Source of the DNA: Kiritimatiellia bacterium | GTDB taxonomy: Bacteria > Verrucomicrobiota > Kiritimatiellia > RFP12 > UBA1067 | DNA: 40,981 nt | Direction: 5' to 3' | Assembly: GCA_017631385.1 (NCBI GenBank) | Contig: JAGBTH010000044.1 | Span: forward strand, 1-40,981 | Shown here: positions 1 through 40,981 of the stretch, one piece after another | Position numbering within the stretch: position 1 is the first letter of the stretch | Layout: the number at the start of each line of letters is the position of its first letter | Program-made: the position numbers and the translations under genes | The notes under the pieces: model-generated | What the model saw: only the letters and a program-made list of their open reading frames with translations | Databases searched by the model: none | Told to the model about the DNA's origin: nothing

Positions 1-35
1 AATCATCTAGGAGATTCTGAAAGTAAACGCACGTC

Positions 36-51
36 CCCTCCCCGGGGAGGG
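36..51. repeat. 16-bp GC-rich perfect palindrome
   Basis: The sequence CCCTCCCCGGGGAGGG is a perfect palindrome in an otherwise AT-rich stretch. The whole 1-380 region has no credible gene. It holds this palindrome, the terminator-like hairpin at 99-131, a small TGCGCA/TGCGCA hairpin at 296-314 and a promoter. The role of the palindrome is not known. Confidence 0.5.
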
Positions 52-98
52 TAGAGGGAGAAATCTTGTACTCTTCTGTTATAGCTAATCTTTATGGG

Positions 99-131
99 TA
101 GTAAACGAACGTAATTTATTCGTTTACTTTT
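99..131. terminator. Rho-independent terminator-like hairpin
   Basis: AGTAAACGAA (100-109) pairs with TTCGTTTACT (119-128) as a 10-bp stem with a 9-nt loop, and a T run follows. It probably ends transcription of a gene lying to the left of the window and insulates the rfb genes. The T run is short, so efficiency is uncertain. Confidence 0.5.
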
Positions 132-323
132 GGAAACCACATGGGTAGCAGATGTACACTATCTAGGGTGTGCTAAACTTGACTTTAGAGAAGTAAAAAG
201 GTAAAATACAGTTGATAATATTAAGAATAATTATTGATAATGAGGTTAAATAAAAATAAAGATAAGATGCTAGAAAATAAAATGGAAATTGCGCTTGCGC
301 ATTCATTGTGCGCAGGGCGTGAG

Positions 324-351
324 TTGATATTTTGTCAGTGAATATTATAAC
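324..351 (+). promoter_or_regulatory. Possible sigma70 promoter for rfbCBA
   Basis: TTGATA (324-329) and TATAAC (346-351) are spaced by 16 bp. They would start transcription near 358, about 23 nt before the rfbC start and leaving the AAGGA ribosome-binding site in the leader. A second candidate pair (TTGATA 212-217, GATAAT 236-241, 18-bp spacer) lies upstream. This rests on motif matching only. Confidence 0.35.
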
Positions 352-380
352 GAAGATATAGAATATAATAAGGAATGATA

Positions 381-935
381 ATGGAAGTTTTTGATACAGA
401 GATTGCAGGTGTTAAGATTATTCATCCTAAGTTTCATAAGGATGGGCGAGGATATTTTGTTGAGTCGTATAATGCTGAAAAATATAAGGCTGCGGGGATA
501 TTGGCAGACTTTGTTCAAGATAATGAGAGTTTTTCCTCTAAGGGTGTTGTTCGCGGTCTTCATTGGCAGGCGGCACCGCATACTCAAGCTAAGTTGGTTA
601 GAGTTATTCGTGGTTCAGTTTTAGATGTAGCTATTGATATTCGTAAAGGTTCTCCAACATTCGGTAAATATGTAAGCGTAGTTTTGTCGGCTGAAAATGG
701 TAAACAATTTTATATTCCGCGTGGGTTCGCTCATGGGTTTATCGTCTTAGAAGATAATACGCTTTTTAGTTATAAGTGTGATAATTTTTATTGCCCATCA
801 GCTGACCGAGGACTTTATTTTAATGATCCAGCTTTAAATATTGATTGGCCAGAGCTTGGCGTTGAAATTACTCTTTCGGAAAAAGATAAAAAGCATCCGC
901 GCCTATCTGAAATAGATCCTTGGGAGGAGATATAA
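381..935 (+). CDS. rfbC: dTDP-4-dehydrorhamnose 3,5-epimerase
   Basis: This cytoplasmic cupin enzyme epimerises C3 and C5 of dTDP-4-keto-6-deoxyglucose in dTDP-L-rhamnose synthesis. The 184-residue protein has the family hallmarks: [20 protein letters not shown] with the catalytic His, the cupin segment PRGFAHGF, and the YKC region with the active-site Tyr. Length is normal for RmlC. There are ATG codons at 375 and 381; the AAGGA at 370-374 touches the first and stands 6 nt from the second, so 381 is preferred. The stop codon overlaps the rfbB start by one base (TAATG), which implies translational coupling. The products feed cell-surface polysaccharide. Confidence 0.95.
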
Positions 936-2029
936 TGAATTTGTATGCTAAAAGATGTATCGTTACGGGTGGCGCGGGCTTTATTGGTTCGGCGCTTGTT
1001 CGCCTTTTGATAAATGAGACTCAGGCGGAAGTGTTGGTAGTTGATAAATTAACTTACGCTGGCGTTCCCGAGTCGCTTAAAGAAGTTGGATTAGACTCTG
1101 AAACGTTATCATCTTCGAATCCACGTCTTCGTTTTCTTAAAGCTGATATTTGTGATCAAACTGAGATGGATAGGGCGTTTGATGAGCTTAAGCCTGATAC
1201 AATCTTTCATCTCGCTGCTGAATCGCATGTCGATCGTTCTATCGATGGTCCTGGCGAGTTTATTCGTACTAATGTTGTTGGTACGGCTACGTTATTACAA
1301 GCAGCTTTAAAATATTGGAAAAATCTTAGAGAAGAGGCTCGGTCAGCTTTTCGCTTTCAGCATATATCAACAGACGAAGTGTATGGGACGCTTGGAGAGA
1401 CGGGTTATTTTACAGAAAAAACTCCTTATAGCCCGCATTCTCCATATTCAGCGAGTAAGGCTTCAAGCGACCATTTAGTTCGTGCTTGGCATGATACATA
1501 CGGTTTACCGGTGCTCATAACGAATTGCTCGAATAACTATGGTCCGTATCACTTCCCAGAAAAGCTTATTCCGCTTATCATTTTAAATTGTCTTGATCGT
1601 AAGCCATTACCAGTTTATGGTAAAGGGGCTAATGTTCGTGATTGGCTTTATGTAGAGGATCATGCGCGGGCGCTCCTTTTAGTAAACGAAAAAGGTAAGT
1701 CGGGTGAAACTTATAATGTCGGTGGTCACAACGAGAGGACAAACTTAGAAGTTGTGAAAACTGTTTGCGCGATACTTGATGAATTAAGACCGCTTGAAAA
1801 TAATGAGAAATATGATTCTCTTATAACCTATGTAACTGATAGGCCTGGTCATGATTTAAGGTACGCGATCGATCCGAAGAAGCTTATGGATAATCTTGGG
1901 TGGAAACCGAAAGAGAATTTCGATACGGGAATAAGAAAGACTGTTCAGTGGTATCTTGACAATGAATGGTGGTGGGGTCCAATACACCGCGGCAAATATT
2001 GCGGTGAGCGACTTGGTATTGGGAAGTAA
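935..2029 (+). CDS. rfbB: dTDP-glucose 4,6-dehydratase
   Basis: This is an NAD-dependent extended short-chain dehydrogenase (RmlB) that converts dTDP-glucose to dTDP-4-keto-6-deoxyglucose. The 364-residue sequence shows the Rossmann motif GGAGFIGS near the N-terminus, the catalytic TDEVYG segment with its Asp-Glu pair, YSASKAS carrying the YxxxK dyad, and the substrate-binding [15 protein letters not shown] stretch. The start at 935 follows an excellent ribosome-binding site, GGGAGGAG at 922-929; an upstream in-frame TTG at 920 would overlap that site and is rejected. It is the middle gene of rfbCBA. The reductase rfbD is not in this window, so the end product (rhamnose or another 6-deoxyhexose) is inferred. 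Confidence 0.95.
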
Positions 2030-2047
2030 CTACGATAGGAGAATATT

Positions 2048-2926
2048 ATGGCAAGAAAGGGTATAATATTAGCGGGAGGAGCAGGGACGCGCTTGCATCC
2101 TCTAACGCGAGTTGTGTCTAAACAACTATTGCCCGTATATGATAAGCCGATGATTTATTATCCGCTTTCAACGTTGATGCTCGCGGGTATTCGCGAGGTG
2201 CTTATTATTTCAACGCCTCAAGACTTGCCTAATTTTGAGCGTCTCTTAGGAGATGGCTCGAGTTTAGGTATGAAGTTTTCTTATAAAGTTCAGGAAGTGC
2301 CTAACGGGTTGGCGCAAGCGTTTGTCATAGGGCGAGAATTTATTGGTGATGATGAAGTGTGTCTGGTGCTTGGAGATAATATTTTTTATGGCGCTGATTT
2401 ACCTAAGTTGTTGAAAAAAGCATCAGAAGCGAAGGAAGCTACGGTTTTTGGATATAGAGTCAGCGATCCTGAACGATATGGCGTTGTAGAGTTTGATGCT
2501 AAAGGGCGTTCAATTTCATTGGAAGAAAAGCCGGTTAATCCAAAGTCTAATTATGCAGTCGTAGGACTTTATTTTTATCCCAATGATGTTGTTAAAAAGG
2601 CAGCGAGCCTTGAGCCTTCGGCGCGCGGCGAATATGAGATAACAGATCTAAATCGTATATATCTTGAAGAGGGGCGTCTTTCTGTAGTTCCAATGGGTCG
2701 AGGGTTCGCGTGGTTAGATACAGGAACTCATCAATCTTTAGCAGACGCAACAAACTTTGTGAGGGCTCTTATTGAGCGCCAGGGCTTACAGATATCATGT
2801 ATTGAAGAGATTGCTTGGTCTAAGGGTTGGATAGATGATAGCCAACTGAAGTTGTTAGCTAATACTTACGGAAAATCATCTTACGGGACGTATCTTTCAA
2901 ATCTTAAAATTGGAGGCGGTTACTAA
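2048..2926 (+). CDS. rfbA: Glucose-1-phosphate thymidylyltransferase
   Basis: RmlA makes dTDP-glucose from dTTP and glucose 1-phosphate, the first step of the dTDP-sugar pathway. The 292-residue protein has the nucleotidyltransferase signature [11 protein letters not shown] at the N-terminus, the [17 protein letters not shown] segment, the metal-binding LGDNIFYG, and the [15 protein letters not shown] region typical of RmlA. Length is typical for the family. An AGGAG motif precedes the ATG and only 18 nt separate it from rfbB, so the three rfb genes form one operon in the unusual order C-B-A. It is cytoplasmic. No neighbouring rfbD or glycosyltransferase follows; the next gene is an unrelated ATPase with its own promoter. 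Confidence 0.95.
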
Positions 2927-3058
2927 ACTTAACTATCTTGCGCATCAAAGTTTATTTGGCTTATAGAATATTCTTTTTTAATCTAAAATTAGGCAGAAGA
3001 TCGTTGTTAGGCGGAGTTGACGAGAATTTAAGTTACGAATATTCTCGTTAGCATTTAC

Positions 3059-3088
3059 TTGAGTTTTCGTAAGTGTATGTGATATAAT
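3059..3088 (+). promoter_or_regulatory. Promoter placing the start point on the ATPase start codon
   Basis: TTGAGT (3059-3064), an 18-bp spacer and TATAAT (3083-3088) with an upstream TG (extended -10) are present. The last base of the -10 is 8 nt before the A of the ATG at 3096, so transcription should begin at or next to the start codon and give a leaderless mRNA. A second possible pair, TTGACG (3017-3022) and TATTCT (3040-3045), overlaps a 7-bp inverted repeat. Confidence 0.5.
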
Positions 3089-3095
3089 TTAAGGC

Positions 3096-4223
3096 ATGAA
3101 AAATCCTTTCAATTATCTTCAGTTTGCAACTGGTGACGGGTTTTACGATCGACATGAAATTCGTGCCGATCTACGATCGCGTTTTTTAAGCGGACAGACT
3201 AACGTGGTTCTTTATGGGCCTCGCCGCTACGGGAAAAGTTCGTTGGTGGCGGAACTGATGTCCGACCTTGAAAAAGAGGGAATTCTGTGCGTGTCCATTG
3301 ATGTGATGAAGACGCCGTCTATAGATCTTTTCGTTTCGGCTTATGTGTCAAAAGTATATAAAAAGTTTGCGCCTGTCAAATTTGAATTTAAACGCTTGGG
3401 TGAATTGCTTAAAAGTTTGCGTTTTAAGATGACAATCGGTGCCGACGGAGAACCTGGGTTTTCTATGGAAAGCGCACAGTCTCGAATTGAACCAGAGGCC
3501 TTGGAGGAAGTTTTTGATTTGCCGCATCGTCTTGTTCCAGCGAATAAGCGCGCCGTAATTGTGTTTGATGAGTTTCAAGAGGTCGAGGAACTTCTGCCTG
3601 ATGGACAGTTTGAACGAACGATGCGCGCGGTTATTCAGCACCATCGGAATGTATCGTATATTTTTCTTGGCAGCCGTTATCACATGTTGCGTCGGATGTT
3701 CGCTGACCGTAATCGTCCTTTCTACAAATCTGCAATCGCAATGATGCTCAATAAGCCGCCTTTTGAGGAGAGTTTGGATTTTGTAGTTTCCCGTTTTGAG
3801 AGTTGCGGTAAGACGATTTCGCGTCAGGTTGCAGGACTATTGGTGCAGAAAATCGATAATATACCGTATTATATTCAGCAGCTCGGTTTTGAAGTTTTTC
3901 GTTTGATTGACGATGCCAAGCGCAAGACTGTATCTTCTGACGATGTCGAGACTGCGTATCGGCTTCTTTCAGGTTTTAATCGAGATCAATACGAACAGTT
4001 GATGCTTACATTTTCCGGTGCACAGAAGAAACTTCTTATTGCACTAGCACATGAGCGTACACGGGAGTTTGATGATGACTATCGTTCGCGCTATCTGCTC
4101 GGAGCGTCCTCGACCGTCAATTCGGCAAAAAAGATTCTAATGGAATATGGTCACATTGAACGCATAGAAGATAAGTATTCTGTAGCAGATCCATATTTTG
4201 CCCGATATTTGAGAGGTGATTGA
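3096..4223 (+). CDS. AAA/STAND-type ATPase with C-terminal winged helix
   Basis: The 375-residue protein resembles the archaeal-type P-loop ATPases (COG1672-like, Orc/Cdc6-related STAND fold). It has a Walker A motif YGPRRYGKSSLV near residues 40-51 and a Walker B RAVIVFDEFQEV near 153-164. A sensor-like LGSRYHM follows, and the C-terminal third, with its STVNSAKKILMEYG segment, looks like a winged-helix domain. No membrane segment or signal peptide is visible. Such proteins are often orphan, mobile and of unknown substrate; some relate to DNA-binding or defence NTPases. It stands alone between two operons, with its own promoter and an apparently leaderless start. The function cannot be named from sequence. 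Confidence 0.75.
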   Translation: MKNPFNYLQFATGDGFYDRHEIRADLRSRFLSGQTNVVLYGPRRYGKSSLVAELMSDLEKEGILCVSIDVMKTPSIDLFVSAYVSKVYKKFAPVKFEFKRLGELLKSLRFKMTIGADGEPGFSMESAQSRIEPEALEEVFDLPHRLVPANKRAVIVFDEFQEVEELLPDGQFERTMRAVIQHHRNVSYIFLGSRYHMLRRMFADRNRPFYKSAIAMMLNKPPFEESLDFVVSRFESCGKTISRQVAGLLVQKIDNIPYYIQQLGFEVFRLIDDAKRKTVSSDDVETAYRLLSGFNRDQYEQLMLTFSGAQKKLLIALAHERTREFDDDYRSRYLLGASSTVNSAKKILMEYGHIERIEDKYSVADPYFARYLRGD

Positions 4224-4357
4224 GTTTGAAAAATCGGGTTAAATATCGTCCCGAAGGGACTGGTGCTCTGAGATGAGCTATAATTTTTTTTAAATTTTAT
4301 TTCATAATTTATGATTCATAAATATGAAATGAATTAAAGGGATTTAACGTTAATATT

Positions 4358-5779
4358 ATGAATAAACTATCATATAAAACATTAACAGAAACGGGGTTTG
4401 GTGGATATTTGCTTCGCGAGGCTCCGGAGAGAGTTCTGCAATTTGGAGAGGGGAATTTTCTTAGAGCGTTTGTAGATTATTTTATAGATATTCTCAATGA
4501 GAAGGCTGGCTTTAATGGTAAGGTTTGTCTCGTTCAGCCCATTCCTGGCGGTGATTTTATACGCGATGCGATAAATGCACAAGAAGGACTTTACACTCTT
4601 TATCTGCGCGGTTTCGAAAACGGTGGTGCCGTAAACCGCAAACGCGTAATCTCGTCTGTTTCGCGCTGCATTAATCCTTATGTAGATAATGCGGCGTTTT
4701 TGGATAATGCTAAAAATCCAGATTTGAGATTTATTGTTTCTAATACAACTGAAGCAGGTATTGCGTACGATAGCTCCTGTAAATTTGACGATGCTCCGGC
4801 GAATTCCTTTCCAGCTAAAATGACGCGCTTTCTTTATGAACGCTTTAAATTTTTTGGAAAGGAAAAAGGTAAAGGCTTTATCATTCTTTCGTGCGAACTG
4901 ATCGATAATAACGGGCGCGAACTTAAGAGATGTGTAAAGCTCCATGCGACCGATTGGAATTTAGGTGAGGAATTCTCTCGCTGGATAGATGAGGAAAATA
5001 TCTTTTGTTCAACGCTCGTTGATCGTATTGTAACCGGCTATCCGCGAGACGAAGCTAACTGTCTCAACGAGGAAAACGGCTACGAAGATAACGTAATAGA
5101 CACGGGTGAATGTTTTGGTTTTTGGGTCATTGAAGGCCCTAAGTCAATCGCCGATGAACTCGGATTAGCTAAAACCGATTTGCCGATTATTGTTGTTGAC
5201 GATCACACGCCTTATAAGCAGCGAAAGGTTCGTATTTTAAATGGGGCGCATACATCGTTCGTTCTTGGGGCTTACCTAAAAGGCTTTAATATTGTTCGTG
5301 ATTGCATGAATGATGAAGGTGTAAGGTCTTTTATGGAGGAGACGATTTACGCTGAGATTATTCCAACGTTGACGCTGCCCGAAAAGGAGCTTAAGGATTT
5401 CGCCACGTCTGTTACCGAGAGGTTTAAAAATCCCTTTATCAATCATAAGCTTCTTGATATTTCGCTCAATTCAGTTTCTAAATGGAAGGCGCGATGCTTG
5501 CCGAGTGTAAAAGCGTATTACGAAAAATTTGGTAAGTCGCCCAAGAATCTTTCCGCTTCCTTCCGTTCGCTCGTGGAGTTTTATTCACGCGGCGAAAAAT
5601 GGAACGCAGAAAGGACCGCCCTCGAGGCAAAGCGTGGCGATGAGACATATCTCATTCGTGACGATAAAAAGGTTCTCGAATGGTTCTTCGAAAACCGCAC
5701 GATGCCGCTTGAATCTCTCGTTACTAAATGCGCGGCGAATGTTGAATTTTGGGGCGAAGACATAAATATTTATCTCTAA
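4358..5779 (+). CDS. uxaB: Tagaturonate reductase (altronate oxidoreductase)
   Basis: UxaB reduces D-tagaturonate to D-altronate with NADH in galacturonate catabolism and belongs to the long-chain mannitol dehydrogenase family. The 473-residue protein begins with the family N-terminal domain (ERVLQFGEGNFLRAFVDYF, residues about 25-43). The catalytic-region signature KVRILNGAHTSFVLGAYLKG follows near residue 290, with the conserved Lys, Asn and His. Length agrees with UxaB, and the EENGYEDNVIDTGECFGFW segment favours UxaB over mannitol dehydrogenase. The start ATG has no strong ribosome-binding site. It is separated by 2 nt from uxaA, which performs the next step, so they form an operon. Galacturonate would come from pectin, matching the beta-helix protein at 22.5 kb. 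Confidence 0.9.
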   Translation: MNKLSYKTLTETGFGGYLLREAPERVLQFGEGNFLRAFVDYFIDILNEKAGFNGKVCLVQPIPGGDFIRDAINAQEGLYTLYLRGFENGGAVNRKRVISSVSRCINPYVDNAAFLDNAKNPDLRFIVSNTTEAGIAYDSSCKFDDAPANSFPAKMTRFLYERFKFFGKEKGKGFIILSCELIDNNGRELKRCVKLHATDWNLGEEFSRWIDEENIFCSTLVDRIVTGYPRDEANCLNEENGYEDNVIDTGECFGFWVIEGPKSIADELGLAKTDLPIIVVDDHTPYKQRKVRILNGAHTSFVLGAYLKGFNIVRDCMNDEGVRSFMEETIYAEIIPTLTLPEKELKDFATSVTERFKNPFINHKLLDISLNSVSKWKARCLPSVKAYYEKFGKSPKNLSASFRSLVEFYSRGEKWNAERTALEAKRGDETYLIRDDKKVLEWFFENRTMPLESLVTKCAANVEFWGEDINIYL

Positions 5780-5781
5780 TT

Positions 5782-7224
5782 ATGGACGCGATTAAAATTC
5801 ATTCCTCTGATAATGTCGAGGTGCTTTTGAAAAAGCGCGGCGATATATGTGCTGGTCACAAGGTAGCTCTTAACGACATTAAGACTGGCGAAAAAATCAT
5901 TAAATATGGCTTTCCTATTGGCGTTGCGTCTACCAATATTAAAAAAGGCGATTGGGTTCATGTTCATAATGTCAAAACGCTTTTGAATGAGACGGCCGAA
6001 TATTCTTATAATCCTCTTGTAGCTAATAAAACTGATGTTTCAAAATTAAAGCCTCTTACTTTTAAAGGTTATAGACGTGCGAATGGGAGCGTAGGAATAC
6101 GAAACGAAATCTGGATTGTCCCTGTTGTAGGTTGTGTTAATTCAATAGCCTCGCGTCTTGCCGCGCTTAACGCGTCGCTTGTTAAAGGCAACGTTGAAGG
6201 GCTTTATTCTTTTTCTCACCCCTACGGATGTTCGCAGACTGGGGCTGATCACGCACGTACGCGAAAGTTACTCGCGGCGCTCTGTCACCATCCGAATGCT
6301 GGTGGAGTATTGGTTTTACAACTCGGTTGCGAGAATATAACGCCTGAACAATTTCGCGCGGAATTAGGAGATGTGGATTCTTCTCGCATTAAGTTTCTAG
6401 TCTGTCAGGACGTAGAAGATGAAATCGCTGAGGGCTCGCGCCTATTAGCCGAAATTGCCGAAGCTATGGCTAACGATAAGCGCGAAGATGTTGATGTTTC
6501 GGAGCTCGTAATAGGGATGAAGTGCGGCGGATCTGATGGTCTATCTGGAATTACAGCTAATCCAGTTGTAGGTAGATTTAGCGATCTTCTAGTAGCTTTG
6601 GGCGGAACGACGATACTTACAGAAGTTCCCGAAATGTTTGGCGCGGAGCCGATACTGTTTAATCGCGCGTCAAGTTGGGAGGTTTTCGAGAAGGCTGCTA
6701 AAATAGTTTCGGATTTCAAAGATTATTTCATTTCGCATAATGAAGTCGTTTATGAAAATCCGAGTCCTGGTAATAAGGCGGGCGGAATAACGACTTTAGA
6801 GGATAAGAGCTGTGGATGTGTTCAAAAGGGCGGCAGTTCGCCTGTAGTTGACGCGATCGATTATGCTGAGAGGGTTGTATTAAAAGGTCTTAATATAATG
6901 TCTGGCCCCGGTAATGATTTAGTTTCGGCTACTGCTCTTACAGCTGCGGGCGCGCATATCGTTTTATTTACGACTGGTCGCGGAACGCCATTTGGCGCGC
7001 CAGCGCCTACTGTAAAAATTTCAACTAATAGCGCACTTTATACTAAAAAACGCAACTGGATAGATTTTAACGCTGGGACTCTCGCTGATGCTAATGAGAC
7101 GCTCGAAGAAGCTGGATTAAGGCTTTTAAATTATGTAATATTAGTAGCATCAGGCGAAAAGACGACCTCCGAAATAAATAACGCCCGTGAAATTGCAATT
7201 TTCAAAACAGGAGTAACATTATAA
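5782..7224 (+). CDS. uxaA: Altronate dehydratase
   Basis: UxaA dehydrates D-altronate to 2-keto-3-deoxygluconate, downstream of UxaB. The 480-residue protein is the fused form: an N-terminal SAF-type domain (residues about 1-75) followed by the large catalytic domain. Conserved motifs with metal-linked Cys are SHPYGCSQTG, LQLGCEN and GMKCGGSDGLSG, and the C-terminal part contains GRGTPFGAPAPTVKISTN. The ATG at 5782 is chosen because it lies 2 nt after the uxaB stop and begins the conserved MDAIKIHSSDNVEV; any longer reading would enter the uxaB gene. It is cytoplasmic. Genes for uronate isomerase and the KDG kinase and aldolase are not in the window. Confidence 0.92.
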   Translation: MDAIKIHSSDNVEVLLKKRGDICAGHKVALNDIKTGEKIIKYGFPIGVASTNIKKGDWVHVHNVKTLLNETAEYSYNPLVANKTDVSKLKPLTFKGYRRANGSVGIRNEIWIVPVVGCVNSIASRLAALNASLVKGNVEGLYSFSHPYGCSQTGADHARTRKLLAALCHHPNAGGVLVLQLGCENITPEQFRAELGDVDSSRIKFLVCQDVEDEIAEGSRLLAEIAEAMANDKREDVDVSELVIGMKCGGSDGLSGITANPVVGRFSDLLVALGGTTILTEVPEMFGAEPILFNRASSWEVFEKAAKIVSDFKDYFISHNEVVYENPSPGNKAGGITTLEDKSCGCVQKGGSSPVVDAIDYAERVVLKGLNIMSGPGNDLVSATALTAAGAHIVLFTTGRGTPFGAPAPTVKISTNSALYTKKRNWIDFNAGTLADANETLEEAGLRLLNYVILVASGEKTTSEINNAREIAIFKTGVTL

Positions 7225-7264
7225 AAGGTGGTTTAAAATAATGTTATAAGATTAGACTATGTGT

Positions 7265-7293
7265 TTGACTATTTATGAATTAGTGGATATAAT
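7265..7293 (+). promoter_or_regulatory. Near-consensus sigma70 promoter
   Basis: TTGACT (7265-7270) is followed by a 17-bp spacer and TATAAT (7288-7293). Transcription would begin near 7300, giving a leader of about 36 nt with AAGGAA before the phosphatase start at 7336. This is one of the best matched promoters in the window. Confidence 0.7.
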
Positions 7294-7335
7294 AATCAAA
7301 TTAATTCAATTTTAAAAATAAAATAAGGAATATAA

Positions 7336-8547
7336 ATGAAAAAGATTATATGTCTGGTGTTGTTTGGGTTTAATGCTATTGTTGCATTTTCGAGCTCTCT
7401 TAAGGTTGTCGCGCCTAGCGATGGAGCGATAATGCCAACTTTGACTGAATCTCAAAAGGCTTTTGTGACAATGCCGTTAAAGGATAGGCGTGAGAAGTTT
7501 CGTCAAAAGGAATATCGTTCGAATGTTCTCGCTAAACCGGCTGAAGTTGTAGAAGGTAAGGAGCGTAAAACGTGGTGGCCAAAAACTACTCGTCTTGAGT
7601 GGGAAGGTCCAGACGGCGCGGAATATACAGTAAAAGTTCTAGAGGCTTCTACTGGTAAACTCGCCTTCGAGAAAACTCTAAAAGAAAAATTTACTTATGT
7701 CGATAATCTTAAAATCGCTACAGATTACAAGTGGACTGTGACAGCTGGTAACGAAACTGTTTCGTCCTCTTTTAAAACTGAAGATGTACTTCCTCGTATT
7801 CTTAGATTCCCTGGGGTGCCCAATGTTCGTGATCTTGGCGGTTATATCGGTCTTAACGGTAAGCGTGTTAAACAAGGTCGTATTTATCGCTCTGCCGCTA
7901 TGAATGACCATCCGAAGCAAACTTTTTATACTAAAAAGGAGCTTTTTGATTTAGGTCGTCAGACCGAATGGGAGGCGGCTCAGACGAATAAGAATAAGAG
8001 AATCGTAAAGAGTACGACCATTGGTAAAACGCGTTTTGGTCAATCAACTCGCGATGAGATGTTAAAGTATCTTGGCTTTAAGACGGATATTGATTTAAGA
8101 AACAATTGGGAAACTTCATGTATGAAAAGCTCTCCGCTTGGTCCAACAGTTAATTGGGTTCATGCGTCGTACGCGGCTTATGGTGGTATTCATAGTAAAG
8201 GCGCTATAAAGAACTTTAAGAAAATCTTTAAGTTAATGCTCGAAGAAGAGAATTATCCTTTTATTCTCCATTGTTACGCTGGTCAAGATCGTACTGGAAC
8301 TCTTACTTATATACTCCTTGGTCTTTTAGGCGTAAATGACGATAATCTAAGTCTTGATTGGGAGGCTACAGGCTTTTGGAATCGCGGATCTAATTTTAGT
8401 CATAAGGGTTTTTACGACAATATTCCTAAGAGCTTTGTAAAACACGGTAAGGGAACATTCACATTGGAACGCGTCGAAAACTTTGTTAGAAAAGCCGGCT
8501 TTACAGACGAAGATATCGCCAAGTATCGCTCTCTAATGCTTGAGTAA
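7336..8547 (+). CDS. Secreted tyrosine/serine phosphatase-like protein
   Basis: The 403-residue protein starts with a signal peptide (KKIICLVLFGFNAIVAFS). A fibronectin-III-like beta domain follows at about residues 75-150. The C-terminal half is a cysteine-phosphatase domain of the bacterial SIW14/PTP-like type. It carries PGVPNVRDLGG, a common entry motif, and the P-loop HCYAGQDRTGT with the Cys and Arg of the CX5R signature. The predicted location is periplasmic or extracellular, so substrates might be phosphorylated sugars, phosphoinositides or phosphoproteins; none can be chosen from the sequence. It has its own promoter and is followed 17 nt later by an unknown membrane protein and then uppP. 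Confidence 0.8.
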   Translation: MKKIICLVLFGFNAIVAFSSSLKVVAPSDGAIMPTLTESQKAFVTMPLKDRREKFRQKEYRSNVLAKPAEVVEGKERKTWWPKTTRLEWEGPDGAEYTVKVLEASTGKLAFEKTLKEKFTYVDNLKIATDYKWTVTAGNETVSSSFKTEDVLPRILRFPGVPNVRDLGGYIGLNGKRVKQGRIYRSAAMNDHPKQTFYTKKELFDLGRQTEWEAAQTNKNKRIVKSTTIGKTRFGQSTRDEMLKYLGFKTDIDLRNNWETSCMKSSPLGPTVNWVHASYAAYGGIHSKGAIKNFKKIFKLMLEEENYPFILHCYAGQDRTGTLTYILLGLLGVNDDNLSLDWEATGFWNRGSNFSHKGFYDNIPKSFVKHGKGTFTLERVENFVRKAGFTDEDIAKYRSLMLE

Positions 8548-8564
8548 TATGATGTAATTATCCT

Positions 8565-9161
8565 ATGGATCTAATTCCAATAATTGAAGTCCGAGGAAAA
8601 AAGGCCCCGCTGTTCATGGCGATATTATTGTCATGTTTAAGGGTCGAATTATCGTCTATTTCGCTTAAGGCTTTAAATTTTGAAACAGAGCGCCTTTTTA
8701 TGCGAATTCGTAATGTCATCGCGATGAGTGGTGAGTGTAATACTGCATTGTCAGATTGTGCTAATTGTGAATGGGAAGTTCGAAGTCGGGATAATATTTT
8801 AGCGAAAGTTAAAATTTTTAATACTCCTGATTTAGATGATGTTTCATTTTCTGTTCCTGGTGATATAGAATTAGAGTCTAAGTTAAGTCGCCTACTTAAA
8901 ACTACCCATGGCTCATTGGTAAAGACGACTGATGGGCTGTATCAAGTCGCGCCTCTTTATGCACAAAATGTTCGAGATATAATTACTGATTGTTTTTCTG
9001 GTATTGACCTTGGCGATAATTTGTCTAAGGTATGTGCTAGTTCTGTAGATGAAGAGGTAATGAAAGTTAGTTTTGGCGCTAAGTTTTGCCTCTTTATGTT
9101 TATTTTTTTTGTGCCTTTAATGTGCTTACTCTGGAAGATTTATAAGGATAAATTATTTTAA
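8565..9161 (+). CDS. Unknown protein with C-terminal membrane segment
   Basis: I do not recognise this 198-residue protein. The N-terminal third is mildly hydrophobic (PLFMAILLSCLRVELSSISL), the middle is polar and contains a Cys pair in ECNTALSDCANCEW, and the C-terminus has one clear membrane helix (KFCLFMFIFFVPLMCLLW) followed by basic residues KIYKDK. This layout resembles a tail-anchored or periplasm-facing protein. No catalytic motif is visible. No ribosome-binding site stands before the ATG at 8565, but the gene is tightly spaced between the phosphatase and uppP (17 and 15 nt), so it is probably expressed from the same transcript. Confidence 0.6.
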   Translation: MDLIPIIEVRGKKAPLFMAILLSCLRVELSSISLKALNFETERLFMRIRNVIAMSGECNTALSDCANCEWEVRSRDNILAKVKIFNTPDLDDVSFSVPGDIELESKLSRLLKTTHGSLVKTTDGLYQVAPLYAQNVRDIITDCFSGIDLGDNLSKVCASSVDEEVMKVSFGAKFCLFMFIFFVPLMCLLWKIYKDKLF

Positions 9162-9176
9162 AAAGATTAATCTGAT

Positions 9177-9974
9177 ATGTTAAAAATCGCGTTTTTAGCT
9201 TTTCTTCAGGGTGTAGCGGAGTTTCTGCCTATATCTAGTTCAGGCCATCTCGTAATTAGCCAGCATTTTCTAGGCGTCCATATTGATGGCTTAAGACTCG
9301 ACATAGCTCTTCACGTAGGAACATTGATATCAATCGTTGTATTTTATAGGACTCAGCTAGGGCGTATTTTAATGAATTGTTTGTCGCCGCGTGTAGCTAG
9401 CATTGATCGCCGCGAAGCTTGGCTATTCGTTCTAAAAATATTTGTTAGCTCTATACCCGCTATCTTGGTGTATTTTTTACTTAAGGATTATATCGAAGGA
9501 TTTTTTGAAGATGCTAGAATCGTCGGCGCGTTCTTGATATTTACAGGAATAGTCTTAATTACGACCCGATTTTTGCCGAAGGGTTATAAGGGAGTTAGTT
9601 TTTTAAAGGCTTTATTTATGGGCATTGCCCAAGCGTTAGCCTTATTGCCAGGAGTTTCGCGTAGCGGCATGACGCTCGCTAGCGCTCGTATGAGCGCGGT
9701 AGAAGCTGAGAAAGCGGCTGAATTTTCATTTTTAATGTCGGCCCCATTGATTTTAGGGGCTCTCGTTTTAGAGATTATAAAATCCTTTGGCGAAAGTGAA
9801 GCCTCAGCCTCAGCTCAAGTATCATGGCCTATGCTAATCTTCGGGATGATCGTCGCGGCGATTGTTGGGTATTTTTCGCTTAAGATTTTAGTTAAAGCGC
9901 TAAAGGGTAGATGGTTTTGGCTTTTTGGGCCATATTGCATTTTAGCTGGAATTATGACAATGTTGTTCGTATAA
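9177..9974 (+). CDS. uppP: Undecaprenyl-diphosphatase
   Basis: UppP (BacA) is an inner-membrane phosphatase that recycles undecaprenyl pyrophosphate for peptidoglycan and polysaccharide synthesis and gives bacitracin tolerance. The 265-residue protein has the two family motifs: FLQGVAEFLPISSSGHLV at the N-terminus (Glu-rich and SGH motifs) and LLPGVSRSGMTLASARM near residue 160, with the catalytic Ser and Arg. About eight hydrophobic segments cover the protein, and length is typical. It follows the unknown membrane protein after 15 nt and is likely cotranscribed with the phosphatase. nagA starts 58 nt downstream from a separate promoter. Confidence 0.95.
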   Translation: MLKIAFLAFLQGVAEFLPISSSGHLVISQHFLGVHIDGLRLDIALHVGTLISIVVFYRTQLGRILMNCLSPRVASIDRREAWLFVLKIFVSSIPAILVYFLLKDYIEGFFEDARIVGAFLIFTGIVLITTRFLPKGYKGVSFLKALFMGIAQALALLPGVSRSGMTLASARMSAVEAEKAAEFSFLMSAPLILGALVLEIIKSFGESEASASAQVSWPMLIFGMIVAAIVGYFSLKILVKALKGRWFWLFGPYCILAGIMTMLFV

Positions 9975-9993
9975 AGCGCAAACTCATTTTTTG

Positions 9994-10002
9994 TGTTATA
10001 AT
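9994..10002 (+). promoter_or_regulatory. Extended -10 promoter for nagA
   Basis: TGTTATAAT is an extended -10 element just after uppP; no good -35 box is visible. The start point would be near 10009, leaving a 24-nt leader with AAGGAG at 10021-10026 before the nagA ATG. Confidence 0.5.
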
Positions 10003-10032
10003 ATAATCGTATTTAAAAACAAGGAGAACAGT

Positions 10033-11190
10033 ATGCAGAAGACAATTATTAAGAATGCTCATGTTATTTCGCCTGACGTAGATCTTGAAAATGCTACGAT
10101 TGTAATCGAAGGCAAGAAGATTAAAACCGTCACGACTAAGAAAGTTTCGGAGAAGGGCGCGACGACTGTTGTTGACGTTAAGGGTCAGTATGTAATGCCT
10201 GGCTTTATTGATGTTCATACGCATGGTGCTCTTACGTACGACTTCTGTGATGCTGATGAAGAGGCTATCTTTAAGCTCGCTGAAGCTAAGCTCCAAGAAG
10301 GCGTAACATCGTTCCTCCCAACTACGCTTACAGTTTCGAACGAGGAGCTTAAGGTCGCTGCTAAGAATGCCAAGAAGTATGCTGACGCGGGTATGCCATA
10401 TTCTAAGATTCCTGGTATTCACCTCGAAGGTCCGTTTATTAATGTAAAGTGCTGCGGCGCCCAGAATCCCGCGTTTGTTCGTAAGCCTGAGATTTCTGAG
10501 GTTAAGGAAATTTCGAAGATTTATCCTGTTAAGCTTATTTCGTATGCGCCCGAGACTGAGGGTGGTGCGAAGTTCGCCAAGGATTGTATTAAGATGGGGG
10601 TAGTCCCTAGCTGCGGTCATACGGGCGCTAAGCTTAGTGAGCTTATGCCGGCTTACAAGAACGGCTTAAGACACATGACGCATTTCTGTAATCAGATGAC
10701 GCCTTTACATCATCGCGAAATCGGTATGGTCGGCGCGGGCTTTTTAATTGAAGATCTTAATACCGAGGTAATCTGCGATAAGATTCATCTTTGCCCTGAT
10801 ATGTTAAGACTCGTCTTTACGCGTCGTAATCTCGCGCACGTCCAGATTATTACCGATTCACTTCGCTGCTCTCATTGTAAGGACGGTTACGCCTTTACGA
10901 TGGGTGGGCTGGAGGTTAAGCTTGAGAATGGCGAGGCGCGTCTCGTTAAGGGCGGTAATCTCGCAGGCTCAACGCTTTGGATGGGTATTGGCCTTAAGAA
11001 TGTCCGCGATGTTACGGGTCTTGAGCTTAAGGATCTTGTAAGAACAACATCGTGGAATCAGGCCATTGAGCTTGGTCTTGGTGATGAACTTGGTAAGGTC
11101 GAAAAGGGCTATACAGCCGACCTCGTAGTCCTAAATCCACGTAGTTGGAAAACTTCAGCCGTCTTCGTTGACGGCGAACAAAGAATATGA
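10033..11190 (+). CDS. nagA: N-acetylglucosamine-6-phosphate deacetylase
   Basis: NagA removes the acetyl group from GlcNAc-6-phosphate in amino-sugar catabolism and cell-wall recycling. The 385-residue cytoplasmic amidohydrolase has the metal-binding PGFIDVHTHGA (HxH) near residue 60. GIHLEGPFIN contains the catalytic-region Glu, followed by SCGHTGAKLSE and TDSLRCSH with the active-site Asp, although the latter departs from the usual TDA motif. Length is typical. The ATG at 10033 follows AAGGAG by 6 nt; an upstream in-frame ATG at 9991 precedes the predicted transcription start and is rejected. Codon use is strongly biased to GCT/AAG/CTT codons, suggesting high expression. No nagB or transporter is adjacent. 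Confidence 0.93.
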   Translation: MQKTIIKNAHVISPDVDLENATIVIEGKKIKTVTTKKVSEKGATTVVDVKGQYVMPGFIDVHTHGALTYDFCDADEEAIFKLAEAKLQEGVTSFLPTTLTVSNEELKVAAKNAKKYADAGMPYSKIPGIHLEGPFINVKCCGAQNPAFVRKPEISEVKEISKIYPVKLISYAPETEGGAKFAKDCIKMGVVPSCGHTGAKLSELMPAYKNGLRHMTHFCNQMTPLHHREIGMVGAGFLIEDLNTEVICDKIHLCPDMLRLVFTRRNLAHVQIITDSLRCSHCKDGYAFTMGGLEVKLENGEARLVKGGNLAGSTLWMGIGLKNVRDVTGLELKDLVRTTSWNQAIELGLGDELGKVEKGYTADLVVLNPRSWKTSAVFVDGEQRI

Positions 11191-11196
11191 TATAAT
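11168..11196 (+). promoter_or_regulatory. tRNA-Ser promoter overlapping the end of nagA
   Basis: TTGACG (11168-11173) and TATAAT (11191-11196) are separated by exactly 17 bp. The -35 box lies inside the last nagA codons and the -10 begins directly after the nagA stop. Initiation would fall near 11203, nine bases before the mature tRNA 5' end. Confidence 0.75.
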
Positions 11197-11211
11197 ATGC
11201 GCCAACGATTT

Positions 11212-11305
11212 GGAGGGATGGCTGAGTGGCTGAAGGCAGCGGTTTGCTAAATCGTCGTACGGTTTAAGTTCCGTACCGGGGGTTCGAATCCCCCTCCCTC
11301 CGCCA
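11212..11305 (+). tRNA. tRNA-Ser (anticodon GCT)
   Basis: The acceptor stem GGAGGGA (11212-11218) pairs with TCCCTCC (11295-11301), followed by discriminator G and an encoded CCA. The D arm begins GCTGAGTGGC, the anticodon loop is TTGCTAA with anticodon GCT, reading AGC/AGT codons. A long class II variable arm (CGTACGGTTTAAGTTCCGTAC) and the T arm GGGGGTTCGAATCCCCC complete the fold. The 94-nt length fits a serine tRNA. Confidence 0.97.
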
Positions 11306-11361
11306 ATTTAGGCGATTAGATAGCTCGTTGGCGCATTTATTTCTTCCCAATAGGTATACAC

Positions 11362-12315
11362 TTGGCTACTAGCCAAAATATTGGTCCTTATAGAATAATT
11401 TGTCCCCTCGGCTCAGGAGGTATGGGGGCTGTTTATGAGGTTGTGCCAATTTCTGGGGGTGAATCTTTAGCTCTTAAAAGCTTTACTTCCGTAGGCTCGC
11501 ATGCTGAATTTCTTCGTAAGCGCTTTGTAGCCGAAGGTAAAATTCTATCTAAGCTTAATCATCCTCAACTCGTTAAGGTTTATGAGTTAGGGTATGATGA
11601 AGTAATAGGATCCCCATATTTTACGATGGATATGGTCTTAGGACCTAATGGTAGCCCATGTACTCTAGAAGATTTGCGGCGCAAAGGAGAAATTGACGAA
11701 AATGCCGTTGCGATATTTTATGCTGATTTGCGCTCTGCACTAAAATACCTCCATGAAGAGGGCGTTGTACATCGTGACGTTAAGCTAGAGAATGTGCTTA
11801 TTAATTCCGAACGACGAGCTATTCTTTCGGATTTTGGCGTTTCGCGCATAATAAAGCCTGATTTACGCCAAGAACTCGCTGTAACTACAACATTCGCGTC
11901 AGATCGTGCGCCGATTATGGGGAGCGCGGGCTATCTTTCGCCTGAGCTTAAATCAGGCGCGGCTGCTACGCCAGCGGATGATGCCTGGGCGCTCGGTGTC
12001 TTAACATTTAGGCTTTTAACTGGCGTTTGGTACGAAAAAGATTCATCGGCGATGGAATTGTTGGCAGGTTTCGATCGAAAGTGGGCGAAACTTTTGGAAG
12101 TGCTTTTAAATCCTGATCCTAAAAAGCGTTTGCCAATTCCGCCCGCACCATCGCTCTTGTCGGCGCGACGTAGAATTTTAAGTCGTGTCTTTTGGATAGG
12201 CGCGGCATGTATGGGGTTAGTAGGTGTTTGTATTTTTATTGCTTCATATTTTTCAACGCCTCACTATGACTTCGATGAGTTTTTTCCGCCAGAAGTGGAG
12301 GAGGTGGCGTTATGA
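11362..12315 (+). CDS. Membrane-anchored Ser/Thr protein kinase
   Basis: This is a Hanks-type kinase of 317 residues. The N-terminal catalytic domain carries the glycine loop PLGSGGMGAVYE, a Lys in LALKSF, the catalytic loop VVHRDVKLENVLI, and SDFGVSRI for the DFG motif; GSAGYLSPE is the activation-segment end. A single membrane segment near residues 272-292 (FWIGAACMGLVGVCIFIAS) leaves only about 25 residues outside, so there is no visible sensor domain. The start is a TTG with a weak AGG upstream; no earlier in-frame start keeps the glycine loop intact. It overlaps the ECF sigma gene by 4 nt (ATGA), so the kinase probably signals to that sigma factor or is controlled with it. Confidence 0.88.
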   Translation: MATSQNIGPYRIICPLGSGGMGAVYEVVPISGGESLALKSFTSVGSHAEFLRKRFVAEGKILSKLNHPQLVKVYELGYDEVIGSPYFTMDMVLGPNGSPCTLEDLRRKGEIDENAVAIFYADLRSALKYLHEEGVVHRDVKLENVLINSERRAILSDFGVSRIIKPDLRQELAVTTTFASDRAPIMGSAGYLSPELKSGAAATPADDAWALGVLTFRLLTGVWYEKDSSAMELLAGFDRKWAKLLEVLLNPDPKKRLPIPPAPSLLSARRRILSRVFWIGAACMGLVGVCIFIASYFSTPHYDFDEFFPPEVEEVAL

Positions 12316-12908
12316 GCGTATTCCCAGAAACACCAACAATGCTTTTAACGCGTATCGCAGTACTCTCTACTGGCGAAGATCAATCAGTATGGACAGAGTT
12401 TTTTGAGTTGTATGAACCTGCTATGCGATTATATCTCGTTAATCGAGGAATTGATGAATTAAAGGCTGAAGATATAGTCCAAGATGTTTTTGTTAAGTTA
12501 GTGGGTGTATTGCGAACAGGCTCTTACGATAAAAAGCGCAGTAGATTTCGCACATATCTATCGCATTTATTGTACAATGAGATGATCGATCATTATCGGC
12601 GGGCTCAAGCGCGGCGAGAAGATTTACATATTCCGATTGAAGAAGGAGATATCGAAGTTGCCTCAACGGTAGGCGACGTGTTAGATAGAGAGTGGGCTAA
12701 AGCGCGTCATTTAGCGGTAGTTGCGCATATTCTTCAAAAAACTGCGCTTTCGGCGCAATCTAAGCGTGTTTATCAAGAGTTGGTTACTACAGGCGATACA
12801 TGCGAAGAAGTTGCTAAGCGTATGGGAATTAAGGCGGCTGCCGTTAGACAGATTAAATCGCGTATAGGTCGAATGGTCGCGGCGCTTGAAGAAAGGCTCG
12901 GGGAATGA
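12312..12908 (+). CDS. ECF-type RNA polymerase sigma factor
   Basis: The 198-residue protein has sigma region 2 at about residues 30-100, including AEDIVQDVFVKL and the -10 recognition segment with RFRTYLSHLLYNEMIDHYRR. Region 4 near 145-195 contains the helix-turn-helix TCEEVAKRMGIKAAAVRQIK. There is no anti-sigma factor next to it; instead it sits between a Ser/Thr kinase and a formylglycine-enzyme-like protein, overlapping both by 4 nt. Kinase-linked ECF factors occur in Planctomycetes and relatives, where phosphorylation may replace the anti-sigma switch. That mode is an inference for this operon. The factor would direct RNA polymerase to an unknown target set. Confidence 0.88.
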   Translation: MSVFPETPTMLLTRIAVLSTGEDQSVWTEFFELYEPAMRLYLVNRGIDELKAEDIVQDVFVKLVGVLRTGSYDKKRSRFRTYLSHLLYNEMIDHYRRAQARREDLHIPIEEGDIEVASTVGDVLDREWAKARHLAVVAHILQKTALSAQSKRVYQELVTTGDTCEEVAKRMGIKAAAVRQIKSRIGRMVAALEERLGE

Positions 12909-13981
12909 AGGCTATTCTTACGCTATTTCTGAGCTTTTTATTCAGTTTCGCTCTTATAGGCGCGACTGCGGAGTATGAAATGGAGCGTCAGGAAGTTAAA
13001 AAGCTTCTCGCCGAAGATTTCGCCGCGCTTAATAAAGGTAAGTTAACTCTAGCTCAAGTTGGCGAGAGAGCTCTCGCATTAGCCGAAAAATCGAGTGGAA
13101 CTATTCGTCGACGTATTCTTTTTGATGGTGCGCGGCGAATTTTCGAGCGAGTAGGAGATGATGAGCGTGTAACGAAGATTAAAGAGCAACTAGATTTAGA
13201 GACGAGACTTTTCGTTACTTCGGGTAAAACCGCTTTATTGCGCTTAGGTAAATATGGTGAGATAGAATTCGCTCATTGTCCGACGGGAACTGTAGATTTA
13301 GCTATTCATTGGCGTAATGGAAAGACTAAGAGTGTTAATTTAACTAAACCGTATTGGGTTATGAAGTATCCTCTTACGCGGCGCCAATCAGCATTATTCC
13401 CGCCGCTAGATCCGCCGAATGGGATAGTTACTGAGGAGGCGTTTAAGAATTATGTCTGCCTTAACCGTACTCAAGCTGAAGGGTTGTGCGAATATTTTAC
13501 GCGGCACTTTAAAGATGAGCTGCCCGATGGTTATGTTGTGCGGCTACCGACATTAGCGGAGTGGGAGTATGCGTTTCATGCGGGAACAAAAGATACTGAG
13601 AGTCCGTTTTACGAGCTATTGCGCATTCATGTTAATGATGAGATTGATCGTGCTGTTAGATATGATTATGATGGCGGTAAACCTCAGCGCGAGAAAGCGG
13701 TTAATGCATGGGGAATCGGTGATTGGTGTGGTCAGGAGAAAGTTTATGATACGGTTGATCCGTCAAAGATAGAGGTTTCGCCTAATGATAAGGGCGATTT
13801 TATCCAAGTTCGTGCGCTTCCGCCGTTAGATACTACGGTTGACCCATGCTTTACATATAAAGGCTCTGATGGAATGACGCTTATCCGCATGCCATTCTGG
13901 GCGCGTTGGAATGCCGCGCGTATCGGTTTTAATCAGGATTGGAGTCCAATTCGCCTCGTTATCGCGCCTAAGATAAAGTAA
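12905..13981 (+). CDS. Secreted FGE-sulfatase (SUMF1)-fold protein, probably non-catalytic
   Basis: The 358-residue protein has a signal peptide (KAILTLFLSFLFSFALIGAT) and a helical N-terminal region of about 100 residues. A C-terminal domain resembles the formylglycine-generating enzyme fold. Clues are the opening KPYWVMKYPLTRRQ, the characteristic YVVRLPTLAEWEYAFHAG near residue 215, WGIGDWCGQE, and the end segment RIGFNQDWSPIRLVIAPK. The end segment lacks the pair of Cys needed for copper-dependent formylglycine formation, so it is probably a carbohydrate- or ligand-binding derivative. ATGA overlap with the sigma gene makes it the third gene of a coupled operon; it may be the exported output or the sensor of the kinase pathway. 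Confidence 0.75.
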   Translation: MKAILTLFLSFLFSFALIGATAEYEMERQEVKKLLAEDFAALNKGKLTLAQVGERALALAEKSSGTIRRRILFDGARRIFERVGDDERVTKIKEQLDLETRLFVTSGKTALLRLGKYGEIEFAHCPTGTVDLAIHWRNGKTKSVNLTKPYWVMKYPLTRRQSALFPPLDPPNGIVTEEAFKNYVCLNRTQAEGLCEYFTRHFKDELPDGYVVRLPTLAEWEYAFHAGTKDTESPFYELLRIHVNDEIDRAVRYDYDGGKPQREKAVNAWGIGDWCGQEKVYDTVDPSKIEVSPNDKGDFIQVRALPPLDTTVDPCFTYKGSDGMTLIRMPFWARWNAARIGFNQDWSPIRLVIAPKIK

Positions 13982-14094
13982 AATTACTGTCACACTCCTC
14001 TTTTCTATTGCGTATAGCATATTGGCGTCTGGTATGTTCAAGGGAGTGCGCGGGTTAGAATACGCATTGTCGACTATCATGTAAGAGCGAAATG

Positions 14095-14103
14095 TGGTAT
14101 AAT
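14095..14103 (+). promoter_or_regulatory. Extended -10 promoter of the structured RNA and operon
   Basis: TGGTATAAT is a perfect extended -10 element; no good -35 box is present at 16-18 bp. Initiation would fall near 14110, exactly where the long pseudoknotted RNA begins. The upstream part of the gap (13982-14094) holds no gene; it has short crossing inverted repeats (CACTCC/GGAGTG and GCGTAT/ATACGC). Confidence 0.6.
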
Positions 14104-14109
14104 AATCTT

Positions 14110-14291
14110 ACACTTCTTTCGAAAGACTGGTAATCGTTCGAATAAGGGAAGGTGTATCACTAGGATAACTGTATTCATTTGCGGTGTCCTCTGTGTGCAT
14201 TTCCCTTGGGCATACCAGTCGCCTCGAAAGAAATCACACAGAGGCACCGCTTTTTTCGCACACAGGAGCGGGGCTGATGTACGGGGTGTGC
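14110..14291 (+). ncRNA. Pseudoknotted leader RNA, copy 1
   Basis: The transcript can fold with three long-range helices. Helix A pairs 14114-14122 with 14224-14232 (9 bp) and 14125-14132 with 14213-14220 (8 bp), separated by an AA/GCC internal loop. Helix P3 pairs AAGGGAA (14144-14150) with TTCCCTT (14201-14207). Helix B pairs 14181-14197 with 14235-14250 (16 bp, one bulged T) and is followed by six T. The order A, P3, B, P3', A', B' makes B a pseudoknot with A and P3. A last hairpin, GCACAC/GTGTGC (14258-14291), ends directly at the AAAGGAGG ribosome-binding site of the next gene. An RNA with the same helices is found at 28057-28304. The class is not one I recognise; a leader or a separate small RNA are both possible. 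Confidence 0.75.
14181..14256 (+). terminator. Terminator-like helix B of RNA copy 1
   Basis: GCGGTG-t-CCTCTGTGTG pairs with CACACAGAGG-CACCGC, 16 bp in all, followed by TTTTTT at 14251-14256. Its 37-nt loop contains the 3' halves of helices P3 and A, so folding of those helices could change termination. The 5' arm CTGTGTGC (14191-14198) could alternatively pair with GCACACAG (14258-14265) after the T run, which would be an antiterminator. Confidence 0.65.
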
Positions 14292-14306
14292 AAAGGAGGA
14301 TGAGTT

Positions 14307-15002
14307 ATGTCAGTTGGAGCTGAAAATCAGACCGACAAAAATCAAACTGACTCTAATTGGCGGTTTGGAGCGTGGTTCAAAAAATGGTTATTATCATTAT
14401 CGCTGAAAAATAAAATTTTTATAGTTGTCTTATTTATATCTTTAATTGGTTGGTTTATTGTTTGTGTTAAAGGTAGCGATGAAACTAATTTTTTTGAGAC
14501 CAATGATCCTGTTGCTCGGATACAACAAGTCAATATGGCGCAGTCTAGACTTTGTGTATTAAAAATTAATGCGAAGACATGTTTATATGGCGAGCATAAG
14601 ATGAGTGATTACGATTTGACTCCATACAAAGTGGGGTATAGTCATGGTGGAGAAGTTGATATTGTTGTAGATTTAGACGAAGCGAGAGTTGAGTTGATGG
14701 ATGAGCATATAAAAATCTATGTTCCTGAACCTCATATAGATGAAGCGACACTTAATATTAGGCCAGAGAGTTTAAGGCGTGTAAGAATCTCCGGAGGCTT
14801 GCGAACTGAAACGCAAAGGTCGAAAAAAGATAATGAACTTAAGTTTAAAATTGTGGAAGATTTTAAAGAAACTATTAATGTTAATTTTCCTAAGAAAGAA
14901 GCTAGAAATCATGCTCTTATTGTTTTAAAGTCGCTGTATGCAACTCTGGGCTTTCATAACGTAGAGATTGAGTTTATTCCTGTAAATGCTGACGTAAAGT
15001 GA
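14307..15002 (+). CDS. Membrane-anchored DUF4230-like protein
   Basis: The 231-residue protein has a polar N-terminal tail, one membrane helix (residues about 34-53, KIFIVVLFISLIGWFIVCVK) and a soluble C-terminal domain. The pattern of a small-molecule-free beta domain with GGEVDIVVDLDEARVELMDE and IKIYVPEPHID resembles DUF4230, a family of single-pass proteins of unknown function. Family membership is judged by pattern only. It starts 7 nt after an excellent ribosome-binding site (AAAGGAGG) and directly follows the structured RNA. The next gene is a second member of the same family, 8 nt away, so the two may form a heteromer. It opens a run of nine membrane and zinc-ribbon genes. Confidence 0.6.
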   Translation: MSVGAENQTDKNQTDSNWRFGAWFKKWLLSLSLKNKIFIVVLFISLIGWFIVCVKGSDETNFFETNDPVARIQQVNMAQSRLCVLKINAKTCLYGEHKMSDYDLTPYKVGYSHGGEVDIVVDLDEARVELMDEHIKIYVPEPHIDEATLNIRPESLRRVRISGGLRTETQRSKKDNELKFKIVEDFKETINVNFPKKEARNHALIVLKSLYATLGFHNVEIEFIPVNADVK

Positions 15003-15010
15003 GGTATAAA

Positions 15011-15637
15011 ATGAAAAATTTAAAAATGATAATCCATTGGTTGGGACCTTTAGGTTGTGTGACACTATGTGTTCTTATCATATTACTTATGCACCTTGCG
15101 ATCAAAAATATTGGAAATATGTTAGGAGGTGTTTTCGATCCGAAGTTGAGTTACTCTATTGATACTTCAATAACTGGAATAAAAGAAGTTAATTTACTTA
15201 AGCCCTATCGAGTGATTACAGCGGGGTTTTCAGAGGCAAAATACGCTATCGGCGATAAAGAAGCTGTGTTGAAATATCAATATAAAGGAATGGCAGAATA
15301 TTCGGTGGACTTGAGCACATTGAAGTGTGTAAAAAATGATGGCAATTTAGAGTTGGAGTTGTGTGAGCCAGTCTTAGAAAAACCAATTATGATTAACATT
15401 CCCGATCCGCGTATGTGGGATGTAACGGCTCCATTGGGAAAAAGGGGAGATTGTAATGAATGGTTCCGCAATGAAGAAGGAAAAATTATTGACAAACAAA
15501 TAAGGGCAGATGTTGATACAGAGGAAAATTGCCAAAAAGCAAAACAACAAACAGAAGATATCTTGAGATATTTGTTATTGCCGCACATTCAGGATGCATC
15601 AAGAATTCAATTTCGCTGGAAGGCTAAAAAGGATTAG
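15011..15637 (+). CDS. Second membrane-anchored DUF4230-like protein
   Basis: The 208-residue protein has one N-terminal membrane helix (LGCVTLCVLIILLMHLAI) and an outer domain. It repeats the scheme of the previous gene: a beta region around YKGMAEYSVDLSTLKCVKND, then a proline-containing strand EKPIMINIPDPRMWD, then a C-terminal amphipathic part. Compared with the first copy it has extra Cys residues. The ATG at 15011 follows GAGG by 6 nt; an upstream in-frame GTG at 14999 would overlap the previous stop and is less likely. Paralogous pairing with gene 14307 points to a duplicated function. The molecular role is unknown. Confidence 0.6.
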   Translation: MKNLKMIIHWLGPLGCVTLCVLIILLMHLAIKNIGNMLGGVFDPKLSYSIDTSITGIKEVNLLKPYRVITAGFSEAKYAIGDKEAVLKYQYKGMAEYSVDLSTLKCVKNDGNLELELCEPVLEKPIMINIPDPRMWDVTAPLGKRGDCNEWFRNEEGKIIDKQIRADVDTEENCQKAKQQTEDILRYLLLPHIQDASRIQFRWKAKKD

Positions 15638-15641
15638 TAAT

Positions 15642-15842
15642 ATGTCAGTTGGTACTTATAGGGTTACTGATAAGAAATGTGCTACATGTAATTGGTGGTG
15701 TGGCGCGCGTCAGGTACAGTTTCAGGCTAATAGGCCGTATTATGTGATGGCGAATGCTAGTCCATCGCCTTGTCAGGCATGTGGCCAAAATAAAACTCCT
15801 GGATCAGTCTGTCTTAGATGGCAGAAGTGGGTCAGCATTTGA
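15642..15842 (+). CDS. Small Cys-rich (zinc-ribbon-like) protein
   Basis: The 66-residue protein has Cys at 13, 16, 20, 44, 47 and 57: a CATCNWWC cluster, then CQACG, then CLRWQKW at the end. The pattern fits a small zinc- or metal-binding fold of the kind found in many gut bacteria as CxxC...C...WxKW proteins of unknown function. There is no signal peptide or membrane segment. The ATG at 15642 is chosen because the conserved Cys-rich part begins there and it follows the preceding stop by 4 nt; a longer reading would run back through the DUF4230-like gene. Confidence 0.7.
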   Translation: MSVGTYRVTDKKCATCNWWCGARQVQFQANRPYYVMANASPSPCQACGQNKTPGSVCLRWQKWVSI

Positions 15843-15896
15843 CCGTGCTATTTTTATAAAAATAACGAAAATTTAAAAATAAAAAAAGAGGTTTTT

Positions 15897-16184
15897 ATGA
15901 GTACGATAAAAGAATTGATGGAAATACGTCGAGTTTATTCTTTAAGTAAAGCAATCGAAGAAGGTAAAGTAGGAAAATGGATCGCGACTCAACTAATTTT
16001 AAAAACGCTAATTTTAATAGTTGTGATAACTTTTAAGGCTATTATTTTGCCAGGGCGAATTATTTGGGTGTTGACCGGGCGACGTAGATTAAGCACAGTG
16101 GCACGCTTTTTTTACTTTTTATTATTTACGGTTATTACTTATGCTATATTAATAGAATTAATCATGGAATTTTTTAGAAAATAA
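15897..16184 (+). CDS. Small two-helix membrane protein
   Basis: I do not recognise this 95-residue protein. It starts with a short charged helix (TIKELMEIRRVYSLSKAIEE). Two membrane segments follow, at about residues 30-53 (TQLILKTLILIVVITFKAII) and 69-90 (ARFFYFLLFTVITYAILIEL), joined by a basic loop with TGRRR. A GAGG ribosome-binding site precedes the ATG. It lies between the Cys-rich protein and the DUF1232-like protein on the same strand, so it is most likely part of the same operon and membrane assembly. Confidence 0.65.
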   Translation: MSTIKELMEIRRVYSLSKAIEEGKVGKWIATQLILKTLILIVVITFKAIILPGRIIWVLTGRRRLSTVARFFYFLLFTVITYAILIELIMEFFRK

Positions 16185-16259
16185 AATGATGTGAATGTTA
16201 AATGGCAAATTTGATGTATAAATGGATTATGAAAATCCTGTGGACATAGGAGGTGTCAA

Positions 16260-16841
16260 ATGCAAGGTAAAGATGAAATGCGAGGAGCAAGTATAGCGAA
16301 AGGGATGCGGAGCTGTTGTTCAATATTTTTTGTTCCTATTTTTTCTATTGTAGGAGGAATTGCAATTGGACAATATAGTGGGGTTTGGACAGGCATTTTT
16401 TCGGGAATGATATTGCTGGTTGCTTCTTTTTGGGGGTTGAGTAAATTGATTAATAAGAATTGTACAGGACTATCAATAACAGATTGTTTTCTTCCAACGA
16501 TAATTTCTATTTTCAGTGGTATCGTATTTTTTCCTGTATCGCTCTTTTCGGGGAATCTTTTTTCTCCCGCAACATGTATAATATCAGGTGTCTTGCTGAC
16601 AGTAGCGTTATTTGGGTATAGATCTGGTAAAATTGATTCGGCAGGGTGGCTTGTGCTTCCTTTCTTGACATTTATATATGAAATTCTACCGATTGATCTG
16701 CCAACAGATCTTGATAATCTTTTAGGTCTAGGTGCTACTACGGTAATTGATGTAGTTGCTCTTTGTAAATCCTCACAATCGGAGCCGCTGCAAAATAATA
16801 AATATCGGCATCTCAGAGACGAAGATGTAATTGATATTTGA
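16260..16841 (+). CDS. Multi-pass membrane protein with DUF1232-like end
   Basis: The 193-residue protein has about four hydrophobic segments between residues 20 and 125. It then has a stretch LPFLTFIYEILPIDLPTDLD (about 138-157) that looks like the DUF1232/YkvA core, in which an hydrophobic helix runs into a PIDL(I/L)P motif followed by a small-residue helix. The tail is polar and charged. An AGGAGG ribosome-binding site precedes the ATG at 16260. The assignment to DUF1232 is by motif and tentative. The role of this family is unknown. Its neighbours suggest a shared membrane function with the DUF502- and DUF4230-like proteins. Confidence 0.6.
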   Translation: MQGKDEMRGASIAKGMRSCCSIFFVPIFSIVGGIAIGQYSGVWTGIFSGMILLVASFWGLSKLINKNCTGLSITDCFLPTIISIFSGIVFFPVSLFSGNLFSPATCIISGVLLTVALFGYRSGKIDSAGWLVLPFLTFIYEILPIDLPTDLDNLLGLGATTVIDVVALCKSSQSEPLQNNKYRHLRDEDVIDI

Positions 16842-16903
16842 AAGGGGTAATTGTGGATGGCTTCATATTTTCTTAGTCGAGTACGTTTTTAAGAAGGCAA
16901 ATT

Positions 16904-17878
16904 ATGAATAAAAGGAATGAGTTTAGTCATTGTGTATTAGCTGGCTTTACATTTTTGTTGCCAATTGGTTTGTTCATAGCAATTGTGTTGTATGTGCATG
17001 AAAAGTTTGCTTTGGCAACCCGAGATATATTTGTTCCAATATACAAAAAGTTGGGATTGTATGAGAAACTCCCTCGGCAAGTAATGGCTATAGGCGGTGA
17101 GATCGTTACGCTTTTGGTTGTAGCGCTTGTATTAGCTGTTGTTGGGTGGATTGTATTAAGGGTATTGCGACGGCGGCGCGTAAAAATGTTTCATCAGTGT
17201 TTAGAAAATCTTCCTGTAGTGAAGACTGTGTTTACACCCATAAAACAAGCCGTGGATTCGATGTTTGGATCAGGTTTGAATGATGATCATAGAAAAGTTG
17301 TAGAATTCCCATATCCTAATAATCCATATAAAGCAATTGGAATTGTTATGGATGAATCAGGAGATGAATATGTGGTAGTAATGCCTTTAACAATGTCAGC
17401 GGGGACTGGAGTACTTTTGAGGATGCCTAAATCTGCGGCAAAGGTTATTCCGGTTGATGTTGCGATAGCTTTGCAGCATGTTATTTCTTGCGGTATGGTA
17501 AAATTACCTGTTAAGGTAAAATCGTCAAAAGAGAAAGGTTGTGACGAAAAATGTGTTACAGGGATTGATCAGTTTTGGGAAGCAATTCGCATGAAAAATC
17601 CTTCTATAAAAATTAAAATGTCTGAAGGCGTTAGAAATGCTTTGCCTGATAATAAAGACGAGTGGTTGAACTTTGCTTGCAATGTTGTATATGGTAGAGT
17701 CAATTATAAGATAAATAAGACATATAATAACAGAATGGGCGTCTTTTCATTGAAGAAGATGGAGCGGTCTATTGGACGTATAGTCTTAACAAAGTTGATT
17801 TATTCAAAAAATTTAAAAAAGTATAAATGTGAGGTTAAAGAAGATTGTATTCATTTGTCATTAGATGATAATAGATAA
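16904..17878 (+). CDS. DUF502-family membrane protein
   Basis: The N-terminal 200 residues of this 324-residue protein match the DUF502 layout. A first membrane helix lies at about 10-29 (VLAGFTFLLPIGLFIAIVL), an amphipathic stretch follows, and a second helix sits near 65-82 (VTLLVVALVLAVVGWIVLR). The soluble domain has NLPVVKTVFTPIKQAVDSMF, a YPxxPYKAIGIV strand, and the VVMPLTMSAGTGVLLRMPKS segment that replaces the family FVPTTPNPTSG motif. The C-terminal 120 residues are an extra, Lys- and Cys-containing domain that I cannot assign. DUF502 proteins have no proven function. It sits in the middle of the accessory operon. Confidence 0.7.
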   Translation: MNKRNEFSHCVLAGFTFLLPIGLFIAIVLYVHEKFALATRDIFVPIYKKLGLYEKLPRQVMAIGGEIVTLLVVALVLAVVGWIVLRVLRRRRVKMFHQCLENLPVVKTVFTPIKQAVDSMFGSGLNDDHRKVVEFPYPNNPYKAIGIVMDESGDEYVVVMPLTMSAGTGVLLRMPKSAAKVIPVDVAIALQHVISCGMVKLPVKVKSSKEKGCDEKCVTGIDQFWEAIRMKNPSIKIKMSEGVRNALPDNKDEWLNFACNVVYGRVNYKINKTYNNRMGVFSLKKMERSIGRIVLTKLIYSKNLKKYKCEVKEDCIHLSLDDNR

Positions 17879-17976
17879 TTGGAATTTGTGAAAATAAAAT
17901 ATAAGAGATGTTGTTGCAGATAAGTGTGATTATTCTCTAAAAAATTCTCATAGCAATTTATAGAAAGGTATTAGTA

Positions 17977-18552
17977 ATGAAAAACACAGTTGAAGCTCCA
18001 GCTCCATTGCCAAATGAGACCGATGTCGCGATTCATGCGAAGCGATATTTAAGGCAGAATGGATATATAGTTATACCTTATAAACGTCTTTTTATGATGG
18101 CGGCTCGCTCGTTACGCGTTGCTTGGTGGTGGATTTTTAGCCTAGTTTTGAAAGTTAAGGGAAAAATTCTTAGTCATGCAAATGAACAACGCCAAAAAAA
18201 GATTGAGCGCGCTAAGACGAATCTTGAAGAATCTATTCGTAGCGAAAAAATATTGCAGGAGCAGTTAAAAGCTTTGGAAGAAGTGGCGCAGAAGGAGAAA
18301 GAAAAGGAATCTGTTGAAGAAGTATCTTCCGAACAAACGGAGCCTAAGTCTGATTTGAGCGCAGAGCAAACAGAGTCGAAGCCAGATTTAAGTGCAAAAA
18401 TTCAAGAATTAAGTCTAAAAGAAACTCAGGACTTAAGTAAGGTAGTAACGGATGATGCGCCTAGTAGTGGTAATAAACGTTGTAAATCGTGTCAAACTGA
18501 ATTACCTTTAAATGCCAGATTTTGCAGAAAATGTGGAGCTAAGGTTGCTTGA
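17977..18552 (+). CDS. Membrane / coiled-coil / zinc-ribbon protein
   Basis: The 191-residue protein has an N-terminal hydrophobic, Trp-rich helix near residues 33-55 (MMAARSLRVAWWWIFSLVLK). A long charged coiled-coil follows at 60-115, then a low-complexity acidic linker containing two near repeats of SEQTEPKSDLSA, and a C-terminal zinc ribbon CKSCQ...FCRKCG with four Cys. A GAAAGG ribosome-binding site precedes it, with the same ATAGAAAGG context as the next gene. The zinc ribbon matches the ones at the N-terminus of the rhomboid fusion and in the 20488 gene, so these three proteins probably interact or were built from one module. Confidence 0.7.
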   Translation: MKNTVEAPAPLPNETDVAIHAKRYLRQNGYIVIPYKRLFMMAARSLRVAWWWIFSLVLKVKGKILSHANEQRQKKIERAKTNLEESIRSEKILQEQLKALEEVAQKEKEKESVEEVSSEQTEPKSDLSAEQTESKPDLSAKIQELSLKETQDLSKVVTDDAPSSGNKRCKSCQTELPLNARFCRKCGAKVA

Positions 18553-18596
18553 GGTAGATAAGTGGCATCGTCTAATCAATAGAAAGGTTGCTTTTT

Positions 18597-20444
18597 ATGA
18601 TCTGTCAGAACTGTAACGAGAAAAATATCGATGCGGCCGTATTTTGCCGTAAGTGCGGTAAGAGAATGGTTGTTTTAGAGCAAGAAGTAGCGAATGATAA
18701 GAAAAGATGCGTGCAGTGCGGCGGTGAACTTAATGACGATGATTGCTTTTGTATGCAGTGCGGCGCGGCGGTAGAATCGTCCATCAAAGATAAATCCGAA
18801 GCTTCTACCGATGAGGCGATTAATGAAGTCAATGCTAATACTCAAGAAGAAAGTGCAGAAGAAGAAAGCGTGAAAATTCCGACAGATATTCCATTTGTTA
18901 CTGGAATATTGACGGTACTTATAATCGCTTGTTCAGGCTGGGTGTTTTGGCGTACTAATTCACTGATGGATGTTTCGGCTGAAGCGCTCTTAAAGTTTGG
19001 TGGAAATTTTAAGGCGTTGACATTTTCGGGTGAAGAGTGGCGTCTTTGGGCGAATACTCTACTTCATGGTGGATTGATTCATCTTGCAATGAATATTTCT
19101 TGCCTTTGCTCATTCGGACCGATGCTCGAAAGAATGGCGGGGCATGTTAAGTTTTTAGCTCTTTATTTGATAGCAGCTATCGGTGCAAGTGTGGTATCTG
19201 CAATTTTTAACGGCGATGTTGTGTCGATTGGCGCGTCGGGGGCTATATTTGGTATTTTGGGATCCTTAATGATGTATGTACTTGTTATAGGATGGCGCTT
19301 TGGGCTTACAAAAGATTCGATATTGGCGCATTTAAAGCAAGGATTTATTTTTGCCGGAGTTAATCTTGCTTACAGCTTGAGCCCAGGGATTGATATGTCA
19401 GCTCACATTGGGGGCCTGTTAATCGGTGTAGGAGTAGGATTTTTGTTTGCCTTTGTAGAGTTATTGTATCCAAAGTTTTTTTCGCGTCTTATTAAATGTG
19501 TGCTCGCCGCATTATCTTTATTTGTGATATCTAAAATGACATATTCGTGGATCAAATCGGATTCATGGATAGGTTCAGAATCAGAAAATCACACTTTGGA
19601 ATATAAATTGAATTCGTCATCAGCCGAGAAAGGGGATGCTACGGCGCAGTTTAATCTCGGCTTAAGTTATTATAATGGACAAGGAGTTGTGCGAGATTAT
19701 GCTGCGGCTGCAAAGTGGTTTCGCAAGGCGGCAGAACAGGGGTATGCATCTGCGCAGTTTAATCTTGGCGTGATGTATAGTAATGGCCAAGGCGTTGAGC
19801 AGGATTATGTTGAGGCAGTAAAGTGGTTTCGCAAGGCTGCGAATCAGGGGCATGCGGATGCGCAGAATAATCTTGGGATTATGTATGATAATGGCCAAGG
19901 AGTTGAGCAGGATTATGCAGAGGCAGTAAAGTGGTATCGCAAGGCGGCGATGCAGGGGGGTGCGCAAGCGCAGCACAATCTTGGCGTGAGCTATGCAAAA
20001 GGTCAAGGCGTTACGAAAGATGATTATGAGGCGGCAAAGTGGTATCGTAAGTCGGCGGAACAGGGGAATGCGTCTGCGCAACGTGGCCTTGGCGGTCTGT
20101 ATATGGAAGGTCGTGGAGTTGTTCAAAATTATTTTGAGGCTGTAAAGTGGTTTCGCAAAGCAGCGGAGCAGGGGGATGCGCCTGCGCAGCGTGGCCTTGG
20201 TGGTATGTATGCGAATGGATTGGGAGTTTCTAAAGATGAACATGAGGCAGTTAAGTGGTATTGTAAGGCTGCGGAACAAGAGGATGCGATTGCGCAATTT
20301 AACCTTGGCTTGATGTATGCGAATGGTCAAGGAGTAGAGCAGAATTATACAGAGGCAGTAAAGTGGTTCCGTAAGGCTGCTGAGCAGGGGGATGCGAATG
20401 TTAAAACAGCGGCTAATAATGCGTTAAAGATTTTAGGCTATTAG
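18597..20444 (+). CDS. Zinc-ribbon / rhomboid protease / Sel1-repeat fusion
   Basis: The 615-residue protein has three parts. Residues 1-56 hold two four-Cys zinc ribbons (Cys 3/6/17/20 and 38/41/52/55). Residues about 98-325 are a multi-pass rhomboid domain with HGGLIHLAMN in the second helix. The catalytic Ser214 lies in GASGAIFG and the catalytic His270 in SAHIGG, so an active intramembrane serine protease is predicted. Residues 347-598 are seven 36-residue Sel1 (TPR-like) repeats, which bind protein partners. The ATG at 18597 follows GAAAGG by 9 nt; the upstream TTG at 18588 abuts that site. In the operon it may cleave or scaffold the neighbouring single-pass proteins; that is inference. 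Confidence 0.85.
   Translation: MICQNCNEKNIDAAVFCRKCGKRMVVLEQEVANDKKRCVQCGGELNDDDCFCMQCGAAVESSIKDKSEASTDEAINEVNANTQEESAEEESVKIPTDIPFVTGILTVLIIACSGWVFWRTNSLMDVSAEALLKFGGNFKALTFSGEEWRLWANTLLHGGLIHLAMNISCLCSFGPMLERMAGHVKFLALYLIAAIGASVVSAIFNGDVVSIGASGAIFGILGSLMMYVLVIGWRFGLTKDSILAHLKQGFIFAGVNLAYSLSPGIDMSAHIGGLLIGVGVGFLFAFVELLYPKFFSRLIKCVLAALSLFVISKMTYSWIKSDSWIGSESENHTLEYKLNSSSAEKGDATAQFNLGLSYYNGQGVVRDYAAAAKWFRKAAEQGYASAQFNLGVMYSNGQGVEQDYVEAVKWFRKAANQGHADAQNNLGIMYDNGQGVEQDYAEAVKWYRKAAMQGGAQAQHNLGVSYAKGQGVTKDDYEAAKWYRKSAEQGNASAQRGLGGLYMEGRGVVQNYFEAVKWFRKAAEQGDAPAQRGLGGMYANGLGVSKDEHEAVKWYCKAAEQEDAIAQFNLGLMYANGQGVEQNYTEAVKWFRKAAEQGDANVKTAANNALKILGY
19635..20390 (+). repeat. Seven 108-bp Sel1-coding tandem repeats
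   Basis: Seven consecutive 108-bp units encode 36-residue Sel1 repeats with the consensus AxAQxNLGxMYxNGQGVxxD and EAVKWFRKAAEQG. Units 2, 3 and 7 are closest to each other, and units 5 and 6 share an RGLGG start, which points to recent internal duplication. The array could vary in copy number between strains. Confidence 0.85.
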
Positions 20445-20487
20445 TATACGATTCTAAATTTATATTCAAACTTAAAAGGAGAAAATT

Positions 20488-21189
20488 ATGAATGGTGATA
20501 TTTCGATTGCAGTAATATCTGCGATTAGTAGTGTTGTATTTGCTGCGATTTGCAGTTCTATTATGCATAATAAGGGATACGAGGCATGGCGTGGACTAGT
20601 AATGGGTTTTTCTCTTGGGCCAATAGGCTTGATTATTTGCCTTTGTTTTCGTAAAAAGAAATCTAATGAGCAAAAACTGCTAGAATGTTTATCTAAAGGT
20701 TCTAAAGTGTTAGCGAAGCGCATGGGTAATTCTGATAAGAAAATATTGAAATCGAATACGCCCATTAAGTATACATGTAATGCTATTCTTGATCCATTGA
20801 CTCATGAGGCTAGTGAAGATCAGACGGACGATCCCGAAAAGCCGCATTGTGATTTTAAGCTAACTAATGCGGATTTGTTTTGTCCAATGTGTGGATCCCC
20901 GAATAAAAGGGCCACTAAATCGCCTCCTAAAAAGCAAGGTATACATGTTCCATCTCTGTCTGAGAAAAATGAGAAGACAAGCGCAAAAAAATGGACGTGG
21001 ATAATAGTTATTGCGATTATTCTTAGTGCTATTTTTCGTATTCTTAGTGCTAATCAAAGAGCAGAGACAGAAAAATTGAGGGAGCGCGGAGATGAGATAA
21101 TTCAAAAGATGTTAGAAAACCAAAAGTCTATTCATAAGCAGCGGGAATATAGGATAGAGTCGCCTTTTGATCGTATAAGATCACGATGA
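20488..21189 (+). CDS. Two-membrane-segment protein with central zinc ribbon
   Basis: The 233-residue protein starts with a hydrophobic helix (ISIAVISAISSVVFAAICSS). A second weak one lies at WRGLVMGFSLGPIGLIICLC, resembling the short GLxxGPIGLxIxL segment of small bacterial membrane proteins. The middle is polar, with four Cys in a CDFKLTNADLFCPMCGS-type zinc ribbon around 118-135. A further membrane helix is near 168-187 (WTWIIVIAIILSAIFRILSA), followed by a charged tail. AAAAGGAG precedes the ATG. It closes the operon that begins at 14307; the terminator at 21253 follows. The function is unknown. Confidence 0.7.
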   Translation: MNGDISIAVISAISSVVFAAICSSIMHNKGYEAWRGLVMGFSLGPIGLIICLCFRKKKSNEQKLLECLSKGSKVLAKRMGNSDKKILKSNTPIKYTCNAILDPLTHEASEDQTDDPEKPHCDFKLTNADLFCPMCGSPNKRATKSPPKKQGIHVPSLSEKNEKTSAKKWTWIIVIAIILSAIFRILSANQRAETEKLRERGDEIIQKMLENQKSIHKQREYRIESPFDRIRSR

Positions 21190-21252
21190 TATTCCATAAA
21201 ATTAAAGTACGAAAAGTCTCCTCAATTTTCGTTCGCGAAAATGTATACTTTT

Positions 21253-21296
21253 ACAAGTAAAGTATGGGGAGTATTCTTTCATTTTACTTGTTTTTG
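21253..21296 (+). terminator. Rho-independent terminator of the 14-21 kb operon
   Basis: ACAAGTAAA (21253-21261) pairs perfectly with TTTACTTGT (21283-21291), and five T follow. It lies 64 nt after the last gene of the accessory operon. The rest of 21190-21828 (639 bp) has no convincing gene: it holds AT-rich sequence, a palindromic repeat element and a candidate leaderless peptide. Confidence 0.65.
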
Positions 21297-21404
21297 GAAA
21301 TTCGATTTTAAATTTTTAAGTTTTTTTTTAAATATTTTTTTAGGGTCTAAAATTGGGTGAAAAAATATGGTGTTGTTAGCCGAAAAACGGTATCGCGTCA
21401 TTTT

Positions 21405-21513
21405 ACCCCCTCACGAGCTCGAGAACGAGAAGTGCGCACCTTTTACCCGAGAAGTGCGCACTTCTCGACCGAGAGGTGCGCACTTCTTGTCTTCGGGCTC
21501 GTAACGAGGGGGT
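21405..21513. repeat. Palindromic element with three 22-bp units
   Basis: The ends ACCCCCTC (21405-21412) and GAGGGGGT (21506-21513) are inverted, followed inward by CACGAGCTCGA and its imperfect complement. The centre holds three copies of GTGCGCAC at 21432, 21454 and 21476, exactly 22 bp apart, with similar sequence between them (TTCTCGACCGAGAG type). A single-unit relative lies at 32787-32843, showing that this is a dispersed element family with variable central repeats. Confidence 0.7.
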
Positions 21514-21694
21514 TTAGGGTGGATTTGGGATACGATGAATTTAGGGCTTTTTGGGTGTAAAAAAGCACAAAGATTTTTGACTCGTTTATGGACTTAACTT
21601 GCGAGTTGTGGTTTTACATTTCTAAAATTTTCGCGGATTATAGAATATTTGGGCGAAAACGGTGCGCTCTAATGCCCGTTGAGTCAATAATTTT

Positions 21695-21703
21695 TGGTAT
21701 AAT
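21695..21703 (+). promoter_or_regulatory. Extended -10 promoter
   Basis: TGGTATAAT is a perfect extended -10 and has the same core as the promoter of the structured RNA at 14095. The expected start point falls near 21710, next to an ATG at 21711. It may serve a leaderless peptide or simply transcribe the gene at 21829. Confidence 0.5.
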
Positions 21704-21710
21704 TCTGGGC

Positions 21711-21788
21711 ATGAGTGAGGTTGAGAAAGGTGAAAAGCCTGTTAAGTTCAATCCTGTCAACTATGGGCCTAAATTCTGTCACATATAA
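21711..21788 (+). CDS. Possible 25-residue leaderless peptide
   Basis: An ATG lies 8 nt after an extended -10 element and opens a 25-codon frame beginning MSEVEKGEKPVKFNPVN and ending with a Cys-His-Ile. The next gene starts 40 nt later with its own ribosome-binding site. It could be a real leaderless peptide, a short leader peptide, or chance. No homologue is known to me, so confidence is low. Confidence 0.25.
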   Translation: MSEVEKGEKPVKFNPVNYGPKFCHI

Positions 21789-21828
21789 AAGTGACGTTGC
21801 GTATAGTTAATAGAAAAGGAGGAATACA

Positions 21829-22371
21829 ATGAGTGAAAAGGGGATTTCAAGATTTAAGAGCGATTTATTAGAGTTTCAGTTCTGGCTACAAGATCGGTGG
21901 GATGATTTTACTTCGCCAATTGCGCATCATTGGTGGCGCTTTCAGGAATGGCGCCGTAAGCGCAATCCAGAGCTCGTTGAGTTAGATACATTTCGTAGAA
22001 TTGTTGAATTAGAGGCAAAAATAGAGAAATATCCTAAGGCTGTGCCGCTTTTAACGGAACTTATGAATGCGTATAAAGTTACTGGTCAAGAAGAAAAGCG
22101 CCTTAAGGTAATGCGTAAGTTGCGCGATATCGAGCCACCAGAACCAAAGACGACTAATGCTGTAGAGGGTGATTTCATCAGTGAAGAGGATGAGAAGCTT
22201 TATCAAAAGGCGCTTTCGCTAGTGCGAAATGGAGTGCGCGCAAAGGCGGTTATTATGAATCGTCATTTATGTGTCGGATATAATAAAGCGGCTCAGATCT
22301 GCGATCTTCTTGTTTCTCACGGTGTTGTTGATTTTGATACTAGGCAGTTCGTGCGCTGGAGTGATAACTAG
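21829..22371 (+). CDS. Orphan FtsK-gamma-like winged-helix protein
   Basis: The 180-residue protein has a Trp-rich N-terminus (residues 15-45, many W and R) and a short helical TPR-like segment near 60-100. Its C-terminal domain (about 117-178) looks like the gamma domain of the FtsK DNA translocase. The clue is ISEEDEKLYQKALSLVRNG followed by the RHLCVGYNKAAQICDLLVSH helix-turn-helix, close to the FtsK pattern of R-x-R-x-GYNRAA. FtsK gamma reads KOPS sequences on DNA and activates XerCD; here the motor and membrane parts are absent. An AAAAGGAGG ribosome-binding site precedes the start. It might bind similar DNA as a stand-alone regulator or adaptor; this is inference. Confidence 0.7.
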   Translation: MSEKGISRFKSDLLEFQFWLQDRWDDFTSPIAHHWWRFQEWRRKRNPELVELDTFRRIVELEAKIEKYPKAVPLLTELMNAYKVTGQEEKRLKVMRKLRDIEPPEPKTTNAVEGDFISEEDEKLYQKALSLVRNGVRAKAVIMNRHLCVGYNKAAQICDLLVSHGVVDFDTRQFVRWSDN

Positions 22372-22409
22372 GAGGACTCTTTTAAAGGGTATTCTAGCAG
22401 TGAATAGGC

Positions 22410-22439
22410 TTGAACTTATAAGTGCTATTATGATAGAAT
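22410..22439 (+). promoter_or_regulatory. Promoter of the secreted beta-helix gene
   Basis: TTGAAC (22410-22415), an 18-bp spacer and TAGAAT (22434-22439) with an upstream TG form a plausible sigma70 promoter. The start point would be near 22446, giving a leader of about 29 nt with AAGGAA before the ATG. Confidence 0.55.
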
Positions 22440-22474
22440 TACGAGATTGAAATTAATTTTAAGGAATTATTAAA

Positions 22475-25288
22475 ATGCGAATTATAGTTTTACGAGCTCT
22501 AGCTCTAGTAGGTGTACTGTTTTTCTTGTTGTCAGTTATTGCCGCGCCTGTTGTTCCAGGTGAATTTACTGATCCGTCGAACTTGCGTAAGGTGGTAGAA
22601 CAGGAGCCTCAACTTGAAACGCCTGAGGATTTTAAATTCCCCTATATTTCTACATATTATGTTGAGTCTACGATAACTACTAAAGATAATGTCGAAATTA
22701 ATTTTTTCGTCACTGATTGGGAAAATTCTCTCGCGCGATTTGGTGATGATTCTTTTAGGTTTGATGTGTATTTTGAGTGCATTACTCCTGATGGTAAAAC
22801 GCTTAAAAAGACTCATAAATCTATTAAAGCTGGCGATAATAAGTTCGCCTTTAAGCCTTTCCCAAAAGGCGAATATAAATTTAGAGTTTGGGCGAAGGAA
22901 CTTAAGAGTGGTTTAGAGTCTCATCGTGTATGGCAGCGTTTTCGCGTTCTCGAGCCGGAGGATCTCGTTATTCCCGCAGATAAGATTTACACTGTAACCG
23001 ATGCCGATCTTGAGAAATATTCAATCTCTAATAAGGGTGATTTTGGGCGCAGGATTTTAGTTGAAGTTCCGGAGCATCCTAAAGGAACTAAGACTCAAGA
23101 AGCTGCACGAAAGAATAAGGAAGTTGTTCTTAAATATGTATCTGAAAATCCGTCTAAGAATATAGATGGCAAGACTGGGTATACGATTTATATTCCCGCG
23201 CGAAAGGGTGAGATAATCCCTAATTCATTCCGCGCCTGTCATGTCGTTTATGACTCTACTTACGATACGAATGCTGTTGAGCAGGCTTCAATTAAAACGG
23301 CTGAGGGTCTTAATCAGCTTTTAAAGGACAAGGCGGGCGAGGGATTTAGAAAAATTGTTCTTCTTCCTGGTACTTATCGTATAAGCTATAAGCGCACGGT
23401 TTCGATTCCTTCGAATGTAACGCTCGATCTTAACGGTGCTGTAATTAAGCAGAATGGCTTTACGGGGGCTGCGTCTATGATGGTCACTCTCGACTGTGTT
23501 TACGATGCTCATTTAGTTAATGGTGTAATCGAGGGCGATTATTACGAGCACGATTATGCGGGCTCTCCTCATAATTCGGAGTGGCCGATCGGCTTTTCAA
23601 TAAAGGGCGACTCGCTTTATTGCTCTGTTAAAAACGTGACGGTGCGTGAAATTACTGGCTATGGCGCCACTAACGGCCAGGGTAAGAAAAATGGTATGCA
23701 TTCTCCCTATACTGTTGCTGTTAAAAAGCATACTCCAGGTGCACTTAATTTGAACGATGGTACGGTCGATGCTTCGCGTAAAGATCTTTTTACATCTGGT
23801 TTTACTCCTGTTAAGCCTAGCGTCGCCAATTCGATTCAGATTTCTAAATATCTCGGGTATCAGGGCGTTGCCACTCGTCAATGGACGCTTACGTGCTGTT
23901 GGTACGATAAGGATAAGAAGTTTCTTTCGTCTGAAACGATTTATCAGTATCGCGTAGTCCCGATTCCTGAGGGCGCGCGCTTTTTGAGAATAACTCAGTT
24001 CAATTCTTCTCTTGAAGCGGCTAATAAGTCTGGCCTTACGGTAATGAGTTTCTATATTCCTCAGAATTGCGAGATAAAGGATAATGTATTTATTCGCTGC
24101 CGCTGTGTTGGTTACGCGCCGTGTGCGATGAAGAACTTTCTTTTTGAGGGTAATACCTTTACCAAGAGCGGTGAAGCCGCCGCGAAATGCCCATTCGACG
24201 CGGAGGACGGTTGGGATGGAATGCAGGATACGACATTTCGCGCGAACAAGCTTTATGGTAATGTCGGCAACAATTCGCTCTTAACATGCTGCGGACATAA
24301 CTTTATTTTTGAGAAGAATGAGGCTTCTTTGTACTTCTGGCCGCGTACATATTCGCCTTGCGTGAGAGATAGTGTAATTCCATACGCTACATTTAAGTGC
24401 GATGGGCAGGTTCGCTCTGGTTACGGACGTTTTGAGCGTAACACATATCTTTATGGATTAGATGTTCATGAAACTAAGGGTCGCCAAACTTATGGTTGGG
24501 ATTATGCGTTCGGTAACTTTGACTTTACTGCTAATACAAATAAGAAGTTTAACCTAAGCCTCTCTAAAACCGGTCGTATAGTTAATTCGAAGTTTGATAA
24601 AAAGAGAGTTACTATTTCGCGCGCGGTAGGATGCTCGTTCGATTCATGCGCTATTATGCGTATAACAGATGGCTTATGGATCGGTAATAAGATTACAGGC
24701 GGTGATTTTAAGTATCCGTACGGTAAGAATTATTTTGAGAAGTGCGACTTTAACAAGGTAGCATTAACTGGCTTTAATACCGGTGATCATACATTTAAGA
24801 ACTGCACATTTACAGACTGCACGTTCTTAACATTCTCAGGAAATGTAAAAGTTACGTTCGAAAATTGCAGTTTTAAGGGATGCGATATGTGGAATGGTTG
24901 GTGGACTCAAAATAGTAACCTTACTTTTTATAAGTGCAATATTGAGGTTAAGGACAATCTCTTTTTGAAGCTTGGCGCTTATGGTGTAGGTGATGTCGTT
25001 ATCGATTCCTGTAAGGTTACCAGTAAGAAGGATAAAGGTGTTGTTTTCTGCAATATCTTTGACTGGCGTCCTTCGGGCGGTGATAAGCAGCCTGGCAGCG
25101 TTACGGTTAAAAACAGCGTGTTTGGCCCAGGTATTGACCATGCTGTTGGAACCAAAGATAAAGGCGCCTTAAGCGGTAAGACAAAGACAACTAAAAAACT
25201 CACCTTTACAGAGTCCAATAATAAAATGGCTTCTGGTAAGAGCGCCATCGGTAAAATGCCGGAGTATGGGGCTAAGTCTAAAAAGTGA
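22475..25288 (+). CDS. Large secreted right-handed beta-helix (pectate-lyase-like) protein
   Basis: The 937-residue protein begins with a signal peptide (IVLRALALVGVLFFLLSVIA). An Ig-like domain spans roughly residues 60-165, where the protein talks of a YKFRVWAKEL-type strand. The rest is dominated by beta-helix rungs rich in Asn, Asp and Cys, starting with NVTLDLNGAVIKQNGF and LVNGVIEGDYYEHDY and continuing to near the C-terminus with repeated ENCSF, CTFTDCTF-like turns. This is the pectin-lyase-fold layout, so the likely role is cleavage or binding of plant or host polysaccharide at the cell surface or outside. The exact enzyme class cannot be named. The uronate genes at 4.4-7.2 kb would suit pectin use. 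AAGGAA gives a clear start. Confidence 0.8.
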   Translation: MRIIVLRALALVGVLFFLLSVIAAPVVPGEFTDPSNLRKVVEQEPQLETPEDFKFPYISTYYVESTITTKDNVEINFFVTDWENSLARFGDDSFRFDVYFECITPDGKTLKKTHKSIKAGDNKFAFKPFPKGEYKFRVWAKELKSGLESHRVWQRFRVLEPEDLVIPADKIYTVTDADLEKYSISNKGDFGRRILVEVPEHPKGTKTQEAARKNKEVVLKYVSENPSKNIDGKTGYTIYIPARKGEIIPNSFRACHVVYDSTYDTNAVEQASIKTAEGLNQLLKDKAGEGFRKIVLLPGTYRISYKRTVSIPSNVTLDLNGAVIKQNGFTGAASMMVTLDCVYDAHLVNGVIEGDYYEHDYAGSPHNSEWPIGFSIKGDSLYCSVKNVTVREITGYGATNGQGKKNGMHSPYTVAVKKHTPGALNLNDGTVDASRKDLFTSGFTPVKPSVANSIQISKYLGYQGVATRQWTLTCCWYDKDKKFLSSETIYQYRVVPIPEGARFLRITQFNSSLEAANKSGLTVMSFYIPQNCEIKDNVFIRCRCVGYAPCAMKNFLFEGNTFTKSGEAAAKCPFDAEDGWDGMQDTTFRANKLYGNVGNNSLLTCCGHNFIFEKNEASLYFWPRTYSPCVRDSVIPYATFKCDGQVRSGYGRFERNTYLYGLDVHETKGRQTYGWDYAFGNFDFTANTNKKFNLSLSKTGRIVNSKFDKKRVTISRAVGCSFDSCAIMRITDGLWIGNKITGGDFKYPYGKNYFEKCDFNKVALTGFNTGDHTFKNCTFTDCTFLTFSGNVKVTFENCSFKGCDMWNGWWTQNSNLTFYKCNIEVKDNLFLKLGAYGVGDVVIDSCKVTSKKDKGVVFCNIFDWRPSGGDKQPGSVTVKNSVFGPGIDHAVGTKDKGALSGKTKTTKKLTFTESNNKMASGKSAIGKMPEYGAKSKK

Positions 25289-25309
25289 GTGATTGAGCTT
25301 TTTAAAATT

Positions 25310-25318
25310 TGCTATAAT
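25310..25318 (+). promoter_or_regulatory. Extended -10 promoter at the gltX start
   Basis: TGCTATAAT is a perfect extended -10, 10 nt before the gltX ATG at 25328. No ribosome-binding site is visible between them, so the gltX mRNA is likely leaderless or has only a few leading bases. Confidence 0.55.
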
Positions 25319-25327
25319 AATACAACT

Positions 25328-26647
25328 ATGTCAGAAAATATTAGAGTTAGATTCGCTCCGTCTCCGACGGGTAAGGTGCATATCGGCAATATTCGTGCCG
25401 CTATTTATAACTGGCTTTATGCTCGTCATACTGGCGGTAAGTTTTTACTTCGAGTTGAAGATACTGATCTTGAACGCTCTACGCCCGAGGCTATTCAAGC
25501 GTTATTGGAATGTATGCAGTGGCTCGGGCTAGATTATGATGAAGAAGCCTTTTACCAGACTAAGAATAAGCCGCGTCACATGGAGGCTGTAGAAAAGCTC
25601 ATCGCTTCTGGCCACGCTTATAAGTGCGAGCGGACTTCGCGCGATGGTAAGACGGGCGAAGTCGTTATGTTTAAGATGCCTACTGAAGGTGTTATTGAGT
25701 TTGACGATATTGTTAAGGGTAAGATGTCTAAGAAGGCTGAAGATATTCAGGACTTCGCCATTGTTCGCTCTGACGGCTCGCCTATTTTCCATATCGCTAA
25801 TGTTGTAGATGACATTGATCAAGGCGTAACCCATATTATTCGCGGCGACGATCATGTTGAGAATACCTTTAAGCATATTTGTATGTTTAAAGCGCTCGGC
25901 GCACCTGTTCCGAAATATGGCCATCTTTCGATGATTGTCAATCAGCAGGGTAAGCCTTATTCTAAGCGTGATGGCGCGGCATTCGTAGGTGAATTTAGAG
26001 ATCAGGGCTATTTACCTGATGCGCTTTTCAATTATTTATTGCTTTTAGGCTGGAATCCCGGTGATGAGCGCGAGGTTTTAACAAAGAGCGAGATGATTGA
26101 GCTTTTTGATTTAGCTAAGGTTCATGTTACTGCAGCCAAGTTTGATATGAAGAAGCTTCAGTGGATGAATGGCGAATACATTAAGCGTATGCCTAAGGAT
26201 GTGTTCACTTCTGAGCTCATTAGCCGCGTTAATGAGGCGGGTATGACTATCCCTGAAGGTTATGATTTATCGTATCTCGTCGATCAGCTTCAGATTAGAA
26301 CAAAGTTCTTGAACGATATTCCTGGAGCTTGCAAGTGCTTTTTCAGTGATGACTTTGAGATGGATGAAAAGGCTGTTGATAAGCGCCTTAAAAAGGATGG
26401 AGTTAAGGCGATTTTGATTGATCTGGTTGAGCGCTTTAAAGCTGCTCCTGAATGGAATGCGATTGCGCTCGAAAATCTCGTTAAGGAGCTTTCTCAGGGT
26501 AATGGTATGGGGCCTTGGGTTCATCCGATTCGCGTCGCGGTCTCTGGTCGCGGCGAAGGCATTGGTCTATTTGAGATGCTCCAGCTGCTCGGTCGTGATA
26601 AAACTCTCGAGCGTCTTATGAATGCCGCGGAGAAATACGCATTGTGA
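25328..26647 (+). CDS. gltX: Glutamyl-tRNA synthetase
   Basis: GltX charges tRNA-Glu and is a class I aminoacyl-tRNA synthetase. The 439-residue protein begins MSENIRVRFAPSPTGKVHIG with the HIGH-type signature, followed by RVEDTDLERS. The ATP-binding loop PYSKRDGAAFV represents KMSKS. The C-terminal half is a helical anticodon-binding region. The length is shorter than the usual 460-490 residues. The ATG at 25328 begins the conserved N-terminus and lies 10 nt after an extended -10 with no ribosome-binding site, so a leaderless start is proposed. The stop overlaps the next gene's GTG by 3 nt (TGTGA), so translation is coupled. Confidence 0.92.
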   Translation: MSENIRVRFAPSPTGKVHIGNIRAAIYNWLYARHTGGKFLLRVEDTDLERSTPEAIQALLECMQWLGLDYDEEAFYQTKNKPRHMEAVEKLIASGHAYKCERTSRDGKTGEVVMFKMPTEGVIEFDDIVKGKMSKKAEDIQDFAIVRSDGSPIFHIANVVDDIDQGVTHIIRGDDHVENTFKHICMFKALGAPVPKYGHLSMIVNQQGKPYSKRDGAAFVGEFRDQGYLPDALFNYLLLLGWNPGDEREVLTKSEMIELFDLAKVHVTAAKFDMKKLQWMNGEYIKRMPKDVFTSELISRVNEAGMTIPEGYDLSYLVDQLQIRTKFLNDIPGACKCFFSDDFEMDEKAVDKRLKKDGVKAILIDLVERFKAAPEWNAIALENLVKELSQGNGMGPWVHPIRVAVSGRGEGIGLFEMLQLLGRDKTLERLMNAAEKYAL

Positions 26648-27606
26648 AAACACTTCTCGTAGGATATAAGGCGGCCGATTTATTCGAGCGCGGTAAGCAC
26701 GGTAAGAAATTCACAGCTAAATGGCTAGATGAAAATGTTCTTTGCCATACGCTTGACATATATCATCGCCATGCAATAGAGAAGACTCATCATATAAGAG
26801 CGATCTGTTCGCCGCATTTACCAGAAGGGCCGTGGGATTTAATAAAATTTAAAACCGGTCCTAAACTAATGTCGGGGGAACTCTCGCTCGATATGCTCCA
26901 AGAGATACATCGCCTTAAACCTGTTAAGTTTGAGCTTGAATTTGTAGGTAAAGAGCGCGATAAGAACGATCTTTTAGCCAAAATTCGCGATAATCCAGAG
27001 CGTGTTCGTGATTTTAGCGCTAAGTGGCCAGCGAGTGTACCAGGTGGCGAAAAGCTCATGTTTACGAGTTATCCGGGGTGTTTTTGCCATAGGAGATTAG
27101 ATGAAGGAGGTCTCGCCCTCGCCGAAGTAATCTCTCGCGACCTCACCTCATCGCCCATTCCCCAATCTCCATTCCCCGTTCCCCATTCCCCATCCCTCCT
27201 AGACATGGGCTGTGGCTGCGGGTTGGTCGGGTTTCTCATTAAGAGCGTCGTTAAAGATCTTTCGCTCGTTATGGTTGATTCGCATTCACGAGCGGTCGAG
27301 GCAGCGAATATAAATGCCGCGAACTTTAATATGACGGCCGAAATTATCCTCGCCGATAATGGAACGCCAGCTAGAATGGATGGTACTTTCGATGTTTTTG
27401 CCGGTAATCCGCCATATTATTCCGATTATAGAATAGCTGAGGTATTTTTAGAGACGGCTAAAAGGGCGCTTAAGCCTGGTGGAGTATGTTATACGGTCGT
27501 AAAGAATGACGCGGGGTTAAGGCCGGTCCAAGAGAGGTATTTCCCGAATGTTGAAGTCATTCGTCGCCGCGGATATTGTGTACTTAAGTCTCAAAAGCCG
27601 ATGTAA
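26644..27606 (+). CDS. RsmC-like rRNA (guanine-N2) methyltransferase
   Basis: The 320-residue protein has an N-terminal domain of about 165 residues and a C-terminal Rossmann methyltransferase domain. The AdoMet motif is DMGCGCGLVGFLI near residue 185, and the catalytic motif is GNPPYYSDYR (NPPY) near 254, which is typical of N2-guanine methyltransferases of the RsmC/RlmG group. The conserved KPGG segment lies near 276. The target is probably an rRNA guanosine; no closer call is safe. It starts with GTG overlapping the gltX stop. An in-frame 42-bp heptamer array (27154-27195) forms a Pro/Ser linker between the two domains. Confidence 0.8.
   Translation: MKTLLVGYKAADLFERGKHGKKFTAKWLDENVLCHTLDIYHRHAIEKTHHIRAICSPHLPEGPWDLIKFKTGPKLMSGELSLDMLQEIHRLKPVKFELEFVGKERDKNDLLAKIRDNPERVRDFSAKWPASVPGGEKLMFTSYPGCFCHRRLDEGGLALAEVISRDLTSSPIPQSPFPVPHSPSLLDMGCGCGLVGFLIKSVVKDLSLVMVDSHSRAVEAANINAANFNMTAEIILADNGTPARMDGTFDVFAGNPPYYSDYRIAEVFLETAKRALKPGGVCYTVVKNDAGLRPVQERYFPNVEVIRRRGYCVLKSQKPM
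27154..27195 (+). repeat. Six tandem 7-bp repeats inside the methyltransferase gene
   Basis: Six degenerate heptamers, CCCATTC, CCCAATC, TCCATTC, CCCGTTC, CCCATTC and CCCATCC, follow each other without gaps. They total 42 bp, exactly 14 codons, and start on a codon boundary, so the frame is kept and they read as a Pro-rich linker (PIPQSPFPVPHSPS). Similar short heptamer tracts (GGGTCAG type) are seen at 27992-28012. Confidence 0.8.
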
Positions 27607-28056
27607 TAATAAAAGTTGCGTCCTATAGTAGACGGAGAACGTAAGAATCTTGATACCAAGTGAGTTGCGTCACTGCTTGTTAGGCATAGTTTTATCATTG
27701 TTTTGTGATTATAAAAAATAACCGTAGTTAGCGTAAAATTTTTAGTTAACTTTTTTATGCTTAACGATATAATAGTGGATCAGTAGAAAAACGATCTGAT
27801 TTCTTAAAAAAATACAAATTTGGAGACTATCATTATTGATGTAAAAGTGATATAATACGAATGTTTTTGTTGGAGAGATTGATACTTCAATAGAAATGAG
27901 CAAGATATATGAAAGGAAGAATAGAGAGTTTATTAAGATTATATCACCGGTCGTAGTACCAGAAATGGCCGGCTTCTCCACTTGGTTAGTTGTTAGGGGT
28001 CAGGGGTTAGAGAATTCTAAACCTAAAACTTTTAACTAACCAAGGAGTGAGAGTGA
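27607..28056. other. Gene-free stretch upstream of RNA copy 2
   Basis: I see no credible gene here. It contains two -10-like elements, TATAAT at 27768-27773 and an extended TGATATAAT at 27848-27856, and AT-rich sequence. It also holds the long inverted repeat at 27982-28043. The short open frame after 27861 encodes only ten residues. The region probably supplies promoters for the accessory cluster at 28.3 kb. Confidence 0.5.
27982..28043. repeat. 62-bp imperfect hairpin with heptamer-like interior
   Basis: TTGGTTAGTT (27982-27991) and AACTAACCAA (28034-28043) are perfect inverted repeats of 10 bp. The interior can continue the stem through GGGGTTAGA and TCTAAACCT. The left half contains TTAGGGG-TCAGGGG-TTAG, a 7-bp periodicity like the array at 27154. 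It could be a small mobile repeat or a transcription stop. Confidence 0.5.
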
Positions 28057-28304
28057 GTATGGGGTGCGAAAGCTAACCCATACGACGTACGCGAATCAGC
28101 GTATGACGCTTCATGTGAAAATCGCCAAAATTTCAGCAAAAGCGGAATACGATGGTCGCGCTACGTGGATAATCCACGTGGCGTGTTTTCATCATTCATG
28201 TTTTTGCTAAGGCGTTTGGCGATGCCTCACATGAGACGTGGTGATTTGAAAACACGCCACTTCTTTTTTCCGCGCAAGGGGGTGAGTCGTGAAACAAAGT
28301 GCGG
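28057..28304 (+). ncRNA. Pseudoknotted leader RNA, copy 2
   Basis: The core repeats the architecture of the RNA at 14110-14291. Helix A pairs 28111-28118 with 28227-28234 (8 bp) and 28121-28129 with 28215-28223 (9 bp), again split by an AA/GCC internal loop. Helix P3 pairs AGCAAAA (28135-28141) with TTTTGCT (28202-28208). Helix B pairs GTGGCGTGTTTTC (28178-28190) with GAAAACACGCCAC (28248-28260), then TTCTTTTTT. A last hairpin CCGCGC/GTGCGG lies at 28270-28304. Extra features are two 5' hairpins (28057-28083 and 28088-28103) and an ACGTGGAT hairpin (28163-28179) that competes with helix B. No clear promoter was found. Confidence 0.72.
28178..28269 (+). terminator. Terminator-like helix B of RNA copy 2
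   Basis: A perfect 13-bp helix, GTGGCGTGTTTTC with GAAAACACGCCAC, is followed by TTCTTTTTT. The 57-nt loop contains the 3' halves of helices P3 and A. The 5' arm overlaps a local hairpin (28163-28179), so folding of that hairpin would weaken the terminator. Confidence 0.6.
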
Positions 28305-28319
28305 GAAAAGGAAAACAAA

Positions 28320-28484
28320 ATGGATAAAGAAGTAGCTGCTGAAAAAGCTAAAAAAATAGGTGGGATATTATTGGTTGTATTAACGAAAACTTTTAAGGTT
28401 ATGTGGGTTTGTGTTAAGTGGATTTTTAAAGCGCTTTGGTGGATAATTAAGAATTTTAAATTCAAGACCACTTCAATGAATTAA
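28320..28484 (+). CDS. Small Trp-rich membrane protein
   Basis: The 54-residue protein has a charged N-terminus (MDKEVAAEKAKK) and one or two close hydrophobic helices rich in Trp and Lys (GGILLVVLTKTFKVMWVCVK, then KALWWIIKNFKFK). It looks like a single-pass or surface-lying amphipathic membrane protein, similar in style to the N-terminal membrane part of the protein at 17977. The ATG at 28320 follows an AAGGA motif. It is the first gene after structured RNA copy 2 and is followed 10 nt later by the next small gene, so both are probably in one transcript. No function is known. Confidence 0.6.
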   Translation: MDKEVAAEKAKKIGGILLVVLTKTFKVMWVCVKWIFKALWWIIKNFKFKTTSMN

Positions 28485-28494
28485 GGGTAAGTCT

Positions 28495-28695
28495 ATGATG
28501 TTTGCAGAATGGTCGGGTCATACCGTTAAGGTGTATCGATTAGATAGAACAATCATGAGAACAATTAGAGCTCGATATGATGTAGTATCTGTTCAATGTT
28601 CAGGTGAAATTGGGAATGGCTATATCGCTATTACTATGGTTAATGGTAAGACGGATGTTTATCACGATAACGGAACCATTTATCGTCAAGGATAA
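28495..28695 (+). CDS. Small beta-rich protein (single-blade propeller-like)
   Basis: The 66-residue protein is predicted to be mostly beta strand. Its two halves look alike: SGHTVKVYRLDRTIMRTI near the start, and AITMVNGKTDVYHDNGTIYR at the end, a pattern of strand, turn, strand reminiscent of one WD40/beta-propeller blade. There is no signal peptide or membrane segment. Two adjacent ATG codons (28495, 28498) follow AAGGG by 7-10 nt; either may be used. It lies between the small membrane protein and the RiPP precursor candidate. Similar short proteins occur in gut bacteria next to zinc-ribbon genes; their role is unknown to me. Confidence 0.55.
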   Translation: MMFAEWSGHTVKVYRLDRTIMRTIRARYDVVSVQCSGEIGNGYIAITMVNGKTDVYHDNGTIYRQG

Positions 28696-28782
28696 GAATT
28701 TTGCTGATTTCATCTAGTGAGTGCTAGAATGAATTGAAGCGAATAAAACAAAAGGAACAAAAGTTCCAGAAAGGAGCCAGAA

Positions 28783-28920
28783 ATGGCCTATAAGAAACCC
28801 CAAATCGTAGCGAAGAGCGCTGCTAAGCAGACCTTTGTTGCGGGATGCCCGTCGGACAAAGCGCAGAGTGGTTGCCACAATTCGCATAACCGGATGTGCG
28901 AGATTGCTCAAAAGCTCTAA
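28783..28920 (+). CDS. Candidate Cys-containing RiPP precursor peptide
   Basis: A 45-residue peptide begins MAYKKPQIVAKSAAKQTFVAG, a typical polar leader, and the remaining part has three Cys (22, 31, 39) spaced by Gly, Ser, Asn and His: GCPSDK...GCHNSH...MCEIAQKL. It has a strong ribosome-binding site (AAGGAG, 6 nt before the ATG). Two radical SAM-SPASM enzymes follow at once, an arrangement typical of ribosomally made, post-translationally modified peptides such as thioether-linked ranthipeptides or sactipeptides. The Cys are probable crosslink donors. The type of linkage, leader cleavage site and export route are not visible. Confidence 0.7.
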   Translation: MAYKKPQIVAKSAAKQTFVAGCPSDKAQSGCHNSHNRMCEIAQKL

Positions 28921-28945
28921 ATGGGTCTTTTGTTCAACATCGTTG

Positions 28946-29044
28946 CCATTCGGATAATTTATAATACTAGATTTTATTTAGTATAGTAGTTATGTCGAAT
29001 GGAGACTGCCACTCGTTTTTTTAATCGAATTAAATTTCGAGTGG
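28946..29044 (+). promoter_or_regulatory. Two intercistronic hairpins between precursor and maturase
   Basis: The first hairpin pairs CCATTCG (28946-28952) with CGAATGG (28996-29002), with inner ATAA/TTAT and ATACTA/TAGTAT helices. The second pairs CCACTCG (29009-29015) with CGAGTGG (29038-29044), with inner TTTAAT/ATTAAA, and is followed by tagTTTTT. They look like a partial terminator that keeps precursor mRNA in excess over enzyme mRNA. Confidence 0.55.
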
Positions 29045-29079
29045 TAGTTTTTCTGTTTGGTCAAAACGGGAGATTGTTA

Positions 29080-30498
29080 ATGTGTAAAAGTTCGAATCAA
29101 GTTTTAGGAATACCACAACTTGAAAATGGATGGTCTTTGAATCAACGGATCATCGTAGCAAAAAATACTTTTATAAGGGGAGTGGGCGAGGATTTATTAG
29201 TATGGTGTCCACGTTCAGGAGCGTCTTTAGTTGTAAATAACGCACGTTTACTAGAATTAGCTTTGCGAGGCGGCCCTAAACGCGTGGAGGAGATAATTAG
29301 TTGCTTGTCTAAGCATATGAACTGTTCGTACAATACTGTTTTTGAAGGGTATGGCGAAATTTTAAAGGAATTGGAGAAAGAATGTCTTGTTGAAGTGCTT
29401 GATGAAGCTGGAAAAAGAGATAATCTTGATGCTGCTGCGAAAGGTAGTGCTGCTGAAGATGAGGCTGATGGAGATCGTCTGAATGTTGATGCAGATCCTA
29501 TTCATGAATTTTACACCACACACCATTTACCTATTGAACTTCATCTAGATCTGACGGATGCATGTACCGAGCGTTGTGTTCATTGTTATGTTCCTCATGA
29601 GCAGAATCACTTTCTGCCAGTTGAGTCGGTGGAAAAAGCATTGACTGAATTTCGTGAAATGGATGGTATTACAGTACATCTCTCCGGAGGAGAGGTTATG
29701 CTGCATCCTGATTTTGAACGAATCTGTCGGAAGTGCGTGGAATTGAATCTCAATTTAATTATTATGTCTAACATGACATTGGCTGATGAGAAGCGAATTA
29801 GATTTTTGAAAGAGATAGATCCTCAGGTTATCAATGTCTCTGTTTATAGTATGAAACCAGAAGAGCATGATGCCATCACGCAATTGCCTGGTAGTTGGTC
29901 ACGGACGATGAAGGCTCTAGAATTGTGTGACAAGCATGGAATTTTATATCGTATCGCAACTCCTCTCTTAAAAGAGAATCAAACAGCATTTGGTGAGTTG
30001 AAGAAATTTGCTGATATACATCATGTTCACTTGTCAACAAGAGCCGAAATTATTGCGCAATCCGATCATGATTGCGGAAATCTTGCACATGTTTGTTCAC
30101 CAGAAGAGTTGCAAAATGTGTTAGAGTGTAATCGTGAGATGTTCAATGAAAATTGGATCGAGAGGATGCCCTCTGTGGATGCGAAGGTGTGTGATATTGG
30201 CGAGGTGAGGATATATTTAAATGCTAAAGGTGATTATTATCCATGTGCCACTATGCATGGATATGTGTTGGGGAATATTCGCGAGAACACGATGGTGGAA
30301 GTGTGGAATGGTGAGAAACTGAATTATCTAAGAGGTTTGAAGAATAGTGATTTTGGTGTGTGTGCGAGTTGCGAGAAGCGTCCTTGGTGTAAAGTGTGCC
30401 CAGCGGCCAATTTTAACGCCACAGGAGATTTATTTAGGCATCATCCTGGAGCGTGCGCGTTATCTGGGGTTATAAAAAAAGTCTACGGAGGTAAATAA
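29080..30498 (+). CDS. Radical SAM / SPASM peptide maturase A
   Basis: The 472-residue enzyme has an N-terminal peptide-recognition (RRE/PqqD-like) domain of about 100 residues. A radical SAM domain follows with the CTERCVHCY motif (CX3CX2C) that binds the [4Fe-4S]-AdoMet cluster, and HLSGGE is present. The C-terminal SPASM domain has many Cys: GDYYPCATMHG, VCASCEKRPWCKVCPA and GAC near the end, for auxiliary clusters. It should modify the precursor at 28783, probably by forming a Cys thioether or a C-C bond. The ATG at 29080 follows GGGAG by 7 nt. An earlier in-frame ATG at 28999 has no ribosome-binding site, and its 27 extra codons cover the two hairpins, so it is less likely. Confidence 0.85.
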   Translation: MCKSSNQVLGIPQLENGWSLNQRIIVAKNTFIRGVGEDLLVWCPRSGASLVVNNARLLELALRGGPKRVEEIISCLSKHMNCSYNTVFEGYGEILKELEKECLVEVLDEAGKRDNLDAAAKGSAAEDEADGDRLNVDADPIHEFYTTHHLPIELHLDLTDACTERCVHCYVPHEQNHFLPVESVEKALTEFREMDGITVHLSGGEVMLHPDFERICRKCVELNLNLIIMSNMTLADEKRIRFLKEIDPQVINVSVYSMKPEEHDAITQLPGSWSRTMKALELCDKHGILYRIATPLLKENQTAFGELKKFADIHHVHLSTRAEIIAQSDHDCGNLAHVCSPEELQNVLECNREMFNENWIERMPSVDAKVCDIGEVRIYLNAKGDYYPCATMHGYVLGNIRENTMVEVWNGEKLNYLRGLKNSDFGVCASCEKRPWCKVCPAANFNATGDLFRHHPGACALSGVIKKVYGGK

Positions 30499-30499
30499 A

Positions 30500-31954
30500 A
30501 TGTTGCTTAAATTGTCAAAGAATGCATTTGTACGTCAATATGGAGACTTCACCTATGTGGTGGAGCGTGTAAAATGCTACGATCAGATGTTCAAGGATGC
30601 AGAGGTGTTCATGCGTTGGATTACGCGTGAGCCGATGGAAAAATCAAAAATCTTGCAAAATATCTTCAATGTATATTCTGATACTGACGAGAAAGAGATT
30701 GCGCGTGATTTCGACGAGTTTATATGCCCACTCATTGAAGAGAAGGTGATTCTTTCTGGAGAGACGATAGAGGAACTAGAGTCGAGTGAGATTTCGTTTT
30801 CCTACGAAGTGGAGAATCCAAAGACGATGGATACTTATTATATCAAGCCAGAGGAAATGCCTGAAGGACCGATTCCTCAGGATTTGCTGGATAAGTATTT
30901 TGCTAAACATCCGACAATCTTCGATTTGCAAATGGATATCACGCAAGCTTGTACAGAACGCTGCATTCATTGTTATATTCCTGAATATAATCCTGTCTTT
31001 TTGCCCTTTGTCCAAATTAAGAAGGTGATAGATGAGTTTAGAAAACAAGGGGGGATATGTCTCTCACTTTCGGGAGGCGAGTGTATGATGCATCCTGATT
31101 TTGATGAAATTGTACGATATGCTCGTTTGAAGGATTTAATTGTTAGTGTTTTGTCAAATTTAACATTATGTACAGACGAAAAGATCAAAGTTCTTCAGGA
31201 AGCGGAAGCGACAGTGCAAGTTTCTCTTTACAGCATGAATCCAACTACACATGATGCAATCACGAAGCGTCCAGGCTCGTGGATCTTAACCAAAACCGCG
31301 ATTGAGAAATTACGTGTGGCCCAGATACCCTGTCGTATTTCGTGTCCAACAATGAAGCCAAACTATAAGGACTATTTGGATGTTCTCGCTTACGCCCGAT
31401 CCCTTAAAATGGATGCGCAGACCGATTTCATTATTATGGGTAAAATGGATTGTGATACAAGTAATTTGAAGTGCCGACTTGATCTTAAAGAAACGCGGCA
31501 TATTTTGGAAGATATCGTCTTCAAGTCATTACCCATCAACAATGAGTATTTTGATCCAGCAAAGAAAGCTGACATGAGATCTGATTCGGAGTGGAGCGAA
31601 GAACATGTCTGCGGTGCGTGTGTGTCGAGCGTGTGTTTAGATGCTGACGGCCATTATTATCCTTGCCCGGCGTTTGGAGGAGTTAATTTAGGAAGTTGTT
31701 ATGAACACGACTTGAATTGGATATGGAATGAGTCTCCAGAAACTTTGCGCATTAGAGCCGTAAGGGGAAAAGATTTTCCAAAGTGCGTTCATTGTAAAGA
31801 TCGCGATTATTGTTCAGTGTGTATGTGCAGAAATTATAACGAAACTGGGGATATGTTTAAGCCTGCGGAACATTTCTGCAAAGTGGCGGCAATAAATCAT
31901 GAGGTTGTAGATGAGTATCATAATAAGCTGATGAGTGATAAAAGTAGGACTTAA
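30500..31954 (+). CDS. Radical SAM / SPASM peptide maturase B
   Basis: This 484-residue paralogue of the preceding enzyme starts one base after its stop. It has the same layout: an N-terminal recognition region beginning LLKLSKNAFVRQYGDF, the radical SAM motif CTERCIHCY, a LSGGE glycine motif, and a SPASM domain with GHYYPCPAFGG and KCVHCKDRDYCSVCMC. The cluster thus has two SPASM enzymes in tandem, which may act on different positions of one peptide or work as a heteromer. Identity with the first is clear around the motifs and low elsewhere. The best ribosome-binding site is the GGAGG at the end of the upstream gene. Confidence 0.85.
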   Translation: MLLKLSKNAFVRQYGDFTYVVERVKCYDQMFKDAEVFMRWITREPMEKSKILQNIFNVYSDTDEKEIARDFDEFICPLIEEKVILSGETIEELESSEISFSYEVENPKTMDTYYIKPEEMPEGPIPQDLLDKYFAKHPTIFDLQMDITQACTERCIHCYIPEYNPVFLPFVQIKKVIDEFRKQGGICLSLSGGECMMHPDFDEIVRYARLKDLIVSVLSNLTLCTDEKIKVLQEAEATVQVSLYSMNPTTHDAITKRPGSWILTKTAIEKLRVAQIPCRISCPTMKPNYKDYLDVLAYARSLKMDAQTDFIIMGKMDCDTSNLKCRLDLKETRHILEDIVFKSLPINNEYFDPAKKADMRSDSEWSEEHVCGACVSSVCLDADGHYYPCPAFGGVNLGSCYEHDLNWIWNESPETLRIRAVRGKDFPKCVHCKDRDYCSVCMCRNYNETGDMFKPAEHFCKVAAINHEVVDEYHNKLMSDKSRT

Positions 31955-31984
31955 GGAGATATCTGTAGTCCAAGGCGTTTGATA

Positions 31985-32758
31985 GTGAAGAATTGTTTTA
32001 TTCGCACAGATGCTCATGTCCATATGGGCTATTATACTCGTTATGGATATGAAGAGCCGTTTTATTATTCGCCGCGGCGAGTTGTTGGGTTAATGGATAG
32101 ATGCGGGATTGATGAGTTTATTGTATCAACAACTAATGCTCAAGTGCCTAGTATATCATTGAGTGATATATTGCGAGAGGCTAAAGAGATGAAGCGCCTG
32201 GCCGGGAGACGGGCGCATCAGTTTTTATGGTTGTCAGGCCGCATATATGATAGTGACCGATCACTGAAGGTGCTTGATACAGGATTGTATGAAGGCGTTA
32301 AGTTGCACGAATTGGAAACACCTTGGTATAAAGAAAGACAAGGCGATCTTATTCAGATTTTAGAGGCGGTGGAAGTAAGAAGAATGAAAGTTCAGTTCCA
32401 CTGCTCGTCCGCGGAGGGGTGTCGTCCACTTGATCTGAAGTCTTTAGCTAATCGTTTTTCAGGAATTAAATTTGATTTTGCGCATTGCTGTCATAAGGAA
32501 GGTATACTTGGAGTAATGGAAGAGTGCCCGAATGTGTATACTGACACAGCAATGTTTGATGATTATGCAGCTATAGAGAAATGTAATGAGGATATAAAGA
32601 GTAGAATTATGTTCGGCTCAGATTTTCCAGCGTATCATATTATTGATGGATCGGGATTTACATATGAGTATCGTAAGAGGTTGATTGGTGCGACTAAGGC
32701 AAGTGTTAATATGGGTATTGCTTTTAATAATTTCTTGAGTAAAAGAGGTGGGTTTTAA
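31985..32758 (+). CDS. Amidohydrolase-type metal-dependent hydrolase
   Basis: The 257-residue protein looks like a TIM-barrel hydrolase of the amidohydrolase-2 group. It has DAHVHMG (the HxH metal motif) near residue 10, a metal-Lys region VKLHELETPWY, FDFAHCCH with metal-linked His, and FGSDFP with the catalytic Asp near the C-terminus. There is no signal peptide. A GTG at 31985 lies 9 nt from AAGG (31972-31975); an in-frame TTG at 31979 is too close to it. It follows the radical SAM genes by 30 nt and may belong to their operon, possibly as a peptide-processing or tailoring hydrolase; this is inference. Confidence 0.75.
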   Translation: MKNCFIRTDAHVHMGYYTRYGYEEPFYYSPRRVVGLMDRCGIDEFIVSTTNAQVPSISLSDILREAKEMKRLAGRRAHQFLWLSGRIYDSDRSLKVLDTGLYEGVKLHELETPWYKERQGDLIQILEAVEVRRMKVQFHCSSAEGCRPLDLKSLANRFSGIKFDFAHCCHKEGILGVMEECPNVYTDTAMFDDYAAIEKCNEDIKSRIMFGSDFPAYHIIDGSGFTYEYRKRLIGATKASVNMGIAFNNFLSKRGGF

Positions 32759-32786
32759 TGAAGATTAGCGCTATATCCTTCTTACG

Positions 32787-32843
32787 CCCTCACGAGCTCG
32801 AAGACACAAGGTGCGCACCTTTCGTCTTCGAGCTCGTAGAGGG
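32787..32843. repeat. Palindromic element, single-unit copy
   Basis: CCCTC plus ACGAGCTCGAAGAC (32787-32805) and GTCTTCGAGCTCGT (32824-32837) plus GAGGG are near-perfect inverted arms of 19 bp. The centre AGGTGCGCACCT (32809-32820) is itself palindromic and contains GTGCGCAC. The element at 21405-21513 has the same outer arms and core but three 22-bp units. The gap 32759-32951 has no real gene; it holds this element and the next promoter. Confidence 0.75.
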
Positions 32844-32896
32844 TTGTTTTTTGGGAGGGGGATATTCCATATTTGTCACGAATTTTCGCATAAATA

Positions 32897-32905
32897 TGCT
32901 ATACT
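32897..32905 (+). promoter_or_regulatory. Extended -10 promoter for the polysaccharide genes
   Basis: TGCTATACT is an extended -10 with TTGTCA upstream (32873-32878; 21-bp spacer, too long for ideal use; 16 bp to the alternative TATGCT). The start point would lie near 32912, with GGAG before the ATG at 32952. Confidence 0.45.
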
Positions 32906-32951
32906 ATACGAAGCAGTATAGATTCAATGTGCGAAAAATGGAGAATATAAG

Positions 32952-33707
32952 ATGATAAATGTCGGTATTGTTGGTTGCGGCTTCGTAGGCGGCGCTCTTA
33001 AGGCGTGGCTTGAAGAGAACAATAAAGACGCTAAGGTTTTTGTCAGCGATCCGCCTAAGGGTTATAATGACGACCTATCTGATATTGATATCGCTTTTGT
33101 TCAGATTCATGTACCTACTGAGGATGATGGCACTCAGGATCTTACGCTTATGAAAGATATTATTTCTAAGCTACCTAAAGTTCCTGTTTTTGTTCGTACT
33201 ACGATTCTCCCCGGTACGAGCGATATGCTTTCGCGCGAGACCGGGCACGAAGTATGTTATATGCCTGAGTTTTTAACAGAGCGTACGCATATTGAAGATT
33301 TTAAGAAGCAGACGATGGTTTTTACGGGGGCTGTGGATCTTCTTATTAAGGTATTCCCGGGTAAGAAGTTTACGGTAATGAGTCCGCTCGAAGCTGAAGT
33401 TACCAAATACGCTCATAATGTTTTTGGCGCTTATAAGGTTATTTATTTTAACGCTGTTCGTGAGTATTGCCAGAATATGGGTGTTGATTGGGCTAAGGTT
33501 CATACGGGCGTTCTTCTTTCGGGTTATATTAATGATACCCATACGTATGTTCCAGGTCCTGACGGTAAGTTCGGTTATGGCGGTAAGTGCTTTCCTAAAG
33601 ATGTTAATGCGTTCGCTAAACTTACCAAGGGTCAGAGTCTCGGAACTCTATTAGCGCCGCTTCATGATCTTAATGTTCACTTTAGAGGTGTAGAGGAGCG
33701 GATTTGA
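32952..33707 (+). CDS. Short UDP-glucose/GDP-mannose dehydrogenase-like protein
   Basis: The 251-residue protein resembles the first two domains of nucleotide-sugar dehydrogenases. It has the NAD-binding GIVGCGFVGGALKAWLEE at the N-terminus, RTTILPGTSD and CYMPEFLTE segments, a TKYAHNVFGAYKVIYFNAV helix, and the catalytic loop YGGKCFPKDVNAF with its active-site Cys. The third, UDP-binding domain of the usual 430-residue enzymes is missing, so either it is a short subfamily or the nucleotide part is altered. GGAG lies 8 nt before the ATG. The stop overlaps the next gene's TTG, linking it to two glycosyltransferases in a polysaccharide operon. It is cytoplasmic. Confidence 0.75.
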   Translation: MINVGIVGCGFVGGALKAWLEENNKDAKVFVSDPPKGYNDDLSDIDIAFVQIHVPTEDDGTQDLTLMKDIISKLPKVPVFVRTTILPGTSDMLSRETGHEVCYMPEFLTERTHIEDFKKQTMVFTGAVDLLIKVFPGKKFTVMSPLEAEVTKYAHNVFGAYKVIYFNAVREYCQNMGVDWAKVHTGVLLSGYINDTHTYVPGPDGKFGYGGKCFPKDVNAFAKLTKGQSLGTLLAPLHDLNVHFRGVEERI

Positions 33708-34852
33708 AGATTGTTCAGCTAGTTCCCGCGATGGATCAAGGCGGCGTTGAGCGCGGCGTTGTTGAGATCAATCGCGTTCTAATCGCCGCGGGTCACGATA
33801 ATCTCGTCGTTTCGGTCGGTGGCCGATTAGATGAGCGCATAATCGCTGATGGCGGGCGAGTTGCGAATATTGATATAAAGTCTAAAAATCCTCTTACTGC
33901 GTTTTCGCGCGCTAAGAAATTACGTAAGTTACTTGAAGTTGAGCGACCTGATGTTGTTGTCGCTCATTCGCGCGTTCCGGCTTGGCTGTTCGTTTTAGCC
34001 AATCGTAAACTTAAGCTTAAATGGATCACGTTCGCGCATGGAGCGAATTCTGTTTCGGCTTATTCTAAGGTTATGACGTATGGTGATGTTACGGTAACAC
34101 CGAGCCAATATATCGCCGATTATCTCATTGAGCACTATAATATTGATAAATCGCTTTTGCGCGTCATTCCTCGCGCTATTGATCGTGAGAAGTTCGATAT
34201 TACTAAGCTTGATTGCGAGTTTATGGATTCTAAGCGCCGCGAATGGAAGCTTGATGGCTTTAGAGTGGTAATGGGTTTAGGGCGTATTACACAATTAAAA
34301 GGGTATGATGTTCTCATTCGTGCTATCGCGCATCTTCAAAGAACTCATATTGCCGCTAAGGTTAATACGCCAAGCTGGAAGCTCGTTATTGTAGGTGAGG
34401 CCGAGGCACTTCGCAAAGAATATGAGGATGAGCTTCGTAAGCTCGTTATTGAACTGGGAGTTGGTGATAATGTCGTTTTTGCCGGCGCTCAAAGTAAAGT
34501 AGCCGAATGCTTATCTCTCGCGGATATTGTAGTAAGCGCTAATTACCGTAAGCCAGAGGCGTTTGGACGTTCTATGGCCGAAGCGCTAGCGATGGATAAG
34601 CCAGTTGTCGCGACAGCGTTTGGCGGGGCTTTAGATATTGTTGAAGATCGCGTTAACGGTGCGCTGGTAGCCCCAGATAAAAATGCGACGCCAGAAGAGA
34701 TGTCTATAAAATTCGCTAATGCTATACGCTTTGTTGCGCATTCAGAATTTAAGAATCTTCGTAAAAATGCGCTTGAGAAGTTTTCTTTTGATCGTATGGC
34801 CGAAAAATCTCTCGCCGTTTATAATGAGTTTGCGAAAGGGACTATAAAGTGA
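33704..34852 (+). CDS. Glycosyltransferase, GT4 family
   Basis: The 382-residue protein has the two-domain GT-B form. The N-terminal part begins KIVQLVPAMDQGGVERGVVE, a classic GT4 opening, with HSRVPAWL and FAHGANSVS following. The C-terminal half has RITQLKGYDVLI, KLVIVGEAEA, VVFAGAQS, and the nucleotide-sugar motif EAFGRSMAEALAMDKPVVA with its Glu. It transfers a sugar to a lipid-linked or polysaccharide acceptor at the inner face of the membrane; the sugar is unknown. It starts with TTG overlapping the upstream stop and ends overlapping the next gene by 4 nt, so translation is coupled through all three genes. Confidence 0.88.
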   Translation: MKIVQLVPAMDQGGVERGVVEINRVLIAAGHDNLVVSVGGRLDERIIADGGRVANIDIKSKNPLTAFSRAKKLRKLLEVERPDVVVAHSRVPAWLFVLANRKLKLKWITFAHGANSVSAYSKVMTYGDVTVTPSQYIADYLIEHYNIDKSLLRVIPRAIDREKFDITKLDCEFMDSKRREWKLDGFRVVMGLGRITQLKGYDVLIRAIAHLQRTHIAAKVNTPSWKLVIVGEAEALRKEYEDELRKLVIELGVGDNVVFAGAQSKVAECLSLADIVVSANYRKPEAFGRSMAEALAMDKPVVATAFGGALDIVEDRVNGALVAPDKNATPEEMSIKFANAIRFVAHSEFKNLRKNALEKFSFDRMAEKSLAVYNEFAKGTIK

Positions 34853-35898
34853 AGCCATCTCGCCAAATACGCCTTTTAGTGGTTGATAACTTTCAAATCC
34901 GGCGTTATGGCGCCGGTCGTGAAGGCCAGGGCTATCGCTTTATGTGCGGCGGCGTGCGCAATAATTGGCGCGTTATGTCGTTTTCGGAGCGCGATATTAC
35001 GCGCTTTTTAGCGCCGTTAGGGTTTTTGCGTAATATTGGCGCAAAGATGATGAATAAAAGATTCATTAAAACGTGTAAGAATTATCGTCCTGATTTGGTG
35101 CTTATAGGGCATTGCGATTATCTTACGAATTCTACGCTTGATAAGGTACGCTCCTTATTGCCGGATGTAAAGCTCGTTCATATTAACGTAGATCCTATTT
35201 GGCAGGAGCATACTGTTAATCAGATTCGTCAGCGTATGTATTCATGCGATGCGATTTTTGTGACGACGGCTGGCGAAAAGTTAAAAGAATGGACTACGGG
35301 TAAGAATATTGTCGGATTTTTACCGAATATGTGCGACGAGACGATGGAATGGGAAGATGTATCGGCGAACAGCGATATAAAATACGATCTTTTTTTTGCA
35401 GGTCACGATTGCCCGGGCGATGAGCGCATAGAATTAGTTCGCCAGCTCGATGGACTTATTTCGTCTAAAATCCGTTTTGGTCTTTTCGGTACATGCGGGC
35501 GCTCTGCAATCGCGGGGAGTGATTATGAGCGTGCGCTACTGTCTAGCGCAATGGCGCTTTCATTAAATCGCCGCGAAGGATGGAAGTGGTATTCGTCAGA
35601 TCGTCTCGCGCATTTAATGGGGCGCGGCATTTTAGCTTTTATCTCATCTAAAAGCGGTTATCAGAGCTTTTTTAAAGATGGTGAAGAGGCGGTATTTTTT
35701 GATAGCGCGGCAGATTTAGCTGATAAGGTTTTGCGCTATACTGCCGAACCTAAGATGCGACAGGCGATAGCTGCCGCTGGTCGCAAGCGCTATCATGAGC
35801 TTTTTAACGCTTCTCGCATACTTAATTACATTGCCGATACCGTTTATGGTGAAGATATATCTTCTAAATACGAGTGGTCTGGCGAAGTTTATAAATAA
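34849..35898 (+). CDS. CgeB-like glycosyltransferase
   Basis: The 349-residue protein is similar in layout to the CgeB/DUF3880-type GT-B enzymes. An N-terminal domain with VLIGHCDYLTNSTLDK and VKLVHINVDPIWQEHT is followed by DAIFVTTAGEKLKEW and a C-terminal domain with FFAGHDCPGDERIELV and LFGTCGR. The last part has GRGILAFISSKSGYQSFF and the short YTAEPKMRQAIAAAGRKRYH helix that is typical of these proteins. It begins with GTG overlapping the GT4 gene by 4 nt. The acceptor and sugar are unknown; its place beside the short dehydrogenase suggests a shared surface glycan. It is cytoplasmic. Confidence 0.75.
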   Translation: MKPSRQIRLLVVDNFQIRRYGAGREGQGYRFMCGGVRNNWRVMSFSERDITRFLAPLGFLRNIGAKMMNKRFIKTCKNYRPDLVLIGHCDYLTNSTLDKVRSLLPDVKLVHINVDPIWQEHTVNQIRQRMYSCDAIFVTTAGEKLKEWTTGKNIVGFLPNMCDETMEWEDVSANSDIKYDLFFAGHDCPGDERIELVRQLDGLISSKIRFGLFGTCGRSAIAGSDYERALLSSAMALSLNRREGWKWYSSDRLAHLMGRGILAFISSKSGYQSFFKDGEEAVFFDSAADLADKVLRYTAEPKMRQAIAAAGRKRYHELFNASRILNYIADTVYGEDISSKYEWSGEVYK

Positions 35899-35946
35899 AA
35901 TAAAGATTCAATATCCCATAGCTTTATTGACGTTCTATTTGGTCGC

Positions 35947-35976
35947 GAAAGAACCGAGCGGCTTCGCTGGTCTTTC
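35947..35976. other. Intergenic hairpin after the glycosyltransferases
   Basis: GAAAGA-a-CC-g-AGCG pairs with CGCT-GG-TCTTTC around a GCTT loop, a 12-bp stem with two bulged bases. No long T run follows, so it may be a weak terminator, processing site or repeat. The rest of 35899-36175 (277 bp) holds no gene. Confidence 0.4.
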
Positions 35977-36175
35977 TGCCTACTTTTATTAAGAGTGTTC
36001 TTTTGTGGTTCTTCTGGTCGCCTTTTGTCCGCTGCCGCAAAGTAAGAATGTATATTGAGGATGTTACTTCTTTAGTAGTTGAGTCCTTTTGAGTGATTTT
36101 CTCTTCGACAAAAGCGTTTTAAAATGGTAAAATAGGTTCACAGTCAGCGAGAGTAAACATAACGAGGAACTGTAG

Positions 36176-37078
36176 ATGAAAAGAAAAATAGGTAATTCTG
36201 AGCAGGTGTGTTCTGTTCAGCGTGTCCAAATTGTCGATGGGCGCGCTAATGGTGCGCGGCAAATTATTGTCGCTAACGGTAAGCTTAATTTTATTCTTTC
36301 TGAATCGAACGCGCTCGATATTTTTAGGCTTTGGCATGAAGGTGTAAACGCGTCGTTCGTTTCGAAGAACGGGCTTTATACGGCTGCGGACGATTTCTTA
36401 AGAGATTTCCCGTGCGGTATGCTTTATACATGCGGTCTAGATGCGATAGGCGGCGTAGACGGTCATCGTCTCCACGGTAATATTCATACAATACCCGCCG
36501 AGATAAAGTCTCTCGAAGCCGATGAGAAGGGCGTTAAAATCGTCGGTGAAATTCGTGATACGGCTCTATTCGGTCAGAATCTCGTTGTGACGCGTACCAT
36601 TGAAACGGCGGCGGGGTCTGACGAGATTAAGATTACCGACAAGATCGAGAATCGCGCCTTCCGCGATGAGAAATATTGTCTTCTCTATCATGTCAACATC
36701 GGTTATCCTTTCGTAGATGAAGGAGCGAAGATTGAAGGTAAGTTCGTAAAGTCAATTGCTCGTACGCCATGGGCCGAGCACGAGAAAAAGAAAATGCTTT
36801 TAGTTGAAGCGCCAGAAGACAATCTCGAAGAGACGTGCTACTTCCATGAGACTAAAGACGGAGTCATGTCGCTAGTAAATAAAAAGCTCGGTAAAAAGTT
36901 CACTGTTAAGAGCTCGCTTAAAAAGTTCGTTCAGTGGAAGAGTCGAGCGAGCGGTGACTACGTAATTGGGCTTGAGCCTTGCACAAGCTGGCTCGACGAT
37001 AAGCTTAAATATTCAATTTTAAAGCCTGGTAAGAGTGTTACAATCTCGCTCACGCTCAAGGCAGAAAATATAAAGTAA
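36176..37078 (+). CDS. DUF4432 aldose-epimerase-like protein
   Basis: The 300-residue protein has the galactose-mutarotase fold pattern of DUF4432: SNALDIFRLWHEGVNASFV near residue 42, then DFPCGMLYTCGLDAIGG and GHRLHGNIHTIPAE, and the C-terminal LEPCTSW segment. It probably converts anomers of a sugar, or binds one, ahead of the isomerase, kinase and aldolase that follow in the same operon. An extended -10 TGGTAAAAT (36125-36133) with a TTCGAC box lies 43 nt upstream and GAGGA serves as ribosome-binding site. There is no signal peptide, so it works in the cytoplasm. The sugar is not known. Confidence 0.75.
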   Translation: MKRKIGNSEQVCSVQRVQIVDGRANGARQIIVANGKLNFILSESNALDIFRLWHEGVNASFVSKNGLYTAADDFLRDFPCGMLYTCGLDAIGGVDGHRLHGNIHTIPAEIKSLEADEKGVKIVGEIRDTALFGQNLVVTRTIETAAGSDEIKITDKIENRAFRDEKYCLLYHVNIGYPFVDEGAKIEGKFVKSIARTPWAEHEKKKMLLVEAPEDNLEETCYFHETKDGVMSLVNKKLGKKFTVKSSLKKFVQWKSRASGDYVIGLEPCTSWLDDKLKYSILKPGKSVTISLTLKAENIK

Positions 37079-37117
37079 TTTTACAATCAACATATACTAA
37101 ACACATAAGGAGAGAAA

Positions 37118-38518
37118 ATGAAAAAGACAACATTCGCGCTTTGTTTCTGTAATCGTGGCTTTATGCCGGGCGAGCTTATTTTAGATGCTCGTAAAGATAT
37201 CGTCAAAGCAGTTACCAAGGCCGGTTACGATTATATTATGATGGATGAGAAGGCGACGCGCTTTGGCGGCGTTGAGACGCGCGACGAGGGCCGTCTTTAT
37301 GCTAAGTGGCTCGCAGAGCACAAGGGTGAATTCGATGGCGTTATTTTCTCGATGCCCATTTTTGCCGATGAGAACGGCGCGTTCGAGGCTCTTCGCGACG
37401 CTGGAGTTCCGATTCTCTTCCAGGCTTATCCCGACGAAATCGGTAAGATGGACTTCGCCCACCGCCGCGATGCTTATTGCGGTAAGTTCTCCGTTACGGA
37501 CGTCTTTACCCAGTGCAAGATTCCCTTTACCGTAATGACGCCTCACGTTGTTCATCCGCTTACTAAGGAGTTTAAGGCGAACCTCGACGACTTCGCCGCG
37601 ATCTGCCGTGTTGTAGGCGGTATGAAGCGCTTCTCCATCGGCTGCATCGGCGCGAGAACAACAGCATTTAAGACGACGCGCTTTGACGAAATCGCTCTTC
37701 AGAAGTACGATATCACTGTTGAATCCTTCGACCTCTCTGAACTCGTCTACAAGGTTCAGAACCGCAAGGTCGACGCGGCGGTTAAGGCTAAGATTGATCG
37801 CCTTAAAAAGTATACCAACTGCTCGAAGGTTCCTCAGGATCGCATGGAAGTTTTAGCTAAGATTTCCTGCACGATCGACGATTATATCGAAGAGTATCAT
37901 CTCGATGCCATTTCACTTAGATGCTGGAATGAGATGGAGACGATTCTTCGCGTTTGCCCGTGCGTGCTTCTTTCGGAACTCAACGACCGCGGCATCGCGG
38001 CCTCGTGCGAAATCGACCTCTGCTCTGCGATCACGATGCGCGCTATGCTTCTTGCTTCGGGTAAGCCTACAGCCGTTCTTGACTGGAACAATAACTACGG
38101 TGATGATCCCAACAAGGTCATCCTCTTCCACTGCGGTCCCGTCGCTCAGACGCTCATGGCCGGTAAGGGAACCGTCACGGCCCACAAGATGTTCGAGAAG
38201 TGCGATCCCGGTTCTGGCTGGGGTTCAAACGAAGGCCGCATCAAAGCGTTTAAGATGACCTACTCCAACTGCCAGACGGTTGACGGTAAGCTCGTTATCT
38301 ACGCTTCTGAAGGTGAGTTCACGAAGGATAAGATCGAGAACGGCTTCTTCGGATGCGGTGGCGTAGCGAAGATTCCCGATCTTCAGAATAAGCTCGTCAA
38401 GCTCGCCCGCGGCGGCTTTAAGCATCATACGTCCGTTGGTATGGGCCACATGAAGGCTATCCTTCAGGAAGCCTTCACGACTTATCTCGGTTACGATTGG
38501 GTGGATATTGACGCATGA
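37118..38518 (+). CDS. L-fucose/L-arabinose isomerase-family protein
   Basis: The 466-residue protein matches the fucose isomerase fold (FucI/AraA superfamily). An N-terminal part has GELILDARKDIVKAVTKAGY and GVIFSMPIFADENGAFEAL, and the middle has IGCIGARTTAFKTTRFDE. Metal-site features are DAISLRCWNEME with the catalytic Glu region, SCEIDLCSAITM with Glu and Asp, and HCGPVA with His. It would interconvert an aldose and a ketose. AAGGAGAG precedes the ATG at 37118. It overlaps the kinase by 4 nt. It is shorter than classical FucI (about 590 residues). The substrate might be fucose, rhamnose-like or a sulfosugar; the sequence does not decide. Confidence 0.8.
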   Translation: MKKTTFALCFCNRGFMPGELILDARKDIVKAVTKAGYDYIMMDEKATRFGGVETRDEGRLYAKWLAEHKGEFDGVIFSMPIFADENGAFEALRDAGVPILFQAYPDEIGKMDFAHRRDAYCGKFSVTDVFTQCKIPFTVMTPHVVHPLTKEFKANLDDFAAICRVVGGMKRFSIGCIGARTTAFKTTRFDEIALQKYDITVESFDLSELVYKVQNRKVDAAVKAKIDRLKKYTNCSKVPQDRMEVLAKISCTIDDYIEEYHLDAISLRCWNEMETILRVCPCVLLSELNDRGIAASCEIDLCSAITMRAMLLASGKPTAVLDWNNNYGDDPNKVILFHCGPVAQTLMAGKGTVTAHKMFEKCDPGSGWGSNEGRIKAFKMTYSNCQTVDGKLVIYASEGEFTKDKIENGFFGCGGVAKIPDLQNKLVKLARGGFKHHTSVGMGHMKAILQEAFTTYLGYDWVDIDA

Positions 38519-39939
38519 AACTCATAGCGGGACTTGATGTCGGTACGACCGGCTGCAAAGTGACCGTATTCACGGCCGAGGGCGAAAACCTCGGTCGTGA
38601 ATATCGTGATTATCCGGTCACGCGCGCTGTCGACGCACAAGAGGTCGACGCCGTTGCGCTCGCCAAGAGCGTTTTAGAATGTGTGGCGGCGGCCAAGGCG
38701 CGTTTCGGTAAAATTGACGCGATGGGAGTTACGAGCTTCGGCGAGGCGTTCGTTCTCGTCGATGAAAATGGCGAACCGTTAAGACCGATCCTTCTTTGTA
38801 CAGACGCGCGCGGCGCGGAGGAATGCCGTGAATTTGTCGCGCGCTTCGGGGCTGAAAGGGCGGTTCAGATTTCAGGCGTCAAGCCGAGTGAATCGTATTC
38901 GTTCCCTAAGCTCATGTATTTAAAGTCTCACGAGAGCGAGATATTTTCTCGAGCCAAGCGTGTGATGCTCGTTGAAGACTATGTGATTTATCTTTTAACT
39001 GGTAAACCCGTCATTGATTATTCGCTCGCCGCGCGAACCGCCGCGTTCGATATTCGCAATCTCTGTTGGAGCGAAGAGATTCTTTCGGCAGCGGGTCTAG
39101 ATGTATCGCTTTTTTCGGAAGTTGTGGCGACGGGCGCTGTCGCAGGCGTAGATAAAGACGGTATGAAGGTTGTTGCCGCTGGTCACGACCAGGTCGCATG
39201 CGCCGTCGGCGCGGGCGCGTTCGAGAGCGGTACCGCGGCGGAGGGAGCAGGAACGGTAGAGTGTATTACACCTGTTTTCGCGAAACCGCCCGAAACAGTT
39301 AAGTTCCAAGAAGACAATTACTGCGTAGTTCCTTATTTCGGCAATTATGTTTCGTACGCCTATTCGTATACGGGCGGTGAACTGTTAAGATGGTGCAAGG
39401 AATCAATTTGCGCCGGCAGAGACCATGCGGAATTGCAGTCCGGCGAATATGACGGCCCGACGGGACTACTCGTTCTGCCGCATTTGGCGGGAGCTGCAAC
39501 TCCTTATATGGATTCGGGTTCGCGCGGTGCGATAGTGGGTCTTACGTTGGCGACGACGGCTCGCGACATTTATCTCGCGTGCATGGAGGCTGTCGCTTAC
39601 GAAATGCGCCTAAATCAGGAGCGTCTCGCGTCTTCTGGCGTAGAGCTTACGCGCCTTGTCGCTACTGGCGGTGGCGCTAAATCAAAGCTTTGGATGCAGA
39701 TTAAAGCTGATGTTCTAGGGTTAGAGTTCGATACTCTTGAAACTGAAGATGCTGGGACAATCGGCTGCGCAATGATGGCGGCGGTAGCTGCTGGACTTTT
39801 CGCATCGCTTAATGAGGCTAAGGCGAAGTTCGTCAGAAAGACGGGCTCTTTTAAGCCAGATCCCGATCGTCACGCCAGATACACGGAAGTATATAATCGA
39901 TATAAAAAACTCTATGAGGCGGTTCGTCCGTTAGTTTAA
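38515..39939 (+). CDS. FGGY-family carbohydrate kinase
   Basis: The 474-residue cytoplasmic kinase shows LIAGLDVGTTGCKVTVF at the N-terminus (phosphate 1 motif), the LCTDARGAEE segment, AAGHDQVACAVGAG in the middle (the FGGY signature region), and VATGGGAKSKLWMQIKADVL with the adenosine motif near the C-terminus. It would phosphorylate the ketose made by the isomerase, probably at C1, as in fuculose or rhamnulose kinases. The ATGA overlap with the isomerase couples translation, and the aldolase follows 5 nt later, so isomerase, kinase and aldolase act in order. No enzyme name such as FucK can be given safely. Confidence 0.85.
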   Translation: MKLIAGLDVGTTGCKVTVFTAEGENLGREYRDYPVTRAVDAQEVDAVALAKSVLECVAAAKARFGKIDAMGVTSFGEAFVLVDENGEPLRPILLCTDARGAEECREFVARFGAERAVQISGVKPSESYSFPKLMYLKSHESEIFSRAKRVMLVEDYVIYLLTGKPVIDYSLAARTAAFDIRNLCWSEEILSAAGLDVSLFSEVVATGAVAGVDKDGMKVVAAGHDQVACAVGAGAFESGTAAEGAGTVECITPVFAKPPETVKFQEDNYCVVPYFGNYVSYAYSYTGGELLRWCKESICAGRDHAELQSGEYDGPTGLLVLPHLAGAATPYMDSGSRGAIVGLTLATTARDIYLACMEAVAYEMRLNQERLASSGVELTRLVATGGGAKSKLWMQIKADVLGLEFDTLETEDAGTIGCAMMAAVAAGLFASLNEAKAKFVRKTGSFKPDPDRHARYTEVYNRYKKLYEAVRPLV

Positions 39940-39944
39940 TAAAA

Positions 39945-40778
39945 ATGAAAGCAAGTCTTAAAGAAGTTTTAGCGTGGGCCGAAGAGCGCGACTGCGCCGT
40001 AGGCTCGTTTAATACTCCAACATTCGAAAATGTGAAGGCTGTCATTTCGGCGGCTGAGGAGCTTGGTGTTCCAGTCATTATCGCCCACGCCGAGGTTCAC
40101 GAGAATGAGGGCGCGCGTCTTGACGATATTGGGCCCTTGATGGTCTGGGCGGCTGAACGAGCTAAGTTTCCCGTATGTGTACACTTAGATCATGGCGAGC
40201 ACCCCGAATACATTTATCGCGCGATTGATCTTGGCTTTACGTCGGTTATGATCGACGCGTCGACCTGCAGCTATGAAGATAACGCTAAAGTAACTAAAGA
40301 GGTCGTAGCGAGAGCCCATGCCGCGAATGTTGATGTTGAAGCAGAAATCGGTTCACTCGCGTCGCGTGAAGGCGGCGGCGATACGGGCGGAGGCGCCGTT
40401 TATACGGACCCAGATTTAGCCAAGCGCTTTGTCGACGATACTAATATTGACGCGCTCGCGGCGTCCTTTGGCACTGCCCACGGCATTTATAAGGCTAAAC
40501 CAGTTCTCGATTTTGAGAGAATCGCTAAAATTCGTCAACTAACGGGCGTTCCGCTCGTTATGCATGGCGGTAGCGGCGTTTCGCCCGAGGATTATAAAAA
40601 GGCGATTGCCTGCGGAGTTAGAAAGATAAATTACTATTCTTATATGGCTCGCGCTGGTAAGAACGCGGTAGAAGAGAAACTTAAAGAAGACGTTACCTTT
40701 TTCCATATTCTCGCTGGCGTTGCCACCGACGCGATGAAGGAAGACGCGATAAAGGCGATGAAGGTATTTGTAGGATAA
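39945..40778 (+). CDS. Class II aldolase (FBP/tagatose-bisphosphate aldolase-like)
   Basis: The 277-residue zinc aldolase has GSFNTPTFENVKAVISAAEE at the N-terminus and the zinc-binding VCVHLDHGEHPEYI. Conserved VMIDAST follows near residue 92, then EAEIGSLASREGG, the SFGTAHGIYK motif and the phosphate-binding VMHGGSGVSPEDYKKA. This fits the FbaA/GatY group. In this operon it would cleave the phosphorylated ketose to dihydroxyacetone phosphate and an aldehyde. It begins 5 nt after the kinase stop without a clear ribosome-binding site, consistent with coupled translation. The exact substrate is not visible. It is cytoplasmic. Confidence 0.85.
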   Translation: MKASLKEVLAWAEERDCAVGSFNTPTFENVKAVISAAEELGVPVIIAHAEVHENEGARLDDIGPLMVWAAERAKFPVCVHLDHGEHPEYIYRAIDLGFTSVMIDASTCSYEDNAKVTKEVVARAHAANVDVEAEIGSLASREGGGDTGGGAVYTDPDLAKRFVDDTNIDALAASFGTAHGIYKAKPVLDFERIAKIRQLTGVPLVMHGGSGVSPEDYKKAIACGVRKINYYSYMARAGKNAVEEKLKEDVTFFHILAGVATDAMKEDAIKAMKVFVG

Positions 40779-40811
40779 GATTATTTTATCTTTTCTAATA
40801 TTTAATACAGT

Positions 40812-40859
40812 TACATGTAGGATAGGGAGTATTGATATTTGAAAACTATCCTACATGTA
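40812..40859. promoter_or_regulatory. 14-bp inverted repeat across the DNA polymerase IV start
   Basis: TACATGTAGGATAG (40812-40825) and CTATCCTACATGTA (40846-40859) are perfect inverted repeats. The 20-nt loop holds the ribosome-binding site remainder and the TTG start. Each arm has an inner palindrome TACATGTA, so the pair could be a protein operator or an RNA hairpin over the start. Confidence 0.6.
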
Positions 40860-40981
40860 GATATGGATGCTTTCTTCGCCTCGGTTGAACTTCTAGTTCA
40901 TCCCGAATGGCGAGGTAAGCCTCTTGTGGTTGGCTCAGGCCCTAATGAGCGAGGGGTAGTGTCTACTTGTTCTTATGAGGC
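40839..40981 (+). CDS. dinB: DNA polymerase IV, 5' part
   Basis: The first 47 codons of a Y-family DNA polymerase are present; the window ends inside the gene. The start segment reads [17 protein letters not shown], carrying the [10 protein letters not shown] motif with the first catalytic Asp residues, followed by WRGKPLVVG. That is the DinB N-terminus, a lesion-bypass polymerase. The start is a TTG at 40839 with GGGAG 9 nt upstream; no ATG precedes the motif. A 14-bp inverted repeat surrounds the start. Normally the full gene encodes about 350-400 residues, so the rest lies to the right. Confidence 0.85.

Follow-up and report, generated by a model that had tools for sequence, protein, structure and literature searches.

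A structured leader RNA with two competing folds, probably a regulated transcription attenuator, in Kiritimatiellota, Bacteroidota and related phyla

The stretch of DNA investigated here, referred to as the window, comprises 40,981 nt (contig JAGBTH010000044.1, positions 1-40,981, forward strand) and harbours two copies of a structured RNA: copy 1 at 14110-14291 and copy 2 at 28088-28269. All elements of both copies described below, as well as the genes that follow them, lie on the forward strand. Immediately upstream of copy 1 are a sigma-70-like gene and then a gene with an FGE-sulfatase domain (12312-13981). The first gene putatively controlled by copy 1 (14307-15002) encodes a DUF4230 membrane protein and is succeeded by a membrane-protein operon; its counterpart for copy 2 is an ORF for a 54-aa membrane peptide (28320-28484), after which comes a further small ORF. 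Elsewhere in the window, a 618-aa protein (18588-20444) combines zinc ribbons, a rhomboid protease domain and seven Sel1 repeats, the latter encoded by 108-bp tandem DNA repeats. Two intergenic regions (21403-21509 and 32782-32837) contain GCGCAC-centred palindromic repeats, partly in 22-bp tandem arrangement, with a common 41-bp sequence, and a short inverted repeat, CCACTCG/CGAGTGG, accompanied by T-rich stretches, surrounds the site at which the ORF at 28999 is predicted to begin (28995-29055).

The sequence preceding copy 1 contains an extended -10 promoter (TGGTATAAT) whose TATAAT box is located at 14098-14103. An earlier note on this DNA had described three long-range helices, A, P3 and B, and all of them are present in copy 1. 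The 5' strand of helix A, A5 (14114-14132), recognized by a structure descriptor and by covariation, consists of an outer segment (14114-14122), an AA loop (14123-14124) and an inner segment (14125-14132); its partner, A3 (14213-14232), is made up of an inner segment (14213-14220), the trinucleotide GCC (14221-14223) and an outer segment (14224-14232), and the resulting 9 + 8 bp flank an AA/GCC internal loop. The two strands of P3 lie at 14144-14150 and 14201-14207. The terminator helix B has its 5' arm, B5, at 14181-14197, and its 3' half (14235-14256) is composed of B3 (14235-14250) and a T6 tract (14251-14256). A local hairpin, C, occupies 14162-14190 (14162-14173 / 14180-14190), with its 3' arm shared with B5. 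The last hairpin, D, at 14258-14291 (14258-14263 / 14286-14291), extends as the note had it up to the ribosome-binding site, just 5' of the Shine-Dalgarno sequence at 14294-14299, and the alternative partner ascribed to the 5' arm of B beyond the T run also exists (14191-14198 / 14258-14265). The note had not recorded a fourth long-range helix, E, which is weak in copy 1 and is placed there by family-level covariation: its 5' strand, E5 (14109-14116), overlaps A5 and its 3' strand, E3 (14148-14156), overlaps the 5' strand of P3.

The second copy implied by the note is the one at 28088-28269. Here A5 spans 28106-28129, with AA at 28119-28120, and A3 spans 28215-28239, with GCC at 28224-28226; the strands of P3 are found at 28135-28141 and 28202-28208, B5 at 28178-28191, and B3 (28247-28260) with the U tract (28261-28269) at 28247-28269. 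Hairpin C lies at 28159-28183 (28159-28170 / 28172-28183), E5 at 28099-28111 and E3 at 28140-28151. A further local hairpin, P0, is located at 28088-28103 (28088-28093 / 28099-28103); P0 and helix E are rivals for E5. A TATAAT sequence that represents a candidate promoter is situated far upstream (27851-27856).

The feature at 14110-14291 has a fold z-score of -5.8, and the two copies display the same order of elements, namely A5, P3 5' strand, B5, P3 3' strand, A3, B3 and U tract, with unrelated helix sequences. Plain nucleotide similarity (BLAST) does not link the copies, and their agreement is thus structural: they were found by the structure descriptor and by covariance models. A helix-AA/GCC-helix descriptor applied to both strands of the window returned exactly two sites, 14114-14232 and 28110-28235, each with 17 Watson-Crick pairs, and none in 60 Markov-resampled windows. 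A further descriptor match, in L007 (12971), was discarded, since it is probably coding sequence and has no GA/UC frame.

The RNA is not confined to this locus. A third copy resides on another contig of the same genome and three further copies are present in other species of the genus. A first covariance model, built from three copies resembling copy 2, gave matches in 32 of 40 relatives, with up to eight per genome and E-values down to 1e-32, some weak antisense echoes of true sites being included. With a second model, this genome proved to contain at least 12 copies, among them copy 1 (E = 6.5e-7) and copy 2 (E = 2.1e-20); of 289 genomes sampled from the phylum, at least 102 carry the RNA, with few candidates scored per genome. 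In a Bacteroidota sample taken around the phylum of Chryseobacterium gregarium, 21 of 148 genomes carry it. Ten genomes picked because they hold one copy turned out to contain 2-11 copies each, and in Bacteroides muris the number rises to as many as 11 (strain NM69_E16B), compared with 10 in Alistipes sp. Marseille-P5061 and four in Chryseobacterium gregarium DSM 19109. A DNA pattern representing the core that is conserved occurs in at least 119 stretches of genome contigs and in five of putative viral contigs. The inner helix is fully complementary in all 124 pattern matches listed, although the pattern does not demand it, and the outer helix reaches at least 5 bp in 118 of these; the listed matches with a named group all belong to Kiritimatiellota, Verrucomicrobiota, Lentisphaerota, Bacteroidota or Kapaibacterium. 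Phage and plasmid collections yielded no convincing copy at the nucleotide level. Two local arrangements were also observed. At L273 (2204-2756) and L276 (1988-2539) two RNA copies follow one another in tandem with a gene-free spacing of 220 nt, and the L273 pair lies upstream of a KAP-family NTPase gene. At L274 a 722-bp block occurs twice in identical form, 3.6 kb apart (1469-2191 and 5036-5758); it contains the last part of a xerC-like gene, one RNA copy and the beginning of the gene that follows, and the sequences downstream of the two blocks differ.

Massive compensatory change across homologues, which the note had proposed as a check, supports A, P3 and B, and there is scarcely any doubt that the RNA family is real. 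For 158 distinct copies, each strand was paired with its own partner and with partners swapped in from other copies. The own partner was favoured in every helix: A outer (-10.5 vs -2.1 kcal/mol), A inner (-10.9 vs -6.4), P3 (-15.4 vs -8.7), E (-16.4 vs -9.7) and B (-28.4 vs -16.6), whereas control strand pairs were flat or nearly so. An alignment of 61 copies, constructed from sequence only and without structure, has 85.5% of its cells paired, compared with 65.2% after shuffling and 38-46% after sliding; double-sided changes affect 30 of the 33 pairs of A, P3 and B, and 459 cells are changed on both sides as against 161 in shuffled alignments, tests of the shuffle type being somewhat inflated by kinship among copies. 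Helix E joins the segment immediately 5' of A to the one that directly follows the 5' strand of P3. It overlaps A5 by approximately 4 nt as well as the extended P3, and because its windows overlap P3 its exact register is approximate. Together with the local hairpins P0 and C, it adds to the elements previously described. The AA and GCC are invariant because both served as search criterion. The GA and UC beside them, the UUU of linker 1 and the GGGC preceding A3 are mostly 74-94% conserved among the 158 copies. These nucleotides of the A stem (GA-AA / GCC-UC, UUU / GGGC) would likely be the contact site of a signal, be it a protein or a small molecule, that biases the choice between the folds. 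The claim that helices with a single partner evolve faster was tested and is weakly supported.

The note had viewed helix B as forming a pseudoknot. Helix B and the interleaved order of strands are borne out, but a static pseudoknot on a complete A and P3 stem is not: the gap between A3 and B3 has a median of 0.5 nt, B5 abuts the 3' strand of P3, and linkers of 0-2 nt cannot span a 24-bp stem, so the full stem and B cannot coexist. B therefore excludes at least P3, and a conformation with A and B formed and P3 open could exist. Moreover, C and B use the same strand, B5, and E takes bases of A5 and P3, competing with A/P3 and with P0. Strand sharing and short linkers together indicate that the RNA adopts mainly competing folds rather than one static pseudoknot. 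When successive transcript lengths were folded, with no pseudoknots allowed, E was formed in 97% of copies once E3 had emerged; upon emergence of A3 it was replaced, with A in 97% and P0 in 90% of copies, and at the U tract 79% of copies had A and 15% had B. Either fold, when imposed as a constraint, is very stable, and the median difference between the two is 7.5 kcal/mol in favour of A/P3/C.

Family-wide, T makes up 45-69% of the 7-8 bases that follow B3, and 58-69% at positions +1 to +7, against a background of 24%, with tracts that are short or interrupted in some copies. The next gene is co-directional in 127 of 138 scored cases (the upstream gene lies on the same strand in 76 of 118) and starts, preceded by a ribosome-binding site, a median of 88 nt after A3. 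The promoter is more variable. Its location exactly at the 5' end of the RNA, as formerly claimed, holds for copy 1 and roughly for Bacteroidota copies, in which the -7 element TAnnTTTG occurs shortly upstream in 15 of 33 cases versus 1.0 +/- 1.0 expected; it does not hold for copy 2, where the closest site resembling a promoter lies about 240 nt upstream. In the window's genus, TATAAT precedes many copies by some 160-270 nt, and the interval holds an additional domain that is partly conserved. This domain, about 200 nt long and with hairpins of its own, is situated between the TATAAT box and P0, at 27860-28085 in the window, and recurs before sister copies in L069, L071, L076, L098, L103, L107 and L117. 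It could be a separate sensor domain. A leader peptide was rejected as an explanation: copy 2 is open from an ATG, but by eye the frame is lost in sister copies.

Since these loci possess a promoter element of their own and a terminator, the RNA might be a free-standing small RNA that extends from the promoter to B and its U tract, with the pseudoknot of A and B, P3 being open, as working structure and the next gene merely adjacent. That conformation is sterically possible and all helices covary. The regular placement of a same-strand gene with its ribosome-binding site at a short distance nevertheless makes this reading unlikely, as do the covariation or conservation of P3 and C, which cannot coexist with B, and the many diverged copies in one genome, each standing before a different gene. 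Position directly 5' of the ribosome-binding site, and hairpin D reaching up to the Shine-Dalgarno sequence in copies 1 and 2, would also suit a leader acting mainly on translation or mRNA stability instead of termination. We regard this as improbable: the U tract right after B is conserved throughout the family, the conserved helices do not sequester the Shine-Dalgarno sequence, and D is known from copies 1 and 2.

Three features expected of an attenuator are found: a terminator hairpin with U tract in the leader, an antiterminator that shares bases with the terminator (C and B) or excludes it (A/P3 and B, through the linkers), and a position within the 5' leader of a gene on the same strand. 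The arrangement envisaged by the note, with an intrinsic-terminator helix B in a structured leader RNA, is supported. On this sequence-based footing, the RNA is probably a regulated, cis-acting transcription attenuator, a leader with two competing folds. One fold consists of the long A-P3 stem with its AA/GCC internal loop, capped by C and preceded by P0; in the other, E and B reuse the strands, E5 being drawn from P0, E3 and A5 from the A/P3 rod, and B5 from C. The best reading of the sequence is that A/P3/C would serve as antiterminator and B as terminator. With A/P3/C formed, B5 would be hidden and RNA polymerase would read through into the gene. Should E form first and hold A5 and the P3 5' strand in its loop, A/P3 could not close, B would form and transcription would end. 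The choice would be made at E versus P0 and may be biased by a factor. We infer this switching from sequence and folding: minimum-energy folding prefers the read-through fold in most copies, and termination would therefore need a factor or kinetic trapping.

The first downstream genes are mutually unrelated: 116 of them fall into 56 Pfam families, the top counts being 2-5. The most frequent are BspA-type LRR proteins (5), HsdM/N6 methylases (3), and N6_N4 methylases, KAP NTPases, DUF1016/YhcG nucleases, FRG, HEPN and HsdR N-termini (2 each); an EcoRI methylase, an Mrr-type nuclease, DarT and a Ser/Thr kinase, among others, also appear. Across the family the candidate controlled genes include adhesins and lipoproteins, and in this genome the first genes mostly encode predicted secreted or membrane proteins. 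With PADLOC at 1e-20, the 116 first genes hit 76 defence models and 116 control genes from the same contigs hit 14, a contrast that is only rough because the models are redundant. The control genes represent 96 Pfam families, among which are ribosomal proteins and metabolic enzymes. Unrelated families with defence genes among them argue for a regulon of accessory genes, in part for defence, rather than a metabolic pathway; accordingly, the 116 first genes are not tied to one ligand pathway, as those of a metabolite riboswitch would be.

Accessory genes that are horizontally mobile in kind and cassette-like in their diversity, together with the duplicated block at L274, might be taken to indicate a DNA-level element, for example a folded recombination site of gene cassettes. 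This is very improbable. The strand asymmetry, the promoter, the U tract and the spacing to the gene are those of an RNA, copies within one genome are strongly diverged, neither cassette arrays nor shared gene-end sequences were seen, and the gene order at L274 (hemB-like, xerC) looks chromosomal. To return to the attenuator, one switch reused before many accessory genes of a genome behaves like a shared regulon signal. It is conceivable, albeit as a tentative proposal, that the RNA constitutes a new signal-sensing attenuator class of Bacteroidota and Verrucomicrobiota/Kiritimatiellota/Lentisphaerota, in which a single shared cue, perhaps a second messenger or a factor linked to infection, acts via the AA/GCC of stem A to switch a scattered regulon of defence, surface and secreted proteins. 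If so, it would do for accessory genes, at the RNA level, what a global regulator does.

The note knew of no described class with this layout, and comparison with databases and literature agrees. No Rfam 15 family reaches its gathering score in the window, and permissive thresholds applied to sampled copies and both window copies gave sub-threshold matches at chance level only. Two such candidates were dismissed: BTnc005 (15 bits against a gathering score of 175) and HBV epsilon (far below threshold), neither of which recurs in Bacteroides copies. Searches that included exact core sequences found no description in the text of open-access papers. A large candidate list with unnamed Bacteroidetes motifs (PMC8040213) may already include a fragment of the RNA, which could thus have been recorded before as a candidate without a name. 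Rfam 15 lacks this large family of structured RNAs, and its occurrence in cultured species makes it open to experiment now. To our knowledge, few RNA regulators have been identified in gut Bacteroidota and Kiritimatiellota. If the RNA is a regulated attenuator, it points to a signal by which defence genes, those for restriction-modification included, are controlled together with surface proteins in these bacteria.

Several known systems invite comparison. T-box leaders resemble this RNA in being long and in choosing between antiterminator and terminator; neither the window nor the sampled copies match the Rfam T-box covariance model. The RNAs of type III toxin-antitoxin systems (ToxI) are likewise structured, with a terminator-like helix before a gene, and some genes downstream of the present RNA serve defence; however, it is not a tandem repeat and its downstream proteins are diverse, not one ToxN-like toxin. 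The motif has no short tandem repeat and the downstream families listed include no ToxN. Second-messenger riboswitches, such as c-di-GMP-I, control broad regulons and are found in many copies per genome before unrelated genes. The present RNA shares with riboswitches of this type its multiple genomic copies before unrelated genes, and differs in its core, its layout and its lack of an Rfam match. With transcription attenuators and riboswitch expression platforms in general, it has in common the leader position, the terminator with U tract, the mutually exclusive antiterminator, and conserved unpaired nucleotides flanked by covarying helices. Unlike the usual representatives of these, it surrounds a single long stem with two layers of competing helices (P0/E and C/B), and it does so in many copies per genome, before unrelated gene families.
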